DNA of 64,000 nt from contig NZ_JAIOAO010000001.1 in assembly GCF_021190955.1 (NCBI RefSeq), positions 2,046,001-2,110,000 of the forward strand, in the 5' to 3' direction. The first letter of the stretch is position 1. Each line of letters starts with the position of its first letter. The stretch is from Parachryseolinea silvisoli (GTDB taxonomy: Bacteria > Bacteroidota > Bacteroidia > Cytophagales > Cyclobacteriaceae). The notes under the pieces are model-generated. The model did no database searches and was not told where the DNA came from. It was given only the letters and a program-made list of their open reading frames with translations. Both the position numbers and the translations under genes were made by a program. Of this stretch, positions 1 through 64,000 are shown one piece after another.

Positions 1-1
1 A

Positions 2-1249
2 GAACGCAAGATGATCCTGGACACCCGGCTGCCAAACATCTACTTCCAGGCCTACGTAGACCCAGAGGCACTCAAAAAGATCCTCAGCAACTTATTCAGC
101 AACGCCATCAAATACGGCCGCGAGCAGATCAGCGTAAGCATCCTGCCTTTCAGCAGCTACGATGAACACTTTACCATACAAGTCACCAACGACGGCCCGC
201 TCATACCCGAGTCGCAAAAAGAAAAGATCTTTGAGCCCTTCTTCCGCCTGCCCGGCACACAAGCCGAAGGCACAGGCATAGGCCTCGCGTTGGCACAGTC
301 GCTCACCCGCCTGCACAAGGGCCACCTGGAGGTAAGCCTGGACAGCGGCGTAAACGCCTTCATGCTCAGGTTGCCCATCCGCCAGGAAAAAGAATTCCAG
401 TTGTTCGACGAGTCGTTTGAAGAACTCAGCGCCACCGCTGCCCTTGAAAAACCGGCCGCGGCAGAAAAGAGTGGCCTGAGCACCATCATGCTGGTAGAAG
501 ACAACCAGGAAATACGCGACTTCCTGGTAAAAGAGCTGAGCCCCGAATACAACATTGCCACCGCCGGCAACGGCGTGGAAGCGCTGGCCAGGCTCAACGA
601 CACAACGGTACAGCTAATCATCAGCGATGTGATGATGCCCGTCATGGACGGCTTTGAATTATGCCGGCAGATCAAATCCAGGCTGGACCACTGCCACATT
701 CCCATCATTTTGCTCACCGCCAAAAACACGCTGCAATCAAAGATCGAAGGCCTGGAAATGGGTGCCGATGCCTATATCGAAAAACCATTCTCCCAACAAC
801 ACCTGAACGCCCAGATTGTCAGCCTGCTCAAAAACCGCGATCACGTCAAATCCTACTTCTCGGCATCTCCGTTGGTAAATATCAAAACGGTAGCCTATTC
901 ACGGACCGACGAAAACTTCCTGTTACGCCTAACCGACATCATCACCCGCAACATGGGCGAAGCGGAGATCAACGTAGAAATGATCGCCGCCGAAGTAAAC
1001 ATGAGTCGCCAGACACTATACCGCAAAGTCCGCGGCCTGACCAATCTCACTCCCCACGAGCTCATCATGGTAACAAAACTGAAGAAAGCCGCCGAGCTCC
1101 TGGTAACAGGCGACTACAAGATCTACGAAGTAGCCGAAAAAGTAGGCTACAGCGTCGCCGCCAACTTCAGCCGCGACTTCACCAAACAGTTCGGCATCAG
1201 CCCCTCCGAATACATGAGCTCAAGACAAGGAGCACCGAAGGGCATATAG
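2..1249 (+). CDS. Hybrid two-component sensor/regulator, C-terminal part (partial)
   Basis: The reading frame is open to the left window edge, so only the last ~415 residues are present; the sensor and dimerisation parts lie outside. Visible in order: a histidine-kinase ATPase domain (N box NLFSNAIKYG, F box EKIFEPFFR, G2 box GTGIGLALAQSL), a receiver domain (acidic pocket in MLVEDNQE, phospho-acceptor Asp in ISDVMMPVMDG, Lys in YIEKPF), and a C-terminal AraC-type double helix-turn-helix (SRQTLYRKVRGLTNLTP, then KVGYSVAANFSRDFTKQFG). This order is the hallmark of Bacteroidota hybrid two-component systems, which usually sense a glycan or nutrient in the periplasm and activate adjacent genes directly. 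No obvious target operon is visible on its 3' side. Confidence 0.93.
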   Translation, partial: ERKMILDTRLPNIYFQAYVDPEALKKILSNLFSNAIKYGREQISVSILPFSSYDEHFTIQVTNDGPLIPESQKEKIFEPFFRLPGTQAEGTGIGLALAQSLTRLHKGHLEVSLDSGVNAFMLRLPIRQEKEFQLFDESFEELSATAALEKPAAAEKSGLSTIMLVEDNQEIRDFLVKELSPEYNIATAGNGVEALARLNDTTVQLIISDVMMPVMDGFELCRQIKSRLDHCHIPIILLTAKNTLQSKIEGLEMGADAYIEKPFSQQHLNAQIVSLLKNRDHVKSYFSASPLVNIKTVAYSRTDENFLLRLTDIITRNMGEAEINVEMIAAEVNMSRQTLYRKVRGLTNLTPHELIMVTKLKKAAELLVTGDYKIYEVAEKVGYSVAANFSRDFTKQFGISPSEYMSSRQGAPKGI

Positions 1250-1457
1250 TAATAGTAAAAGAATGAATTGCTGGAGCGGGTGTGAGCACCAAGCGTCGGC
1301 GTAGGTGCGTCACCTGCGTTAGTCCCCCGCCACCAAACAATAGACAAGGCAGTAACTCACAACAGAAACGGCAATTGCAAACAACGATAACAATAGCACA
1401 CAACCACTACAGTCTTAATGAATCCGCGCGACAACCACTACATTGGAGCGCCATTCG

Positions 1458-1808
1458 TTAATTCTGCACTAAAACCTTTGCAATCTTCTCATTAATCTCA
1501 CTCAAAAACGGCTCATCTCTGACAACAACATAATCACTCCGCTGCACCTCCTCATATATCGCCGGCAAATCTTCCAGATTCACCTTCTTATCCTTTATTC
1601 CCTCCAACGTCTCGCGAATCCAAAACACCTGGTTGGTGGTTGGGATGCGGTGAAAGGTCCATTCGACATAATTCTCCAATGCCGCATACACCTGTAGCAC
1701 GAGCTTGTTGCGGTGCTCGGTCAAAATGGCTTCTGCGATGGCCGGCATTCCTGCGCCTACATGCGAAGGAATGCTCCGCAATCCCTGGTTTGTTATGAAT
1801 CTTTTCAT
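1458..1808 (-). CDS. Hypothetical protein, 116 aa
   Basis: I do not recognise this protein. It is predicted to be mostly helical, soluble and without signal peptide or membrane segment. The N-terminus is basic (MKRFITNQGLRSIPSHVGAG), the rest alternates charged and hydrophobic residues. It starts 110 nt from the divergent 92-aa gene at 1919 and the A+T-rich gap between them could hold promoters for both. The ATG used is the first in the frame; the downstream alternatives would remove much of the protein. Confidence 0.6.
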   Translation of the reverse strand: MKRFITNQGLRSIPSHVGAGMPAIAEAILTEHRNKLVLQVYAALENYVEWTFHRIPTTNQVFWIRETLEGIKDKKVNLEDLPAIYEEVQRSDYVVVRDEPFLSEINEKIAKVLVQN

Positions 1809-1918
1809 ACATTACTAGTGTAAAGACGCCTCAATACTAATAAAATTAGTTTTAATAAACTAACATTATTAGCTATTCCTTCTTTAGAAAGTTGTAGCAA
1901 CACTTAAACAGTTCAAAA

Positions 1919-2197
1919 ATGAGGGTTTTGCATGTTGACGATTTGCTGGAATTTAATGGCGAAGTGTACGCGAACTGGCGGCTATCGGGTGCCATGGGAA
2001 TCCAATACCTGAACTGCAACGGTATCATGATCATCCGCCCCATGCTGCCGCAAGAGGAAGACGTGGACGACGCCGTGCCTACGGCAGAAGCCGCCGACGC
2101 CTGGATCATCTCCATCAACCCCGATGACGTTCTGAAACTTACCGCCGCCAGCGAGGAAATGGCCTTCTACGTCGAGAAGGACCGGATTGTGTTATAA
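1919..2197 (+). CDS. Hypothetical protein, 92 aa
   Basis: A short acidic protein of unknown function. It begins MRVLHVDDLLEFNGEVYANW and shows alternating beta-type segments (IQYLNCNGIMIIRPML, AWIISINPDDVLKL) around an acidic loop (QEEDVDDAVP). No signal peptide or transmembrane helix. It ends 4 nt before the convergent stop of the membrane protein at 2202, so the two 3' ends nearly touch. Codon use (GCC, GTG, CTG rich) resembles the flanking real genes, supporting a genuine gene. Confidence 0.6.
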   Translation: MRVLHVDDLLEFNGEVYANWRLSGAMGIQYLNCNGIMIIRPMLPQEEDVDDAVPTAEAADAWIISINPDDVLKLTAASEEMAFYVEKDRIVL

Positions 2198-2201
2198 ACG
2201 A

Positions 2202-2810
2202 TTAGTGCAGAAAGAAAGAGGCTATGCCCGTGAGCACCAGGGTGACTCCCGTAATGATGCCGGCATTGTGCTCCAGCGTATGCCAGTTCATTTTTACCAG
2301 CCCGCGATATGTAAGCCGCACCCACAACACCATGCCGCTCACCGTCACAATAGTATATAACACCGCCAGCACAGCCACCAGCCACCAGCCCGTGGCGCCC
2401 GCCATGAGAAAATAGGCTTCTATTTCCAGGCACGGCGAAAAGAACATCGCAATGACAAGGCTGATCACCACCTGCCGTGGTGAAATGACCGGCTTGCTGT
2501 GCAAGTGAAAATGTTTATGACGGTGGTGCTGATACATGTAAAAGAGGCCCAGCGCGATCAGCACGCCCGGCGCAAAGAAGTGGGTGAATGGTTCGATGCT
2601 GTCGCTCAGCGCGCGCCCGGCAAGGGCAATGAGGCCGCCCAGCAACACCGTGCTCAAGGCATGGGCGAGTCCCGCCGCCAGCGTAACCGACGTCGTTTGA
2701 CTCAGCGACCATTGTTCGCGACGGCTAATAGCCAGAACGGGAAGCCAATGGTTGGGAATGAGCGCGTGTAATACGCTTAAGACTAGGCTTCCGGCAATCA
2801 GTGCAATCAT
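2202..2810 (-). CDS. NicO/UreH-like six-helix membrane protein (putative metal transporter)
   Basis: A 202-aa integral membrane protein with about six hydrophobic helices. The first helix contains HALIPNHWLP, resembling the H-x4-DHW type signature of the NicO/UreH/HupE group of nickel/cobalt exporters and related permeases. A histidine-rich cytoplasmic or periplasmic loop (YQHHRHKHFHLH) lies between helices 3 and 4, as in metal-handling members of the family. Substrate cannot be read from sequence; nickel, cobalt or another divalent metal is an inference. It stands alone, convergent with the small gene at 1919 and divergent from the SPFH gene at 2969. Confidence 0.72.
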   Translation of the reverse strand: MIALIAGSLVLSVLHALIPNHWLPVLAISRREQWSLSQTTSVTLAAGLAHALSTVLLGGLIALAGRALSDSIEPFTHFFAPGVLIALGLFYMYQHHRHKHFHLHSKPVISPRQVVISLVIAMFFSPCLEIEAYFLMAGATGWWLVAVLAVLYTIVTVSGMVLWVRLTYRGLVKMNWHTLEHNAGIITGVTLVLTGIASFFLH

Positions 2811-2968
2811 GTAAAAATATAGGGCTTCCCGCGTACAGCGCGCCCGGTTGTAAATCGGTGCCGCGCGGTGTTGGAGAACACAAAATTAACCACCAGTGTT
2901 CCACCGCGTGCGGCAAAGTCGATAAAGTTTTTGCTAATTTTAGATCTTTCACCTTCTAACCACGAACT

Positions 2969-4090
2969 ATGTCTATCTGGGACAAACTTAAGGCAGAGCT
3001 CATTGACATCATCGAATGGACCGATGAGAGCCGGAACACCATGGTGTGGCGTTTTCCGCGCTACCAGAATGAGATCAAGTATGGCGCGCAGCTCACTGTA
3101 CGGGAAAGCCAGGTAGCAGTCTTTGTAAACGAAGGACAGATCGCCGATGTTTTCCAGCCGGGAAGATATACGCTGCAAACACAAAACATGCCCATCCTGA
3201 CAACACTGAAGGGATGGAAATATGGATTCGACAGCCCGTTCAAGGCCGAAGTATACTTTGTCAACACCAAAAACTTTACCGATCAGAAGTGGGGCACCAA
3301 AAATCCCATTATGATGCGCGACCAGGAGTTTGGCCCCATTCGCCTGCGCGCCTTCGGCTCGTTCGCACTAAAAGTAAAAGACGCCGGCAAATTTATTAAA
3401 GAGATCACCGGCACCCAGGGCCACTTTACAACGGAAGAGGTAGCCGAACAGCTCCGCAACCTCATCCTCACACGCTTTACCGACGCCGTCGGCGAAAGTA
3501 AAATTCCCGCCCTGGACCTGGCCGCAAACTACGACGAGCTCTCCAGGATCGTGACCGACAAGATCGGCACCGAGTTTTCAGACTATGGCCTGGAGCTAAC
3601 CAAATTCCTGATAGAAAATATCTCGCTGCCGCCAGAAGTGGAGCAAGCGCTCGACAAACGCAGCAGCATGGGTATACTCGGTAACCTCAATGCGTATACG
3701 CAATTCCAGGCCGCCAACGCGTTGGAGTCCGCCGCCAATAATCCCGGTGGCGTGGGCAGCGACATGATGGGACTCGGTGTAGGACTTTCCATGGCCCAGC
3801 AAATGACGCAGGCGCTTAACAACGCTAACTCCCACCAGGCACAAGCGCCCAACCTCAACCAGGGACCGCCGCCCATCCCGAATGCCAACATACAATACTT
3901 TGTCGCCGTCAACGGCCAGCAGCAAGGTCCATTCAACCTGCAAGCCATCGACCAGATGGTAAAGCAAGGTCAGCTAACACGCGACATGCTCGTGTGGAAG
4001 CAGGGCATGCCCAACTGGATAAAAGCCGGTGAAGTAGGCGACCTGACAAACATCCTTGGCGCTATGCCCCCACCGCTGCCGCCACAGTAG
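2969..4090 (+). CDS. SPFH-domain protein with C-terminal GYF_2 domain
   Basis: 373 aa. Residues ~20-230 match the SPFH (band-7) class often labelled virion-core-like or YdjI-type: it opens with a conserved region near SRNTMVWRFPRYQNEIKYGA and continues with VFVNEGQIADVFQPGRYTL. A Gly/Ala/Gln-rich linker (~250-300) leads to a C-terminal GYF_2/DUF4339 domain (VNGQQQGPFNLQAIDQMV, LVWKQGMPNWIKAGEV), a small fold thought to bind proline-rich partners. There is no transmembrane segment, unlike flotillins. The gene lies 47 nt upstream of a zinc-ribbon membrane protein in the same direction; such SPFH/zinc-ribbon neighbours probably assemble together at the membrane. Confidence 0.88.
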   Translation: MSIWDKLKAELIDIIEWTDESRNTMVWRFPRYQNEIKYGAQLTVRESQVAVFVNEGQIADVFQPGRYTLQTQNMPILTTLKGWKYGFDSPFKAEVYFVNTKNFTDQKWGTKNPIMMRDQEFGPIRLRAFGSFALKVKDAGKFIKEITGTQGHFTTEEVAEQLRNLILTRFTDAVGESKIPALDLAANYDELSRIVTDKIGTEFSDYGLELTKFLIENISLPPEVEQALDKRSSMGILGNLNAYTQFQAANALESAANNPGGVGSDMMGLGVGLSMAQQMTQALNNANSHQAQAPNLNQGPPPIPNANIQYFVAVNGQQQGPFNLQAIDQMVKQGQLTRDMLVWKQGMPNWIKAGEVGDLTNILGAMPPPLPPQ

Positions 4091-4137
4091 TATTAGCAAT
4101 ATATCGAACCATTCTTTAACGAAGTTATACCTACTTC

Positions 4138-5235
4138 ATGAGTGACTTTCATGAACCTACCGACCAGGTCAGCAAAGACCTCGCATGTTCGAACTGCGGC
4201 GCCACGCTGACCTATCAACCCGGTACGACACACGTAGAGTGTGCCTACTGCGGCACAAAAGCAGAGATCAACGCAGCCACAGGCATTGTAGAAACAGACC
4301 TGGAAGAATACCTGGCCAAAGTCTGGGAAGACGATGAAACGGTATCCGTGACCGTCGTGAGTTGCAACAGCTGCGGCGGCACCTCGACGCTTGCCCCCAA
4401 CGTGGTATCCGACACCTGTCCGTTCTGCGCCTCCAACCTGGTGGTGAAGAACGGCACCACCTCCGCCATCCATAAGCCGCAGTATATACTGCCATTCTCG
4501 TTTGGACCCCCGTTAGCCCAGGAGCGCTTCCGCGGCTGGCTCAAGAAACTGTGGTTTGCCCCCAGCGACCTGAAAAAGTATGCCGACATCGACGGTAAGC
4601 TCAACGGCATGTACCTGCCCTATTGGACCTTCGACTGTACGACAGACTCGATCTATTCGGGCGAACGCGGTGATTATTACTACACCACAGAATCCTACAC
4701 GCACCACGAAAACGGAAGATCGGAAACCCGCACCCGGCAGGTACGGCATACACGGTGGTCGTCCGCACACGGCCAGGTAAACAATACATTTGACGACCTG
4801 CTGATCGAAGGAAGCCGCTCGTTGCCCAAGAACAAATTACGCGCCCTCGAGCCGTGGGACACCCAAAAACTCCTACCGTACGACGATCAATACCTGGCAG
4901 GCTTCCGCACAGAAGTGAACGTCGTAAACATCAAGAACGCCTACACTGAAGCCCAGGGTCGCATGCAGCCCCAGATCCAGGCATCGGCCAAACAGGATAT
5001 CGGCGGCGACGAGCAACAACTTCACTCCCTCGACACACGCTACCTGGACCCAAGCTTCAAACACGTACTCCTCCCGGTATGGATCAGCGCCTACCGCTAC
5101 AACAACAAAGTATATCAATTCATCATCAACGCCCGCACCGGCGAAGTGCAGGGCGAACGCCCCTACAGTGCAATAAAGATTACACTATTCATCGTAGCCA
5201 TTATACTCTTCATCTTATTCCTGACCACACTATAA
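4138..5235 (+). CDS. Double zinc-ribbon protein with C-terminal membrane anchor
   Basis: 365 aa. Two CxxC...CxxC zinc ribbons are plain: the first at ~19-45 (CSNCGATL ... CAYCGTKAE), the second at ~78-103 (CNSCGGTS ... CPFCASNLV). The middle (~115-330) is a conserved domain with LPFSFGP, YLPYWTFDC and DDLLIEGSRSLP, found in proteins often mis-annotated as primosomal or helicase-like. The last ~20 residues form a single hydrophobic helix, so the protein is probably tail-anchored with its ribbons in the cytoplasm. It likely works with the SPFH-GYF2 protein just upstream, as the two form an apparent operon. Molecular role unknown. Confidence 0.85.
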   Translation: MSDFHEPTDQVSKDLACSNCGATLTYQPGTTHVECAYCGTKAEINAATGIVETDLEEYLAKVWEDDETVSVTVVSCNSCGGTSTLAPNVVSDTCPFCASNLVVKNGTTSAIHKPQYILPFSFGPPLAQERFRGWLKKLWFAPSDLKKYADIDGKLNGMYLPYWTFDCTTDSIYSGERGDYYYTTESYTHHENGRSETRTRQVRHTRWSSAHGQVNNTFDDLLIEGSRSLPKNKLRALEPWDTQKLLPYDDQYLAGFRTEVNVVNIKNAYTEAQGRMQPQIQASAKQDIGGDEQQLHSLDTRYLDPSFKHVLLPVWISAYRYNNKVYQFIINARTGEVQGERPYSAIKITLFIVAIILFILFLTTL

Positions 5236-5244
5236 CGCAATGCG

Positions 5245-5289
5245 CCTGGCGCAGATCTTAGCCCGTCTCGGGCGAGACCTGTGCCCAGG
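5245..5289. repeat. Dispersed GC-rich imperfect palindrome, copy 1
   Basis: A 45-nt imperfect palindrome beginning CCTGGCGCAG and ending CTGTGCCCAGG, with an inner GCCCG...CGGGC hairpin. It lies between two convergent 3' ends (5235 and 5297). A clearly related copy occurs at 45322-45367: both share CTGGCGCA, then TCTTAGCCC, a variable tip, GGGCG, AGAC and TGTGCCCAG. It resembles REP-type elements and may also act as a bidirectional terminator. Confidence 0.7.
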
Positions 5290-5296
5290 CTTAGAG

Positions 5297-6871
5297 CTAA
5301 CGGCGCCTATAAAACGGTAACACCAACCCCACATCCAGCCCCACCTGAATAGGCCGCAGCGTATAAACGCTCTCTTCGGAATACACCGACCCAAACGACT
5401 GCTCCAGGAACGGCGTCAACGTAAGCACATGATGCTGCGATAACATCACCCGATTCTCGAGCCCGGCCCGCAACGCGATCCGCATATCATTCACCGTAAA
5501 ACGATGCCCCGCATGGAGCGTCCGATTCGTCACCGCCACCTGCCGGTTGACATGAAGTGCGAGTAGTATATTCCGTTCATGCCGCAGAAACATCACCTGC
5601 TGAATCACCCCCACCTGCACGCCAAGATAATGCAGTGTATTGGTCACATCATTGCGACGAACGCTGGAATAAGCATTGACTTCAATCGATTTATCGGCAA
5701 TATGTTGCACCTCCACACTATCGGCAATAATATTATAATAGTTATAATCGGTATGCTCTTGCAGCATGTTCCACGAAATGCCCGTCGTCAGCATCGTACG
5801 CCGCGCCAGGGGGTAACGCACAGTAACGCTGAGCTGATAACCTGTATTACGCCACGACGCCTGATTTTTATTATTGAGACCCGTAACGTAGTAAAGATCC
5901 TTTGCGGGATCCATCTTCTTAAAGGTATAGTTCGCACCCGCTTGAAATTGAATCGACCATTTGCTCCGTGCACGTTCCGCGCGTTTCTTTTCCTCAACAG
6001 AATCGCTTTTTAAAACTTTTGTCTTCGTCTCTTCCGCACGAAGGCGGTCCAGCCCGTCAAGCGGCGTCAGGGCCAGCAGCTCGGCCTGGGGTATATTGCG
6101 TTTGCGGAATGGCATCGGCGGACCATTGAGCGCACGGGTAACACTGTCGCCTTCGGTATCGTTACCACGCCCAGCATCTTTACCGCGTCCAACGGTTTCT
6201 TCGCGCGCAACGTGTATAGCTGTGCCCGGGCGATTGGTGTGACGTGCAAGAAGCTCTCTGCCTTCATCGTTCCCTTGTCCATCGTCATTTTTCTGTTCAC
6301 GCGCGGCACGCGCTGTACCCCCTCGGTGACGCAGCGGCTCATCATCTTGATTACGGCGTCGCGCGTGGTCGCGTGTGGCGCCAATAGCAACAGGGCGTTG
6401 CCGGGCAAGATCATTGCTCCTCACGGTGTACTCATATACCTCGCCGGCATCAACGCGAGGCGTACAGGCTACCTCCACGTTAGAACCCGGTATAGACCCC
6501 GTGTTATCCCCCGCGAGTACACGATGATCGTCAGTATCCGCCGACGCGCCAGTCGCCGACGTGGTACTGTCACAAGGCACTTCAACCGTATTATGAACCA
6601 CAGCCGACGGCGCCGGCAAGGTCCCCTTTGAAGACGCGGCGTGTTGCACCACCGTAGCAGCACGCTGCTGCCCGACAGCATGCGTCGCCACATGGTAGGA
6701 TACCAACGAGCCGAGACCGATCAATAGCAGCAGTAACAGCAGCAAACCATACATGCGGTAGTCAAATCCTCTACGGTCGAGCGCCGCTTCAATAGGGGGC
6801 CACCCACCCTCGGGTGGCGTAACTTCCAGGTCTGTGAGCGCATCCCGGAATGGTTTTTCAAAGTCATTCAT
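5297..6871 (-). CDS. Anti-sigma-like membrane protein with C-terminal outer-membrane-barrel-like domain
   Basis: 524 aa from the ATG 1 nt after the sigma-factor stop; a longer start at 6898 inside the sigma gene is possible. The first ~35 residues are cytoplasmic-like (FEKPFRDALTDLEVTPPEGG), followed by one transmembrane helix (~41-60, Leu-rich), a long low-complexity charged linker (~70-300), and a C-terminal beta-rich region (~305-524) with alternating aromatic strands such as FQAGANYTFKKMDP and YQLSVTVRYPLARRT, typical of Bacteroidota OMP_b-brl domains. Position directly behind an ECF sigma gene suggests it binds and restrains that sigma factor. The C-terminal domain would then lie in the periplasm or engage the outer membrane. 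Confidence 0.75.
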   Translation of the reverse strand: MNDFEKPFRDALTDLEVTPPEGGWPPIEAALDRRGFDYRMYGLLLLLLLLIGLGSLVSYHVATHAVGQQRAATVVQHAASSKGTLPAPSAVVHNTVEVPCDSTTSATGASADTDDHRVLAGDNTGSIPGSNVEVACTPRVDAGEVYEYTVRSNDLARQRPVAIGATRDHARRRNQDDEPLRHRGGTARAAREQKNDDGQGNDEGRELLARHTNRPGTAIHVAREETVGRGKDAGRGNDTEGDSVTRALNGPPMPFRKRNIPQAELLALTPLDGLDRLRAEETKTKVLKSDSVEEKKRAERARSKWSIQFQAGANYTFKKMDPAKDLYYVTGLNNKNQASWRNTGYQLSVTVRYPLARRTMLTTGISWNMLQEHTDYNYYNIIADSVEVQHIADKSIEVNAYSSVRRNDVTNTLHYLGVQVGVIQQVMFLRHERNILLALHVNRQVAVTNRTLHAGHRFTVNDMRIALRAGLENRVMLSQHHVLTLTPFLEQSFGSVYSEESVYTLRPIQVGLDVGLVLPFYRRR

Positions 6872-6872
6872 A

Positions 6873-7424
6873 TCAGATAACCCGTTTGTATGCGACATGA
6901 TCCGATCCGTTAAGTTTAGACTTCATTAAATCCTTGGCACGCGAAAGCTGCGACTTGGAAGTACCTTCCGATATATTCATGAGCCCCGCAATCTCCTTAT
7001 GGGTGTACCCTTCTATCACATACAGGTTGAAGATGTGCTTACAGCCCACGGGCAACGCATCGATGAGCTGCAGCAAATCCTCCTTGCGCAGCTCGCTTAA
7101 GATGTGATCGTAGTTGTTATCGTCGTAGTGCACAATGGTATCGGTCGAAATTTGTTTTTGGTGCTTTTTGTGACGGTAATAGTAGGTAATGGCCGTATTG
7201 GCCGTCACCTTGCGAACCCAGGCTCCGAGCGAATCGATCGCTTGCGACTGTTGCAACGATTTGTAAATATTGATAAAGGCCTCCTGGAATATATCCTTCG
7301 CGTCCTCGGGCGTCGCAGCATAGCGCCGGCATACACCCATTACCTTGGGGGCGTAATGTTGGTACAGCTGCTCCTGTGCTCCGCGATGACCTTGTCTACA
7401 ACCGGCGATCCAATGTTCTTCCAT
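6873..7424 (-). CDS. RNA polymerase ECF sigma-70 factor
   Basis: 183 aa. Region 2 is seen at ~25-85 (DAKDIFQEAFINIYKSL) and region 4 at ~125-175 with the helix-turn-helix GYTHKEIAGLMNISEGTSKS. An in-frame GTG at 7442 is possible but falls inside a perfect inverted repeat (7437-7462), so the ATG at 7424 (MEEHWIAGCRQG) is preferred. It is followed after 1 nt by an anti-sigma-like membrane gene, the usual co-transcribed regulator pair. Such factors normally switch on a small envelope or nutrient regulon in response to an outside signal; the signal here is unknown. Confidence 0.92.
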   Translation of the reverse strand: MEEHWIAGCRQGHRGAQEQLYQHYAPKVMGVCRRYAATPEDAKDIFQEAFINIYKSLQQSQAIDSLGAWVRKVTANTAITYYYRHKKHQKQISTDTIVHYDDNNYDHILSELRKEDLLQLIDALPVGCKHIFNLYVIEGYTHKEIAGLMNISEGTSKSQLSRAKDLMKSKLNGSDHVAYKRVI

Positions 7425-7436
7425 AGCTACCAGGAA

Positions 7437-7462
7437 GTCCACACGGCTCGCACCGTGTGGAC
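7437..7462. promoter_or_regulatory. Perfect 10-bp inverted repeat upstream of ECF sigma start
   Basis: GTCCACACGG and CCGTGTGGAC are separated by 6 nt. The repeat ends 13 nt before the ATG of the ECF sigma gene at 7424. It could be a protein-binding operator or an mRNA hairpin close to the ribosome-binding region. It is not followed by a T-tract on either strand, so it is not a terminator. Confidence 0.6.
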
Positions 7463-7507
7463 GTTGTATAAATACTTGAGTTTAACGGTTTCTATTTTGC
7501 ATACTCC

Positions 7508-8833
7508 TTATTGCGGCCAGTCGGTGATGGTGATCGTCACCGTCGTTTCGCTGCATTGGCCGTCGTGACAGATCATATAAATAAAGCTCTCCTGGCCCCC
7601 GAAGTGATTGTTCGGGATGAACTTGAACATCTCCAGCGAGAAATATTGTATCGAGCCGCTATACGGTTGCTGGGGTGTAGTGATCTGAAGCTGGTTCGTG
7701 GGTACACCGTTGAGTACGTCGTTGCCGATGATATCCTGGAACGGGATGTTCAGCGCGTCATAGTTGGCCATCATCTCGAGATATTGAGCGTGCGTATAGA
7801 CGATGTCGTCACCAACTGCCTGGATAGGGCCCGCCTCGCCTACGTTGATGCTGACCGTGGCTTGTGAGCAGGAACCATCGTAGCAGATCTGGTACGTGAA
7901 ACTGTCAGAACCGCTATACCCATCTTCAGGGCTGTACCGGAACACTTCATTTTGCTCGTAGCGAGCGGTGCCGTGCTGGGGCGGTGTCACGATCGATACC
8001 TCGAGCTCGATGTACTGCACGCCGCCGATTTGGTCATTGCCAAAGATCGCTGACAACGGATACGTAATCTGATTACCCGGCCAGGCTTCCAGCAACGCGG
8101 CATACTCGGCAGCGGTATAGTTAAATACGTCGTTGATAGCTTGTACCGTAATGGTTTCCGGATGCACGGAGATCGACGCCACACCGTAATACAACACCTT
8201 GGGGTTCGCACGACCGGCAACGCTATAGACTACATAAACAGGTCCCGCATAGTCGGTGACAGAATAGTAAAAGAGTAGCCCGTCAATGATCTTAGCCTCA
8301 CCTTGTGCCGGTTGATTAGTCACCTTCAGGGTAGCGACATCAAACTGGTCATCGCACAGGATGTCATTGGCCAGCACGTCGACAACGATCTGCGGATCGG
8401 TAGGCTTACCGTATCCCTGGTCGGGCACGGCCATGCTGTAACATTTGGTCTCGTCCGACACATAGGTAAATTCGATGGTTCCTTCATCACATTTACCGCC
8501 GGCACACACTGAATAAACTATTTGATCGGTTCCGCTGGTGAAATCCTCGTTCGGAGTATACATCAGCAGCGCACTGCTGAGAATGGATACGGTACCCTTG
8601 GTGGGCTCCTGAACAATCGAGATCGTCGAGGCACCGGTAAGTTTCGAAGCTTGTACCAGGTCAACCAGTACCGGACCGTTTACCACCATCGCGGCATCCA
8701 GGTCAACGGCCTGGTCGATCTCCTCGTCCGAGGGGATAACATCACCGCTCATTTCGTCACACGCTTGCGCCGCCAGGGCCAGCCCCACCAGGAGGAGGCT
8801 ACGTCGGATTATACTTTTAACAGGAAATAACAT
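7508..8833 (-). CDS. Lipoprotein with tandem bacterial Ig/cadherin-like repeats
   Basis: 441 aa. The N-terminus is a lipoprotein signal (SLLLVGLALAAQAC), Cys being the acylation site. Behind it are about four repeats of ~90-100 residues. Each has a strand such as TPNEDFTSGTDQIVYSVCAG, YSPEDGYSGSDSFTYQICYD or FIPNNHFGGQESFIYMICHD, followed by G(K/S/Q)C(D/S) and a valine/threonine strand. This is the Big_9/cadherin-like tandem pattern (x-P-x2-x-F-x-G-x-D-x-F-x-Y). Each repeat carries a Cys pair (C-x4-6-C), probably a disulphide. It is likely exposed on the cell surface or in the periplasm and may bind carbohydrate or protein. It lies just upstream (5') of the ECF sigma gene on the same strand, 66 nt away, and may be part of the same locus. 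Confidence 0.85.
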   Translation of the reverse strand: MLFPVKSIIRRSLLLVGLALAAQACDEMSGDVIPSDEEIDQAVDLDAAMVVNGPVLVDLVQASKLTGASTISIVQEPTKGTVSILSSALLMYTPNEDFTSGTDQIVYSVCAGGKCDEGTIEFTYVSDETKCYSMAVPDQGYGKPTDPQIVVDVLANDILCDDQFDVATLKVTNQPAQGEAKIIDGLLFYYSVTDYAGPVYVVYSVAGRANPKVLYYGVASISVHPETITVQAINDVFNYTAAEYAALLEAWPGNQITYPLSAIFGNDQIGGVQYIELEVSIVTPPQHGTARYEQNEVFRYSPEDGYSGSDSFTYQICYDGSCSQATVSINVGEAGPIQAVGDDIVYTHAQYLEMMANYDALNIPFQDIIGNDVLNGVPTNQLQITTPQQPYSGSIQYFSLEMFKFIPNNHFGGQESFIYMICHDGQCSETTVTITITDWPQ

Positions 8834-9107
8834 GGTTATATGTATTATAGTGTTTATAGTGAATACGATAAATCAAAATGTGTACGTACAATACCATTGT
8901 CCTGAAGCGTGGCAAAATGGTTGGAAGTATAGGCAGAATCTTTACTTTTTTTTAGAACTTTAAGAATAAACCCCATCGCCATGTAGGGGCATTTGTATGA
9001 ATCGGAAGCGCTCACCCCTTGCCCTTGTCTGCGCGATGCTTTTTACCCATTTACCGACATATGTACCATTCCTGCCGCGAATGGAACTGACTTTCCCCGG
9101 CATCGGT

Positions 9108-9115
9108 TAACTTTA
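9108..9115 (+). promoter_or_regulatory. Candidate -7 promoter element of the ternary operon
   Basis: TAACTTTA matches TAnnTTTG at 5 of the 6 fixed positions and lies 10 nt upstream of the first ATG of the operon. No good TTTG -33 partner is seen at the expected distance. The 292-nt gap 8834-9125 shows no other gene-like content. Confidence 0.3.
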
Positions 9116-9125
9116 CCAGCGCGCT

Positions 9126-9776
9126 ATGCAGTTATCTACGTTTTTGCAAGATTTGTTTACACATGGCGATGTGGCAATCGAACCCCGCATACAGCCCCTC
9201 AGTGACGAGGACGAGCAGGCCGCCGAGGCCCTGTTACGACAATCATACGCCCGCGACATACTCGACATGCCCCACACAGCACCGGCGTTTGACAGCGCCG
9301 CCGCCCGGTGGGGTGCCCTCTATTTATATCGCTCCGTGCAAGCCGCCGTCCTGCGCGACCTGGACGATGCCCTGTTAACCAACCTCCTGGCCGACTATAC
9401 CGGACCACGCACCCACGCTGCCCTGTATTCCGCCGACCTGTGCCTGCGTTACCTGCGCGACCTGGCGTGGCTGGCCAAAGGACTGGCGCCCGACGATATC
9501 TTGCTAACCTACCTGCAACGCATCGCCCAACGCTGGCCCCTCTCCACGGTGGGCATGGCCGTCGACAGTACGACCGACCTCGACACGTTATGGGAGCACC
9601 CCTCCCTGCGGCAGGTGTATATAGACCGGGTAGTCCGCACCCGCGACAAGACCGCATTGGGTCACGCACGCGTACGCGAGGCGGTACACGCCTCGTTAGG
9701 GGACTATGCGGCCACGCTGTGGCCAGACGCTGAACTGAATTCTTCTATTTCTTCTTTGTATGGAGACAACCTTTGA
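9126..9776 (+). CDS. Helical protein opening a MoxR-vWA-bpX ternary operon
   Basis: 216 aa, alpha-helical, acidic, with no signal peptide or membrane helix. I recognise no catalytic motif. Characteristic stretches include DEQAAEALLRQSYARDILD, RWGALYLYRSVQAAVLRDLD and ADLCLRYLRDLAWLAKGLAPDD. It is the first gene of a five-gene run and overlaps the MoxR ATPase gene by 17 nt, so the two are surely co-translated. Its position fits one of the accessory proteins encoded with MoxR/vWA/beta-propeller ternary systems. The specific bpX family cannot be assigned by eye. A likely role is adaptor or scaffold for the ATPase, by inference only. Confidence 0.8.
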   Translation: MQLSTFLQDLFTHGDVAIEPRIQPLSDEDEQAAEALLRQSYARDILDMPHTAPAFDSAAARWGALYLYRSVQAAVLRDLDDALLTNLLADYTGPRTHAALYSADLCLRYLRDLAWLAKGLAPDDILLTYLQRIAQRWPLSTVGMAVDSTTDLDTLWEHPSLRQVYIDRVVRTRDKTALGHARVREAVHASLGDYAATLWPDAELNSSISSLYGDNL

Positions 9777-10911
9777 TAAAAACCACCTGGTCGACAAACT
9801 AACCGCGGTGCTCGCACACCTGAAAACGACCTTTGTGGGGAAAGACGATATCATCGATCTGATGGGTATCTGCCTGGCTGGCCGGGAAAACCTTTTCCTC
9901 CTGGGCCCGCCCGGCACCGCCAAGAGCGCCATGGTGCGGGGACTTGCAAACCTGCTGCACGGCAAGACCTTTGAGTATTTGTTAACACGCTTTACCGAAC
10001 CGAACGAGCTGTTTGGTCCGTTTGACATTCGCAAGCTGCGCGAGGGCGAACTGGTGACCAACACCGAGGGCATGCTGCCCGAGGCAAACCTCATCTTCCT
10101 CGACGAGCTGCTGAACGCCAACAGCGCGATCCTGAACAGCTTGCTGTTGATTCTTAACGAACGCATCTTCCGTCGTGGTCGCGAAACGCGGGCACTGCCC
10201 GCCCTCATGATCGTCGGCGCCAGCAACCACCTGCCCGAAGACGAAGCCCTGCAGGCACTCTTCGACCGCTTCCTGTTGCGCGTTCGGTGTGATTACGTCG
10301 ACCCGGCTTTGTTGAACCAGGTCTTGCAGGCCGGCTGGCAAATGGAACGCGCTGCCACCCCCGTCACGCCGATGATTGCCTACGACGAGCTGGCCGCCTT
10401 GCAAAACCTGACCAGCGAGGTAGACCTGCAACCCATTATACCGGTATACCTCGACCTGATCCGCCAGCTGCGGCAGGCAGGCGTACCGGTATCTGACCGC
10501 CGCGCGGTAAAACTGCAACGGCTGATTGCCGCCAGCGCCCTGCTGTGCAAGCGCACAACGGCGATCGTCACCGACCTGTGGGTACTGCGGTATATCTGGG
10601 ATACAGAAGAGCAAATCGAATTGATTGCCGGTATGGTCGATACCGCGCTGGAAGCAGGCGCCGACGAACCTGAGCAACACCCGCGCGCGACCACGCGCAC
10701 AGGCCCCGACGCCGATGCCCTATACCGCGAGGTGGCCGCTTTGTCCACCCGTTGGGATCTACCCGAGCTGCCCGCCAGCGAGCGGTCGATCATCAAAGAC
10801 CGCCTGCGGTACCTCAACGGCCGCAGCGCCTGGATCGCTAACGACACGCAACGGGCCTACGTGCAGGAGCCGATCGAAGCCCTGTGGAAAAAAGTGCTGC
10901 AACACCCATGA
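9760..10911 (+). CDS. MoxR/RavA-type AAA+ ATPase of the ternary system
   Basis: 383 aa. Walker A GPPGTAKS at ~49-56, Walker B with catalytic Glu in IFLDELLNANSA (~113), sensor-1 region IVGASNHLPEDEA (~150) and arginine-finger region LFDRFLLRV (~168). The C-terminal third contains the helical lid and an extension like that of RavA. MoxR ATPases remodel or load partner proteins through vWA-domain co-factors. A vWA-containing partner is encoded two genes downstream, which makes the functional pairing concrete. The upstream overlap is 17 nt and the downstream gene begins inside its stop codon (ATGA), both signs of strict co-expression. Confidence 0.94.
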   Translation: METTFDKNHLVDKLTAVLAHLKTTFVGKDDIIDLMGICLAGRENLFLLGPPGTAKSAMVRGLANLLHGKTFEYLLTRFTEPNELFGPFDIRKLREGELVTNTEGMLPEANLIFLDELLNANSAILNSLLLILNERIFRRGRETRALPALMIVGASNHLPEDEALQALFDRFLLRVRCDYVDPALLNQVLQAGWQMERAATPVTPMIAYDELAALQNLTSEVDLQPIIPVYLDLIRQLRQAGVPVSDRRAVKLQRLIAASALLCKRTTAIVTDLWVLRYIWDTEEQIELIAGMVDTALEAGADEPEQHPRATTRTGPDADALYREVAALSTRWDLPELPASERSIIKDRLRYLNGRSAWIANDTQRAYVQEPIEALWKKVLQHP

Positions 10912-11618
10912 ACGAATATGTCTTCACCCTTCGCCTGACCGATGCCCCCGCGCTCGCCACGGTGCGTCACCTGCCCCAGCTACAGGCGGCCACCGATGAC
11001 GCATGTGTGTGGCTCCGCATAGACGGTCCCGCCGACAAAGCCGTGTGGCAACTGCCGGCACAGCAACGCTATCTGGCGAATGCGGACGGCGTCCTTTTTC
11101 CGGTCGGCCACGTGACGCCTATCGGCAAGTTGCCAAAATTGAAATGGAAGAAGCTCACTGATTTTATGCCGCTAAAACCACCGGTATCGGCCATGCCAGG
11201 CATCGCCCAGGCACTGTATACGGTGAAATTAGTGCCATCCACAAAGGATCACGACAGCGCAGCATTATTCGTAACATTCGATGCATGGCAACACTATGTA
11301 CTGGCCGCCCCTGCGGCACGCCTGGCGCGGCTACGCTTTGCCGTGTCCGAACGTCGTGAAGTATTGATCCTGGGCACACCCCTCCCACCGCTACCGGGGC
11401 TGGCATGCTGGCGGCAAAATGATCTCATATTGCCGACAGGGTGGGATTTCGAGGCACCATTCCTGGGCGAGCTGGTCACGCGCCGGCTCAACCCGCAGGG
11501 CGACGCAATCCTGTACATAGACACGGCCGGTCACTGGCAACGTATACTCCATACACAATTTGTACCCGCCTCGCGCAGCGCGGTGCGGCACACACAAACA
11601 CGACTGGCGGATGTATGA
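10908..11618 (+). CDS. Beta-rich bpX-type component of the ternary system
   Basis: 236 aa from the ATG that overlaps the MoxR stop (ATGA); a GTG 24 nt earlier is less likely. The protein has no membrane segment. It is rich in short beta strands: AVWQLPAQQRYL, ALFVTFDAWQHYVLAAPAARL, DAILYIDTAGHWQRI. Xaa-Pro turns such as GTPLPPLPG join them. It overlaps the next gene by 8 nt (ATGTATGA). By position and composition I take it as one of the small bpX-labelled components found between MoxR and the vWA protein in these systems; a family-level assignment needs a profile search. Confidence 0.75.
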   Translation: MNEYVFTLRLTDAPALATVRHLPQLQAATDDACVWLRIDGPADKAVWQLPAQQRYLANADGVLFPVGHVTPIGKLPKLKWKKLTDFMPLKPPVSAMPGIAQALYTVKLVPSTKDHDSAALFVTFDAWQHYVLAAPAARLARLRFAVSERREVLILGTPLPPLPGLACWRQNDLILPTGWDFEAPFLGELVTRRLNPQGDAILYIDTAGHWQRILHTQFVPASRSAVRHTQTRLADV

Positions 11619-14025
11619 TATCATAGAAAATACTCTCGGTTATTTTCAATCGTCCAGAAAGTCGTTGTGGCAATGGAGTGCCGACGGCGAAGTGGTGGAG
11701 CTCCAAACGGGTGATACCATTGCCTATCGCGAAGAGCTCGTACTCCTGCTGCAATACTTCACAGACCAGGGACTACCGTCACTACAGCCTTTATTGCTTA
11801 TACTTTACGCTTGCCTGGATAGGCCTGACGGCATTGAAAAAACGGAGACGGGTAAGATACTGAAGGGATGGACCGTGGTAGCCGGCCCGCCCATTGTAAA
11901 ACTCATGCAGGTAATTCAGGGACTGCCGGCAGAATATCGCACCGGCGCACGCAAGGGGCTGCTGTTGCAAGAGATCTTCCGCGATGCGAGGCCGTTCGTC
12001 CCTCCCGAACATGCACGGGCCATACTGGATGAATTCCGCAGCGGCCGTTTGAATGCCCGTGTCCTGGAACAGCCCCTGTCGGCGCAGTATCAAGATATCA
12101 ATCTTCGCGTTCTGCACGACGCGTCAAAGCGGTTTCCTACAACGGAATCACTGCTGCTCCGCTTGCGCACCGGCCTCGACATACTCCCCGGGGAGGCACC
12201 CGGCATCATACCCGAACTGCCGCCCGAGGATCTGCTGCTGCAACTCCTAAGCGATCCCCAAACAGAAGGCGTAGCGCGACTCACCCAACGCCTGGTGGCC
12301 GCCCTGCATATAACCATGCATACCGAAGCCGCCGGTGACCTACCCCTGGGCGGCTATGCCGACATCAGCACCCGGGGCGATTTTGACCGCTTGTTGTTAA
12401 GCGAGCTCGCATACGACGACGCCATGCTCACCGCCCGGCTGGTGAACAACGAAGCGCTCTACCTGCGCCGCGAAGAACCACCCGACAGCGTGCACCGCCA
12501 ACGCGTCATCCTGCTCGACACCACGTTGCTGCTCTGGGGCTTGCCACGCGTCTTCGCCGTATCGGCCGCGCTCGCCAGCACCCGCAACCTGCCGACACAC
12601 ACCACCGCCCACGTCGTGGCATTGGGAGGCGAAACACATACACCGCTCACGCTCTCGACGCGCGAGGGCATTGTACATGCACTGGAACAACTGGATGGCG
12701 CGTTACACTGCGGCGCCGCCCTGGAAAATGTCATCCGGCGCGGTGGCTTTGACGACCAGGCCGACTACTTATTGATTACCGATGAAGAAGTGTTACAAGA
12801 TCCTGATTTCGACACTATATATCGCACCGTCCGTGAACAGCTGCAGTTCCTGATCACCGTAAGCCGGCATGGCACATTACAATTTTATGCCCTGCGGAAC
12901 GGACGACGAAAATTGCTCAACAGCGCCACCTATGACCTCGCCGGGTTGTTGTTAACACACCAAAAAGCGTCAGATTCAGGCGACGCGGAAAAACCCGCCA
13001 CCTTTATACAAACACACCCGGTACCGCTATACTTTCCGCCGGTGAAGCTTCCCGCAACATCCGACCTGGTATATCAAACCGACACAGCCGTGTTCTGCGT
13101 CACGTCAACAAAACGGCTGCTCTACTGGCACCACCGCCAACACGGCGCTATCGAGCTATTACACCATATCCAGGGTAATAAGTACTTTTTCCACACCCTG
13201 GCAAACGACGAAGTCTTCCTGAGTCTACTCGTACTGGACACCACAGACAAACAACTGCATTACTATAAGTTTGATCTGAAGCACGCAACGCATGTGCATA
13301 TAGACTTAACTGCGCACTTCGAGACAGGCCCTGTATTCATCGCTGCATCCTACATGTTCTTTTTAGGGAATCACGGCCTCACCGGCATCGATTGTCGACA
13401 GGCCCGGCTGGTTTCCGACAAAGAGCTGCTGGACATTCCGGAAATAGGACTGAACATCGAACACGCCCTCGGTCGCGAAACAATGTTCCGGCGTCTGAAT
13501 CATCTCCGGTATAAAAACGACACATTCTCACTCCCGAAAATGCGCCACATGACCAACGTAAGTTTTACTATTCTGCAACGTGTGAGAAGCGTAGTAGTGA
13601 CCTCGGGGGGATATCTTTTGATCAATGGAAAGATGTTGCGTCTGGGAACGTTGGAACTGATCCACATGCGGGGAGACGAAGCGCTGGGATCTCATTTCCC
13701 TGCAACCTCCGGGAAGTCTCGCACCATGACAGACAATCCAGCAGTGAGGTTCTTTCCTTTCCGCTGGGCACAAGGTGCCCGCGCCTATGGTGACACGCGT
13801 GGGCTACTCCACCTCGAAAGTGAAAACACCGACATACCTGCCATTACCCTGGTACTCAACCTCGGGGAAACCGTGACGTGCTGGTCGAGCGATGGTCACG
13901 TCTGTGGATCTTCCTATTTTATCCGCGACGAAAACCTGACACAACTACCGGCCGGGGAGTTTTATGAGAAGTATCTAAAACGTTTTATCGATGATATCAT
14001 CCAGCACCATCGGCCTTCGTTATAA
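11611..14025 (+). CDS. vWA-domain plus beta-propeller protein of the ternary system
   Basis: 804 aa from the ATG overlapping the upstream stop. The first ~290 residues are largely helical. A von Willebrand A-like domain follows (~295-450): RVILLDTTLLLWG stands where the metal-site DxSxS loop should be and YLLITDEEVL supplies the later acidic loop. After a linker, residues ~470-804 are repeated beta blades (AVFCVTSTKRLLYWHH, VFLSLLVLDTTDKQL, VTCWSSDGHVCGSSYF), consistent with a beta-propeller. Because the metal-site loop reads DxTxL, metal binding may be weakened or lost. Established knowledge: vWA proteins are the usual partners of MoxR ATPases. Inference: this is the adaptor that couples the ATPase to a target through its propeller. 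Confidence 0.85.
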   Translation: MYDIIENTLGYFQSSRKSLWQWSADGEVVELQTGDTIAYREELVLLLQYFTDQGLPSLQPLLLILYACLDRPDGIEKTETGKILKGWTVVAGPPIVKLMQVIQGLPAEYRTGARKGLLLQEIFRDARPFVPPEHARAILDEFRSGRLNARVLEQPLSAQYQDINLRVLHDASKRFPTTESLLLRLRTGLDILPGEAPGIIPELPPEDLLLQLLSDPQTEGVARLTQRLVAALHITMHTEAAGDLPLGGYADISTRGDFDRLLLSELAYDDAMLTARLVNNEALYLRREEPPDSVHRQRVILLDTTLLLWGLPRVFAVSAALASTRNLPTHTTAHVVALGGETHTPLTLSTREGIVHALEQLDGALHCGAALENVIRRGGFDDQADYLLITDEEVLQDPDFDTIYRTVREQLQFLITVSRHGTLQFYALRNGRRKLLNSATYDLAGLLLTHQKASDSGDAEKPATFIQTHPVPLYFPPVKLPATSDLVYQTDTAVFCVTSTKRLLYWHHRQHGAIELLHHIQGNKYFFHTLANDEVFLSLLVLDTTDKQLHYYKFDLKHATHVHIDLTAHFETGPVFIAASYMFFLGNHGLTGIDCRQARLVSDKELLDIPEIGLNIEHALGRETMFRRLNHLRYKNDTFSLPKMRHMTNVSFTILQRVRSVVVTSGGYLLINGKMLRLGTLELIHMRGDEALGSHFPATSGKSRTMTDNPAVRFFPFRWAQGARAYGDTRGLLHLESENTDIPAITLVLNLGETVTCWSSDGHVCGSSYFIRDENLTQLPAGEFYEKYLKRFIDDIIQHHRPSL

Positions 14026-16744
14026 CGAGCAACCGCGCCATACACCCCGTGCGGCATTGCTCCGCGGCCACGAGCCCCTGGCGTGGCTGCAAGAGATCAG
14101 CGCGTGGAACATCGATCCCGCCCTGCTGGCGTGTTATGTCATGCCCGAATCCATCCACTCCGTTGCGCCCGGCGGATTGTTTGTCATTTTCCCTCCGGAT
14201 ACTGTACCCGCAACCGGCCCCCGGACCGACCTGTATGGCCTCAGCGACGAACATCTTTATTTACCCATACACGCTACCCTTACACCGGCGCTGGCCAACG
14301 ACGAGCTGCAGCGCATCTTGTTATGGGATGTGCAGGTGTTTCATCCCCGCACAGGACTTGTCGGATTCGAGCCAACCGACCTGCTGGACCTGGCCTCGCT
14401 GCTGGATTTTATACCCGCGCAGCCTGTCTCCTGGGCGCAGGCCCACGAAGGCAACGCCACGCCGCCGCCGCTGGTGAACATCCGCATCGTACCGGCAAAG
14501 GCTACCGATCTGCTCCAGTCCTTTCACGATACCATCGATCGCCAACCGCTCCAGGACATTCCTCCTCCCAAAAGCGAAAAGTCATCGGAGTCGTGGACTG
14601 ACCGTATCAAACGAAAGCTGCTAAAGACAGCATTATCGACGATCGAAAAAATGCTGGACAAGGTGGAGCGGAGCACGTCCAAATTTCTCTCCGAAGAGGA
14701 AAAAAAGAATGCAATGCAAAAAGCCAACGAGAAGTTGGCAAATCCCGACTACAAACCGGGTTTACTAAGTCGTCTCCTTCGGCGGATGCACGAAAGCCTG
14801 GAAGACCTCGAACGCAAGCGCCGGAACGAGCTAAACCGATTGGTGCTGCTCTTTGATGAAAACATGGACGAGGCACTACGCTACGCCATACCGTTGAACA
14901 ATCCCTACGCACATCGCGGCACCGTGCCGCCCTCGGCAAGCCTGCATCGACGAGACAATATGAGCTTCGATGCCAGCAGCGTCGGCGGGGGCAGAGGCGG
15001 TGACGTCTGGAATACGGACAACCACTACTATACCCTCCGTCAAAAATACCTGAACGCCGCACGCCAGGCCACTGAACGCGGCGACTTTAAAAAGGCTGCC
15101 TATATATACGCCCACCTGCTACACGACTTTTCTGCCGCGGCCAACGTACTGGAACAAGGTGGATTTTATCGCGACGCCGCCACGCTTTATCGGGATCACC
15201 TCAAAAATATACCCGCAGCAGCGGAATGTCTGGAACGTGGCGGGCTATTGTTGGATGCCGTCGAATTGTACAAAGAGCTAAAGAAACACGAAAAGGCAGG
15301 CGATCTATACCGGCAGGCGCAATTGCTGGAACACGCGGCCAACCAATATACGCACAGCGCCCAACAAGCCCTGAACAGCGGCGACTATCTCGATGCCGCG
15401 CGCATCCATCAGCAAAAGTTAGAGCAGCCCAGGCAGGCAGAAAACATTCTGTTACGCGGATGGACCGAGTCACTACAGGCAGAAGAGTGCTTACAATCCT
15501 ATTTCGGCTTACTGGCACAAACCGACGAGGCCGCCGTACCACGACAATTGCAGGCCATCTATACCGAGACCCCCGAGGCCAAACGCGACACTTTCCTGCA
15601 GGTGCTCACCAACCTGGCACGTAAAAAACAACTGCGCGACGAAGCGCACGATACATCACGCCGGCTGGCTTACACCATCATAGGACAACAGGTACAGCAA
15701 GGCAAGTCCAACAACCTGACCCTGCTGGAACACTTCCACCCCGACGACAGGTTGTTATCCCAGGATACCCGCCGGTACATCAACGTGCAACAAAAACGCC
15801 TGCGCGAAGAACAAGCAGCCCTATGGAAGCTCGATCCCCAAATCCGGTGGTTCAAAGCGGTATGCCACCGTAACCAGTTTCTGATTCTGGGCATAAAGGG
15901 CGCGTACCTCCAGCTGGCCCGCGGTAATTGGCATGGCCACATCGAATACCACAGCTGGCCGGAATATATACGGCGGGACAGCCAGATCACACTCATCACC
16001 GAGCCCTATAACAGCCACCAGGTCATCTTACACAATACGCACGGCGTCGCCTTCAACGACCTGACGTTACCGAAGTCAACACATTTCGACGATGAGCTCG
16101 TCATCACCTCGCCTACCAGGCTGCCCACCGATGCTATCGGCTACACCTTTAAACCCAACGGTGAGATTGTCGCTGTTAAAAACAACAACGACAGCGTGAG
16201 CCTGATGTATTATACACCGGCGTTTGAACTAAAATACCCGAAGGAATATAAGCTGAACGAGTTTATCATGACCCAGCCGGCCCATCCAATCCTACACGCG
16301 CCCTACCGCGACCGAAAATTCTATATCGGTATTGGCAATCAATTGATCGAAATCTTCGAAGACGGCGACATCTATGTCCATCGGCTGACAGACACCATCA
16401 CCCGCATCACCCTGGCGCCGGCATACGCCAACCCCTACATCATTATTTCAACACCCAGCGGCAGCATGTTATTTAAGGAACAGCTCGGCGCAGCGTTGCT
16501 CACGGCCGAAGATTATTTTGCCGCGACACTTGTCGATGCTTGCTTCATTTCCGTTGATCACTTTGTACTCGCGAGCCGCCACCAGGCAACGGTATACTAC
16601 GTACTGGACGGAAAGCCCAAAGAAGTTTATACAATCGAGCCCCAAAAACCGATCATCGCACTGTTAACCACCCATAAAAAAGACCGCTTCGCCCTCGTTT
16701 ACCAGGACGGCAGCATGAGCCCGCACACCGCGACCAACCAATAG
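13991..16744 (+). CDS. bpX6-like protein with helical solenoid and C-terminal beta-propeller
   Basis: 917 aa, the largest product of the operon, overlapping the vWA gene by 35 nt. The N-terminal ~180 residues form a mixed domain with LLWDVQVFHPRTGLVGF, resembling bpX6-type N-termini. Residues ~195-300 are highly charged and helical (KRKLLKTALSTIEKML). Residues ~345-500 are short ~20-residue solenoid repeats built on the theme AAxxLExGGxYxDAAxLYxxH. From ~617 to the end come beta blades (FLILGIKGAYLQLARGNW, TYGFTFK-type strands, DGDIYVHRL), a probable propeller. The protein looks like a recognition or scaffold subunit, with repeats for protein binding at both ends. No enzyme motif is visible. 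Confidence 0.85.
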   Translation: MISSSTIGLRYNEQPRHTPRAALLRGHEPLAWLQEISAWNIDPALLACYVMPESIHSVAPGGLFVIFPPDTVPATGPRTDLYGLSDEHLYLPIHATLTPALANDELQRILLWDVQVFHPRTGLVGFEPTDLLDLASLLDFIPAQPVSWAQAHEGNATPPPLVNIRIVPAKATDLLQSFHDTIDRQPLQDIPPPKSEKSSESWTDRIKRKLLKTALSTIEKMLDKVERSTSKFLSEEEKKNAMQKANEKLANPDYKPGLLSRLLRRMHESLEDLERKRRNELNRLVLLFDENMDEALRYAIPLNNPYAHRGTVPPSASLHRRDNMSFDASSVGGGRGGDVWNTDNHYYTLRQKYLNAARQATERGDFKKAAYIYAHLLHDFSAAANVLEQGGFYRDAATLYRDHLKNIPAAAECLERGGLLLDAVELYKELKKHEKAGDLYRQAQLLEHAANQYTHSAQQALNSGDYLDAARIHQQKLEQPRQAENILLRGWTESLQAEECLQSYFGLLAQTDEAAVPRQLQAIYTETPEAKRDTFLQVLTNLARKKQLRDEAHDTSRRLAYTIIGQQVQQGKSNNLTLLEHFHPDDRLLSQDTRRYINVQQKRLREEQAALWKLDPQIRWFKAVCHRNQFLILGIKGAYLQLARGNWHGHIEYHSWPEYIRRDSQITLITEPYNSHQVILHNTHGVAFNDLTLPKSTHFDDELVITSPTRLPTDAIGYTFKPNGEIVAVKNNNDSVSLMYYTPAFELKYPKEYKLNEFIMTQPAHPILHAPYRDRKFYIGIGNQLIEIFEDGDIYVHRLTDTITRITLAPAYANPYIIISTPSGSMLFKEQLGAALLTAEDYFAATLVDACFISVDHFVLASRHQATVYYVLDGKPKEVYTIEPQKPIIALLTTHKKDRFALVYQDGSMSPHTATNQ

Positions 16745-16750
16745 CCGGCA

Positions 16751-17299
16751 TTACTGCCGCTGCAGATAGGCCGTCGGCACATGCTCCGTGAGCCATACAT
16801 TATTGTCCGAGCAAAAGAATGTATAGCCATCCACACGCATACGGGCAGCATCGACCACCAATACAACGGGCTTACCATGTCGTTGTCCTACACGACGCGC
16901 CGTTTCATCATCCGCGCTCAAGTGCACATGATGGCGGCTGCGCTTGTCCAGGCCCGTCTTCTCTATAGAAGACAGAAACGCTTCAGCGGTACCATGATAG
17001 AGTACAGTCGGCGGTTCGCTTACAGCATAGGCCAGGTCGACGGCTACCGAGTGCCCCTGGCTGGCGCGAATACGTGCCCGGTTCTCATCGTAAATAAACC
17101 GCTGCTTACTGTTGGTCGTCACAACGTGATCGAGCTCCGCCGGAGATACGGCATACCCGTTCCGGCTCAGTTGTTTTAACAAGATTCCAACATCGGTCCA
17201 ACCGTGTTCATCAAGAGTAATGCCTGCGGCCTCGGGCGCATGGCGCAGCACAAGACTCAGGTATTTACTGATGCGGGTATTTTCTTTCTCCGTCATCAT
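16751..17299 (-). CDS. kptA: RNA 2'-phosphotransferase KptA/Tpt1
   Basis: 182 aa, full length for the family. It removes a 2'-phosphate from RNA by transfer to NAD+, giving ADP-ribose 1'',2''-cyclic phosphate. Family motifs are all present: SKYLSLVLRHAPE (Arg19, His20), RIRASQGHS (~76-84), LYHGT (~100-104), the Arg-His segment KRSRHHVHLS (~119-128) and VWLTEHVP near the C-terminus. In bacteria the substrate is uncertain because the 2'-phosphate of fungal tRNA splicing does not normally form. The gene runs convergent to the MoxR-vWA-bpX operon with 6 nt between stop codons, and upstream of it lies a DinB-like gene in the same direction. Confidence 0.95.
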   Translation of the reverse strand: MMTEKENTRISKYLSLVLRHAPEAAGITLDEHGWTDVGILLKQLSRNGYAVSPAELDHVVTTNSKQRFIYDENRARIRASQGHSVAVDLAYAVSEPPTVLYHGTAEAFLSSIEKTGLDKRSRHHVHLSADDETARRVGQRHGKPVVLVVDAARMRVDGYTFFCSDNNVWLTEHVPTAYLQRQ

Positions 17300-17318
17300 A
17301 AAGTCAAATTAGCATGTA

Positions 17319-17891
17319 CTAGTTCAGGTTGCGCCCCAGCAACGCGAACTCGGCTTTATTTTCTTCCAGCCTCTTGACGTGGCTCCGGCCAAAGTGGGCC
17401 AGGAAGTACAAGTGCTGGTATACGTCTACGGTGACGGGCTCCTGCAGGGGCAACGTTGTTTTATAAAGTGTGCCTTCGCCATGGCACAGGGTATCAAGGT
17501 GATCCAGGCATATACCGAGTTGTCCGCGCATACGGCTTCGTACATCGTCGTGCGACAAGGTCTGTGTAGCCGCTGCTGCGGTATACAAGGTATGCATGCA
17601 GCGTTCCAGCGCAAGGGCTTCGAGCAGGGTATAGTGGCTCCAATCGGTTGTATGGTCAACAGCTGCATCGGCGGCGCGCTGGCGCGCTTCACGGCAAGCC
17701 ATCTCGATGGAAGACAACAGGTTACCGTTGGTGTGCATAAGCTGTTCAAGCACCTCACTACAACAACGGCCACCGCCCGCCGGAAGATATTGCAGCACAC
17801 CCGGCTCCTCATCGAACCAGGCGTCCAGCACAGCATATGTGCGGATCAGCTCCCGTTCAATGGTCCTAAGTATCGTTTCAATATTTTTCAT
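17319..17891 (-). CDS. DinB-superfamily protein
   Basis: 190 aa, four-helix-bundle DinB_2-like protein. It opens MKNIETILRTIERELIRTY and carries widely spaced histidines that could bind a metal: LEQLMHTNGNL near residue 53, ICLDHLDTL near 131, and HFGRSHVKRL near 168. Members of this family include thiol-dependent transferases and many proteins of unknown role. It lies 19 nt upstream of kptA on the same strand, so the two may be co-transcribed. A small RNA-like unit with its own terminator lies immediately upstream. Confidence 0.75.
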   Translation of the reverse strand: MKNIETILRTIERELIRTYAVLDAWFDEEPGVLQYLPAGGGRCCSEVLEQLMHTNGNLLSSIEMACREARQRAADAAVDHTTDWSHYTLLEALALERCMHTLYTAAAATQTLSHDDVRSRMRGQLGICLDHLDTLCHGEGTLYKTTLPLQEPVTVDVYQHLYFLAHFGRSHVKRLEENKAEFALLGRNLN

Positions 17892-17937
17892 GGTTTAAGG
17901 GTGGTTCTATCTATGTTTTAAAATCACTTACACAATA

Positions 17938-18080
17938 AAAAAGCCCGGACAATGCTGCCCGGGCTTTCTATATGAAGATTTCGTTATTAATCATTCATGT
18001 ATACAACTCCGGGACGGGTCGTGCTTATCGGCACGAACACGGATCACCGCGGGATTAAATTGGAGTTGTTTCATTTTCAT
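17938..18080 (-). ncRNA. Candidate structured small RNA (or mRNA for a 29-aa peptide)
   Basis: A near-consensus promoter (18085-18114) and a strong terminator (17940-17967) bound a ~140-nt transcript. Inside are an 8-bp closing stem (GGAGTTGT at 18062-18069 with ACAACTCC at 18003-18010) and a perfect 6-bp hairpin (TCGTGC 18019-18024 with GCACGA 18031-18036). The same strand also holds a 29-codon ORF, 17991-18080, starting MKMKQLQFNPAVIRVRADKH. With the promoter placed where it is, its ATG would be at or within a few bases of the transcript 5' end. I cannot decide between a non-coding RNA and a leaderless small peptide; the nested stems favour RNA. It could also be a leader of the DinB/kptA genes, as the terminator ends 46 nt before that ATG. 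Confidence 0.45.
17940..17967 (-). terminator. Rho-independent terminator of the small RNA unit
   Basis: AAAGCCCGG and CCGGGCTTT form a 9-bp stem around a 10-nt loop. On the minus strand the stem is followed by six T residues; on the plus strand the T-run is broken, so minus is the functional orientation. Confidence 0.8.
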
Positions 18081-18084
18081 AAGA

Positions 18085-18114
18085 CAAAGGTAATTAAGTT
18101 TTTGAATTGATCAA
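18085..18114 (-). promoter_or_regulatory. Bacteroidota-type promoter of the small RNA unit
   Basis: On the minus strand a TTG (plus 18112-18114) is separated by 19 nt from TACCTTTG (plus 18085-18092), which fits the TTTG / TAnnTTTG promoter of this phylum. Transcription should begin about 4-7 nt downstream, that is around 18078-18082. Confidence 0.6.
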
Positions 18115-18141
18115 CAGGAAACTGCGTATTTTCACGAAACC

Positions 18142-19005
18142 ATGGACGCCGACCTGCACACACTATATTGTTCGGACTTCTATCAGGTAGTCGATTTCCG
18201 GTGCCGATGCACCTCGTGCATCACAACGAAACCCGAGTACGCCGATTCCTTTTGTGTCAGTTTTGTACGCAAGGGGAATTTCCTGTATAATGTCTTCCGC
18301 CGCTCCATGGACTCCTACACCGGCTGTGTGATCGTCACCAAACCCGGCACAGAACGAACCATCACACACACGCACAGTATACCCGACGAGTGCACCATCT
18401 TTCAATTCACCGGCGATTTCTTTCGCGAGCTGCTGGAGTATCATGGCAACCTGCGCTTCTTCACCGACGACGACATACATTCGCTGTTGGTTAAAACCGA
18501 TGTCTCGCTTGAGTTTTTACATCACCACATCATTCGCCGGATATTAACCGGCGCCGGAAGCAAGCTCGAGATCGATCAATGTGTGTTGGACATTGTCCGC
18601 GAAGTATTACCCAAAGTGGCCGGCTCTACGCCCGACACCCGCATCGACGCGCGACTTAAAAAGAACCACCTGGAAACGATCGAATCTGCCAAAGCCTACC
18701 TGAGTACACATTTTACCGAAGACATATCCCTCACTATCCTCGCACGGCATTGCTGCGTGAGCCCCTTTCACTTCAGCCGCATCTTCAAGACCTTCACCTC
18801 ATACGCGCCCCACCAGTACCTGCTGCACACCCGGCTAAAACATGCCGAAATGATGTTGCGCAATACAACGCTGCCGGTAGCCGACGCTGCCTTTGGCTCT
18901 GGCTTCAACAGCCTCGAACACTTCACCATTTCGTTTAAGGAACGGTACGGCATGCCTCCGGCTAAATTCCGCGCCACGGCTGCGGCCGCATCGATCCAGA
19001 AATAG
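18142..19005 (+). CDS. AraC-family transcriptional regulator
   Basis: 287 aa. An N-terminal cupin-like sensing part (~1-150) is followed by a canonical AraC DNA-binding domain (~180-280). First helix-turn-helix ISLTILARHCCVSPFHFSR, second VADAAFGSGFNSLEHFTISF, then the conserved KERYGMPPAKFR. It is transcribed away from the small RNA unit and 67 nt upstream of a DinB-like gene, a natural candidate target. The ligand is unknown. An unusual CTSCITTK motif near residue 25 has two Cys, possibly redox-sensitive, but this is speculative. Confidence 0.9.
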   Translation: MDADLHTLYCSDFYQVVDFRCRCTSCITTKPEYADSFCVSFVRKGNFLYNVFRRSMDSYTGCVIVTKPGTERTITHTHSIPDECTIFQFTGDFFRELLEYHGNLRFFTDDDIHSLLVKTDVSLEFLHHHIIRRILTGAGSKLEIDQCVLDIVREVLPKVAGSTPDTRIDARLKKNHLETIESAKAYLSTHFTEDISLTILARHCCVSPFHFSRIFKTFTSYAPHQYLLHTRLKHAEMMLRNTTLPVADAAFGSGFNSLEHFTISFKERYGMPPAKFRATAAAASIQK

Positions 19006-19039
19006 CAAGATTCCTCAAATGCTCCTCCTCACCACCCGG

Positions 19040-19047
19040 TAGTTTTG
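19040..19047 (+). promoter_or_regulatory. Candidate -7 promoter element for the DinB-like gene
   Basis: TAGTTTTG is an exact TAnnTTTG match 25 nt upstream of the ATG at 19073. No convincing -33 element is visible, which would fit a promoter that depends on an activator such as the AraC protein encoded upstream. Confidence 0.4.
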
Positions 19048-19072
19048 TGTCATCACAAAATCACTTACTGCT

Positions 19073-19480
19073 ATGAAAAAACATCTTTTAAATCTCCTGG
19101 ATCACTCACGTGATTATACCCTGGCCGTGGCAGAAGCCATGCCGGCAAAAGAATATGCGTTTAGGCCGGTCAGCACCGTGTGGAATTTTGGCGAGCTGTT
19201 GCATCACATCGCCTATAGCATCGCCTGGTGGGAAGACAATTATATAAAAGGAGTCAAGACTGAGTGGAATCCGCCGGCAGCAACAGTGGCAAAAGCCGAC
19301 ATCAAAACTTATATAGAAATGATGTATAGCGATCTGGCCAATACGGTAGAAAAGACAAAATTCAACGACGATGCCCTGGCAGGATTCTATGCCACACTGG
19401 ACCACATCACCCACCATCGCGGACAAGCCATTACGTACTTACGATGTGCCGGCCAGGTGCCACCGGAGTATACTTATTGA
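19073..19480 (+). CDS. DinB-family protein
   Basis: 135 aa four-helix DinB fold. The family histidines are visible in LLHHIAYSIAWW (~45) and ITHHRGQAITYL (~110), the latter being the most typical DinB signature (HxxxHRGQ-like). Probable metal-dependent thiol transferase or stress protein; substrate unknown. It follows an AraC regulator gene and its last 7 nt overlap the convergent end of the dicarboxylate transporter. Confidence 0.85.
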   Translation: MKKHLLNLLDHSRDYTLAVAEAMPAKEYAFRPVSTVWNFGELLHHIAYSIAWWEDNYIKGVKTEWNPPAATVAKADIKTYIEMMYSDLANTVEKTKFNDDALAGFYATLDHITHHRGQAITYLRCAGQVPPEYTY

Positions 19481-20709
19481 TCTGCTGCGGGAGTTTTTTC
19501 GGCAAAGGCCTGCTCCATGGCAATGTGGTCAAATGCCCGCTCATTATTAGAGATCCAAACGGTGGCCACACCATTGCCAATCAGATTCGTAATGGCGCGT
19601 GCCTCTGACATAAAGCGGTCTACACCAATAAGCAAGGCAAGTCCGTCTACGGGTATAGTCTTGATTGCCTGCAACGTAGAGGCTAACACGATAAAGCCGC
19701 TGCCGGTTACGCCGGCAGCGCCCTTTGACGTCACCATCAGGATGCCGATCAACACCAGCACCTGGTCGAGCGACAGGTGCACATGGTAAGCCTGTGCTAA
19801 AAAGATGCATGCCATCGACAAGTAGATCGTCGTGCCGTCCAGGTTAAACGAATAACCCGCCGGAATCGTAAGCCCCACAACCGGCTTGGCGCAGCCCATG
19901 CGCTCAAGCTTTTCCATCAGCGAGGGCAACGCAGCCTCACTCGACGATGTGCCCAGCACAATAAGAATCTCGTGCCGTATATATTTTAGAAAATGCCAGA
20001 TGTGAATACGGTACATCCATAAGATCGCGCCCAACACCCCAAAGATAAAGATTGCCATCGTCAGGTATATCGCGCCCATAAGCTTGGCCAGCGACACCAG
20101 TGTAGAAGGTCCGAACTTCCCCACGGTATACGCCATCCCCCCAAAGGCCCCGATCGGCGCCACATACATCACCAGGTGCAACGCCTTGAAAACATACTTC
20201 GACACAAGACTCAACGGGCGCAGGATCCTATCCTTGCCAGCAAATAAACCGAGCAATGAACCAAAGATGATCGCCACCACCAATACCTGCAGCGTGACGT
20301 TTTCAGAAAAGAAATGTTTCCAGCTAAAGTCTTGCGCGCCGGCCACATATTTATCGATAGACACCCCACGGGCACGCGTGGTGTCTACTCCTTCCCCCGG
20401 TTGAATCAACCAGGCCACGGCAACGCCGATCAACAACGCAAAACTGGTAACGATTTCAAAGTATAACAACGCTTTACCCCCCGTCTTGCCCACCTTCTTC
20501 AGATCGCCCATGGCAGCAATCCCCAGCGTAATGGTGAGGAAGATGATGGGATAAATAAAGAGCTTGACAAGCGCGATAAACTTCTCGCCAAGCACCCCCA
20601 TCTCGATGGCGGTCGCCGGGTTAACGACGCCCAGCACAATACCCGCGGCAATGGCGAGCAATACCCAGAACGTGAGGTTCTTCAGAATGTGCTGAACTGT
20701 TTTCTTCAC
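19474..20709 (-). CDS. dctA: Dicarboxylate/amino acid:cation symporter (DctA/GltP family)
   Basis: 411 aa integral membrane protein with the two re-entrant hairpin signatures of the DAACS family: LGTSSSEAALPSLMEKL (serine-rich HP1) and PAGYSFNLDGTTIYL (TM7 NMDGT-like motif). The C-terminal GVDRFMSEARAITNLIGNG is the TM8 substrate-binding motif with Asp and Arg. It takes up C4-dicarboxylates or glutamate/aspartate with protons or sodium. The arginine in TM8 fits acidic substrates, but DctA versus GltP cannot be settled by eye. It stands 18 nt downstream of the SMI1/KNR4 gene on the same strand. Confidence 0.9.
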   Translation of the reverse strand: MKKTVQHILKNLTFWVLLAIAAGIVLGVVNPATAIEMGVLGEKFIALVKLFIYPIIFLTITLGIAAMGDLKKVGKTGGKALLYFEIVTSFALLIGVAVAWLIQPGEGVDTTRARGVSIDKYVAGAQDFSWKHFFSENVTLQVLVVAIIFGSLLGLFAGKDRILRPLSLVSKYVFKALHLVMYVAPIGAFGGMAYTVGKFGPSTLVSLAKLMGAIYLTMAIFIFGVLGAILWMYRIHIWHFLKYIRHEILIVLGTSSSEAALPSLMEKLERMGCAKPVVGLTIPAGYSFNLDGTTIYLSMACIFLAQAYHVHLSLDQVLVLIGILMVTSKGAAGVTGSGFIVLASTLQAIKTIPVDGLALLIGVDRFMSEARAITNLIGNGVATVWISNNERAFDHIAMEQAFAEKTPAADQ

Positions 20710-20727
20710 AATGCAAACGATGGCTGG

Positions 20728-21288
20728 TTAGAGGTCTTCGCGGTGAATGATACCGCCCCACTCCGCGGAATATATATACTCGCCTTTTACAAGCTGGCCG
20801 ACATAATCTTCAATCCACGCTTGGAACGAATCGGCAATGATGGGCCGCTCGGGCGCATCGTGCCACATGCGAATGATCTGCCCTTTGCGTCCACCGGGCG
20901 CAGGATCAAGATCAATACAATAATGATTGCCACTGCCGTCGTACGTAATGGGGATCCACATCGGATTCCACCAGTCGCTCTTTACACCTTCCTCCGGCTC
21001 TGAGTATGTGCCATGAAAATTGCCATTGTCCAGCAGGTCTCGCCATACGCGCCACTCCTCCAAAATCCGCTCAGTCGACAGCAGCTCCTCTGTTTCAATC
21101 AACCCCTCGCCGGGCTCCTGTCCATTGTGCACCTTATAAAAATCGCGAAAAGCGGCAGGCAGCGTGACCCCCATAGCCTTCTCCAGGTTAGCAAAATCGC
21201 CTGGCAGCGCGCCAGGATTAAGCTCGTCGAGCAAATGCGCAGCATGCTCCTCCAGCCAGCGTTCGAGTTTTTGCCAAATTGCAAGCAT
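20728..21288 (-). CDS. SMI1/KNR4 (SUKH) family protein
   Basis: 186 aa. The core signature is clear: FANLEKAMGVTLPAAFRDFYKVHNGQ, then WNPMWIPITYDGSGNHYCID and the C-terminal SFQAWIEDYVGQL. SUKH proteins in bacteria often serve as immunity proteins against nuclease or deaminase toxins; many are solitary and of unknown role. No toxin gene is adjacent here. It probably forms a transcription unit with the dicarboxylate symporter downstream (18-nt spacing). Confidence 0.88.
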   Translation of the reverse strand: MLAIWQKLERWLEEHAAHLLDELNPGALPGDFANLEKAMGVTLPAAFRDFYKVHNGQEPGEGLIETEELLSTERILEEWRVWRDLLDNGNFHGTYSEPEEGVKSDWWNPMWIPITYDGSGNHYCIDLDPAPGGRKGQIIRMWHDAPERPIIADSFQAWIEDYVGQLVKGEYIYSAEWGGIIHREDL

Positions 21289-21444
21289 AATAAAACGACT
21301 AGGCGACTAAAATAAGGAATCCCTCGGTGCAATGCGAAAAAGTGCCATTCTTTCCTCCAGGGTTCGCCCATATACGGCATATAACGCAATCCCACACGCA
21401 TCTGGCAAATAATACCCCAACCTCACACACCGGAAAAATCAGGC

Positions 21445-24039
21445 CTACAACTCCGAACAATAAATCTTCTCATACGCCTCTTGATCGTACACTTCCTTTC
21501 GGATAAGCTGGCCATCATGGCTATAATATATCACCACAAAAAGTGACGCCTCCTCCACATGCTTCTCCGTAAAATACATCGGAATCTCCGCCGAGCCTAC
21601 ATTAACAATGTCACTATACGTGATGGGAATAACCGTTCCCCGCTGACTATGAAACACGCCATAGCGATTATCCTGGCGAACAATAGCGAGCTTCTCGGCA
21701 GGCGTATCGCGAATCAATTCGTACCCCTTGATATTGTGCAGCACAACCGTGTGCGTAGCGATGTTGTACAACATCCAATAGGATTCTTTTTTCACCAATG
21801 CGACAGAGTCGTTCCACACATTGATCTCCTTAAACTCGAAGTCGCCCAGGGGGTTGTTGTCCCACCCGATAAAGCCATAATGTCCTTCTCTATAGGCGAC
21901 GAGCGCCTGGTCGTTATACGGCTGCAGGTTCTTGGCGTAAAGCGGTTTGATCAGCTTCTTCCGCACGATGTCGAACATCCCGAACTTCATCGCCCGCAGC
22001 AGCGACACTGTACCGTTGCTGGCCGAGCCGATCGCATCGTACTCGATCGGCAGCACCGGCTTGCCGTCGTCCGTCACCAGACCTTTCTTTTCTTTGCGCG
22101 ACACGATAAATAACCCTTGCCCCGCATATTGAATGCGATCGTACGCACCGCTAAAAAGCTTACGGCCATCGCGGTTATAGACTGTGCGCGCCTTATTAAA
22201 ATCTACCGCCAAAAAAGCAGATGAATCTTGCCCCGGCACAAACTCAACCCGTGCCGCTGCTTCGAACGGCAACACCACGCCCGACGTGATGTGCACAAAG
22301 AGGCTATCGTTCCTGACGCCGACAGCAAAAGGCCCCGCCATATAAAGTGAATCATAGCGGGCGATCGCCGCAGCCTGGCGCATCGGCAGCAGCAAATGCC
22401 AGGTATACCCCGCCCTGGCCGCGACCCAGGGCTCGTTCACAGCAACCGAGTCGTAGGGGTCGGCGGTATTGTGACGCGTATCGTAGAGTATATGCCGGGT
22501 ATCCGCCGTAGTTGCCAGCGCCCCAAAGAACGCCGGGGCCAACCGTTGTTGCCGCGCCGGCACCTGAATATCGAGATGCTGACCAAGCACACCTTCGTGT
22601 GAGCCGGCGCGAAACCAAATTAATCCATTGGGCCACGGCTTGACATCATTAAAGACATCGCGCAGGCCGAGTGGCTGCTGGTCGGCAATACACGCCACTT
22701 GTTCTAACGTCGTAAGCCAGTACTTGTCATTCTTTTTTAAGATCACCACATTACCGGCTGCCTGTACGTCGTCCCACGATGCGCCGAGTAACAACCGTCC
22801 CGCCAGGGTGCGCACCGACCAGTAGTCGCCGGTGCGTATCGCCAGCAAACGACCGCTCAGCATACGGGCATCCTGAACGCACGAGTCGAGTGGTATAAAT
22901 CCCGTTTTGTGCACGACACGGGTACATGCGTCGCCTTGTACCAGCAGAAATCCGGCCCCAAGATCTTCCACGCCCGAGACGGCGCCACGATAGATCATTA
23001 CCCCATTTCGTGCCATAATACCGTTAGGCAGAATAAGGATGTCTTCATGTATGTTTCCACAGAGATATTCACTTTCCAGCTCGTCTATTGCAGCGTCCAG
23101 TACTTCTTTCCCGTCCTCATCCATAAAACCAAAATGACCTTTATGCAGGAAGGGAACGAGGTATCCCTGGTCGGCTATCCGCACGCGGTGGAGCGAGTCC
23201 TGCTGCAATACCCGGGGAAGTTGCTCTGCTGTCAGATCTTCGGGCAGCAGGTGATATAGCAGGTTACGGGCGCCGATGCGCTCGCGGCTATGCGGGTATT
23301 TTTCAATAAAAGCTATAAAAGGCTCGGCCGTGCCCGCCGCCGTGGCAATCTCAAAGATATTACGCTCGGCTTCGGCGCGGTAGGGCGAGAGGGGGTGGTC
23401 GTGTACAAACTGCTCGTAACTGCGCAGGTGCTGGTCGCGGGTCGAGGCCTCGTAGAGCAGCTGCTCATAGCGGCTCCGGGCCTCGGCCGCCTGGCGGGCG
23501 TCGGGGTACCGCGCGAGGTAGTGGCCAAAAGCCTGGTAGGTATTGTCCGTTACGGCCTGCTCGAAGGCGACCTCATCACGCAGGTCGCGGGCCTCCTGCT
23601 GCTGCTGCGCCGCCGGGAACGAAAGCAGAAAATCGACATAAGCCTTTTCAGTGTGAAGCTTACGCGCACGGCCGAAGGCCGCACTGTCGATCTGCCCACG
23701 CAGGCGTAGCAGAATGAGGCTGTCGAGCGGAAAACGCTTCAGGCGGTCGCGTTGCCGCGGGCTTGTATGCCGGTAGTCGGCCTGGGCCGCCAGGGTGTAG
23801 CGATAGGCGGAATCGACCTGGAATGCGGGGTTTTCGGGGGCGAAGAAGTAGCTGGCCATCACATAGTTGGCCGTGGCATTGACACTGTCGCGGTGCAGGG
23901 CCTTGCGCCCCTGCTCATAGGCACGCTCCCATTTATGCCGCGACAGGTTGCTCCAGGCCGCACGTTCGGGCGCGAATTGTGCCCAAAGGCACACAGGAGC
24001 CAGCAGGGCCAGGCATACTATAGTCAGCGGTTTGATCAA
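21445..24039 (-). CDS. Secreted WG-repeat protein with N-terminal TPR-like region
   Basis: 864 aa with a cleavable signal peptide (PLTIVCLALLAPVCLWAQ). Residues ~25-270 are helical, TPR-like and Gln/Ala/Arg rich (YEQGRKALHRDSVNATANY). From ~280 on come WG/KWG-type repeats of ~35-40 residues, e.g. HFGFMDEDGKEVLDAAID, KKGLVTDDGKPVLPIEYD, KFGMFDIVRKKLIKPLY and RYGVFHSQRGTVIPITYSD. Several repeats in the middle are degenerate. Such proteins are common in Bacteroidota and are thought to be periplasmic or surface interaction scaffolds. No enzymatic motif seen. It stands alone between the SMI1 gene and a divergent conserved gene. Confidence 0.88.
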   Translation of the reverse strand: MIKPLTIVCLALLAPVCLWAQFAPERAAWSNLSRHKWERAYEQGRKALHRDSVNATANYVMASYFFAPENPAFQVDSAYRYTLAAQADYRHTSPRQRDRLKRFPLDSLILLRLRGQIDSAAFGRARKLHTEKAYVDFLLSFPAAQQQQEARDLRDEVAFEQAVTDNTYQAFGHYLARYPDARQAAEARSRYEQLLYEASTRDQHLRSYEQFVHDHPLSPYRAEAERNIFEIATAAGTAEPFIAFIEKYPHSRERIGARNLLYHLLPEDLTAEQLPRVLQQDSLHRVRIADQGYLVPFLHKGHFGFMDEDGKEVLDAAIDELESEYLCGNIHEDILILPNGIMARNGVMIYRGAVSGVEDLGAGFLLVQGDACTRVVHKTGFIPLDSCVQDARMLSGRLLAIRTGDYWSVRTLAGRLLLGASWDDVQAAGNVVILKKNDKYWLTTLEQVACIADQQPLGLRDVFNDVKPWPNGLIWFRAGSHEGVLGQHLDIQVPARQQRLAPAFFGALATTADTRHILYDTRHNTADPYDSVAVNEPWVAARAGYTWHLLLPMRQAAAIARYDSLYMAGPFAVGVRNDSLFVHITSGVVLPFEAAARVEFVPGQDSSAFLAVDFNKARTVYNRDGRKLFSGAYDRIQYAGQGLFIVSRKEKKGLVTDDGKPVLPIEYDAIGSASNGTVSLLRAMKFGMFDIVRKKLIKPLYAKNLQPYNDQALVAYREGHYGFIGWDNNPLGDFEFKEINVWNDSVALVKKESYWMLYNIATHTVVLHNIKGYELIRDTPAEKLAIVRQDNRYGVFHSQRGTVIPITYSDIVNVGSAEIPMYFTEKHVEEASLFVVIYYSHDGQLIRKEVYDQEAYEKIYCSEL

Positions 24040-24177
24040 TCTCCGAACGCTTCATAATGCGTAAGAGGTCAAAACTACAAAGTTCAGTGCAAAGCAAGAA
24101 TTCTTCGTAACGCGATATGCGTATATTGCGGGATGTAATAAATTTTGTAAATTTTCAGGGAATGTTAACTGTCTTTC

Positions 24178-25623
24178 ATGGCGAAACTAAAGAATATCAT
24201 TAAGCAACTTTCGGAAAAGGACTTCAAAGCTATCTACGATTCACTCATTGAAAGCAATGCCGAAAAGTCGGCATACCTGCTCCGGTCTCTCCGGGAGCGG
24301 CAGCTTTCCGACAACAAAATTATGACAGAGCTGGATGTAAACGCCAACGCGTATTACACCCTCCGCTCACGCCTGAACCTGAAGATTGAAGAATACCTCA
24401 TGGGCCAGCTGGAAAGCCCCCGTACAGATGTGCTGCGCAAAGTGGCCAACATCAATGAGGTCCTCTTCACCAAAAAGAAGGCCATTTCCGTTGCGACCCT
24501 TAAGAAGTTGGAAAAAGAGCTGTTGGACTATGACCTGGCCAACGAGCTGACCGTTATTTACAAGTCGCTCAAAAAGCTCAACATCAACTCACCCGACTAC
24601 TTCCAGTATTCACAGCTCTACAACCGGCACGTAGCCTATATGTTGGCCGTGGACAAAGCCGAAGACCTGCTGGCCGACTACTTCAAAAAGTATGGCGACT
24701 ACATGCTCAACGGCGGTGAAGTAGAAAAGCTGGGACTGGTGCTGCTCATGAAAGAAATGCAGAACGTCGCGAAACTGTACGAATCGCACCGTCTCTACGT
24801 GTACCAGAGCTGCATGTACATCTTCCACCGCCTGTTTGTAGAGGTAGACGACAACATGCACCAGGAAGGCGAGTCGATCGAAGACATTTTCGACAAAGTG
24901 CAGCGCATTTTCGAAAGCTACCACCTCGACTCCATCTACTACCACATCAACCTGGTATTCGAATTCCTGAAGCTGGAGTACTACAACCACTACAAGGTAT
25001 ACCGCCAGGCCGAGAAGTACTACGAAGAAGTAAACGACGCCTGCGCCAACCTCATGGTGAACTACGCCACCTTCACCTTCCCCGCGCAGTTCCTCCTCTC
25101 AAAGCTGGAGCGCCACCTGCGCACCGGCACGGAAGCCGAGCTGTATTCCGAAAACGAAAGCATCTTCCTCGACTATGAAGTCGACACGATGGACGTGCCG
25201 AAGCATATCGTATACATCGTGTACCGCGCGCTGTCGTCGTACTACATAGGCAAATTCGAAGAAGCCGCCAAGCTTATCAACGGCCTGCTCAACGACGTGA
25301 GCCTGAAGAAATATCCATACGCACAACTCGAGATCAAGTCGCTGCTTGCCCTGCAGTACACACTCATGCACGACGTGGAGCTCTTCAACCAGCTCTCGAA
25401 CAGCATCCAGCGCCAGATCCGTTTGTTCGGCAAAGACAGCTGCGAAAACATCCAGCTCTTCCTGAAGATCCTCAAGATCACCACCAGTGAAGCCAAAAAG
25501 GAAAAAGCCAAAAAGATCAACGCTGTCATCCCGCGCCTCAGCGCCATCAACGTAGGCTACTTCGCCCCCACCAAGCTAATCAAGCTCGACGAGCGCTTCG
25601 TAAACCTACTGACGGAGTTCTAG
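24178..25623 (+). CDS. Conserved helical protein, 481 aa, unknown function
   Basis: A fully alpha-helical soluble protein without signal peptide. It starts MAKLKNIIKQLSEKDFKAIY and has solenoid-like helix pairs (e.g. FPAQFLLSKLERHLRTGTEAE, YYIGKFEEAAKLINGLLN) reminiscent of degenerate TPRs. No catalytic motif is visible. It is transcribed from its own region and ends in a strong bidirectional terminator at 25640-25674. Unusually even codon use (strong CTG, AAG, TAC preference) suggests a well-expressed gene. I do not recognise a named family. Confidence 0.85.
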   Translation: MAKLKNIIKQLSEKDFKAIYDSLIESNAEKSAYLLRSLRERQLSDNKIMTELDVNANAYYTLRSRLNLKIEEYLMGQLESPRTDVLRKVANINEVLFTKKKAISVATLKKLEKELLDYDLANELTVIYKSLKKLNINSPDYFQYSQLYNRHVAYMLAVDKAEDLLADYFKKYGDYMLNGGEVEKLGLVLLMKEMQNVAKLYESHRLYVYQSCMYIFHRLFVEVDDNMHQEGESIEDIFDKVQRIFESYHLDSIYYHINLVFEFLKLEYYNHYKVYRQAEKYYEEVNDACANLMVNYATFTFPAQFLLSKLERHLRTGTEAELYSENESIFLDYEVDTMDVPKHIVYIVYRALSSYYIGKFEEAAKLINGLLNDVSLKKYPYAQLEIKSLLALQYTLMHDVELFNQLSNSIQRQIRLFGKDSCENIQLFLKILKITTSEAKKEKAKKINAVIPRLSAINVGYFAPTKLIKLDERFVNLLTEF

Positions 25624-25639
25624 CAAATGGAATAACATA

Positions 25640-25674
25640 AAAAAGGCGCCCCGACAAAATCGGGGCGCCTTTTT
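25640..25674. terminator. Bidirectional rho-independent terminator
   Basis: A perfect 15-bp stem (AAAAAGGCGCCCCGA / TCGGGGCGCCTTTTT) with a CAAAA loop. T-tracts follow on both strands, so it can serve the helical protein gene (+) and the response regulator gene (-). Confidence 0.9.
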
Positions 25675-25726
25675 GTTTTTTCGCTTTCACACCCGATGGC
25701 TATCGGGTCCACACGCACACTGTTTC

Positions 25727-26134
25727 TTATATCTCCAGCTTAACAATACTCTCATGCGAGAGTGGCTTGTTCAGGTACAGCTTAACATTTTCGTACTTCT
25801 TAGACCGGTTAAAATCCTGCGGGTTGATCGACGAGGTCAACATAACGATCTTACATTTTTTCTTGGCGGTATTCGAGAGCTTCTCGAATTCATCCAGAAA
25901 TTGAAAACCGTCCATGAGCGGCATATCGATATCCAGGAAGATCACATCGGGCAAAACCGAGTCGGCGACGTCCAGCTTTTCCATATTCTTCAAAAACTCG
26001 ATCGCGCTTTTTGCTCCCGTATGCGTATAGATATTTTCCGTCACGGAGGCGGCCTCGATCATTTTCTGATTAATAAGATTGTCGATCTCATTATCGTCGA
26101 TGAGCATGACGGTACGATATTTCTTTCCTGCCAT
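25727..26134 (-). CDS. Single-domain response regulator
   Basis: 135 aa, receiver domain only. Acidic pair in MLIDDNEIDNL (Asp11-type), phospho-acceptor Asp in VIFLDIDMPLMDG, Thr/Ser in VMLTSS and Lys in LYLNKPLS. There is no output domain, so it acts by protein contact, as in CheY-like or phosphorelay proteins. The IDNLINQKMIE opening is typical of Bacteroidota receivers paired with PAS-domain hybrid kinases. No kinase gene is adjacent. Confidence 0.93.
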   Translation of the reverse strand: MAGKKYRTVMLIDDNEIDNLINQKMIEAASVTENIYTHTGAKSAIEFLKNMEKLDVADSVLPDVIFLDIDMPLMDGFQFLDEFEKLSNTAKKKCKIVMLTSSINPQDFNRSKKYENVKLYLNKPLSHESIVKLEI

Positions 26135-26190
26135 AAGTCTTTTAATGCTTTATAAAAATAATGTATTGATGCTGATTTGCAAACAAAAGT

Positions 26191-27735
26191 CTAAATATCA
26201 AATTTGATTCCCTGCGCAAGCGGCAGCGTATTTCCAAAATTAATGGTATTCGTCTGACGGCGCATGTACACGCGCCACGCATCAGAACCCGACTCGCGGC
26301 CGCCGCCCGTCTCTTTCTCACCACCAAAAGCGCCCCCGATTTCCGCGCCGGAGGTGCCAATGTTTACGTTGGCAATGCCGCAGTCCGAGCCTTCGTGCGA
26401 AAGGAACCGCTCCATATCGTGCAGGCTGGTTGTCATGATGGCAGAGGAAAGCCCTTGCTTGACACCGTTCTGAATATCAATTGCTTCCTCCAGCGTAGTA
26501 TACCGCATCAGGTACAAAATCGGCGCGAAAGTCTCCTGCTGTACAATCTCAAACGAAGCCTCCACTTCGGCAATCGCCGGCTTTACATAGCAGCCCGATT
26601 CGTCGTAATCTTTACCTTTCAGCACACCGCCCGGTACCACAAACGTACCGCCCTCATCCTTGATCTTTTTCAAGGCATCGCGATACGACTTCACGGCTTG
26701 TTTGTCGATCAGCGGTCCCACATGAAATGCCGGATCCAGCGGGTTGCCGATGCTCAATTGCGCGTACGCCTTTACCAGCCGCTCCTTCACTTGCTCGTAT
26801 ACACTGTCTTGAATGATCAGCCGGCGCGTGGTCGTGCACCGCTGCCCTGCCGTACCCACGGCACCAAAGAGTGCGCCGCGGATGGCCAGGTCGAGATTAG
26901 CATTTTCCGTGACAATGATCGCGTTGTTGCCGCCCAGCTCGAGCAACGCCCGGCCAAAGCGCTCGCTTACCGTACGGGCTACTGCGCGCCCCATGCGGGT
27001 AGAACCCGTGGCCGATACCAGCGGTACACGCTCGTCTTTCGCCAGCAACTGTCCAATAGTATAGTTACCGTTGACAAGCACCGACACACCTTCCGGCACG
27101 CCATTCTTTTCAAATACTTCCGCTACAATCTGCTGACACGCCACGCCGCACAACGGCGTCTTCTCCGAGGGTTTCCATACACACACATCGCCACACACCC
27201 ACGCCAGCATACTGTTCCACGACCACACCGCCACCGGAAAGTTAAACGCTGAAATAATGCCCACGACACCAATCGGATGCCACTGTTCATACATGCGGTG
27301 GTTCGGACGCTCCGAGTGCATGGTGAGACCATGCAATTGACGCGAGAGTCCCACAGCAAAGTCGCAGATGTCGATCATCTCCTGTACCTCGCCCAGCCCC
27401 TCTTGCAAAGACTTGCCCATTTCATACGACACAAGCTTACCGAGGGGCTCTTTGTATTCGCGCAGAGCCTCGCCGATCTGGCGGACCACATCGCCCCGCT
27501 TGGGGGCCGGCCATTTACGCCAGGCTTTAAACGCCTCGTGCGCGGTGGACAGCGCCCGTTCATAAGCACGTTCGTCCGTGGTCGTTACGCTGCCAATAAG
27601 TTTACCGTCTACCGGCGAAAATGATTCTATCGCGACGCCCGCGCTGCGGAGCCACTGGGTACCCGTAGAGGTACCCGCGTTAGATTTCTTCAGGCCTAGA
27701 GACGCGAGGGATTCTTTAATACCAAAATTCTTCAT
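26191..27735 (-). CDS. amaB: L-aminoadipate-semialdehyde dehydrogenase (ALDH7 type)
   Basis: 514 aa from the ATG giving MKNFGIKESLASLGL; nine extra in-frame codons upstream look untranslated. Oxidises alpha-aminoadipic semialdehyde (or its cyclic form piperideine-6-carboxylate) to alpha-aminoadipate with NAD+, a step of lysine degradation. ALDH hallmarks: SAFNFPVAVWSWN, Gly-rich ATGSTRMGRAV, general-base Glu in LELGGNNAIIV and nucleophile Cys in GTAGQRCTTTRR. The antiquitin-specific C-terminus NVNIGTSGAEIGGAFGGEK and SGSDAWRVYMRRQT are present. No other lysine-catabolic gene is nearby. A promoter must lie in the short gap to the protease gene end at 27813. Confidence 0.93.
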   Translation of the reverse strand: MKNFGIKESLASLGLKKSNAGTSTGTQWLRSAGVAIESFSPVDGKLIGSVTTTDERAYERALSTAHEAFKAWRKWPAPKRGDVVRQIGEALREYKEPLGKLVSYEMGKSLQEGLGEVQEMIDICDFAVGLSRQLHGLTMHSERPNHRMYEQWHPIGVVGIISAFNFPVAVWSWNSMLAWVCGDVCVWKPSEKTPLCGVACQQIVAEVFEKNGVPEGVSVLVNGNYTIGQLLAKDERVPLVSATGSTRMGRAVARTVSERFGRALLELGGNNAIIVTENANLDLAIRGALFGAVGTAGQRCTTTRRLIIQDSVYEQVKERLVKAYAQLSIGNPLDPAFHVGPLIDKQAVKSYRDALKKIKDEGGTFVVPGGVLKGKDYDESGCYVKPAIAEVEASFEIVQQETFAPILYLMRYTTLEEAIDIQNGVKQGLSSAIMTTSLHDMERFLSHEGSDCGIANVNIGTSGAEIGGAFGGEKETGGGRESGSDAWRVYMRRQTNTINFGNTLPLAQGIKFDI

Positions 27736-27812
27736 GCAGGGTCTTTTTGATGAGCTGCACAAAGCTAAACGATTTCCGGCATTTACGCGGCAGCACGCCC
27801 TGCGGGGATTTT

Positions 27813-29246
27813 TTACCAGTCGACACCGTAAACACCCTCCTCACCACCAGGATAGATACCTTCGATCAGAATGCCGCCTTTTTTGAAGTCGAGAATGCCG
27901 TTGAGGTCTTTTACATCATCAACCGGTATTTTATCAATATAGGTAATGATAAACCCCGTGCGAAGGCCGGCTTCTTTCCATTTACCCGTAGCATTGGCCA
28001 CCCGCACACCACCTTCGAGCTGCAACCCGGCCAACTCTTTATAGGGCACATCCTCCACCGTCACGCCGGCAAGATCATAATTGATCATACGTTTCTCTAT
28101 CGCCTCCGTGCCCTGGTTATTGGTCAACCGCACCTTTACTTGTTTACGTTCGCCATCGCGCAGGTACTCCACCTGGATGGTCTTACCCGGACGATTGCGG
28201 GCCACCCATTCCTGCAGCTCCGACACCGCCTGGATTCCATGGCCGTCGATACCGATAATCACATCGCCCTGCTCCAGCCCCGCCGTTTCTGCCGCGCTGC
28301 CATCATTCACACGATTCACCAATACACCCTGATTGACCGCAAGCCCCATTTCCTCGGCAATGGTCGCATTCACATCCGTGATCTGAATACCCAATAGCCC
28401 GCGCTGTACCTGACCAAACTCCAACAGATCGTCCACCACCTTGCGCACCAGGCTCACGGGGATCGCAAAAGAATACCCCTGGTAACTACCCGACGAAGTA
28501 GCAATCGCTGTATTGACACCAATCAGCTCGCCGCGCAAGTTTACCAGCGCACCACCACTGTTACCGGGATTCACCGCGGCATCTGTCTGTATAAAAGATT
28601 CCACCTGCAGATTACTGCGGTCGCGCAGAATGCCGATGTTGCGTGCCTTGGCACTAACAATACCCGCCGTTACGGTGGAGTTGAGATCAAAAGGATTACC
28701 CACCGCCAACACCCACTCACCGGGCACGATGCGATCAGAGTCGCCGTACTTAATGAAAGGCAGATTGCGGCTGCGGATCTTCAGCAAGGCCAGGTCCGTC
28801 GTCGGATCCGCACCGATCAGCTTGGCATAAAACCGCTGGTTGTTATTCATGACAATCTCCATGCTGCTCGCATCTTCAATAACATGGTAGTTGGTAACAA
28901 TATAACCGTCGTCGGAAATGACAACACCCGAACCGGATGATCGCGCCGGCGCGTCAAAGTAATGTTGCAGCGGATTGACACTAAACTCGCCGGGACCGTA
29001 CGAAGTTTGAATATGCACTACACCCGACGTGACTTTCTTTGCCGTAGCCAGAAAGTTTAGACTGGCGGGCACACGATAGGCGGTGTCGGCCGCGTGGTTA
29101 TTGGCCAGCACAAGCTGTTGGTGCTCGTCAATGGACTGATAGGGCACCACACCAAAATCGAATAAACGGATCGTCAGAATCGACCCGAACATGCCACCCA
29201 CGCAGGCAGCCAAAATTACTACCAGGACAAAAATAGATCGCTTCAT
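27813..29246 (-). CDS. HtrA/Deg-type periplasmic serine protease with two PDZ domains
   Basis: 477 aa from the ATG giving MKRSIFVLVVILAACVGG, a membrane anchor or signal; a longer start at 29342 lacks a signal sequence. Trypsin-like catalytic triad: His in YIVTNYHVIEDA, Asp in DPTTDLALLKI, Ser in VNPGNSGGALVN. Two PDZ domains follow (~270-360 with LLGIQITDVNATIAEEMG and ~385-470 with LAGVTVEDVPYKELAGLQL). It degrades or refolds damaged envelope proteins. Family naming between DegP, DegQ and DegS is not possible by eye; the uncleaved-looking anchor would suit a DegS-like placement, but two PDZ domains fit DegP/DegQ. Confidence 0.92.
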   Translation of the reverse strand: MKRSIFVLVVILAACVGGMFGSILTIRLFDFGVVPYQSIDEHQQLVLANNHAADTAYRVPASLNFLATAKKVTSGVVHIQTSYGPGEFSVNPLQHYFDAPARSSGSGVVISDDGYIVTNYHVIEDASSMEIVMNNNQRFYAKLIGADPTTDLALLKIRSRNLPFIKYGDSDRIVPGEWVLAVGNPFDLNSTVTAGIVSAKARNIGILRDRSNLQVESFIQTDAAVNPGNSGGALVNLRGELIGVNTAIATSSGSYQGYSFAIPVSLVRKVVDDLLEFGQVQRGLLGIQITDVNATIAEEMGLAVNQGVLVNRVNDGSAAETAGLEQGDVIIGIDGHGIQAVSELQEWVARNRPGKTIQVEYLRDGERKQVKVRLTNNQGTEAIEKRMINYDLAGVTVEDVPYKELAGLQLEGGVRVANATGKWKEAGLRTGFIITYIDKIPVDDVKDLNGILDFKKGGILIEGIYPGGEEGVYGVDW

Positions 29247-29373
29247 ACCCGCCCGTTTTAGTCTGCTACTTCCGGAAAAAATGCTGTACAGAAAGGTACA
29301 GCTTCTTTTCTGGATTTCGCTCGCGGACTCGTCTGACAACAACAGTATTTTCGACGTACGACAGGCAGGCTAT

Positions 29374-29404
29374 AAAAAAAGGCCTCCCCTTGCGGGAAGA
29401 CCTT
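29374..29404 (-). terminator. Terminator of hsp20
   Basis: On the minus strand AAGGTCTTCCC pairs with GGGGAGGCCTT (two G-U wobbles) and is followed by seven T residues. On the plus strand the same bases would be mismatches, so the terminator serves the minus-strand hsp20 gene. Confidence 0.8.
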
Positions 29405-29427
29405 CCACCTTCTAACCTCAACTTCGC

Positions 29428-29871
29428 TTAGTTAACCTTGATAGTAGCTTTAAGAGCTTTCTTCTCATCCTTCGGCAGGGTGATTTCAAGAATGCCGTTT
29501 TCATACTTCGCGCTGATGTTTGCCGTGTTGACATTTTCAGGCAGTGTGAACGAGCGGCCAAAAGTACCGTACTGCGTTTCGATCGAACGGAAGTTATTAT
29601 CCTTCTTCTCTTTGGTGAATTTACGCTCACCGCTGATCGTCAGAACTTTTTCATTCACGTCCAGTTTGAAGTCCTCTTTGTTCATACCAGGGGCAGCTAC
29701 GCTGATCTCGAAAGCCGTCTCGTTTTCAACGATATCTACTTTCGGAACAAACGAGTACGCGGAACCACCCGCACGGCTAACAGACTCATTAAAAAACCGG
29801 TCGATCAAATGGCTGAACGCAACAGGTGCATAATCATTCAGCAGCGAGGAGTTATAACGAACGATGCTCAT
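29428..29871 (-). CDS. Small heat-shock protein, Hsp20/alpha-crystallin
   Basis: 147 aa from the ATG giving MSIVRYNSSLLNDYAPV; a start nine codons upstream is possible. The alpha-crystallin domain (~40-130) contains PKVDIVENETAFEISVAAPGM, DFKLDVNEKVLTISGER and the conserved ENGILEITLPKDE. The C-terminal IKV resembles the I-x-I/V tail that links oligomers. It is an ATP-independent holdase that protects unfolding proteins. Its promoter region carries two identical-architecture palindromes (29965-29975 and 30005-30017) that may control it. Confidence 0.95.
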   Translation of the reverse strand: MSIVRYNSSLLNDYAPVAFSHLIDRFFNESVSRAGGSAYSFVPKVDIVENETAFEISVAAPGMNKEDFKLDVNEKVLTISGERKFTKEKKDNNFRSIETQYGTFGRSFTLPENVNTANISAKYENGILEITLPKDEKKALKATIKVN

Positions 29872-29964
29872 AGTGTTGTTTAATTTATGGGTTGTCAATT
29901 TTATTTGCTTTTGACAGACCTATAAGTGAAAAGTATACCAACACGGAAATCAGGTTATTTTAAT

Positions 29965-29975
29965 GACATTATGTC
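29965..29975. promoter_or_regulatory. Candidate operator GACA-N3-TGTC, proximal to hsp20
   Basis: GACATTATGTC is a GACA/TGTC inverted repeat with a 3-nt centre, ~94 bp upstream of the hsp20 start. A second site of the same form lies 41 bp further upstream. Confidence 0.5.
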
Positions 29976-30004
29976 GCTTTCAGCGGCTTTTAGCATTAAA
30001 ATAC

Positions 30005-30017
30005 AGACATATTGTCT
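30005..30017. promoter_or_regulatory. Candidate operator GACA-N3-TGTC, distal to hsp20
   Basis: AGACATATTGTCT is a perfect palindrome with 5-nt arms and a TAT centre, sharing the GACA-N3-TGTC core with the site at 29965-29975. Centre-to-centre spacing is about four helical turns. Confidence 0.5.
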
Positions 30018-30060
30018 TATTGGCAAAGAATCTTCCTGACGAAATGAGTGGAAATAATAA

Positions 30061-30084
30061 GAGCCCCGACAAGTCGGAGCCCTC
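30061..30084 (-). terminator. Terminator of the SGNH hydrolase gene
   Basis: GAGCCCCGAC and GTCGGAGCCCTC pair around an AA loop, 21 nt past the stop codon of the minus-strand hydrolase gene. The following minus-strand bases are TTATTATT, a weak T-tract. Confidence 0.6.
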
Positions 30085-30104
30085 ACTGTATGCTGGTTCG
30101 GGTA

Positions 30105-30776
30105 TTACAGTCCCTTAATGACTTTCCACATCTCATCCGCCACCAACTGATTCCCTTTATCGTTAAGATGCACCCGATCTGAAGTCAAAATCCCCGACTC
30201 CTTATTCCCTGCATTATTCTGTTTATTATACTCCAAAAACGATTTTCGCAAATCCACCAACGGCAACCCATTCTTACTCGCCAAATCGCGAATCATCTGG
30301 CTGTATAAATTCAAATCACCATCCAGCTCATTACTGGAATCTGTCCGCTCACCAATAACCGCCGGCGTACATAGCACGATCTTCGCCCCCTTCGCCTGGA
30401 TCTTCTTAATAAGTGCCTCATAAAACCTCACAAACTTATCCGGATCCGTGCCCGTGCCATAAGAACGTTTATGCCAAACATCATTCACCCCTACATAGAT
30501 CACCACTACGTCCGGACTCTTTGCCAGCACGTCGTCTTCCAGCCGCAGATAAAGATCATATACTTTATTACCGCCGATACCGGCCCCCACAAAGTCAAAA
30601 GCTGCCGCACTGCCCGCCTGGGTCGCCAGTTGACCAATGCGCGTGATATAGCCGCCGGGCTGAACGCCGGCTTGCGTGATGGAATCACCAAAAAAGATGA
30701 CGCGTTTTGTTTTCTGAATAGACATAAAAGCGCCCAGGACAAGAATCATGGCTACGCCGGAGAGAAAGAGTTTCAT
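30105..30776 (-). CDS. SGNH/GDSL-type esterase
   Basis: 223 aa from the ATG giving MKLFLSGVAMILVLGAFMS, a signal peptide or anchor. The four SGNH blocks are visible: FFGDSITQ (Ser, block I), GAGIGGNKV (Gly, block II), YVGVNDVWH (Asn, block III) and DRVHLNDKG (catalytic Asp-x-x-His, block V). It likely deacylates a sugar, peptide or lipid outside the cytoplasm; the substrate is unknown. It is a lone gene with its own terminator. Confidence 0.92.
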   Translation of the reverse strand: MKLFLSGVAMILVLGAFMSIQKTKRVIFFGDSITQAGVQPGGYITRIGQLATQAGSAAAFDFVGAGIGGNKVYDLYLRLEDDVLAKSPDVVVIYVGVNDVWHKRSYGTGTDPDKFVRFYEALIKKIQAKGAKIVLCTPAVIGERTDSSNELDGDLNLYSQMIRDLASKNGLPLVDLRKSFLEYNKQNNAGNKESGILTSDRVHLNDKGNQLVADEMWKVIKGL

Positions 30777-30837
30777 AGTGCGTTGTTTAGTCCGTACAAT
30801 ATACAGGCTATACAACGCACCGTCAACACTTATTCTG

Positions 30838-31287
30838 CTAATCCTGCTCTTCTACCAGCTTGACCGAAGCCGAGTTGATGCAATAGCGCAGGCCGGTCGG
30901 CGGCGGGCCGTCGGGAAAAACGTGGCCCAGATGGCCGTCACAGACGTTGCACATCACTTCCACGCGCACCATACTGTGGCTGCGGTCAGCCTCGTATTTT
31001 ATGACATTGTCTTTCACCGGCTCGTCAAAGCTCGGCCAGCCGGTACCCGACTCGAACTTGCGCCGAGAGTCAAACAGCGGAGTGTCACAGCAACGGCAGG
31101 CGTACAGGCCCGGATCGTGCGCCTCGCAATATTCGCCCGTAAAGGCAAACTCGGTTCCTTTCTGCCGCGTAATGCGGAACTGCTCGGGCGTGAGCAGTTT
31201 TTTCCATTCTTCATTGGTTTTCTCTACCCGCCGGTCGGGGGTAAGGTTGCCTTTGGCGGCATAGTTGAGTACGTCTGACCAGTTCAT
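30838..31287 (-). CDS. msrB: Peptide-methionine (R)-S-oxide reductase
   Basis: 149 aa, typical length. It repairs methionine-R-sulfoxide in proteins. The structural zinc site is formed by two CxxC pairs (CRCCD near residue 73 and CNVCD near 115). The catalytic Cys is in [10 protein letters not shown] near the C-terminus, and the conserved [10 protein letters not shown] and [11 protein letters not shown] are present. No signal peptide, so cytoplasmic. It is transcribed toward the SGNH hydrolase, 61 nt upstream of it, and could share its transcript. Confidence 0.96.
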
Positions 31288-31467
31288 GCTATAGTAACGT
31301 AGATCTACCTAAAAATAGTTTAAATAACGAAGAAAGGCCGCCTTTAAAGCCCCCATTCGCATTACTACCCACCGAAGTTTTTAATTGTGTATCTTTTCAC
31401 GATCTATGTATATAGGACGTCGTGCCCCGACACGACGTTTTTACCGACCGACAACCGTTTACATTTC

Positions 31468-32499
31468 ATGAAAAAGAATAAGATTTCGATCAACGATATC
31501 GCCACCCAGTTGGGCATTTCGAAGACGACTGTGTCGTTTATCCTCAACGGCAAGGCAAAGGAAAAGCGCATCAGCGACCAGCTCGTGCAATCCGTGCTAA
31601 AATTCGTAGACGAAGTCGGCTATATTCCCAACCAGTTCGCCCAAAGCCTCCGCACCGGTAAAACCCGCATTCTGGGACTGATGGTCGAAGATATCTCCAA
31701 CCCCTTTTTCGCCACCATCGCCAAACACATCGAAGACAAAGCCTATGAGCACGGCTGTAAGATCATATACTGCAGCACCGAAAACAGCAAAAAGCGCGCA
31801 CGCGAGTTTCTGAAAATGTTCCACAACCTGGGTGTAGACGGTTATATCATCACGGCGCCCAGCGGCATCGAAGAAGACATCCAGGCACTGGTAAACCAGG
31901 ACGCACAGATCATTTTATTCGACCGTTATTTTGCCAACATCCCTACCGGGTTTGTTATGGTCGACAACGAAGGGGGCACCTACGACGGCACGTCGCACCT
32001 GGTCTCCCAGGGCTATCGCAACATCGCCTTTATAACCCTGGCATCCGAACAGCCCCAAATGCAGGGCCGCCTGCGCGGATACCTGCGGGCCACAGAAGAC
32101 CACGGCCTGCAAGAGCACGTGCACTTTATACCATTTCACAAAGACTACGACATTCTGGTAGACCGCGTAAAAGAATACCTGGCGCAGGAAAACGGACTAG
32201 ACGCCGTTCTTTTCGGAACCAACTACCTGGGTATACGTGGGCTGGAGGCTATATCCAAAATGGGCAAGAAAATACCGCATGACCTGGCCGTTGTAGCGTT
32301 CGACGACAACGACCTGTTTCGCGTGAACTCGCCCTCTATCACCGCCATCAGCCAGCCCATCGAAAAAATCTCCGAGCAGATCATCACTACCCTGCTCGAG
32401 CGCATCGCCTCGGGCGAGCCCCCAGTAGGCACAGAGCCCACCGGCGTATTTCTCCCGACACAGCTGCTCATACGCGACTCGTCGGCGCGCAAAGCCTGA
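31468..32499 (+). CDS. LacI-family transcriptional regulator
   Basis: 343 aa from the ATG giving MKKNKISINDIATQLGISK; an upstream extension of 27 codons is not LacI-like. The N-terminal helix-turn-helix (INDIATQLGISKTTVSFIL) and hinge helix are followed by a periplasmic-binding-protein-like effector domain (TRILGLMVEDISNPFFATI, then IILFDRYFANIPTGFVMVDN). It probably senses a sugar or sugar phosphate. Downstream on the other strand is a kinase/isomerase operon and beyond it a sugar transporter. A repeated palindrome TAAATCGATTTA at those genes is a likely operator. Confidence 0.93.
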   Translation: MKKNKISINDIATQLGISKTTVSFILNGKAKEKRISDQLVQSVLKFVDEVGYIPNQFAQSLRTGKTRILGLMVEDISNPFFATIAKHIEDKAYEHGCKIIYCSTENSKKRAREFLKMFHNLGVDGYIITAPSGIEEDIQALVNQDAQIILFDRYFANIPTGFVMVDNEGGTYDGTSHLVSQGYRNIAFITLASEQPQMQGRLRGYLRATEDHGLQEHVHFIPFHKDYDILVDRVKEYLAQENGLDAVLFGTNYLGIRGLEAISKMGKKIPHDLAVVAFDDNDLFRVNSPSITAISQPIEKISEQIITTLLERIASGEPPVGTEPTGVFLPTQLLIRDSSARKA

Positions 32500-32705
32500 T
32501 CTATATAGTACCCGCCCACCACGCTGCGGGCGCGGAAATTCATCACGTTACTATCACAGAATCGTGTTGCTACCAGCAGGCTGCACGTTGCAGGGATTAT
32601 TTTTATAGCATGTTGATGCAAAGTGAGTCGTCGCGACGAAGAGTGCAAGAGCAACAAGCAAGTGCGCGAGAGGAAAAAATAGCGTGGCCGCGCACGTAAG
32701 GCCAG

Positions 32706-32743
32706 AAAAAAAACCGGCAATCATTTAAAAAATGACTGCCGGC
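32706..32743 (-). terminator. Terminator of the cupin-ROK operon
   Basis: On the minus strand GCCGGCAGTCATT is followed by its imperfect complement AATGATTGCCGG and then eight T residues, ~35 nt past the ROK kinase stop codon. Confidence 0.8.
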
Positions 32744-32776
32744 ATACCAATCAATTAACCCAATGCTCGAAATAAG

Positions 32777-33916
32777 CTAAATAAATCGATTTAGCAAAAT
32801 ATTCTGTTCAGAATTTGTCGATAAATTTTTAAGCGCAATGGCATAAGCCCCCAGGGCGATTGCCGTATTCGTCCCCACATGGGTGGTACCGATTGCGATC
32901 CGCTTGTCCAGGTTGTGGCGAACCTTACGGCCCGAAAAGGGCACTGTCACCTCATTTTGCGAATAATCCAGGAAAGCCTCGCACGATTCCGGATTTTCGA
33001 GGTCATAAACCTTCGACACCAGCCGCGGCAATACCGTCCCGTCAGCCATGGCGATCGTGCCACTCATATAAGAGACGATGCGCGGCGCCAGCAGCGGGTA
33101 AGCACCCGAAAGACCGCCGCCAATCACAATGATCCCGTCAATGAGCGTGATGGCGTTGCACAGCGACTCGGCAATAACCGCCGCCATGTTGTCAAACGCT
33201 TGCAGCGCCGCTGCCCGGTTCCCCTCCTGCTGTCCCTGGGCCACTTCGTAAATATCCTTCGGCGAGAGCGTGGTGGGTGCCCCCGTCAAATCAGAATAAA
33301 AACGCATGAGCCCGCGAATACAAGCACCTTCTTCCGCAATCAACCGCGTGTCGCGGAAGTTGCGTGTCAACCAGATCTCGCCGCCCGAAGAGTTGTCGCC
33401 CTGGCACAGCTGGCCGTTCACCACAACGCCGCCACCAAAGCCGGTGCCGAGCGTTACGCCGAGCAAGTTACTATAGGTTTTGGCAACGCCCCGCGCCTGC
33501 AACTTGTCATTGACGCGCGGCAGAATGCCGGCGATCGACTCGCCATAGGTAAAGAGGTCGCCGTCGTTAGCAATAAAAGTCGGCAACTGAAAATAGTCCT
33601 CGAGCATCGGTCCCAGCGCTACGCCACCTGCATGGCGGAAGGCAGGCAAGTTGGGCAGGCTGCCAATGACCCCGTTTTTATAGTCAGCCGGACCGGGAAA
33701 GGAAAAGCTGATCGCCACCGGGTCGGCAGGAAGTTGATCTTTGATAGCTTGAAAACCCTCGAGTATATTCTTCAGGCAAAGGTCGAGGTCATGTGCCTGC
33801 GAAGGCCGGGTGATCGGTGGTACAATCTCCTGGCCACGCTGCATCGCCGAGAACACAAAATTGGTTCCGCCGGCATCCAGCGTCAGTACGATTCTATCGT
33901 CGTGGAAAATATTCAT
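32777..33916 (-). CDS. ROK-family sugar kinase
   Basis: 379 aa. The ATP-binding LTLDAGGTNFVFS, the sugar-binding FIANDGDLFTYGE (catalytic Asp) and GVTLGTGFGGGVVVNG motifs place it in the ROK family (glucokinase, fructokinase, mannokinase and related). The CxCGxxGCxE zinc cluster seen in most ROK kinases is absent: the matching segment reads GGEIWLTRNFRDTRL. It phosphorylates a hexose; co-occurrence with a mannose-6-phosphate-isomerase-like cupin and a FucP-type transporter favours mannose, fructose or glucose. Its last codons contain the repeated palindrome 32782-32793. Confidence 0.88.
   Translation of the reverse strand: MNIFHDDRIVLTLDAGGTNFVFSAMQRGQEIVPPITRPSQAHDLDLCLKNILEGFQAIKDQLPADPVAISFSFPGPADYKNGVIGSLPNLPAFRHAGGVALGPMLEDYFQLPTFIANDGDLFTYGESIAGILPRVNDKLQARGVAKTYSNLLGVTLGTGFGGGVVVNGQLCQGDNSSGGEIWLTRNFRDTRLIAEEGACIRGLMRFYSDLTGAPTTLSPKDIYEVAQGQQEGNRAAALQAFDNMAAVIAESLCNAITLIDGIIVIGGGLSGAYPLLAPRIVSYMSGTIAMADGTVLPRLVSKVYDLENPESCEAFLDYSQNEVTVPFSGRKVRHNLDKRIAIGTTHVGTNTAIALGAYAIALKNLSTNSEQNILLNRFI
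32781..32798. promoter_or_regulatory. LacI-like operator copy at the 3' end of the ROK gene
   Basis: ATAAATCGATTTAGCAAA contains the perfect 12-bp palindrome TAAATCGATTTA. All 18 nt recur unchanged at 34531-34548. This copy overlaps the final codons of the ROK kinase (residues encoding LNRFI). Confidence 0.55.
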
Positions 33917-33961
33917 GCGTAGTGTCTGCTTGATCGGTGATTACAGGAATGGACTACCCGC

Positions 33962-34477
33962 TTAGCGGCCAAAGTCATCTTGTAAACGCACGATGTCTTG
34001 CTCATCCGAAGGATTGGCGGCATCCGTATGCTGCCAGATCTCGGCAATAATGCCCCAGCCATCCAGGCCGATCAGGCGGTGACGCTGGCCTTGTTTCAGG
34101 CGGATCATAGACCCTGTCGGCAGGCTTTGATTCTCTTTTTCCTCGTCGGTCTCGCTCGTCACGACACCCACCGTACCGGCAACTACCGTCCAGATCTCGG
34201 CGCGGCGGAAATGATACTGCCACGAGAGGCGCTTGTGCGGCTCCACCAGCAAAATTTTCGGGCTCAGCTTACCACTGATGATGAGATCTTGAAGATTTAC
34301 CTCCGGGAAAAACAGCTGCCGGAATGAATCTGCCTGTGTTTCATCGATCACAAAAAAACCGCCCCAGGGCCGGCTTTGATCTTCTGTTACTACCTTGAAG
34401 CCCGACTTTTCCAGGTACTTGTTCACTTCCTGGAAGATGGCTGCTCTTTCTACGTTCACCGTTTTGATGTTTTTCAC
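33962..34477 (-). CDS. Cupin sugar-phosphate isomerase, mannose-6-phosphate isomerase-like
   Basis: 171 aa. The C-terminal cupin region of type II phosphomannose isomerases is recognisable: RPWGGFFVIDE, then PHKRLSWQYHFRRAEIWTVVAGT with metal-site Gln/His/Glu, and LKQGQRHRLIGLDGWGIIAEIW with a further His. It lacks the nucleotidyltransferase domain of bifunctional enzymes. Likely interconverts mannose-6-P and fructose-6-P. It lies 45 nt upstream of the ROK kinase, in one operon. Confidence 0.85.
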   Translation of the reverse strand: MKNIKTVNVERAAIFQEVNKYLEKSGFKVVTEDQSRPWGGFFVIDETQADSFRQLFFPEVNLQDLIISGKLSPKILLVEPHKRLSWQYHFRRAEIWTVVAGTVGVVTSETDEEKENQSLPTGSMIRLKQGQRHRLIGLDGWGIIAEIWQHTDAANPSDEQDIVRLQDDFGR

Positions 34478-34530
34478 GTTTCGTTCGTTTACTGGTTTGG
34501 GTTATAAAGCAGGGACTACAAAAATAATTG

Positions 34531-34548
34531 ATAAATCGATTTAGCAAA
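34531..34548. promoter_or_regulatory. LacI-like operator upstream of the cupin-ROK operon
   Basis: ATAAATCGATTTAGCAAA, containing TAAATCGATTTA, ends 54 nt from the start of the cupin gene. It is identical over 18 nt to 32781-32798. Confidence 0.7.
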
Positions 34549-34591
34549 GAGCCCAAACGAATTATTTTCCACTCATCCCCCCTGCCCTGGC

Positions 34592-34628
34592 AAAAAAAAG
34601 AGCTGATGCGCACGGCGCGCACCAGCCT
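34592..34628 (-). terminator. Orphan terminator hairpin in the cupin leader region
   Basis: On the minus strand GCTGGTGCGC and GCGCATCAGC pair over 10 bp (one G-U) around a 5-nt loop, then come TC and eight T residues. No gene ends upstream of it. It may be a leader attenuator of the cupin-ROK operon or end an unannotated short transcript. Confidence 0.6.
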
Positions 34629-34921
34629 TTCACTAAACCTAAACTAACGATTTTGTCCCTTATCATGCCGTGTATGCGCACACGCATTCCGGCCGTATCC
34701 AAACCACGCCAACCACACCGGCCGACGCTTAAACAATCAAAAAAAATTCCGCCCGCTCCTATCCATCGCATAAATACCACAACGTCATGCAACCAGCCGC
34801 AGCTGTTCGGGAAGACGTTCCCGGGGCCAATTGAGTAACCGAATATACAGCATGTCAGCCAATTAACCGGCCCACTGCTCGCCCAACCGTCGCCGACCGC
34901 GTCCACAATATAGGTTAGGTC

Positions 34922-34937
34922 GTTAATCGGTTTAGCA
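34922..34937. promoter_or_regulatory. Variant LacI-like operator upstream of the MFS gene
   Basis: GTTAATCGGTTTAGCA matches 13 of 16 positions of the operator at 34531 and lies ~125 nt upstream of the transporter start. Confidence 0.5.
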
Positions 34938-35060
34938 GCCCTTTTAGAAGGCCCTTTTCACATCGCAACCAGCCTCCCGAAACACCCCGTCATTTTTTTT
35001 AAACCGGGAGAAAGTGCAAATTGTCGGCCGGATTATCGATTCCGAATACGATTTAATACT

Positions 35061-36458
35061 ATGGCATCTATCGCACCGACCTCCACGACGACGCTTTCCG
35101 ACAACAAAGGCAACTACACCATTCCCCTGATCATCCTCACCACGCTGTTCTTTATGTGGGGGTTTATCACGTGCATGAACGACATTCTGATCCCTTACCT
35201 GCAAGGCATCTTTAAGCTCACGCCCGCGCAGGCCGGGTTCATCCAGTCGGCATTCTTTGGTGCCTACTTCTTTATCTCCCTTGCATACTTCCTCATCTCT
35301 GTAAACCTGGGGGATCCGCTCGCGCGCATCGGGTATAAAAACGGTATCATCATGGGTCTGGTCACTGCCGCCATCGGGTGCGCGCTGTTCTATCCGGCCG
35401 CCGAATCAAAACTCTACGGTGTCTTCCTCCTGGCGCTCTTCGTACTGGCCAGCGGCATCACCATCCTGCAAATGGCTGCGAACCCCTACGTGGCGTTGCT
35501 CGGCACCGCCGCCACATCGTCCAGCCGTCTGAACCTCACCCAGGCATTCAATTCGTTCGGCACAACCATCGCCCCCATCATCGGCACCAAGCTGATCTTC
35601 GAAAGCATGGGCGGTAAAGAACATATGACGGCCGACGCCGTAAAAACGCCTTACCTATTTCTGGCGGGCACCCTCCTGGCCATTGCCGTGCTGATCGCCT
35701 TTTCGAAACTGCCGAAGTTTACCGGCGAGACCATCGAGAAAGGTTTGGGCGTGTTAAAATTCAGACACCTCAACCTCGGCGTGATCGGCATCTTCCTGTA
35801 TGTAGGCGGCGAAGTGGCCATCGGTAGTTACCTGATCAAATACTTTGGCGAGCTGATGGGCTACAACGAAATAGTCGGTGGTCCATATGTATCGTTCTAT
35901 TGGGGCGGTGCGATGGTCGGCCGCTTTATCGGTGCTGTGTCACTGACCGATCGACCGATCGGCCAGAAGCTTAGTTTCATGGGGCTTGTCACCATCCTCG
36001 CAGTATCCGCAGTGTTTTATTGGAGACAAGATCTCACTGTCGCCTTTATTACGCTTGGCCTGATTGTCGGCAACTGCGTGGCGTTCCTGATTGGCCGTTC
36101 GGCACCTGCCCGTACTCTGGTGGTGTTCTCTCTGTTCGTAGTGGCCTTGTTACTGTTAACCATCTTCAGCGACGCCCAGGTAGCGATGTGGTCCGTGCTG
36201 GCCATCGGCCTCTTTAACTCCATCATGTTCCCGACCATCTTTACCCTGGCCATCAAAGACCTTGGTAAATATACCAGCCAGGGCTCGTCCCTGCTCATCA
36301 TGGCCATCGTAGGCGGCGCCGTCATGACCCCGGTCATGGGCATCATCATCGGTGCCGTCGGCTACCAGCATGCCTTCGCCTTCCCGATCGTGGCATATCT
36401 CTTTATTGCATACTATGGATGGAAAGGCTACGAAGTAAAACAACGTGCGCATGGCTAG
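35061..36458 (+). CDS. FucP-type MFS sugar:proton symporter
   Basis: 465 aa with 12 predicted helices. FFMWGFITCMNDILIPYL in the first helix is the signature of the FHS (fucose/glucose/galactose) family, supported by TLFFMWG, QMAANPYVALLG and SSRLNLTQAFNSFGTTIAP. It imports a hexose. Gene order (isomerase, kinase, LacI and this transporter) makes mannose, glucose or fructose the most likely substrates. It is the first gene of a three-gene unit; the next gene, a LytS-like kinase, starts within its last codons. Confidence 0.93.
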   Translation: MASIAPTSTTTLSDNKGNYTIPLIILTTLFFMWGFITCMNDILIPYLQGIFKLTPAQAGFIQSAFFGAYFFISLAYFLISVNLGDPLARIGYKNGIIMGLVTAAIGCALFYPAAESKLYGVFLLALFVLASGITILQMAANPYVALLGTAATSSSRLNLTQAFNSFGTTIAPIIGTKLIFESMGGKEHMTADAVKTPYLFLAGTLLAIAVLIAFSKLPKFTGETIEKGLGVLKFRHLNLGVIGIFLYVGGEVAIGSYLIKYFGELMGYNEIVGGPYVSFYWGGAMVGRFIGAVSLTDRPIGQKLSFMGLVTILAVSAVFYWRQDLTVAFITLGLIVGNCVAFLIGRSAPARTLVVFSLFVVALLLLTIFSDAQVAMWSVLAIGLFNSIMFPTIFTLAIKDLGKYTSQGSSLLIMAIVGGAVMTPVMGIIIGAVGYQHAFAFPIVAYLFIAYYGWKGYEVKQRAHG

Positions 36459-37254
36459 CGCACCTACCGTCGTGAACACCGGCATGGCCATAGCACCAGG
36501 CGTATTGTATGGAGTACTCGTACTCCTGCTCGCGGCGGTGGCCGTGCTGGGACTGACGGTATACCGGTTATCCTCCCAGCTGCACCGGGGCGACCCGAAC
36601 CCTGAAGACCGCGCGCTGCGCCACCAGCAAATGGAAGCCAAGCTGCGCGAGCTCGAGCTCGGCTCCCTGCAGTACAAGCTCAACCCGCACCTGTTTAAGA
36701 ATACCCTCAACACCATTCAGTCGCACGCGTACCAGACCTACTTTGCCCTGGACAAACTGGCCAACGTCCTCGACTATATTCTCTACGACAGCGGCCAGCG
36801 TTTTGTCTCGCTCAAAGAAGAGCTCAACTTTGCCAGCAGCCTCATCGATATCAACCGGCTTAAACTCAGCCCGCTGTTCGACCTGCGCGTAAAACAATCG
36901 ATCGACACCACCGACCCGGTATACGAACAAAAGCTCGTCGCCCCGCTCATCACCGTCGACCTGATCGAAAACGCATTTAAACATGCCGACCTGCAACGCG
37001 AAGATGCGTTCATCGCCATTGTCTTCGAGCTGCGCGACCACCAGTTCCTCCTGACCGTCTCTAACAAGATCAGCCCGAAACCACCCCTGCGACAGGCGCG
37101 CGGCGGTTTTGGCAAAGAAGCACTGCAAAAGCGACTGGAGATCTTATACGGCACACACTTTACACTCGATCAGTTTGTGGAGAACGATGTCTATATTGCT
37201 CACTTGAAAATAGACCTGCGTGCCCACAAAGCTGCGATGCATACTGCTGGATGA
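36451..37254 (+). CDS. LytS-type sensor histidine kinase
   Basis: 267 aa from the ATG in ATGGCTAG, overlapping the transporter stop by 8 nt. One transmembrane helix (~15-38) is followed by the His_kinase (PF06580-like) block LGSLQYKLNPHLFKNTLNTI with the phospho-acceptor His, then an ATPase domain with VDLIENAFKHAD (N box) and GFGKEALQKRLEILYG. There is no extracellular sensor domain, so it may read the state of the transporter encoded just upstream or an intramembrane signal. Confidence 0.92.
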   Translation: MASAPTVVNTGMAIAPGVLYGVLVLLLAAVAVLGLTVYRLSSQLHRGDPNPEDRALRHQQMEAKLRELELGSLQYKLNPHLFKNTLNTIQSHAYQTYFALDKLANVLDYILYDSGQRFVSLKEELNFASSLIDINRLKLSPLFDLRVKQSIDTTDPVYEQKLVAPLITVDLIENAFKHADLQREDAFIAIVFELRDHQFLLTVSNKISPKPPLRQARGGFGKEALQKRLEILYGTHFTLDQFVENDVYIAHLKIDLRAHKAAMHTAG

Positions 37255-37951
37255 TGAGCTGCCCGCGCTTGCCTATCTGCGCGTGCTCTGCGGGCAGGTG
37301 CCCGACGTAGACGTTGTACGCGCCTTCAACGACCCGATAAAATTTTTACAGGAAAGCACCACTCTCACCTTCGATCTTTGCATTCTCGACATCGAGATGC
37401 CCGGCTTGAACGGCCTGGACGTCGCCCGTCAGCTCACGGGCAAGCTCGTAATCTTCACCACCGCCTACCGCGAGTATGCCGCCGAAGCGTTCGACCTCGA
37501 CGCCATCGACTACCTGCGCAAGCCCATTCAGCAAGACCGCTTCGCCAAGGCCATCGCCAAAGCTCAGACACAGCTCGCCAGCCATACCGCCGAGCGACAA
37601 TACATCCAACTCAACACCAGTAAAGGCAAAGGCCTGTTATTCTTCGATCAGGTGCAATACATCACCACGGGACTGGACAAACGCGACAAACTGGTATTGC
37701 TCGACACCGGCGAAGAGATGCTGGTCAAGAACATATCGTTTGAAAAATTATTGCAGGCGCTACCCGAAGCAGGCTTCTGCCAGATCAACAAAAAAGAGAT
37801 CATCGCCATGAAGCTCGTACAGTTCTTTACGCACGACGAGATCACGACCACGATCACGGATCCCAACGGCAAACCTCGACGCTTTTCCCTGTCGGAAAAT
37901 TTCCGCCCCGCTTTCCTGCGCCGCACTGGCGGCTCATCATTTCTCCAATAG
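37220..37951 (+). CDS. LytTR-family response regulator
   Basis: 243 aa, started from GTG because no in-frame ATG precedes the receiver core; it overlaps the kinase gene by 35 nt. Receiver domain: acidic pair in CILLDDELPALAY, phospho-acceptor Asp in LCILDIEMPGLNG, Lys in YLRKPI. The C-terminal LytTR DNA-binding domain spans ~135-240 (ERQYIQLNTSKGKGLLFFDQ, FCQINKKEIIAM, FSLSENFR). Translational coupling shows it is the partner of the LytS-like kinase; likely targets are the transporter operon itself or nearby sugar genes. Confidence 0.93.
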   Translation: MPTKLRCILLDDELPALAYLRVLCGQVPDVDVVRAFNDPIKFLQESTTLTFDLCILDIEMPGLNGLDVARQLTGKLVIFTTAYREYAAEAFDLDAIDYLRKPIQQDRFAKAIAKAQTQLASHTAERQYIQLNTSKGKGLLFFDQVQYITTGLDKRDKLVLLDTGEEMLVKNISFEKLLQALPEAGFCQINKKEIIAMKLVQFFTHDEITTTITDPNGKPRRFSLSENFRPAFLRRTGGSSFLQ

Positions 37952-38155
37952 ATCCGGTGAGCTCTTGCCCAGGTTGCCATCGCCAACACCTTCGTCCTCA
38001 TCGTCGTCGGTCTCGCTGGCATCGAGGTCCTCTTCCTCGGGTGTCTCTTCCCACGTCAGCTCTTCCCCTTGCAAACCGCGCAAATCATCGCCTTTCGGCA
38101 GGTCGTCCGCAGTTCTCTCAGGAAAAACAGCATCATCTTTTGGCATGTAGTGCAT
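37937..38155 (-). CDS. Small acidic hypothetical protein, 72 aa
   Basis: The sequence MHYMPKDDAVFPERTADDLP leads into DDLRGLQGEELTWEETPEEE and a long Asp/Glu run. No fold or function recognised; it is likely disordered. The chosen ATG follows an AAAGGGT purine stretch; an ATG three codons on and a longer frame to 38248 are alternatives. It overlaps the 3' end of the LytTR gene by 15 nt on the opposite strand and is divergent from the antiporter gene. Confidence 0.5.
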   Translation of the reverse strand: MHYMPKDDAVFPERTADDLPKGDDLRGLQGEELTWEETPEEEDLDASETDDDEDEGVGDGNLGKSSPDLLEK

Positions 38156-38283
38156 ACCCTTTCCGTTCCTAATATCGTGCCTGCCCGCAACTGCCGGTCT
38201 GTCGGTACAAATTTCGGCCCGGTCATTACATTTCTCTGCCGGCGACAACGCTCATGCCCGGCAACGCGTGTACTTTTGGCGCC

Positions 38284-40560
38284 ATGAAGAATTTACGCAA
38301 CATCATCTTCTACGTCATCATCACAGGCGCCTTCTCCGCATTTCTGTACGTCGTCATGGAACAGGGCAAAAAACAAGAGCCCGCCTCCATCGTCAAGACC
38401 GAAGTCACCACGCCGGCGCCGTCAGGCTGGCAACAATTTCTCGACGCAGGACATCATAACATCACCCACCCCCTGGCCATTCTGCTCCTGCAGATCATTA
38501 CCATCATTCTCGTAGCACGCTTCTTTGGATATATCTGTAAACGGATCGGACAACCCATGGTGATCGGCGAAATTGCCGCCGGTATCTTTCTTGGGCCTTC
38601 GGTGGTTGGTATGTATTTTCCCGAAGTCTCTGCCCTTCTTTTTCCCGCGCAGTCACTGCCCAACCTGCAATTCCTCAGCCAGATCGGTCTGATCCTGTTT
38701 ATGTTTGTAATCGGCATGGAGCTCGACGTAGACGTACTGAAAAATAAAGCACACGAGGCGGTCGTCGTCAGCCACGTCAGCATCATTCTGCCGTTTGCAC
38801 TCGGATTGGGCCTGGCCTATTTTATCTATACAGGCTATGCGCCGGAAGACATACCGTTCGTTTCCTTTGCGTTGTTCATGGGCATTGCCATGAGCATTAC
38901 CGCCTTTCCGGTGTTGGCACGGATCATCCAGGAACGATCGTTGAGTAAAACCAAACTTGGCTCGCTCGCCATCACCTGCGCCGCGGCCGACGACGTAACC
39001 GCCTGGTGTATCCTGGCGACCGTCATCGCCATCGTAAAGGCAGGCAACTTCATTGGCACTGTTTATACCTTACTCATTTCCGTGGTATATGTCATCGCCA
39101 TGCTCAAGCTCGTACGGCCGTTCCTGAAAAAGATCGGCGATGTATACTCGACCAAAGAGGGTCTGAGCAAACCCATCGTTGCCGTGTTCTTCCTGACATT
39201 GCTGTTATCCGCCTACGTCGCGGAGATCATCGGCATCCATGCCTTGTTCGGCGCCTTTCTCGCCGGCGTGATCATGCCGCCGAACCTCAACTTCCGCACG
39301 ATCTTTATCGAAAAAGTAGAAGATGTAGCACTCGTATTGTTACTGCCGCTGTTCTTTGTCTTCACCGGGTTACGTACACAGATCGGCTTGCTCAACGACG
39401 CCGCTGCCTGGCAGCTGTGTGGCATCATCATTCTGCTGGCCGTCACCGGTAAGTTCCTGGGCAGCACACTGGCCGCAAAATTTGTGGGGCAGTCGTGGCA
39501 CGACAGCCTCGGCATCGGCGCACTCATGAATACGCGCGGACTCATGGAGCTGGTCGTGCTTAACATCGGCTACGACCTCGGCATCCTCACACCGGAAGTA
39601 TTTGCCATGCTGGTCATCATGGCGCTGGTCACGACCTGCATGACAGGCCCGGCGCTGGATCTCATCAACAAATTCTATCCCGACCCGACACCGCCTATAC
39701 CCGGCAGCACCGACAAAGCCGGTAAGTATAAAATCCTGTTATCGTTTGGCAATCCACACCGCGGCGCTTCCATGCTGCGCCTGGTGCATGGGTTGATCAA
39801 ACGCTCGGTCTCGAACGCATCCGTCACGGCGCTGCACCTTTCCCCCGCCAACGAATTGAACCAATACAACGTCGAGGAATATGAACAGGAAAGCTTCCAG
39901 CCCATCAACGCCGAAGCCGGCAAGTTGAACATGCCCGTCATCACCTGGTTCAAGCCCACCGCCGACATCGACCGCGAGATCGTCGAAACCGCCAACCTCG
40001 GTAACTTCGATCTGCTCATCATCGGCATCAGCCATTCTGTATTCGAAGGCAGCTTCCTGGGTACCGTCTTTGGCTTCACCACGCGCATCATCAACCCTGA
40101 GCGGCTCATCGGTACGCTGGCCGGCCGCGAGCGCTTTTTTGAAAAGGCCATCCTCGAAGAACGCAACCGCCGCATCCTGCGCGCCAGCAAATTGCCCGTG
40201 GGCATTTTTGTAGACAAAGGGTTTGAAAAGATCAGCAAAGTATTGATCCCGATCTTCACCACATCGGACAGCTTCCTGATCTTTTATGCGCAGAAGTTTA
40301 TACACAACAGCGATGCCTCAGTCGTCATTCTCGACAAACAAGGCCTCGTCAAACAACACCACGAGCTGCGCGAAACGATCAGGCTCATCGAACAAACCGC
40401 GCCAAATCACATCGCGGTGTACGATGACAGCGCGTTGAGCGAAGAATTCATGGCCTCCTGCGACCTGCTCGTGATCAGCCTCGACAGCTGGACGACCGCC
40501 GTAGAACAAGAAAGCAAGTGGATCTCCGAGGCGCCGTCCTCGTTCATTGTAAAACCCTGA
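38284..40560 (+). CDS. CPA2-family cation:proton antiporter with C-terminal soluble region
   Basis: 758 aa from the ATG giving MKNLRNIIFYVIITGAFSAF. After one N-terminal helix there are about 12 membrane helices with the CPA2 motifs GYICKRIGQPMVIGEIAAG, TCAAADDVTAWCILA (paired acidic residues), HALFGAFLAGVIMP and GALMNTRGLMELVVLN. The C-terminal ~280 residues are soluble and resemble two USP-like (universal-stress-type) domains. It exchanges Na+ or K+ for protons; ion choice is not readable. The extra N-terminal helix before the core is typical of Bacteroidota homologues. Confidence 0.92.
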   Translation: MKNLRNIIFYVIITGAFSAFLYVVMEQGKKQEPASIVKTEVTTPAPSGWQQFLDAGHHNITHPLAILLLQIITIILVARFFGYICKRIGQPMVIGEIAAGIFLGPSVVGMYFPEVSALLFPAQSLPNLQFLSQIGLILFMFVIGMELDVDVLKNKAHEAVVVSHVSIILPFALGLGLAYFIYTGYAPEDIPFVSFALFMGIAMSITAFPVLARIIQERSLSKTKLGSLAITCAAADDVTAWCILATVIAIVKAGNFIGTVYTLLISVVYVIAMLKLVRPFLKKIGDVYSTKEGLSKPIVAVFFLTLLLSAYVAEIIGIHALFGAFLAGVIMPPNLNFRTIFIEKVEDVALVLLLPLFFVFTGLRTQIGLLNDAAAWQLCGIIILLAVTGKFLGSTLAAKFVGQSWHDSLGIGALMNTRGLMELVVLNIGYDLGILTPEVFAMLVIMALVTTCMTGPALDLINKFYPDPTPPIPGSTDKAGKYKILLSFGNPHRGASMLRLVHGLIKRSVSNASVTALHLSPANELNQYNVEEYEQESFQPINAEAGKLNMPVITWFKPTADIDREIVETANLGNFDLLIIGISHSVFEGSFLGTVFGFTTRIINPERLIGTLAGRERFFEKAILEERNRRILRASKLPVGIFVDKGFEKISKVLIPIFTTSDSFLIFYAQKFIHNSDASVVILDKQGLVKQHHELRETIRLIEQTAPNHIAVYDDSALSEEFMASCDLLVISLDSWTTAVEQESKWISEAPSSFIVKP

Positions 40561-40723
40561 TCCGGGCTGGCTATTTATATCCGTTCTTCCCTGCATGTAG
40601 ACGCTTGATCCTCCGCCAATTAGCACATCTTTTGTCGCCGCCGGGCTCGGGGGCCAAAATCTCCGCATGGTACTTTCCCAAAATCTCGTAACTTAAAATA
40701 CGTTTATTGGAAAGACCTGTCCG

Positions 40724-42253
40724 ATGGGAGTTAACACAAGGATATATCTGGCAGTGGCCACCATTTCACTGCTGCTGGTGCTGGACATTACGTTCACGCA
40801 ACATAATAACACCATTTTACACGAGTCCCTCGCGCTGCAGGCTGAAACCGAGCACGTCAAGCTCTATTACGATCACATCGGCCGGATGATCATTCAGGCT
40901 GCAGACCTGGGACTGCGCGGCTACGCGTTGGTGCCCGAAGATCGGCTGGGCACCCCCATGAGCCACGCCCTCGCCTGGAAAGACAGCATTTTCGATAACG
41001 TGGAGGTACCGTTGAAAAAAATGCACTACGATATGACGCAGTTTCATGCGCTGCGCGACTCCATCAACGCTTACGTCGCCTTTACCTTCTACATGCGCCA
41101 GTTGGTAGACGAGGGCCGGCGCGACGAGTTCACAAAATTGTTTCTCGAAGACCGTGGTGCCACACTGTGGTTTCAATACGAGCAATGTGAAAAAAATATC
41201 AAAGCCTTTGCCGACCTGGTGCACGCACGCGAACACAACCGCTACGAAGCCGCGCTGACGCGCAACCTGCGACTACAGATTTTATTATTTATACTTTGCG
41301 TTCCCACGTTACTGTATACGGCCTGGCGCACACGGCAGTCGTTTATGCTGGGGGAAAAGCTACGCGAGACCGAAGCCTCCCGCAACGCCATGCTACTAGA
41401 CCAGAACACGTTGCTGGAGCATCAGGTAATGCTACGCACACGCGAGCTGGCCGCACAGAACGAAGAGATCATCGCACAAACGGAAGAGCTTGCCACACAC
41501 CGCGACAAACTCGAAGACGAAGTCCGCGCACGTACACAGGCACTCGAACAAAACAACCGCGAGCTCATCGACCAGAATCACCAGCTGGAGCAATTTTCTT
41601 TCATTGCCGCCCACAACCTGCGCGCGCCGCTCGCCCGCATCATGGGCATCGCTATGCTCTTAGAGTTAACCGACGACAAAGAAGAACAAAAAACCTTACG
41701 AGAACAGATCCTCACTTCCGCCAACGACCTGGACGAAGTCATCAAAGACCTTAACGTCATCCTTGAGCTGCGGCGTAACACCGGCAACTTCTCCCTCGTA
41801 GACCTTCACACCTCCCTCGACCGCGCCGAAAAAATGCTCGCCCGCGAGCTCGAACAAACCCAGGCCCGCCTTGTTTACGACTTCACCGCCGCTCCCCAGC
41901 TTTACGCCGTCGCCCCCTATATTGACAGTATCCTGTTCAACCTCGTCAGCAACGCCATCAAATACCGTTCGCCCGAACGCACCGCCGCCATCCACCTCCG
42001 TACGCTACACCAGGACGACATGATCGTACTCACCGTAGAGGACAACGGCCTGGGCGTCGACTTGGAAAAACATGGCAAAGACATCTTTAATCTATATAAA
42101 CGTTTCCACCGCAAAATCGACGGCAAAGGCCTGGGCCTGTACCTCGTCCGCTCTCAGGTAACCTCCATGGGCGGCAAAATCGAAATAGAAAGCACCCCGG
42201 GGCAAGGGACTACTTTTAAGATATATTTAAGAAATTCTCAAAGCACACTATAA
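40724..42253 (+). CDS. Membrane sensor histidine kinase with CHASE3-like periplasmic domain
   Basis: 509 aa. A first membrane helix (~5-24), a helical periplasmic domain of CHASE3 type (~25-190), a second helix (~190-210), a long coiled coil (~215-290) and the kinase core. H box FSFIAAHNLRAPLARIMG holds the phospho-acceptor His; N box LFNLVSNAIKYRSPE, G1 VEDNGLGVDL, F FNLYKRFH and G2 GKGLGLYLVRS are all present. No receiver domain and no adjacent regulator gene, so its partner is encoded elsewhere. Confidence 0.93.
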   Translation: MGVNTRIYLAVATISLLLVLDITFTQHNNTILHESLALQAETEHVKLYYDHIGRMIIQAADLGLRGYALVPEDRLGTPMSHALAWKDSIFDNVEVPLKKMHYDMTQFHALRDSINAYVAFTFYMRQLVDEGRRDEFTKLFLEDRGATLWFQYEQCEKNIKAFADLVHAREHNRYEAALTRNLRLQILLFILCVPTLLYTAWRTRQSFMLGEKLRETEASRNAMLLDQNTLLEHQVMLRTRELAAQNEEIIAQTEELATHRDKLEDEVRARTQALEQNNRELIDQNHQLEQFSFIAAHNLRAPLARIMGIAMLLELTDDKEEQKTLREQILTSANDLDEVIKDLNVILELRRNTGNFSLVDLHTSLDRAEKMLARELEQTQARLVYDFTAAPQLYAVAPYIDSILFNLVSNAIKYRSPERTAAIHLRTLHQDDMIVLTVEDNGLGVDLEKHGKDIFNLYKRFHRKIDGKGLGLYLVRSQVTSMGGKIEIESTPGQGTTFKIYLRNSQSTL

Positions 42254-42280
42254 ATCTCATCCACGGCCGTAGCCTGAAAA

Positions 42281-42625
42281 TTATCTCTTAATAATCTTCC
42301 GATGCTCCTTCCCCCACCGGATCATCTCGTGAATAATCGCTCCAAAACTCTTACAATACGGCGTCGTCCCATATTCAATCAACACAGGCGACTCATCATA
42401 CACCTTCCGAACCACAAGCTTATTCTGCTCCAGCTCTTTTAATTCCTTCGATAACATCCGCGGCGTAATATCCGGAATCGCCCGTTGAATTTCTTTAAAT
42501 CGATTATTCCCGGCGCAAATGGCCAGGATGATCATCATTTTCCATTTACCGCTGATCACGTACAGTGTATCTTGTACATATTTCATATCCTCGGCAGTGG
42601 CGTGTTTTGGCAGTGTACGCGGCAT
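42281..42625 (-). CDS. HxlR-family transcriptional regulator
   Basis: 114 aa winged-helix protein. The family pattern is clear: DTLYVISGKWKMMIILAIC, RFKEIQRAIPDITPRMLSKEL and VEYGTTPYCKS-type C-terminus (here IEYGTTPYCKSFGAII). HxlR regulators respond to aldehydes, quinones or redox stress. It diverges from an SDR oxidoreductase gene, and a perfect palindrome (42643-42666) lies 18 nt from its start, pointing to autoregulation and control of the SDR gene. Confidence 0.92.
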   Translation of the reverse strand: MPRTLPKHATAEDMKYVQDTLYVISGKWKMMIILAICAGNNRFKEIQRAIPDITPRMLSKELKELEQNKLVVRKVYDESPVLIEYGTTPYCKSFGAIIHEMIRWGKEHRKIIKR

Positions 42626-42642
42626 CGTTCAAAAAAGTTTCT

Positions 42643-42666
42643 ACCGGTATACAACAGTATACCGGT
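42643..42666. promoter_or_regulatory. Perfect palindromic operator for HxlR
   Basis: ACCGGTATAC and GTATACCGGT flank AACA. An extra half site GTATACC follows at 42674-42680. It lies in the 94-nt divergent gap between hxlR-like and SDR genes. Confidence 0.8.
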
Positions 42667-42719
42667 TACAAATGTATACCAATTGCCCCGTACCTTCGCC
42701 TTACAAAAATGAAAATATC

Positions 42720-43538
42720 ATGAAAACAGTATTCATTACCGGTACCAGTACTGGCCTGGGCCGCGCCGCGGCGCTTCATTTTGCAAACCGGGGTTGGCAG
42801 GTAGCCGCCACCATGCGTTCTCCCGAAAAAGAAACCGAGCTGCAACAGAATCCCAATATCCGCGTCATTCCCCTGGACGTCACCGATCCCGTCCAGGCAC
42901 AACGGGCCGCCGCGGCCGCTATCGAGGCTTTTGGCAAGATTGACGTCGTCGTAAACAATGCTGGCCACGGTATATATGGAGCGCTGGAACTGGTATCGGA
43001 AGAATCGATCGACCATCAATATGCCGTCAACGTGCGCGGCGTGATCAACGTCATCCGCGCCTTTCTGCCGCACTTCCGTGCGAACAGCGGTGGCATGTTT
43101 ATCAACATCAGCTCATACATGGGTTTTCTCTCGGCAGTGCCGCTGGGCTCGCTCTATAACATGTCGAAGTTTGCACTGGAAGGTCTCACCGAAGGATTGT
43201 ATTATGAGCTGAAGCCTTACAACATACACTTGCGCCTGGTGCAGCCCGGTGGCTTCGCGTCCGACTTCACGAACAAGATCAACCTGCCCACAAGCGGCAC
43301 CATACGCGATTACGACGTTGTCAATGCACGCCTGAACAAAGTCTTTGACGCTGTAAAAAACAAAAGCTACTCCCTCACACAACCGCAGGAGATTGTAGAA
43401 CAAATCTATGCTGTGGCCACGGGCACCAACCAGGAATTTCGTACACCGGTAGGACAAGATACCGCGGCCATGATCGCGATGCGTAACAGCCTGCCGCTGG
43501 CAGAATACCTGGAAAAGATCGATGCCATGTATGCATGA
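42720..43538 (+). CDS. Short-chain dehydrogenase/reductase
   Basis: 272 aa from the ATG giving MKTVFITGTSTGLGRAAALH; the longer frame upstream runs through the operator and is not used. Classical SDR motifs: TGxxxGxG (TGTSTGLG), NNAG (VVNNAGHGIYG), catalytic Ser in NISSYMGF and YxxxK (YNMSKFAL). It reduces or oxidises a small carbonyl or alcohol with NADP(H) or NAD(H). Divergent from an HxlR regulator, its probable repressor or activator. A TACCTTCG -7-like element lies at 42691. Confidence 0.94.
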   Translation: MKTVFITGTSTGLGRAAALHFANRGWQVAATMRSPEKETELQQNPNIRVIPLDVTDPVQAQRAAAAAIEAFGKIDVVVNNAGHGIYGALELVSEESIDHQYAVNVRGVINVIRAFLPHFRANSGGMFINISSYMGFLSAVPLGSLYNMSKFALEGLTEGLYYELKPYNIHLRLVQPGGFASDFTNKINLPTSGTIRDYDVVNARLNKVFDAVKNKSYSLTQPQEIVEQIYAVATGTNQEFRTPVGQDTAAMIAMRNSLPLAEYLEKIDAMYA

Positions 43539-43657
43539 GCGTCCATGTAGCCTGGGAATTTATAGCATAATTCAAACAAAAAACTATGAAAATCAATTCA
43601 GTCGGAACTAATGCAGGAGAAATGACAGTTATTTGCGCGTGATATAAACCCCAACGT

Positions 43658-45280
43658 ATGAATTTTGAACAACAGATCGGGGCGCTCTTTGTAAAAGAAG
43701 AGCAGATACCCGAGGAGTTCCGCCTGGAACCGATCCACCAGCGCGAGTACCTCAGTGGTGGTGAGCTTATACCGTGGGACGGCCCCGTCAGCGAAGTATA
43801 TTCGCCGGTATACATTTCCACCCCGGAGGGCCTTCAGCGCAAGCTGATCGGCACCTATCCGATCGGCGGTGAAAAAGAAGCCAACGAAGCACTCGAGGCC
43901 GCCCTGGCAGCCTACGACAACGGTCGCGGCGAGTGGCCCACCATGAGTGTAAGCGACCGAATTAAATGTCTGCAACGGTTTGTACAGAAAATGGGCGAGC
44001 AACGCACACTCGTAGTGAAGCTCATCATGTGGGAGATCGGCAAGTCCCACGCCGACTCAGCAAAAGAATTTGACCGCACGGTAGAGTATATCAACGCCAC
44101 CATCGAGGAGCTGAAAGATATCGACCGTCAGTCGTCGAAGTTTGAAGTCCGCGAAGGCGTGGTGGCGCAGGTACGGCGCTCGCCGTTGGGCGTGGTGTTG
44201 TGCATGGGTCCCTTCAACTACCCGCTCAACGAAACGTTCACCACGCTCATTCCCGCCATCATCATGGGCAACACACTGTTGTTCAAGCCACCGAAACACG
44301 GCACGCTGGTACACTATCCGTTGCTGAAGGCATTCCAGGAGTCGTTTCCGAAAGGCGTTGTCAACACCGTATACGGTCGCGGCGCCAACGTAACACCGGG
44401 GCTAATGGCAAGCGGCAAGATCAACGTGCTCGCCTTCATCGGCTCCAGCAAAGTAGCCAACGACCTCAAGAAGCGCCACCCGAAGATCAACCGCCTGCGC
44501 GCCGTGCTCAGCCTCGACGCCAAGAACGCCGCCATCGTCACAAAACATGCAGACCTGCCTTTGTCCGTGAGCGAAATCATCACCGGCACACTTTCCTACA
44601 ACGGTCAGCGCTGCACCGCGCTTAAAATTGTATTCGTAGAGCGCGCCATCGCCGATCAATTCCTGACTCAACTGAGCACCGCCGTATCTAAATTGACCAT
44701 CGGCCTGCCATGGACCAAAGGCGTCAACATCACGCCCGTAGCGGAGCCCAACAAACCCGACTACCTGCGGGAAGTCATTGCGGATGCAGAAGCCCATGGC
44801 GCCCGCGTGGTCAACGAGAACGGTGGCGCGACAGCGCAGTCGTTTGTCTTCCCGGCCGTCGTATACCCGGTAAACAAAGACATGAAGCTATACCGCGAGG
44901 AACAGTTCGGTCCCGTCATTCCCGTGGTGCCGTACGACGACGTGGAAGAAGTCATTGAATACCTCATCGAGTCGCCCCACGGTCAGCAGGTAAGTATCTT
45001 TAGCAACGATGCCAAAGAAGTAGCCGGCCTCATCGACCCGCTGGTAAACCAGGTAAGCCGCGTCAACATTAACAGCCAAAGTCAACGGGGCCCCGACGCC
45101 TTCCCGTTTACGGGCCGCAAAGACAGCGCCGAAGGCACCCTCTCCGTACACGATGCCCTCCGCTCCTTCTCGATCCGCTCCCTGGTCGCCACCAAAATGA
45201 CCGACACAAACGTAAAGCTCGTCAACGACATCGTCCGCAACCACGAGTCCAACTTCCTGAGCACCGATTATATTCTGTAG
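43658..45280 (+). CDS. GapN-like NADP-dependent glyceraldehyde-3-phosphate dehydrogenase (ALDH family)
   Basis: 540 aa. It resembles non-phosphorylating GAPDH-type aldehyde dehydrogenases: CMGPFNYPLNETFTTLIPA, FKPPKHGTLVHYPLL, the nucleophile Cys319 in YNGQRCTALK and NINSQSQRGPDAFPFTGRKDS. The segment that normally reads ELGGK, holding the general-base Glu 34 residues before the Cys, reads SLDAK here, so that Glu is Ser285. If active, it would oxidise glyceraldehyde-3-P to 3-phosphoglycerate with NADP+, supplying NADPH. Monocistronic. Confidence 0.85.
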   Translation: MNFEQQIGALFVKEEQIPEEFRLEPIHQREYLSGGELIPWDGPVSEVYSPVYISTPEGLQRKLIGTYPIGGEKEANEALEAALAAYDNGRGEWPTMSVSDRIKCLQRFVQKMGEQRTLVVKLIMWEIGKSHADSAKEFDRTVEYINATIEELKDIDRQSSKFEVREGVVAQVRRSPLGVVLCMGPFNYPLNETFTTLIPAIIMGNTLLFKPPKHGTLVHYPLLKAFQESFPKGVVNTVYGRGANVTPGLMASGKINVLAFIGSSKVANDLKKRHPKINRLRAVLSLDAKNAAIVTKHADLPLSVSEIITGTLSYNGQRCTALKIVFVERAIADQFLTQLSTAVSKLTIGLPWTKGVNITPVAEPNKPDYLREVIADAEAHGARVVNENGGATAQSFVFPAVVYPVNKDMKLYREEQFGPVIPVVPYDDVEEVIEYLIESPHGQQVSIFSNDAKEVAGLIDPLVNQVSRVNINSQSQRGPDAFPFTGRKDSAEGTLSVHDALRSFSIRSLVATKMTDTNVKLVNDIVRNHESNFLSTDYIL

Positions 45281-45321
45281 CGTTTGGAGATTATACCTTG
45301 GGAAGCCCTGCAAATGCACAT

Positions 45322-45367
45322 CTGGCGCAAGTCTTAGCCCCGCCGCGGGGCGGAGACTTGTGCCCAG
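45322..45367. repeat. Dispersed GC-rich imperfect palindrome, copy 2
   Basis: Starts CTGGCGCAAG and ends TTGTGCCCAG, with an inner GCCCCGCCGCGGGGC hairpin. Same family as 5245-5289, with compensating changes in the stem. Just downstream is a second palindrome CCAGTCTTCAGACTGG (45375-45390). Confidence 0.7.
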
Positions 45368-45472
45368 CATGGTGCCAGTCTTCAGACTGGCGTGGTGCCC
45401 GGCAACGTCTTCGAACAACAGTTTTTACACCAGAGGCTGGCAATAGTAGCCAATTGTGTTTTTCTTGTTACC

Positions 45473-46240
45473 ATGATCCGTAACGTCACCTGCCTCCTCC
45501 TCTTAGCCACGACCCTTTCCATAGCCCACGCTCAAACCTTCCGCGCCCTCGTCCTTACCGAGCGCGGCGGCATTCACGAGCCCTACGTCGTCGCCGGCCT
45601 CGCCTGGCTCGACTCCCTGGCCGCCGTGCATCACTTCACCTTCGACGTTATCAACAACACCGAAAAGATCAACGATGCCTGCCTGGCTCAATACCAGGTT
45701 TTTATCCAACTGAACTACCCGCCCTATACCTGGACGGAAACCGCTGCGGCAGCATTTGAAAAATATATTGCCGAAGGCAACGGCGGCGGCTGGGTGGGCT
45801 TTCACCACGCCACGTTGCTGGGCGAGTTTGACGGCTACCCCATGTGGAATTGGTTTTCCGGGTTCATGGGCGGCATCCGGTGGAAGAACTATGTGGCCAA
45901 ACTCGCGTCGGGACGGGTAACGGTAGAAGATAAAAAACACCCGGCCATGCAGGGCCTGCCGGCTACGTTTGTAATCGACAAGGAGGAGTGGTATACCTAC
46001 GATAAAAATCCGCGACCCAATGTACATGTATTGGCCAGCGTAGACGAGTCGACGTACAACCCCAGGACTGATACGACCATGGGCGACCACCCGGTCATTT
46101 GGACCAACCCGGCCATGAAAGCACGAAATATTTATATTCTGATGGGCCACCACCCCAGCCTGTTTCGGAACCCGGCCTATAACGTGCTGGTTCGCAACGC
46201 CATCCTCTGGGCCGCCGGAAAAAAAACACGTAAATCATAA
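45473..46240 (+). CDS. Secreted ThuA-like protein
   Basis: 255 aa from the ATG giving MIRNVTCLLLLATTLSIAHA, a signal peptide cleaved at AHAQ. The mature domain is a glutamine-amidotransferase-like ThuA fold: YQVFIQLNYPPYTW, GNGGGWVGFHHATL, HPAMQGLPATFVIDKEEWYTYD and HPVIWTNPAMKARNIYILMGHH. Members act in sugar metabolism (trehalose-utilisation-type), often beside glycan genes, but the reaction is not established. No sugar gene is adjacent here. Confidence 0.87.
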   Translation: MIRNVTCLLLLATTLSIAHAQTFRALVLTERGGIHEPYVVAGLAWLDSLAAVHHFTFDVINNTEKINDACLAQYQVFIQLNYPPYTWTETAAAAFEKYIAEGNGGGWVGFHHATLLGEFDGYPMWNWFSGFMGGIRWKNYVAKLASGRVTVEDKKHPAMQGLPATFVIDKEEWYTYDKNPRPNVHVLASVDESTYNPRTDTTMGDHPVIWTNPAMKARNIYILMGHHPSLFRNPAYNVLVRNAILWAAGKKTRKS

Positions 46241-46333
46241 ATACGTACACGTTTTTTTCAAAATGTATCGTAACATTACGAAGCCACAGACCAGGGGCAA
46301 CGACCCAATAGGTCGATAACGCTAAAACGATAC

Positions 46334-46765
46334 ATGAGCAAACAATTGATTGTTGAAAGAGATATAACCATCGACGCACCGGCGGCCGATGTGTGGGATA
46401 TCCTAACACTCCCCGTGTTTATTCGCGGCTGGGACGACCTGCCCGAAGACTTTGGAGACACCCCACTGCAACGCGGTACCGAGATCAAATGGACGATGAA
46501 AGATAAGTCTGTGGTACTGACCGTTACCGATTTCGAACCGCACAAACGCCTGAAGCTAAACCTATACAATTCCGATTGGGAGAACCCGGCAGAAGCCTAC
46601 GACATCGCCTATACATACACCCTGCAAGAAACAGGTGGACAAACTGAGCTGCATGTAACCATTGGCGATTTTCAGGTGCTGTCAAAAGGGCAGGATTACT
46701 TCGACTCCTCCGAAGAATTTGGCGACAATGCTACACAAAAAATCAAAGAGCTTGCCGAAAACTAG
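46334..46765 (+). CDS. SRPBCC (START-like) domain protein
   Basis: 143 aa. Opens VERDITIDAPAADVWDILT and contains WDDLPEDFGDTPLQ and TDFEPHKRLKLNLYN, characteristic of AHSA1/polyketide-cyclase-type lipid- or ligand-binding proteins. Ligand and role unknown. A small palindrome TCGTAACATTACGA lies upstream at 46268-46281. No operon partner. Confidence 0.85.
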   Translation: MSKQLIVERDITIDAPAADVWDILTLPVFIRGWDDLPEDFGDTPLQRGTEIKWTMKDKSVVLTVTDFEPHKRLKLNLYNSDWENPAEAYDIAYTYTLQETGGQTELHVTIGDFQVLSKGQDYFDSSEEFGDNATQKIKELAEN

Positions 46766-46773
46766 CAAACCTT

Positions 46774-46990
46774 CCTTCCGGTAGGCAGGCCCTTTTCCCT
46801 CGCAACATATTTATTTTCTATCACCCGGGGTAATAACCTCGGGTGCGCGACTGCATGCCTTCCAAAAAATCGTCAGGCGCTGACCGGTCCCGGTCACGCG
46901 GAGGTAGCCTGGATACGTGTGCGCACCATGCTCCAATTACGCCGTATCCATTCCGGTGACGGGCGAGGCTTGGACTTGCCTACCGGAAGG
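46774..46990. repeat. 217-nt segment bounded by perfect 14-bp inverted repeats
   Basis: Left arm CCTTCCGGTAGGCA (46774-46787) and right arm TGCCTACCGGAAGG (46977-46990). Inside are CGAGGTTATTACC-type and GGATACG...CGTATCC stems. It carries no ORF. It looks like a MITE-like or other non-coding mobile relic, but I find no clear target-site duplication. The 468-nt gap 46766-47233 otherwise shows no gene; its right part is A+T-rich and may hold the promoter of the lipoprotein gene. Confidence 0.55.
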
Positions 46991-47233
46991 CCCGTTTCGG
47001 GTGGAGGAAGTCGCGCACCATACAAATACACCGGTTACACCGTCGCGCCAGGGGTAGTAAAAGTCCATAGCAGCAACAAACTTGTATAAATCGGAACACT
47101 CGAAATATACATTAATTTATAGTATATACCGCCCATACATTATTTCGCCAAAATCAACGTTATACCCACAAAGAAAACCGTAATTGCGTTACTGCACCAT
47201 TGTAAAAATTCTACCCTACTGAACTACGTTACC

Positions 47234-48007
47234 ATGAAAAGCCAATTCACCTGTTACATACTGCTCGCTACCGCCACCGTGGCATTCGTTCGTTGCAACC
47301 ATGATGATGACCAGAGCCAACAAGCAACTCCCTGCTTACCGACCACGTTACCCGGCTATACATCGACACTTACCATTTCCTACAACGCCGACAAAAAGAT
47401 CTCGACCGTAAACTATGCCGAAGACGACACCCCCGGCTACCAGTTGTCCTACCTCTACGCCAACGGCAAGATTACACGCATAAACACGATGCAGGGCGGC
47501 GCGACAAAAGCTTATGATACATTTACGTATGGCAACGGCACGATCACAGAATCCCACTTTACCAAAGGCTCCAATCATTTTGAAGAAGACTCCCGTATCG
47601 TTTACTACTTGAATGGTACCCGTATCACGGCGTGGGCCGATCACAACCCGCACAACGGATTGACGCGACGCGACTCAGTCGTCTTTACCTACACCGACGA
47701 AAACATTACGCGAAAGGACAGCTATGGCCCCGGCGAGAACATCGAGAATTACTTCCTCTATACATACGACGATAAAACCAATCCTTTTAAGCTGGCGGGG
47801 CTAAACGACGAAGACGACGAATACTTCAAACCCATCAACATCAGCAAGAATAACGTCACCGGCATGGAGTTCCATGATGGGGACCACACCAATCACGACA
47901 ACTTCACCTATACGTACGATGCAGATGGTCTCCCCGTTACACGGGCAATAACCTGGGGCGGAATCCTGGAAGATCCGGCCCAAACCATTTCGTACGCTTG
48001 CAACTAA
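47234..48007 (+). CDS. Lipoprotein, DUF4595-like paralogue A
   Basis: 257 aa with a lipoprotein-type signal (LATATVAFVRC). The mature part is built of short beta-rich repeats (LSYLYANGKITRINTMQGG, TFTYGNGTITESHFTKG, VVFTYTDENITRKDSYGP), a pattern seen in DUF4595/RHS-like proteins of Bacteroidota. It ends ISYACN, and its paralogue at 48176 ends FGYDCK. Surface or periplasmic, function unknown. Tandem with that paralogue, 168 nt apart. Confidence 0.82.
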   Translation: MKSQFTCYILLATATVAFVRCNHDDDQSQQATPCLPTTLPGYTSTLTISYNADKKISTVNYAEDDTPGYQLSYLYANGKITRINTMQGGATKAYDTFTYGNGTITESHFTKGSNHFEEDSRIVYYLNGTRITAWADHNPHNGLTRRDSVVFTYTDENITRKDSYGPGENIENYFLYTYDDKTNPFKLAGLNDEDDEYFKPINISKNNVTGMEFHDGDHTNHDNFTYTYDADGLPVTRAITWGGILEDPAQTISYACN

Positions 48008-48175
48008 TTTGACCTTCACCGTAGACGGACGAAATTCAGACCTTGAATTTTGAATACGCGTGCGATTGATATTTTAAGACTGTTTTTCCACGAATGTAAG
48101 GTCTACTGGGATTTTACACGTAAAACCGTGATCCTTTGAGGCATCTTTAGGGTATTATTTTTTCATCCCAAAAGT

Positions 48176-49225
48176 ATGTACCTGCATAAACGATTTCTTA
48201 GTTATGTTATACTGGCGGCGGTAGCCGTTACCAGTTTTCAATGTTCAGACGACGACAGCGCCCCGGCGGACCCCAAAAGCACGGACAAAAGTATTACTTC
48301 GTTTAAATTCGCCGGCCTCACTCCTGTGGTGACGGCTACCATCAACGACGCAGCTAAAACCATTGAAGCCACGGTACCCGCCGGCACCAACCTAACGGCG
48401 CTCATTCCTACCGTTGAAATTTCAGAAGACGCCGGCGTCTCCCCCACATCCGGTATAGCGCAAAATTTCACCACCCCTGTCACCTATACGGTGACAGCCG
48501 AAGACGGCAGCAAACAGGCTTATACCGTGACGGTCACAGTGGAAGAGGAAGGCGAGGTTAGTTGCTATCCCACATTGCTGCCAGGCGATGAAGCCATGAT
48601 GGAGATCACGTACAACACTGACCTCACGGTGGCTACAGTTAACTACCAGGCTTATGATGAAGAAGGTGAGACAGGCTACCGGTCAGAGTTCGTGTATGCC
48701 AACGGCAAACCTAGCCGTGTAAATAATTTCAGCGGTGACGAAATGGTCAGCTATACCATTTTCACCTATGGTACCAATACCATTACCGAAATGTATTACT
48801 CCCAATACACCGACTTTGAAGCTGAGCACTACTATCTCTACCACCTCGACGGCGGCCGCATCACCAGCTGGGGTTATCATTCCATGCGAGAAGGGGGTGC
48901 ACGACTTGACTCCGCGGCATTTACCTACACCAATGACAACATTACACAGATGGACGGCTACGGAGATGGTGAGGATGTGGAATGGAGCAATACATTTGAG
49001 TACGATGACAAAATCAACCCGTATGCACAGGTTGGTTTTTCAGGCGACGACGATGAGTATTTTAACAATCTTACTCTCAGCAAAAACAACGTCACGCGCG
49101 CAATAAATAAGGACGGCGATGATGAGGATGTAGTGGTTTTGTACACCTACAATGACCACAACCTTCCACAGACACGAACCCTTGGCGGCGCGCCCGTCCA
49201 GACATTTGGATACGACTGTAAATAA
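48176..49225 (+). CDS. Lipoprotein, DUF5018-like domain plus DUF4595-like repeats, paralogue B
   Basis: 349 aa with a lipoprotein signal (VAVTSFQC). An N-terminal Ig-like domain (~38-125: KSITSFKFAGLTPVVTATI, VTYTVTAEDGSKQAYTVTV) of the DUF5018 type precedes a ~210-residue repeat region collinear with the gene at 47234 (EFVYANGKPSRVNNFSG, AFTYTNDNITQMDGYGDG). The two genes look like a tandem duplication in which one copy gained or the other lost the Ig domain. A TTTG-N17-TATTTTTT promoter-like pair lies at 48135-48163. It ends in a strong terminator at 49244. Confidence 0.82.
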   Translation: MYLHKRFLSYVILAAVAVTSFQCSDDDSAPADPKSTDKSITSFKFAGLTPVVTATINDAAKTIEATVPAGTNLTALIPTVEISEDAGVSPTSGIAQNFTTPVTYTVTAEDGSKQAYTVTVTVEEEGEVSCYPTLLPGDEAMMEITYNTDLTVATVNYQAYDEEGETGYRSEFVYANGKPSRVNNFSGDEMVSYTIFTYGTNTITEMYYSQYTDFEAEHYYLYHLDGGRITSWGYHSMREGGARLDSAAFTYTNDNITQMDGYGDGEDVEWSNTFEYDDKINPYAQVGFSGDDDEYFNNLTLSKNNVTRAINKDGDDEDVVVLYTYNDHNLPQTRTLGGAPVQTFGYDCK

Positions 49226-49243
49226 TTAGAATATAGACTGATA

Positions 49244-49278
49244 CAAAAGAAGGCAGCTCAATGAGCTGCCTTCTTTTG
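49244..49278 (+). terminator. Terminator of the lipoprotein gene pair
   Basis: A 17-bp perfect stem (CAAAAGAAGGCAGCTCA / TGAGCTGCCTTCTTTTG) with almost no loop, 18 nt past the stop codon of the gene at 48176. Confidence 0.85.
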
Positions 49279-49634
49279 CTTTTTACCCACTGGCTACGCC
49301 TCAAATTGGCCCGTTTCACGGGTTTTCTTGTCCTTACGCGAAACAAACTGTGCACTTCCGGACGTGCCCGATGGCAGCCCTAAAAGGTAACCAACGCGTT
49401 GAAAATAAAAATAGTACGACGAACCCGCATCCCGCGCCACTTCCCAAACGTTTATGGGAGTGTATAGAATAGAAGTATATACACAACATTAGATGATAAC
49501 AAAACTGATACCATTTTCAACTTTAGCAGGCAATTCCCGGAGTATACCGTTCTACGTCCGGCGCTAGCCGGCATACCGTGTTGGATCGTCAACACGCATC
49601 GACATTCTTGTCACCTCACAAATCAATGTAGTAT
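49279..49634. other. Gap without recognised gene upstream of the small membrane ORF
   Basis: No convincing ORF on either strand. A+T-rich stretches near 49460-49530 (ending TATACACAAC, then AAACTGATACC) could hold the promoter for the small ORF and SPFH genes. No clean TAnnTTTG match. Confidence 0.5.
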
Positions 49635-49766
49635 ATGATCAGACTCGCGCTGGCAGTCGGCTTTCTGGCTGTGTTCGGCCTGGTAGGATACGCTGTGATC
49701 CTATTGCTGACAAACCATTTTCAAAACAAAAAAGAAAACGAAAACAAACCTAACAACAACCATTAA
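49635..49766 (+). CDS. Small membrane peptide, 43 aa
   Basis: ATG at 49635, stop TAA at 49764. It encodes MIRLALAVGFLAVFGLVGYA and then VILLLTNHFQNKK, followed by an Asn/Lys/Glu-rich tail. One long hydrophobic helix with a short cytoplasmic tail. It stops 13 nt before the ATG of an SPFH protein, so the two are probably co-translated. A role as a small subunit or regulator of the SPFH complex is possible but untested. Confidence 0.6.
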   Translation: MIRLALAVGFLAVFGLVGYAVILLLTNHFQNKKENENKPNNNH

Positions 49767-49779
49767 GAACAAAACAAAC

Positions 49780-51024
49780 ATGAATCCTTTTACCAAACGA
49801 ACCATTATTATCGGTGTAGTGGCCATCCTGGCACTCATCTTTTTCCTGACCGTCAATCCGTTTTCGTGGAACGACGCCGGTAACCGAACCGTTGTTGAGC
49901 GCACCACGGGCGAGCAGATCGTACAGTTTGCCCCCGGCATTTTCTACGCCGGCTTCTTTGCCAAAGAAAAAGAATGGCCGAACCAGATCTCGGTGACATA
50001 CCAGGACCAAAACGCCCAGCTCGATATCGCAGACAACGGCATTGAGGTCGGCCAGATCATGGTCCGCTTCAGCGATGCCACCACGGCCAACGTGAAAGGT
50101 ATCACCCAGTTCATTCTGCCTTCTGACGAGAAGGAGATGATCCTGATCCACAACACGCACCGCACACCGCAGTCGCTTGTCGTAAAACGATTGGCGCCCT
50201 ACACCAAGGAGTGCTTGCAGTCGTCTGCACAGCTCATGAGCAGCGAAAAACACTACGGTGGTGGCCGCGCCCAAATGGCGCAGGATTTTATGGACCAGCT
50301 GAAAGAAGGTGTATACCTGTTGAAGACAGAGGAGAACATCGTATTCGACTCGCTGGAAAGAGAACCGAAGCGCGTATACCAGACGCAGATCCAATACGAC
50401 AAAAAGAGCGCCGCGCCGAAACGTAAGCAGTCATCGATCAAAGAGTATGGTATCACGGTTGCCGACGCCGCCATTACCGACGTGGACTACGAAGACCAGG
50501 TGGACGAAAAGCTGAAGAAGATTATCGACGCCGTAACCAAGTCGTCTATCTCGAAGCAGGAGCTCATGACCGCCCAGCAGCAAACACTGACCGCGAAAGC
50601 AAAAGGTGAGCAAGCCCTGGTGGAGATCGAGTACCAGCAAAAGCAGGAACAGACCCGCCAGGTCGTAGAAGCTGAGACCAAGGTAAAAGTAGCGGAACAG
50701 GAAAAGCTGCAACAGCGGGTGGCCTACGATGCCTCCATCCTGGAAGCGAAAAAGATCAAAGAGCTGGCCGACGCCCAGGCGTACGCCCGCGCCAGGATCA
50801 TGCGCGCCGACGGTGCCCTCGAGATGAAGCTAAAGGCACAGGTAGAAGTACAAAAGGTCTGGGCAGATGCCTTCAGTAAATATACCGGCGCGATTGTACC
50901 TCAGTTCCAAACCGGCGGTGGCACCACCACTAACGGCGCCCTGAACTTCATGGACATCATGACCGCGAAAACCGCCAAGGACTTCGCCCTCGACATGAAG
51001 AACACGAACGTTTCAGGTCAGTAA
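49780..51024 (+). CDS. Membrane-anchored SPFH/band-7 (prohibitin-like) protein
   Basis: 414 aa. One N-terminal transmembrane helix (~9-27, IIIGVVAILALIFFLTV), then an SPFH domain (~35-240; GEQIVQFAPGIFYAGFFAKE) and a long Ala/Glu/Gln-rich coiled coil (~250-345, KAKGEQALVEIEYQQKQEQ). The C-terminus is Gly/Thr-rich. Such proteins form large ring or cage assemblies at the inner membrane that hold proteases or partition membrane. A 43-aa membrane peptide is encoded just upstream. A terminator follows at 51057. Confidence 0.9.
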   Translation: MNPFTKRTIIIGVVAILALIFFLTVNPFSWNDAGNRTVVERTTGEQIVQFAPGIFYAGFFAKEKEWPNQISVTYQDQNAQLDIADNGIEVGQIMVRFSDATTANVKGITQFILPSDEKEMILIHNTHRTPQSLVVKRLAPYTKECLQSSAQLMSSEKHYGGGRAQMAQDFMDQLKEGVYLLKTEENIVFDSLEREPKRVYQTQIQYDKKSAAPKRKQSSIKEYGITVADAAITDVDYEDQVDEKLKKIIDAVTKSSISKQELMTAQQQTLTAKAKGEQALVEIEYQQKQEQTRQVVEAETKVKVAEQEKLQQRVAYDASILEAKKIKELADAQAYARARIMRADGALEMKLKAQVEVQKVWADAFSKYTGAIVPQFQTGGGTTTNGALNFMDIMTAKTAKDFALDMKNTNVSGQ

Positions 51025-51056
51025 CATCCGGCTGACGTATCACAAAAAGACCTCTT

Positions 51057-51086
51057 AAGAGCGGAGTCACCCTCCGCTCTTTTTTA
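51057..51086 (+). terminator. Terminator of the SPFH gene
   Basis: AAGAGCGGAG / CTCCGCTCTT with a 5-nt loop, followed by T residues, 33 nt after the stop codon. Confidence 0.85.
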
Positions 51087-51115
51087 TGTTTACAACAATA
51101 CGGCATCATAAACAC

Positions 51116-52138
51116 TTACTTCACATGCACCGTATACGTCCATGCATACTGATCATCGATCAATACATGAACAATCTGCCGCCCACGTGTGTTGAAAGTA
51201 TAATCAAAAAAATAACGATCGTTGTTATCAGAACCGCCAACAGGAACCACCACAACATCTTCCGATGAAGTGCCCTTCCGTACCGTAACATGATCCATTT
51301 CCGCACCCGCTCCTTTTCTAAACTCAAACATAACAGGCTCCCCTTTCACAACATCGACGTCAAAGGTCGATGGAATCAGCGGCATGGTCTTATAATCGTA
51401 AATATTGCTATAAATAATGGGCGCATAGAGAAAGTCATGCAGTGAAGGTTTCTCACGCAGGTAAAGGTAAGCAGTATCGAGGGGATAATGATTCCGGGCG
51501 AACAAGGCTGGCTCGGCCAGAAAATATTTGTCATTATAGTCTTTTATGAAAATACCCAGGGAAGCGTCGATCGAACCACTGGACCAGGTGGCATCACACA
51601 AGTACCACTGCCCACCTAGCTGCACGGCATTCCATGAGTGATTTGCATAGCCGTCACCGCGGACGTTTACCTGCCCCGAGCGACCATACCCGTGTACCAT
51701 GACACAATGGATGCCGGCATGATGCGCCAGCTCTCGCAGCAAATAGGCATAGCCCGTACATACCGTTCGATGGTGGCGGACCAACTCGCGGAAAACCCGT
51801 TGGCTAAACGGACGCCGCCACGCTTCCAATGCTACCGGGTCATCCTTCAGTTTAAACGTTTGATGCTGATTGGTCTTAAACAGAGTGTAGTCATATTCAA
51901 TATTGGTACAAACCCAGGTATAAATAGCGCGAAACTTCTCGTCATCCGTCGCCAACGGCACGGTTAGCTTGTCGGAAAGAACCTTTAGATCTGTTACCGG
52001 ATGCCCCGAATAACACGCGGCGACGCTGTCGGCCCTGGCCCACTGCACCCGAGTGACATGCGCCTGCTGCGCCACCAGAGCCACGGGCACAAGCAGGCTG
52101 CATATCACAAGGAATAAGATGCGCATCAATACCGACAT
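51116..52138 (-). CDS. Secreted transglutaminase-like protein
   Basis: 340 aa with a signal peptide (MRILFLVICSLLVPVALVAQ). The transglutaminase core at ~85-190 has the Cys-His-Asp triad: Cys in RTVCTGYAYLLREL, His in YANHSWNAVQL, Asp in WYLCDATWSSG. Upstream lies the KyrB-like helical segment TYVCTNIEYDY-type (here YTWVCTNIEYDYTLF). The C-terminal ~120 residues are beta-rich. Probably a cysteine protease or peptide-amide hydrolase acting outside the cell rather than a true crosslinker. Downstream neighbour is the SPFH gene terminator. Confidence 0.87.
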   Translation of the reverse strand: MSVLMRILFLVICSLLVPVALVAQQAHVTRVQWARADSVAACYSGHPVTDLKVLSDKLTVPLATDDEKFRAIYTWVCTNIEYDYTLFKTNQHQTFKLKDDPVALEAWRRPFSQRVFRELVRHHRTVCTGYAYLLRELAHHAGIHCVMVHGYGRSGQVNVRGDGYANHSWNAVQLGGQWYLCDATWSSGSIDASLGIFIKDYNDKYFLAEPALFARNHYPLDTAYLYLREKPSLHDFLYAPIIYSNIYDYKTMPLIPSTFDVDVVKGEPVMFEFRKGAGAEMDHVTVRKGTSSEDVVVVPVGGSDNNDRYFFDYTFNTRGRQIVHVLIDDQYAWTYTVHVK

Positions 52139-52150
52139 GAAAGTATAGCG

Positions 52151-52876
52151 TCAGCGTTTCGGTGCGATGGGTGCGGGTGTCTCGCTATAGGGCGCATCCG
52201 ACACCAGCTCACCCATGATTACAACATCCATCTCCAGTGAAATGTCAACCGGCAGGGAAACTTTCACATCGTCAGGCGCAGTTTCGGGTACGACATAGTC
52301 GATTGAAGTATAGCCGATAAAGCTAAACGTCAACACATCACCAGCCTTAAGCTCGTAGGGAAATTCGAATCGTCCATCGGCATCCGTATTCGTACCTTGG
52401 GTTGTTCCTTTCCGGATGACCGACACGCCCGGCAGGGGCTCTCCCGTTTCATCACGCACAACGCCTTTTATCCATTGTTCCGCGCGCGCCATCGGCTCTA
52501 CTCCGACAATGGGGTGCGATGCGCTCTGCGTCATTTCTACAGTAGGCATCACCGGAACAGTATTCTTAGCGCTCGCGGAACGACCGGTGAATAACAGCAG
52601 TAAGCCGAGAACGCCCGCACGCAGCAGCGTAAATCCGGGTCGAATGCTATTGGGCTCGGGAAAGGTATACGTCTTCAGCTGGTCCGCGCGGAAACGGCCG
52701 CAGGTATGGACTCGTTTCTTCGCCAGATAGTCCAGGATCTGCCGGTCGCTCATGCGGGTAAAATCAATCACGGTCTTTTGGCAAGAGCCACAAAACCCGC
52801 CTTCGGGCGTCGGGGTGAAGTTGTTCCAGGACTCCGCGCATGGCCGCGGGATGGATAAAGAAACGCTTTTTTTCAT
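52151..52876 (-). CDS. Carboxypeptidase-regulatory-like domain protein with N-terminal Cys cluster
   Basis: 241 aa. Residues 1-66 form a compact Cys-rich domain (PCAESW, GGFCGSCQKTVIDFT, HTCGRF) that could bind a metal. A transmembrane helix (~84-97, LLRAGVLGLLLLFTG) follows, then a carboxypeptidase-regulatory-like beta domain (~132-215; IKGVVRDETGEPLPGVSVIRKG, TNTDADGRFEFPY) as found at the N-terminus of SusC receptors. Here it stands alone with no barrel. Likely periplasmic C-terminus, cytoplasmic N-terminus. It overlaps no other gene and ends 12 nt before the transglutaminase start, so co-transcription is likely. Confidence 0.85.
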   Translation of the reverse strand: MKKSVSLSIPRPCAESWNNFTPTPEGGFCGSCQKTVIDFTRMSDRQILDYLAKKRVHTCGRFRADQLKTYTFPEPNSIRPGFTLLRAGVLGLLLLFTGRSASAKNTVPVMPTVEMTQSASHPIVGVEPMARAEQWIKGVVRDETGEPLPGVSVIRKGTTQGTNTDADGRFEFPYELKAGDVLTFSFIGYTSIDYVVPETAPDDVKVSLPVDISLEMDVVIMGELVSDAPYSETPAPIAPKR

Positions 52877-53087
52877 ATCGTTTTTTTATACCAGGATGCG
52901 CCGCGGCGGCCGATTCCATACGGGGCATCTGTCTTTTTTTTGAAAATAGGCAGCGCCTACCGGATATTTTCGGCATCGGGCACCCTGCTGGTGTGTTTTA
53001 AGGCTTGTGAAGGCGATATTTTTTCTCCGGTTTGGAAATTTTTATCGTTCTGCCCATGTTGTCTGCCCGTTAGGCCTACATACCACC

Positions 53088-54869
53088 ATGAAACTACTGC
53101 TACACTACCTTAGGAATTATAAGGGACTGATTGCCATTGCTTTACTTCTCGCTACAGTCAACCAGGTTTTTTCGTTGCTCGATCCCCACATCACGGGGCG
53201 TATCGTCGACCGCTTTATTGAGCGCCGCACCGCCCTGGGCCGGGCGGAATTTATTCAGGGCGTGCTCTACCTGGTAGCCCTGGCGATGGGCGCCGCAATG
53301 GTATCGCGCATTGCCAAAAATCTGCAGGATTATTTCACCAGCATCGTTGTACAAAAGTCCGGCGCCGGCATGTATGCCGACGGCTTGAAGCATTCGCTGG
53401 AGCTGCCCTACCAGACCTTTGAAGACCAACGCAGCGGCGAGACGCTGGGCATTTTGCAAAAAGTGCGTACCGACTCGGAAAAGTTTATTACCTCGTTTAT
53501 CAATGTCTTATTCTCGTCCATGGTGGCCATGGTCTTTGTAATCATCTATTCGCTTACCGTGAGTGTGAAGGTGACACTGGTATATTTCGCCGCCATTCCT
53601 ATTATTGCGCTCACCAGCTGGGCGCTGAGCCGCAAGATCAAAGTGGTGCAAAAAGACATCGTAAAAGAGACCACCGCGTTGGCCGGCTCTACCACGGAGT
53701 CGCTGCGGAACATCGAGCTTGTGAAGAGCCTCGGGCTGGCCAAGCAGGAAATTGAGCGACTCAACAACACGACCTACAAGATTCTCGGGTTAGAGCTTAA
53801 AAAAGTGAAGTTTGTACGCGGCATGAGTTTCTTGCAAGGCACTACGGTAAATTTTGTGCGCAGTGTCATGGTCGTGATCCTGCTCATCCTCATCTTCGAC
53901 AATGAGCTGTCGGCCGGTAAATATTTTACCTTCCTGTTTTACTCGTTCTTTCTTTTCAACCCATTACAGGAATTGGGCAACGTGATCCTGGCATACCGCG
54001 AAGCGGAAGTGTCCATGGCAAACTTCCACCGCATCCTGACGCTGCCGAAAGAAGCTAAACCAGTGAATCCGATAGAAGTAGGAACGATCAACACCCTTCG
54101 ATTTGATCACGTCAGTTTCCAACATCTTTCCGCCAGCACCGCGGCATTAAAAGATATATCGTTTACGGCACACGCCGGCGAGACAATTGCCTTTGTCGGT
54201 CCATCGGGATCGGGTAAAACGACACTCGTCAAATTGCTGGTAGGACTCTACCCGCCGAAGGAAGGAACCATTCTGTACAACACCGTGCCCGGCAAGGATA
54301 TTAATTTAGATGCGTTGCGCGAGAAGATCGGCTTCGTCACACAAGATACACAACTGTTCTCCGGCACCATTCGCGAAAACCTGCAGTTCGTACGCCCGGG
54401 CGCAACCGACACAGAATGTATGGACGTACTACAGAAGGCCGCCTGCCAGTCGCTGCTGGCCCGGGCCGACAAGGGCCTGGATACTGTCATCGGTGAAGGC
54501 GGCGTAAAAGTCTCCGGAGGCGAAAAGCAACGTCTTTCCATTGCACGCGCCCTGCTGCGTCAACCCGACATCCTGGTATTTGACGAAGCAACCTCGTCGC
54601 TGGATTCGATCACCGAAGAAGAAATCACAGAGACAATACGCGACGTCTCCACCGTACGCGACCACATCACCATTCTGATCGCCCATCGCCTGTCGACGAT
54701 CATGCACGCCGACAAGATCTTTGTACTCGAGCGCGGCAACATTATTGAATCCGGACGACATGAAGCGCTGTTACAAGAGAAAGGTTTGTATTACGCGATG
54801 TGGCGTCAGCAAATCGGCGAGAAAGATTCTGTTATAGCAGCGAAAGCCTCGCCCGTACCGCTGTCCTAA
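53088..54869 (+). CDS. ABC transporter, MsbA-type exporter (fused membrane and ATPase domains)
   Basis: 593 aa from the ATG giving MKLLLHYLRNYKGLIAIAL. Six membrane helices (~15-320, type 1 exporter fold) precede an ATPase domain: Walker A GPSGSGKTTL, Q loop VTQDTQLFSG, signature VSGGEKQRLSIARALL, Walker B ILVFDEATSSLD, H loop IAHRLSTI. Probably a homodimeric exporter of lipid, peptide or drug. The D-loop and catalytic Glu are intact. Monocistronic with its own terminator at 54901. Confidence 0.93.
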   Translation: MKLLLHYLRNYKGLIAIALLLATVNQVFSLLDPHITGRIVDRFIERRTALGRAEFIQGVLYLVALAMGAAMVSRIAKNLQDYFTSIVVQKSGAGMYADGLKHSLELPYQTFEDQRSGETLGILQKVRTDSEKFITSFINVLFSSMVAMVFVIIYSLTVSVKVTLVYFAAIPIIALTSWALSRKIKVVQKDIVKETTALAGSTTESLRNIELVKSLGLAKQEIERLNNTTYKILGLELKKVKFVRGMSFLQGTTVNFVRSVMVVILLILIFDNELSAGKYFTFLFYSFFLFNPLQELGNVILAYREAEVSMANFHRILTLPKEAKPVNPIEVGTINTLRFDHVSFQHLSASTAALKDISFTAHAGETIAFVGPSGSGKTTLVKLLVGLYPPKEGTILYNTVPGKDINLDALREKIGFVTQDTQLFSGTIRENLQFVRPGATDTECMDVLQKAACQSLLARADKGLDTVIGEGGVKVSGGEKQRLSIARALLRQPDILVFDEATSSLDSITEEEITETIRDVSTVRDHITILIAHRLSTIMHADKIFVLERGNIIESGRHEALLQEKGLYYAMWRQQIGEKDSVIAAKASPVPLS

Positions 54870-54900
54870 GACGTGAAATAAAAACCTGATACTATCACAA

Positions 54901-54931
54901 GAAAAGGCCGCCTTCGCAGGGCGGCCTTTTC
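54901..54931. terminator. Terminator between convergent ABC exporter and Spy-like genes
   Basis: GAAAAGGCCGCC / GGCGGCCTTTTC with a 7-nt loop; T-runs inside both arms allow action on either strand. Confidence 0.85.
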
Positions 54932-54954
54932 TTTACTATCCAACCGTGATCCGG

Positions 54955-55620
54955 TTATTTCTTTTTGAGCTTAACAATGATCACACCGTTTTCTCCCCCC
55001 TTGCCATAAATCGAAGTAGCGGACTCTCCCTTCAAAACTTCGATGCTTTCAATGCTCTCAGGATTGATATCGGCCGGCATACTGTCTGCCGTCTTTTTAT
55101 TGTCACCGTTTACGATGATATACAATGGCTTCTTTGAACTGGCCTCCGAACCGGGTCTCACCCGCACCACTACGCGTTGATTTTCGTTTAGCAATGTCGT
55201 GATGGAGCTCTCGGGCATGGGCTCGTCCTTGTGAGCATCAAGCTTGGTTTGCTGCGCCGGTGTTAGCAGATTTTTGATCGCGATAAGCATCGACAGCTTC
55301 ATCTTCTTGATATCCGTCTCCAACGTCAGGCACTTTTCCAGCTGGGCATTGGTAGCCTTGGTGTCTACCGCGGGCACGGAGATCATCTGCTCCAGCTTAA
55401 CCATGGCAGCATCGAGGTCCCATTTCTTGTTGTTGTAGACCGTGAGCTCGCTGTTGTATAACGTTTTGATCTTCTCGACCTGGTCGTTTGAAAGGCCCGC
55501 CTCTTCGCGATACTTTAGTACCAGCTCCGGCGCATACAGTTTTTGTTGGAATATATCTTGCGCCGATACGACGTGCGTCGCCGCCAGCAGGATGAGCAGG
55601 ATAAGCGTTTGTTTTTTCAT
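54955..55620 (-). CDS. Spy/CpxP-like protein with C-terminal TonB-plug-like segment
   Basis: 221 aa with a signal peptide ([17 protein letters not shown]). Residues ~25-130 are helical with YREEAGLSNDQVEKIKTLYN and IAIKNLLTPAQQTKLDAHK, the LTxxQ pattern of Spy/CpxP chaperones. Residues ~145-221 (PLYIIVNGDNK, INPESIESIEVLKGESATSI, GENGVIIVKLKK) resemble a TonB-dependent-receptor plug. It lies 27 nt downstream of an ECF sigma/anti-sigma pair, so it is probably their target or partner. Likely a periplasmic envelope-stress protein. Confidence 0.85.
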   Translation of the reverse strand: MKKQTLILLILLAATHVVSAQDIFQQKLYAPELVLKYREEAGLSNDQVEKIKTLYNSELTVYNNKKWDLDAAMVKLEQMISVPAVDTKATNAQLEKCLTLETDIKKMKLSMLIAIKNLLTPAQQTKLDAHKDEPMPESSITTLLNENQRVVVRVRPGSEASSKKPLYIIVNGDNKKTADSMPADINPESIESIEVLKGESATSIYGKGGENGVIIVKLKKK

Positions 55621-55647
55621 AACTTCTTCTTTTTATCTATAGTTTTG

Positions 55648-55977
55648 TTAAAAATCTTCTGACAAAGAGCTGGTGGGCGATGTCCACTCGGACAAGGTTT
55701 GTTCGGGCATATCCACGAGGGAGCCGGTTGGGGTACTCCTCTGCCCGACCTCGATCACGACATCCCTCGTTTGTGCGGTTGGTTCTTGTGCCCTTTTCCG
55801 TACCGTATATAGCACAGCCACCAGGAAGATCGTTACGGCCGCGGCAGCGGAGTAGCGGATGCCCGGTGACCACAGACGCCTGACCGGCGTGGGCTTTTCG
55901 AGCGGCGGCACGGGGCGTTGCGCATCGGCCTGTTTCATGCCGTCAAAAAAGGATTCGAGTATTTTATCGTCTTCCAT
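55648..55977 (-). CDS. Small single-pass membrane protein, probable anti-sigma factor
   Basis: 109 aa from the ATG giving MEDDKILESFFDGMKQADAQ, which overlaps the sigma gene by 14 nt. A short cytoplasmic N-terminus, one membrane helix (~43-57, YSAAAAVTIFLVAVLYTV) and a periplasmic tail. Position right behind an ECF sigma gene is the main evidence for an anti-sigma role; no canonical anti-sigma domain is visible at this length. Confidence 0.7.
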   Translation of the reverse strand: MEDDKILESFFDGMKQADAQRPVPPLEKPTPVRRLWSPGIRYSAAAAVTIFLVAVLYTVRKRAQEPTAQTRDVVIEVGQRSTPTGSLVDMPEQTLSEWTSPTSSLSEDF

Positions 55978-56464
55978 GGTCTTGTACCCTGGTTCGTGAA
56001 AGCAGTTCCTTGAGTTGTTTTTTACCACGGTCGTAATGTGTTCGTACGGTCCCGAGGCTGATATCCATCACTGTGGCGATGGCTTCCAGTGTCATGTTGT
56101 GGTAGAACGCCAGCAGCAGTACCTGGGCCTGGCGCGCGGGCAGCTGTTGCAACAGCGCCTCGTAGTCGACGGGCTCCTCCGGAGGTTCATCGGCGTGTAG
56201 CCCCAGGTGGTCACCGGGCTCGTCGACAATTGCCGGGTGCTTCTCCCGCAGGCTGTCCAGGGCTGTATAGCGGATCACCGCGAACAGCCAGGTGCGGAAG
56301 CTGGATTGGTTGTTATAATGCGCACGCCCCTCCCAGATCTTCAGACATGCTGCTTGCAGTACGTCTTTGGCCTGCTCGTCGTCATACCGGCAGCACTGCC
56401 GCGCCCACAGGTAGGCTTCGCGGTGGTGATCGGCCAGGTATTGTTCAAGCAAGTGTTTTTCCAT
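55964..56464 (-). CDS. RNA polymerase ECF sigma-70 factor
   Basis: 166 aa from the ATG giving MEKHLLEQYLADHHREAYLW; the much longer frame upstream is non-coding in character. Region 2 QAKDVLQAACLKIWEG and region 4 NMTLEAIATVMDISLGTVRTHY are clear. It heads a three-gene unit with a membrane protein and a Spy-like protein, suggesting an envelope-stress regulator. Its target promoters are not evident. Confidence 0.92.
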   Translation of the reverse strand: MEKHLLEQYLADHHREAYLWARQCCRYDDEQAKDVLQAACLKIWEGRAHYNNQSSFRTWLFAVIRYTALDSLREKHPAIVDEPGDHLGLHADEPPEEPVDYEALLQQLPARQAQVLLLAFYHNMTLEAIATVMDISLGTVRTHYDRGKKQLKELLSRTRVQDHGRR

Positions 56465-56576
56465 ACAATTTTGTCTGTTAGTCGGCCAACAGGGCGGTTC
56501 ATATGACACCCGGCGCCAATTATTTTTTTCGGACCCCGGGAATGAAAATTGCACGCTTGCCTTAAACCCCACCGCT

Positions 56577-57134
56577 ATGCCTTCAACAAAAGCACAGACG
56601 CTAAAGGTAAAGCCTGTCGACAAAAAAACCTGGAAGGATTTTGAAGCGCTCTTTGAATCCAAAGGCGCCCCCAGCTGGTGCTGGTGCATGGTCTGGCGTA
56701 TGACAAAAGAGGAATTAAAGAACAACCACTCCGCCGACCGCAAAAAGTATATCCAGAAACGCGTCACCGACAAAACACCCATCGGCCTGCTTGGCTACGT
56801 GGGCACAGCGCCGGTAGCCTGGTGCTCCATCGCGCCACGGGACAGTCATCTACGCTTAGGCGGAGACGACAACCTGGAAGATGAAGACGTGTGGTCGATC
56901 ACCTGCTTCTTCATTAAAAAAGAATATCGCAAGCAAGGCCTCGTACCACAATTGATCGAGCACGCGCGCAAGTATGCTAAAAAGAACGGCGCAAAATACA
57001 TCGAAGCTTATCCCGTAAAACCCAGCTCACCCAGCTACCGGTTTATGGGCTTCACGAGGACGTTTGAGGACGTCGATTTTGAATTCGTCAAGAAAGCCGG
57101 CACACGAAGAAATGTCATGATCCGAAAGGTTTGA
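56577..57134 (+). CDS. GNAT-family N-acetyltransferase
   Basis: 185 aa. The acetyl-CoA-binding region reads ITCFFIKKEYRKQGLVPQLIEHA (R-x-x-G-x-x variant, RKQGLV), with the preceding beta strand VAWCSIAPRD and the C-terminal strand KYIEAYPVKP. Substrate unknown. A conspicuous SWCWCMVW motif sits near residue 33. Monocistronic, divergent from the sigma operon. Confidence 0.87.
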   Translation: MPSTKAQTLKVKPVDKKTWKDFEALFESKGAPSWCWCMVWRMTKEELKNNHSADRKKYIQKRVTDKTPIGLLGYVGTAPVAWCSIAPRDSHLRLGGDDNLEDEDVWSITCFFIKKEYRKQGLVPQLIEHARKYAKKNGAKYIEAYPVKPSSPSYRFMGFTRTFEDVDFEFVKKAGTRRNVMIRKV

Positions 57135-57180
57135 TTTCTGGAATATAGCATCCGGCGCGCGTCTTCAGGCTGGCGTATAT

Positions 57181-57567
57181 TCACTTTCGTTCAATCAACA
57201 TCAGATAAACCAGAACACTAATCAACAATACATTATACTCCATCCCGTTCCGCCCACCACCGACAACAAACCAACCTTCCGGGTAGTGGACAAATATAAT
57301 CCCCATAACCAGAATGGCGATGGTAATAATAGCAGCAACCCGAACGTAGCGACGAAGCAATAAAGCCACCGCACACACCACGTGTGAAAGCTTGATAGCC
57401 CACGCCAATGGAACACCCAGCGGGGCAAAGCCTATGGCATTCAGATAGTCCTGACCAAAAGATTGTACGCCACCGTTAAACATACCGGGGATACTATGCG
57501 TGATAAGAATGATAAAGAGCGTAACGCGAAGAATAAGCGTTGAGTCGAAGAGGGTCTTGGAGGTCAT
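57181..57567 (-). CDS. DoxX-like membrane protein
   Basis: 128 aa, four predicted helices (LRVTLFIILITHSIPGMF, LSHVVCAVALLLRRYVRVA, AAIITIAILVMGIIFVHYPEG, NVLLISVLVYLMLIE). The FVHYPEGWFVVGGGRNGMEY loop is typical of DoxX relatives. Probably an inner-membrane redox-associated protein. It faces the GNAT gene tail to tail. Confidence 0.8.
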   Translation of the reverse strand: MTSKTLFDSTLILRVTLFIILITHSIPGMFNGGVQSFGQDYLNAIGFAPLGVPLAWAIKLSHVVCAVALLLRRYVRVAAIITIAILVMGIIFVHYPEGWFVVGGGRNGMEYNVLLISVLVYLMLIERK

Positions 57568-58201
57568 CGTGATAAATTATAGGCCAGGAGTTATAACAAT
57601 ATACAGTCCGGCTGCATGAATATGAAATCAGATTGTATCTTTCGCGGCTATTGCCCATCAATATACCTCGTTATACGGTAGAGACAGATGTGTCGACCTC
57701 GGCTGAGAGCAACTGTTATCCCCCACGGCGACGACCTTCAACGTGGGGTTCCGCCAGTCTGGAGGCTGACCCCAGGGCGGGCACCCGATAAGATGGGGAC
57801 TTAACGCAAGTCTGCGTCCGTCCCGACAAGCAGGGAGCAAACAAGCGTTCCTGCCTGCCGGTAGGGCTCGCGCCAGCAGCCGTTGCCGTTGTCCCCATGC
57901 AGGAAATCAAGAAAAATTCAGTTTTTTTCGCCAATGCTGCTAAAAGAACCCGAAAAATCCAGTGCCATGTCTTTCAACCTCCCGGATATTCAATAGATAT
58001 CCAATAGTTCATTAAGTCTATTCTAATAGATATTCAATTACTATATAGCTATTGAATATCTATTAGAAATAACCTTTTCTTTAAAATTTAATTTATTTAG
58101 TATATAGTCAGATGCTGGTCTTTTTTGTACATTCGATTTAGACACCGTTGAAATTTGGGTCGTTGTCTAAAACCCTCTCGTTACCCTAAAACCAAGCAAT
58201 T
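57568..58201. other. 634-nt gap rich in inverted repeats
   Basis: No convincing gene. The left part (57650-57920) is GC-rich with several stems, e.g. CCCCACG / CGTGGGG, ATGGGGAC (57793) / GTCCCCAT (57890) and CAGTCTGGAGGCTG. The right part is A+T-rich and contains the perfect palindrome at 58021-58068 preceded by related partial copies near 57988-58007. Probably a mixture of REP-like repeats and the control region of the gene at 58202. Confidence 0.55.
58021..58068. repeat. Perfect 18-bp inverted repeat with 12-nt loop
   Basis: TTCTAATAGATATTCAAT and ATTGAATATCTATTAGAA, separated by 12 nt. The motif ATATTCAATAG / GATATCCAATAG is repeated twice just upstream (57986-58007). Likely a protein-binding array or cruciform; no T-tract, so not a terminator. 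Confidence 0.75.
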
Positions 58202-59926
58202 ATGCCTTTTCTCGAAGGACCATTCGCCTTTACCGGCAAGTTGGACATGTTAAGCGCGTATCGCATGCGTGGCGTCGACAAGATCGTCGTCCGGCGCAAA
58301 GGCGGTCCGAGCCGTGAAAAAATTAAGACGGGCGCCAGCTTTGCGAACACACGCCGCACCATGTCGGAATTTGGTGGCTGCTCGCGTCACGGCAGCTATG
58401 TACGAATGGCCATGCTTCAAATCCGACATCTATCAGACTATAATTTCGGCAGCGACATCAACAGTGTGATGCGCCAGGTACAGCTGCGCGATGGCACCGG
58501 CGAATGGGGGCGTCGTCGCATTACGCTCTCCGAACATACACGCTTGCTGGAAGGTTTTTCGACTGTTCGCAAAGCGCCCAGCTTCGACTCCATCGTGCGC
58601 GCGCCGGTATACTATACGATGGATCGTGCCAATCGTTCGGCCCTCATTGATATTCCAGAGCTGCTGCGCGACATCAATTATTTTCCACAGAACAACCATG
58701 CCATGGTTCGCCTGACGGTCACACTCGGTATAGTGCCGGACATAACGTTTGATGTGCCTTCCAAGGAGTATCTGCCGCCCGATTGGTACAGCAAGCTATA
58801 CCATTCGACAGCGATATCGACGGACTGGAACCCTTCACTGGAAGGAATAAAAAGTACAACGTTGGCACTGGCGATGGATTTGCTTCCACCCGATGATCGT
58901 TGGACGTTAATGCTCTCCATTGGAATCGAATATGGATCGCTTCGGGAAAATGGAAAAATCAAAGAAGTACCGCGGTTTGGCGCGGCTAAAATCATGGCGC
59001 TGCAGGGAAAAGATAAAACTTCTGATGAAGGTAACGGTGGTAACGGAACAGAAGAACATAAAATAAAAATAACGAATGACGTGATCCCGAAAAATATCGT
59101 TCAGGATCCAGACGTATCGCCGCAAGGATACCGGGATCCGGAGGTACGGTATGTGTACACAGCGAAAGAAGCTCCAACGAAGTGGCCGGTGGCCAGTGTG
59201 TATTGTTATGCCGTTCCGGCGCCTTCGCAAAACTACAATACCCAAAATGCTGTATCTTTGTCTACAACCCACATTGATTTGCCTGTCGCGACCTACATAC
59301 CGTGTGATGCATTACAGCCCTACGTATCTTCTTTTATAATCTCCGAAGAGGCAGAGATAAAAGAATATAAGGTGTTACCCAGCACAAACCTGGTCATTGG
59401 TTTTCAGTACCGTGGGCGGCTGGTGCGTGTTGAGAATGCCGATGTACATTCCCTGTCTACTGCGGGCATTACGGGACTGCACGAAACGCCACGGGTATTT
59501 CGCAACGTGGCACATACCGGCACAGTGCTGGTCTATTTTAAAGAGGCCGGAGCTGCACCATTTTTTAACATGCCGCTGCATGAGCTTTTTGACGAGAGTG
59601 TGTCTCTGGACAATTTTATGCTTCGCTCGGAATTACTGGTCCTTGAACAGCAGTTGGCGGAAGCACGAACAGATCAGGAACGTATAACGCTGACGGAACG
59701 TTTTCTACTGACACGCATGCGCAACACAGCTCCCGACAAACTTGTATTAACAGCGCTCGCATTCATTCATCAGTGCCAGGGCAATCTGCGAATGACCGAC
59801 CTGGCAGCGCAACTCAATATCAGTCAAAGCCCGTTGGAGAAGCGCTTCCGACAGGCGGTGGGCACGTCTCCAAAGAAATTTGCTGCGCTGGTACGATTCC
59901 AGCACATTCTGAAGACCCATCGCTAG
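58202..59926 (+). CDS. Fusion of an unknown Bacteroidota domain with an AraC-type regulator, truncated by in-frame TAG
   Basis: 574 aa. Residues ~1-275 are an unrecognised domain opening MPFLEGPFAFTGKLDMLSAY with R-rich stretches (MRGVDKIVVRRKGGPSREK). After a Gly/Glu-rich linker (~280-300) and a bridging region, residues ~355-574 are an AraC-family protein: ligand-binding part (ALQPYVSSFIISEEAEIKEY) and the first helix-turn-helix (MTDLAAQLNISQSPLEKRFR). The frame ends at TAG (59924-59926) right after FQHILKTHR. Translation past it continues in the same frame with LPSLTHLAHEAGFYDQAHFS, the missing second helix-turn-helix. DNA binding is therefore probably lost. A TATCTTTG element at 59253-59260 between the two parts suggests they were once separate genes. 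Confidence 0.8.
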   Translation: MPFLEGPFAFTGKLDMLSAYRMRGVDKIVVRRKGGPSREKIKTGASFANTRRTMSEFGGCSRHGSYVRMAMLQIRHLSDYNFGSDINSVMRQVQLRDGTGEWGRRRITLSEHTRLLEGFSTVRKAPSFDSIVRAPVYYTMDRANRSALIDIPELLRDINYFPQNNHAMVRLTVTLGIVPDITFDVPSKEYLPPDWYSKLYHSTAISTDWNPSLEGIKSTTLALAMDLLPPDDRWTLMLSIGIEYGSLRENGKIKEVPRFGAAKIMALQGKDKTSDEGNGGNGTEEHKIKITNDVIPKNIVQDPDVSPQGYRDPEVRYVYTAKEAPTKWPVASVYCYAVPAPSQNYNTQNAVSLSTTHIDLPVATYIPCDALQPYVSSFIISEEAEIKEYKVLPSTNLVIGFQYRGRLVRVENADVHSLSTAGITGLHETPRVFRNVAHTGTVLVYFKEAGAAPFFNMPLHELFDESVSLDNFMLRSELLVLEQQLAEARTDQERITLTERFLLTRMRNTAPDKLVLTALAFIHQCQGNLRMTDLAAQLNISQSPLEKRFRQAVGTSPKKFAALVRFQHILKTHR

Positions 59927-60046
59927 CTGCCGTCGCTTACACACCTGGCGCATGAAGCGGGGTTTTACGATCAAGCTCATTTTAGTAAGACCTTCAAATT
60001 CTTTACGGGCGAAACACCTGACGCATTCTTTTCGGAGTCACGCTGA
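59927..60046 (+). pseudogene. Detached 3' end of the AraC domain
   Basis: Read in frame after the TAG, 39 codons encode LPSLTHLAHEAGFYDQAHFS and TFKFFTGETPDAFF, then TGA at 60044-60046. This is a complete AraC second helix-turn-helix and C-terminus. Most parsimonious cause is a C-to-T change turning a CAG (Gln) codon into TAG. Confidence 0.8.
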
Positions 60047-60116
60047 GAAAAACGATTTTTTACAATCCGGGGTCCTTCGCTGCAGCGACCTTTACATCGT
60101 AAAAAATCAAACATTT

Positions 60117-60518
60117 ATGTTTACGCTAGAACAAATCAAGGCCGCGCATGCAAAGGTCAAAAGCGGCGCGGATTTTCCGCAGTATTTCGAGAACCTCAAA
60201 GCCTTCGGGCTGGCATGGTATGAGACATTTATCGCTGATGGCCACACCGTATACCACGGTACAGATGGATATGAAATTACGGCATCGGCCCGGTATGCGA
60301 CGCAGGCAATTGCCAACGTCATCGATCCTCAACAATTCGAAGCTGATCTTCGGGCACACCAACAAGGTAAAACCGACTTCCCTACCTTTTGTACACAGTG
60401 TGCAGCGTTGGGAGTTAGCAAGTGGATCGTGCGCATGGATCTGCGAACCTGCACCTACTACGATCGCCACGGCAACATTGTGCTAACCGAAAAGATCCCG
60501 ACGCGGTCATCGAAATAA
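60117..60518 (+). CDS. DUF1398-family protein
   Basis: 133 aa from the ATG giving MFTLEQIKAAHAKVKSGADF; a longer frame upstream covers the AraC remnant and is not coding. Features: FPQYFENLKAFGLAWYETFI, TDGYEITASARYATQAI and the C-terminal TFCTQCAALGVSKWIVRMDL with YYDRHGNIVLTEKIP. Small soluble protein; no established function. It lies in the shadow of the broken regulator gene and might have been its target. Confidence 0.87.
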   Translation: MFTLEQIKAAHAKVKSGADFPQYFENLKAFGLAWYETFIADGHTVYHGTDGYEITASARYATQAIANVIDPQQFEADLRAHQQGKTDFPTFCTQCAALGVSKWIVRMDLRTCTYYDRHGNIVLTEKIPTRSSK

Positions 60519-60566
60519 AAGCATTTTAGACCGTTACGATAAGGCGTAGCGGCCACGCTAACGCTT

Positions 60567-63194
60567 CTATTCCGTTCGCAATGACTTTACAGGATTGGTA
60601 CCTGCGGTTTTTAATACCTGGTAACCAATGGTACACGCCGCTACGAAGCAGGATCCGCCAAATGCCCAGAGAAATGTGGCGGCATCGAGGGGAACCTGGA
60701 ATTTATAGTCTTGTAACCATTGGCGCATGCCCCACCACCCGATGGGCGTCGCGATCAGAAAGGCAATAACAATCAGCTGTATAAACTCTTTTCCGAAGAG
60801 CCAGGTGATGTGGGTCACGGTACCCCCCAGCACCTTGCGGATGCCGATCTCTTTTGTTTTTTGTGCGATCATAAACGACACCAAGCCGTAAAGTCCCAGG
60901 CAGCCGATAAAGATGGCAATGAGGGAAAAGGTTTGAATTAGCTTCAGGCTTGTTTCCTCAGCCGTATAGAACCCGGCAATGCTGTCGTCGAGGAATTCGT
61001 ATTCGAACAATTGATCGGGATGTAGTTCAAGCCATTTCTCTTCGATGGTGGCCAGCACGCTGCGTGCACTCGCCAGGTCGATCTTGACGGCATAGTTACT
61101 ATAGTCTTCGGTGTAGGTTGTTATCAATACCGGACTGATCTCTTCGTGAAACGATTTGTCGTGGAAGTCTTTCAGCACGCCGACAATGGCACCTTTCATC
61201 CGGCCGCCGTTGGCCGCGATATGCCGGCCGAGTGCATCTTCGGCGGAGGATAAGCCGAGCTTGCGGACCATGACTTCGTTTATCAGCATTTCTCTGACGG
61301 TGTCTGACGGTACGAGGTTCCGGCCGGCTACGAGGGTGAGGCCGAAGGTCGATAAATAGTCGGCGTCTGCCGATTTTATACTCGTGCGGAAGTTAACCTC
61401 CTCGGTGCTGTTCTCAAACCGGATCGAGTTACCCCAGTCGATGTTGGACGAAGGTGCGGCATAACAGAGTGCGACCTTTTCTACACCCGGTATACGCGCA
61501 ATCTCATTCTTAAACGTGGTGGCTATTGTACGGGTGGAGTCCCTTCCTACAGCGACCATCACAATCGCTTCTTTATCAAACCCGAGATCGGATTGCCGGG
61601 CAAAGCGCATTTGATTCATAATCACCAGCATGCCGATCATCAACACCTGGGCAATAACAAACTGTGCGACGATCAACGTACGTCGTGTGTTGAATCCACC
61701 CCGGCGTTGGTGTAACAGCTTTCCCTTTAAGGCGGCGACGGGTTGGAAGCCGGCCAGCACAGCGGCAGGATAGTACCCGGCCAGGAACGTGACGCCGACG
61801 CCCACACCCAGCATAAAGAGCAGCAATGTGGGGTCGGAGAACAAGTCGATTTGTATGTGTGTTTGAAAAAAGGCATTGATATATGGGAAGAGAATATACG
61901 CCAACATCGCCGCGAAAGCAATGGCGGCAAAGGTGATCAGGGCCGTCTCGACCATGAACTGCCCGAAGAGCTGGCTTTTGGAGCTACCCAATGTCTTTCG
62001 GACCCCTACATCTTTCGACCGTCGCAATACCTGCGCCGTGGCCAGGTTAATAAAATTCACGCATGCGGTAATGATCAGAAAGGCGCCAATGATTAAGATT
62101 ACCCATAGTTTGCTTTTTGCCACAGGACCGCCGTACTGTGCATTAAAGTGTACATCACGCAGGGGCTGCAATTTATAGTGATGCACGTTCTTGCTGGTAG
62201 GACGGAATTTCTTGACATACGCCGACAATACATCTTCTACCTGTGCCGTCGGAACGCCGGGTTTCAAGACGACATAACATTTCATGCCATCGCGAATACC
62301 ACCCCAACCATCTGTGTCGTCGGACAACCAGGGGTCGAATGTCCGGAGCGAAGGGTATGATACGAAGATCTCACTGCGGATGTCGGTATTGGCGGGCAGG
62401 TCCTGGAGGACACCGGTGACCGTAAAAGGAAAGCGGTTTTGAAACCAAAATACCTCACCGACCGGGTCTTTCTCGCCGAACAATTTGCGGGCCATGCGCT
62501 CGGTGAGTATGGCGGTGTTGGGCTCCGTCAGAACAGTAGCAGGTCTGCCTTTTAGCAGCGGAAAATGAAAGATGTCAAAAAATGCTGCTTCGGTAAACGC
62601 GATGCCGCCCGTTTCTTTGAACTTTACAAGCTCGTTTTCCTTCCGGAGTGTAATGAGCGCATCCGATTCGGTATAGACACGGGCGATCTTCTCGGCATAA
62701 GTATAATCATTTCGGAAGTGCTCACCGAGTGGCGAGGGCACGTTGCTTTGATAAGCGACCACATCGCGGTGAAGTTCGGTAACGACACGATAGGTACGCT
62801 CCGGGTACGGATGGAAGTTGTCGACAGCGAGGTGTTGCCGGACAAACGAAAATATAAAAATGGCGCACACTACGCTCGACGCCAGTCCGGCCATATTAAT
62901 GAGGGTATAGGCCTTGTTACCAAGCAGGTTTCGCCACCCGATTTTAAAATAGCTTTTGTACATACCGTATGGGGTTGTTAGTTGACGTCTTCGTGACCGG
63001 ATGATGCCCGGCCGCAGGAGCAGCAAGACATCGATGATAAATTTCAAATCCGCTTTTCGTTTTCCCAGTTTTTTTACACGCCTGCCGTAGACTTCCAGCA
63101 GGTCGCCTTCGATATAGTCGAGCAGGTCCGGATGGCAGTACCAGCGAAAGAATCGCTGGAACGATGCGGGCGGCGTTGTCGTATTTTTTTTCAT
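60567..63194 (-). CDS. FtsX/MacB-type ABC transporter permease with prefix domain
   Basis: 875 aa. An N-terminal ~75-residue prefix domain (SFQRFFRWYCHPDLLDYIEGDLLEVYGRR) precedes two MacB/FtsX units: TM1 (~97-117), a periplasmic MacB_PCD domain, three helices (~365-480) and a second copy with final helices (~755-865). The conserved RSKDVGVRKTLGSSKSQLF and KTKEIGIRKVLGGTVTHIT loops are the usual coupling motifs that contact an ATPase. No ATPase gene is adjacent. A PadR regulator gene lies 3 nt upstream in the same operon. Confidence 0.92.
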   Translation of the reverse strand: MKKNTTTPPASFQRFFRWYCHPDLLDYIEGDLLEVYGRRVKKLGKRKADLKFIIDVLLLLRPGIIRSRRRQLTTPYGMYKSYFKIGWRNLLGNKAYTLINMAGLASSVVCAIFIFSFVRQHLAVDNFHPYPERTYRVVTELHRDVVAYQSNVPSPLGEHFRNDYTYAEKIARVYTESDALITLRKENELVKFKETGGIAFTEAAFFDIFHFPLLKGRPATVLTEPNTAILTERMARKLFGEKDPVGEVFWFQNRFPFTVTGVLQDLPANTDIRSEIFVSYPSLRTFDPWLSDDTDGWGGIRDGMKCYVVLKPGVPTAQVEDVLSAYVKKFRPTSKNVHHYKLQPLRDVHFNAQYGGPVAKSKLWVILIIGAFLIITACVNFINLATAQVLRRSKDVGVRKTLGSSKSQLFGQFMVETALITFAAIAFAAMLAYILFPYINAFFQTHIQIDLFSDPTLLLFMLGVGVGVTFLAGYYPAAVLAGFQPVAALKGKLLHQRRGGFNTRRTLIVAQFVIAQVLMIGMLVIMNQMRFARQSDLGFDKEAIVMVAVGRDSTRTIATTFKNEIARIPGVEKVALCYAAPSSNIDWGNSIRFENSTEEVNFRTSIKSADADYLSTFGLTLVAGRNLVPSDTVREMLINEVMVRKLGLSSAEDALGRHIAANGGRMKGAIVGVLKDFHDKSFHEEISPVLITTYTEDYSNYAVKIDLASARSVLATIEEKWLELHPDQLFEYEFLDDSIAGFYTAEETSLKLIQTFSLIAIFIGCLGLYGLVSFMIAQKTKEIGIRKVLGGTVTHITWLFGKEFIQLIVIAFLIATPIGWWGMRQWLQDYKFQVPLDAATFLWAFGGSCFVAACTIGYQVLKTAGTNPVKSLRTE

Positions 63195-63197
63195 GTA

Positions 63198-63539
63198 TTA
63201 CCCTCCCATGCTTACTTGCCATACTGACTTGGGAATGGCACGCCAAAGCTCCTCGCGTGTATCCCGGGCGTATTGTGCTGCGCGCTTGCCCAGCGCAGTG
63301 ATCTCGAAATAGCGCTTGGGGCGACCGGCGCGTTCTTCCGTCCCCTCGCCGGCATACGAGCGCAGATAGCCTTTCTCTTCCATGCGCTTCAACGCGGTAT
63401 GGAGTGCGCCCATGCTGACGTTGCGCGCCATGCGCGACTCGATCTCGTCTTTGATGGCCACGCTGTAGGCGTCGTTGTTTAGCACCGCGATGGTGAGTAT
63501 AACTACCTCTTCAAACTCTCCCAGCTGATATTTCTTCAT
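63198..63539 (-). CDS. PadR-family transcriptional regulator
   Basis: 113 aa winged-helix protein: LGEFEEVVILTIAVLNNDAY, SMGALHTALKRMEEKGYLRS and AGRPKRYFEITALGKRAA are classic PadR_N. It lies 3 nt upstream of an FtsX-type permease on the same strand. PadR/permease pairs of this kind are very common in Bacteroidota and the regulator probably represses the operon in response to an unknown compound. Confidence 0.93.
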   Translation of the reverse strand: MKKYQLGEFEEVVILTIAVLNNDAYSVAIKDEIESRMARNVSMGALHTALKRMEEKGYLRSYAGEGTEERAGRPKRYFEITALGKRAAQYARDTREELWRAIPKSVWQVSMGG

Positions 63540-63710
63540 GGAAAGGCATTAATATTATCTAAATGTAGGAATAACAATCGTGCCAGAGCGGAAAGGGCTT
63601 TCCAGGCGCCCGGAAAGACGGTAGGGTGTTCAGGATTGTTCGGAGTTGAACAGTTTTTGTGCGGATTTGGGCTGGAAATGACTATTTTCATCACAGAAAA
63701 ATTCAATCTC

Positions 63711-64000
63711 ATGGATGCCGCAAAAAATCAAGACTGGAAAAAACTACTGCAAACGATGAGCGCTACTATCTATACCCGAGTAGTCGAAAATATGACATAT
63801 TACGACAAAGCAGCTGTTGCCGAAGATTGGTTGGGGTTTGAGGGGGCGACCCTGGAATCCATCGAGGCTAAGGAAAAATCGCTCGGCATGGCTTTTCCCC
63901 ATTCATACCGGGAATTTCTCCTGACAAGCAATGGGTTCCGCCAAATATCTCTTTTTGCAGGCAATCTGTGTCCAGTCTCAGACGTGGGGTGGCTAAAAGA
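63711..64000 (+). CDS. SMI1/KNR4 (SUKH) family protein, partial at window edge
   Basis: The frame is open to the right edge. From the chosen ATG it reads MDAAKNQDWKKLLQTMSATI; an ATG at 63678 in the same frame is an alternative. The SUKH core is visible: LESIEAKEKSLGMAFPHSY and then REFLLTSNGFRQ. Often an immunity protein to polymorphic toxins, but no toxin is seen in this window. Confidence 0.8.
   Translation, partial: MDAAKNQDWKKLLQTMSATIYTRVVENMTYYDKAAVAEDWLGFEGATLESIEAKEKSLGMAFPHSYREFLLTSNGFRQISLFAGNLCPVSDVGWLK

Follow-up and report, generated by a model that had tools for sequence, protein, structure and literature searches.

Beta-propeller MoxR-vWA ternary systems were described in 2020 by Kaur, Burroughs, Iyer and Aravind (PMC7159879, section 22), who predicted for them a role in conflict. 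The P-loop of their ATPase is frequently a GXXXTAKS variant, and their third component typically closes with TPRs and a propeller, a membrane-spanning segment (for which universality is not claimed) forming part of its N-terminal variable region; additional linked bpX proteins were described for a subset of the systems (PMC7159879). In the literature searched, outside which most subscription journals lie, none of the matches listed was an experimental test of bpX ternary systems. Among other MoxR-vWA arrangements, the NorQ/NorD pair joins a MoxR ATPase to a vWA partner in the insertion of iron into nitric oxide reductase (according to the available portion of PMC13036017), and for VMAP systems accompanied by diversity-generating retroelements the variable domain of the vWA protein has been proposed as a sensor (according to the available portion of PMC10907252).

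Gene content and order of the operon

The window (i.e. the whole 64,000-nucleotide stretch of Parachryseolinea silvisoli DNA that was analysed) carries at positions 9126-16744 five + strand genes with open reading frames throughout, whose successive overlaps of 17, 4, 8 and 35 nt agree with the arrangement given in an earlier, sequence-only reading of this DNA. Profile searches of the five proteins returned, along the operon, the Pfam families bpX4, bpMoxR, bpX2, bpX0 plus bpX1 (in the vWA protein) and bpX3, each of them above its curated cut-off, and the assignment to MoxR-vWA-bpX ternary operons of the kind described in PMC7159879, which that reading had proposed, is thereby borne out. Gene 1 (9126..9776, +; 216 aa) encodes a helical bpX4 protein (PF19920, 2.4e-61, residues 3-201) and opens the operon in 28/28 complete loci; gene 3 (10908..11618, +; 236 aa) encodes a beta-rich bpX2 protein (PF19918, 7.4e-60), both representing linked extra bpX proteins. 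The start of gene 3 was taken as the ATG at 10908, an upstream GTG (10884) giving a longer ORF.

Gene 2 (9760..10911, +; 383 aa) encodes the AAA+ ATPase (PF20030 bpMoxR, 1.9e-100; AAA_lid_8, 3.2e-10), and the intact Walker and sensor motifs ascribed to it beforehand are all present: Walker A GPPGTAKS (9904..9927, +; a GXXXTAKS variant), Walker B LIFLDE, sensor 1 GASN and SDRR. Across the MoxR ORFs the P-loop reads GPPGTAKS in 32/34 and GAPGTAKS in 2/34, the GXXXTAKS pattern holding in 34/34. The protein is 93.7% identical to its Dawidia soli counterpart (dN/dS 0.057), and a scan of viral contigs with the ATPase as query gave zero matches.

All five genes stand in the order bpX4-MoxR-bpX2-vWA-bpX3 at 28 of the 35 loci; of the 7 incomplete ones, 4 end at contig edges and 3, all from a single genus, are devoid of bpX3. 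As the Pfam E-values are this low and the same gene order recurs complete in 28/35 loci, a chance assembly is ruled out, and we regard it as virtually certain from these matches that the operon belongs to the MoxR-vWA-beta-propeller ternary family. Judged by its gene complement, it is an intact copy of a system known since 2020 from sequence comparisons, and no new kind. The converse notion, that of a decayed or misassembled remnant devoid of function, has a negligible probability: the five frames are open, Dawidia soli holds counterparts of all five genes in identical order, and purifying selection acts on every one of them (dN/dS 0.057-0.202, window vs Dawidia soli).

Sequence change in the vWA protein and layout of the third component

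Gene 4 (11611..14025, +; 804 aa) encodes the vWA protein, in which Pfam places, above cut-off, a bpX0 domain at residues 34-184 (11710..12162, +; 7.4e-30) and a bpX1 domain at residues 717-796 (13759..13998, +; 1.8e-23), with a divergent vWA region and a predicted propeller region in between. Its start was taken as the ATG at 11611, a TTG at 11560 giving a longer ORF. The vWA region (residues about 285-450; 12463..12960, +) carries D303-x-T-x-L and D391: the first-strand Asp (D303) is kept in 30/30 aligned vWA proteins, the third position of its motif is S/T in 30/30 and the fifth is S in 0/30, and D391 is found in 5/30; as judged from these residues, the MIDAS motif of gene 4 is degenerate. 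Of the bpX-family and vWA similarity that the sequence-only reading expected in the non-ATPase proteins, the bpX part stands above cut-offs, and the vWA part was recovered only as a sub-threshold match to ivWA (gene 4 residues 245-305; 9.8e-4, 18.8 bits, under the 35-bit cut-off).

Residues 481-716 of gene 4 (13051..13758, +), a fast-evolving region for which a propeller fold is predicted, make up the least identical operon stretch of such length in comparison to Dawidia soli (126/230 identical, i.e. 54.8%, vs 1854/2314, i.e. 80.1%, for the rest of the operon). Across 30 sequences their mean pairwise identity is 0.179 (five other tested segments: 0.287-0.476); by these alignments the vWA protein's predicted propeller is larger than any other fast-changing part. 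Its dN/dS of 0.257, which derives from a single genome pair (pS 0.61), is approached by that of bpX0 (0.250), and the short segments 1-33 and 451-480 are likewise as high, so that the fast change of the propeller region may reflect relaxed constraint and no arms race.

The third component is encoded by gene 5 (13991..16744, +; 917 aa) and comprises bpX3 (Pfam 8.4e-42, residues 7-177), a linker, an alpha-solenoid and a C-terminal beta-rich extension. In comparison to Dawidia soli, the bpX3 N-terminus (1-177) is 75.1% and the linker (178-255) 63.5% identical. The TPR-like solenoid (residues about 341-606; 15011..15808, +), recognised from the model and from TPR matches in some relatives (one of them, TPR_6 in L024, barely over cut-off), was matched in 28/28 complete loci. 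The extension (residues 607-917; 15809..16741, +), a predicted propeller, lies within the same ORF in 8/9 complete genes of subfamily A, to which the window belongs, and in 0/19 of subfamily B; the two subfamilies (see below) thus appear, by comparison of complete genes, to differ in their third component, which either adds a putative C-terminal propeller or ends at the solenoid. Predicted membrane anchoring varies inside both subfamilies: a hydrophobic, transmembrane-like segment (Kyte-Doolittle >2.0) is found in the third components of 13/28 complete loci, and gene 5 of the window has no membrane-spanning segment (highest mean Kyte-Doolittle value over 19 residues 1.64, at residue 843).

The structure models of genes 4 and 5 were built from alignments of two sequences each (the window and the Dawidia soli locus L006; at L007 no operon gene was found), and as their mean pLDDT is 32 and 39, respectively, the fold labels of both proteins are tentative. 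The solenoid contains the best-modelled part of gene 5 (residues 421-510, ten-residue pLDDT means 58-79). The propellers come from low-confidence models, and profile self-comparisons gave no convincing blades in gene 4 (best alternative E 0.046) or in the gene 5 C-terminus (best alternative E 0.1). A profile comparison of gene 4 with gene 5 reached E 0.0079 at 5% probability; against PDB sequences, gene 4 gave two matches at E 0.11 and 0.15 only, and gene 5 no match at E <=0.1. With Foldseek, the low-confidence gene 4 model had no match at E <=0.001, several weak matches being propellers by title, and the whole gene 5 model (equally of low confidence, and with no aligned range given) matched mostly WD40 propellers by title.

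Distribution, genomic setting and candidate roles

The operon is patchily distributed, being present in its own genome and in 4/58 relatives, 20/389 of the order and 9/394 of the phylum, with one copy on a plasmid. The tree (34/35 loci; L086, with no MoxR or bpX4 match, was left out) resolves two deep subfamilies: Hymenobacter-type loci share one of them with the window and one congener, and two further congeners fall in the other; the host family (f1) is divided between both, and its placement in a single clade was rejected (AU p 6.8e-61). This split would reflect either horizontal exchange or an old duplication with losses, for which the unrooted tree and the unusual letter make-up of most subfamily A rows leave room; we consider that the ternary system was probably exchanged horizontally.

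No constant neighbour gene was found around 34 loci (the commonest, an ECF sigma family, occurs at 6), which speaks against an adjacent enzyme as a dedicated client. KptA was rejected as a functional partner, since 7/7 genomes of the genus match it with or without the operon; it adjoins the operon in the window and Dawidia soli only, and its match in G006 spans 40 residues only. The operon sits in a block of ~186 kb (ends at window 21445 and, on the other side, near G000:C5:1,881,704) that is absent at that site in G003, the gene order there being common to G003, G004 and G005 and different in G006; the difference may be an insertion or a rearrangement, and no simple empty site was found at the operon position.

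A PADLOC search of the five proteins gave no match below E 0.025 (the ATPase matched GajA at 0.025), and Pfam recovered no effector, nuclease or peptidase domain in them. A defence-island association was not supported, as PADLOC matches near 31 loci were in no clear excess over control regions; the flank set held 159/199 genes from these loci (its second table giving the best 25 of 35 families) and the control 100/160 genes, the first by listing order, from 13 of 20 random regions (13 genomes). The 40 omitted flank genes comprise 16 from the loci L006 and L080, which nearly duplicate loci already included, and 24 removed by hand, among which are repeats of families seen several times and ORFs truncated where a stretch ends.

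The lack of an effector domain and of a clear excess of defence genes nearby, together with the transmembrane-like segment in the third component of 13/28 complete loci, the strong purifying selection on MoxR (dN/dS 0.057) and the role known for well-studied MoxR-vWA pairs (as far as the available portions of the sources extend), are in line with a housekeeping chaperone of the RavA-ViaA or NorQD-like type, active in proteostasis or complex assembly, through which an endogenous complex, perhaps one of the membrane, would mature. We nevertheless judge such a chaperone unlikely, given that patchy presence with two subfamilies in one genus and a fast-changing propeller region are odd for it, and that a constant client gene is absent beside the operon. 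An anti-phage or anti-plasmid conflict system proper, in which invasion would set off the complex, with the gene 5 N-terminus as effector near the membrane, follows the published prediction (PMC7159879) and agrees with the patchy distribution, the two subfamilies and the plasmid carriage. It is a tentative option, somewhat short of an even chance: the bpX3 N-terminus (75.1%) is less variable than the vWA propeller region (54.8%; window vs Dawidia soli), the window copy is without a transmembrane segment, and PADLOC matches are not clearly above control. The conflict role as put forward in the sequence-only reading, favoured by the patchy spread, the two subfamilies in one genus and the plasmid copy, and weakened by the lack of an effector domain, of a useful PADLOC match in the five proteins and of a clear excess of such matches around the loci, comes in our estimation just below even.

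Gene content, order, motifs, the two subfamilies and the sites of greatest sequence change are established. The explanation that we prefer, to which we give about even chances, is an accessory machine for AAA+ remodelling, in which the divergent propeller selects the target. In such a machine bpMoxR would form an ATP-driven hexamer (as is usual for the MoxR class), and the vWA protein would use its bpX0/vWA part to dock on the ring, offering its propeller to the target protein, which it would capture. Gene 5 would serve as a scaffold or second receptor positioning the complex (through bpX3, the solenoid and, in the subfamily of the window, a second putative propeller), presumably close to the membrane in those relatives that have a transmembrane segment and in the cytosol for the window copy, with bpX4 and bpX2 as small, nearly always accompanying subunits; ATP hydrolysis would twist or unfold the captured target. 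For a MoxR ATPase driving a vWA partner, NorQ/NorD offers a structural precedent (available portion of PMC13036017); the sensor role proposed for the variable vWA-protein domain of the related VMAP systems (PMC10907252) also speaks for this explanation. We hold the remodelling mechanism to be fairly probable. The earlier suggestion that propeller and solenoid domains recognise a target and the ATPase remodels it is reasonable and fits NorQ/NorD, although its propeller folds are predicted only and their sequence repeats unconvincing.

The machine would most likely serve to recognise a protein that is variable and perhaps foreign. A more speculative extension, which we think rather improbable, would make the fast-diverging vWA propeller the target-specificity domain of a modular recognition machine with two horizontally exchanged subfamilies, i.e. 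an AAA+ innate sensor that directly remodels invader proteins with no separate effector. As the copy is intact, congeners carry the other subfamily and the fast-changing domain is mapped, the prediction that the vWA propeller sets specificity is directly testable; if such tests spoke against a conflict role, a class of predicted defence systems would need to be reinterpreted as chaperones. The window operon is a good example of the predicted family.

Comparison with known systems

With RavA/ViaA of Escherichia coli the operon has a MoxR ATPase in common, gene 2 falling far under the cut-off of the RavA-specific NCBIfam model (4e-49; 168 vs 681 bits), and the partner protein of RavA is built differently from the gene 4 protein. 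It resembles NorQ/NorD in having a MoxR AAA+ ring that would act via a vWA partner, by a mechanism that is perhaps common to both (available portion of PMC13036017), and departs from it in having no constant client gene adjoining, extra bpX subunits, predicted propeller regions and a degenerate MIDAS. The MoxR-vWA core is also found in the VMAP, iSTAND and FtsH ternary systems (as covered by the available portion of PMC7159879), and the gene 4 vWA distantly resembles ivWA, which belongs to the FtsH systems (score 18.8 bits, cut-off 35); unlike these systems, the five proteins match none of VMAP, iSTAND and FtsH and contain no effector domain. The likeness to the system of Kaur et al. extends to a match of every one of the five genes to the dedicated Pfam families, the GXXXTAKS P-loop, a putative, degenerate vWA, a long vWA protein with bpX0 N-terminal and bpX1 C-terminal, and a third component combining bpX3 with a predicted solenoid. 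The differences from it are that the third component of the window is without a membrane-spanning segment, that a C-terminal extension in the same ORF is limited to one subfamily (8/9 vs 0/19 complete genes, downstream genes lying outside this count), and that the most extensive variable stretch is the predicted propeller region of the vWA protein, and not the N-terminus of the third component.

Operon identity and gene order

The five plus-strand genes at 9126-16744, which the sequence-only reading had described as successively overlapping and had assigned to a MoxR-vWA-beta-propeller ternary system, were borne out on both points: ORF coordinates gave overlaps of 17, 4, 8 and 35 nt, and the Pfam matches (in gene order bpX4, bpMoxR, bpX2, bpX0+bpX1 and bpX3; all far over cut-offs) fall in the families named for these systems (Kaur et al. 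2020, PMC7159879). The NCBIfam RavA model matched the operon ATPase far under its cut-off, and NCBIfam and PADLOC searches of the five proteins yielded nothing specific beyond the Pfam result. The MoxR P-loop reads GPPGTAKS in 32 of 34 ORFs and GAPGTAKS in the other two (2/34). Across 30 aligned vWA regions, the first Asp and an S or T at the next motif position are invariant (30/30 each), the fifth position is never Ser (0/30) and the second Asp is kept in 5/30; judged from this alignment the vWA site is degenerate, as noted for part of these systems by Kaur et al. (PMC7159879).

Among the 35 loci compared, 28 have the complete set, arranged as bpX4-MoxR-bpX2-vWA-bpX3. Two of these 28, L027 and L078, have one additional ORF between operon genes: a 193-residue ORF of unknown family between bpX4 and MoxR (L027:11194-11775), and a 569-residue ORF, which by the look of its sequence may be AAA-ATPase-like, between the vWA and bpX2 genes (L078:8503-10212). 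Four loci are cut by a contig end (L018, L026, L059 and L081), and the bpX3 gene is absent in three loci of one genus (L077; L082, also without a bpX4 match; L086, also without bpX4 and MoxR matches). In L077 we also observed an IS200-like transposase between MoxR and bpX2, and a ribosomal L7/L12 C-terminal domain (4.2e-16) inserted in the vWA protein (L077:6861-9482), an insert reported in some Bacteroidetes vWA proteins by Kaur et al. (PMC7159879).

Distribution, subfamilies and sequence divergence

Counted with the bpX2 family in partly overlapping genome samples, the operon occurs once in its own genome and, besides it, in 4/58 relatives (including 3/6 other genomes of the genus), 20/389 genomes of the order and 9/394 of the phylum. 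All five genes are also present on one plasmid, that of Hymenobacter yonginensis, where the operon is preceded, ~8 kb upstream, by an integrase gene and followed by glycosyltransferase and acyltransferase genes.

In an unrooted tree of 34 loci (three proteins, 830 columns), the window and Dawidia soli grouped with Hymenobacter-type loci and those of a family coded f5 (10 rows, support 100/100), and the host family's other three loci, two of them congeners of the window, were placed apart; constraining the host family to one group was rejected (p-AU 6.8e-61). With the rooting left open, L019 (host family) could be a neighbour of the ten rows, and unusual letter make-up was flagged in 15 rows, at least eight of them within the ten. 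The split of the host family may reflect horizontal exchange, or else an old duplication followed by losses, and the tree fits either. The two-subfamily division agrees with an independent trait, the C-terminal extension of gene 5: ~300 additional residues are found in 8/9 complete genes of the window's subfamily (the exception being L085), and extra residues in the same ORF in 0/19 of the other, where the gene is divided between two ORFs in five of the 19 cases. Of 28 third components, 13 contain a hydrophobic segment (19-residue mean >2.0); at this threshold none was found in gene 5 of the window or of Dawidia soli, nor in that of L017 and L019 (both operon loci of relatives).

Between the window and Dawidia soli, the MoxR proteins are 93.7% identical, followed by bpX4 (82.8%), gene 5 (77.9%), bpX2 (77.5%) and the vWA protein (68.9%). 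The predicted propeller region of gene 4 (residues 481-716) is the least identical stretch of its length (54.8%, 126/230, against 80.1%, 1854/2314, for the remainder of the operon), with the short segment 1-33 equally low (54.5%). Its dN/dS of 0.257 (MoxR 0.057) is exceeded by those of residues 451-480 (0.280) and 1-33 (0.267), is close to that of bpX0 (0.250), and compares with up to 0.205 in a flanking gene. Among 30 relatives its mean pairwise identity is 0.179, against 0.287-0.476 in five other tested segments. These comparisons indicate that the region changes fast, with positive selection unproven.

Genomic surroundings and the conflict reading

Those neighbours in the window that Pfam recognizes are of unremarkable types (ECF sigma factor, Big_9 protein, KptA, AraC regulator, DinB, dicarboxylate symporter, SUKH protein and WG-repeat protein), and the most recurrent neighbour family, ECF sigma, adjoins 6/34 loci, no other family doing so more often. 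The KptA/Tpt1 RNA 2'-phosphotransferase gene (16751-17299, minus strand, 4.1e-49) is convergent with the operon, 6 nt past its end; every genome of the genus has a match to it (7/7, one of them partial), with Dawidia soli alone sharing the gene context. The SUKH (SMI1/KNR4) gene lies at 20728-21288 (minus strand, 1.9e-27), and toxin immunity proteins are among the members of this family. In three congeners (G003, G004 and G005) the chromosome continues from the window-side gene 21445-24039 into different genes, whose own-genome relatives are ~186 kb away, from which we infer that the block containing the operon varies between lineages. A short sequence at 5243-5286 has matches in several contigs of a further congener (G002), whose operon contig starts just past its counterpart; this may point to a dispersed repeat that interrupted the G002 assembly.

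At a threshold of 1e-10, and tallying family-protein pairs or families rather than distinct proteins, PADLOC gave 13 pairs in 69 flanking genes and 35 families in 90 further ones (the 25 listed being one protein each, mostly PDC-S05 models), which we read as no clear excess over the 16 pairs in 100 control genes, drawn from random regions in 13 of the genomes that supplied the flanks. SWIM- or WGR-type genes, which may also be companions of MoxR and vWA genes elsewhere, directly adjoin the operon in two relatives (L020:2810-4456 and L023:12235-16655); of the 69 genes, PADLOC matched two to SWIM_XIII and one to WGR_XIII, while Pfam recognized WGR, DUF6493, DUF7824 and DUF7825 in L023 and, in L020, SWIM below its threshold. 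For the conflict role proposed from the sequence alone, in which the target may be foreign, support is mixed: the patchy distribution and putative exchange speak for it, and the absence of effectors and defence neighbours gives it no support.

Structure models and comparison with known systems

Models built from two-sequence alignments had poor pLDDT (gene 5, 39; gene 4, 32), the solenoid of gene 5 reaching ten-residue means of 58-79 at residues 421-510. Foldseek returned 72 matches for gene 5 at E <=0.001 (among the 50 listed mostly WD40 propellers by title, at low TM-scores, as well as IFT-A and NSF-alphaSNAP complexes) and, for the pLDDT 32 model of gene 4, no match at that threshold. Relatives of gene 5 gave TPR matches (one just over cut-off) and sub-threshold SNAP matches.

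Among the literature matches listed we found no experimental test of the bpX subsystem, most subscription journals lying outside the search. MoxR rings work via vWA partners, as in NorQD, where the vWA protein inserts a finger into the MoxR ring and ATP hydrolysis is proposed to twist the partner (PMC13036017). On this analogy, the bpX vWA protein would link MoxR to a target gripped by its predicted propeller, and gene 5 could act as scaffold. For the retroelement-diversified VMAP ternary systems, PMC10907252 puts forward the vWA protein, together with its variable domain, as the sensor; the fast-changing predicted propeller of gene 4 may be a counterpart, albeit without a retroelement. Taken together, the operon is an intact example of a known system, for which these refinements are useful and whose kind is not new.
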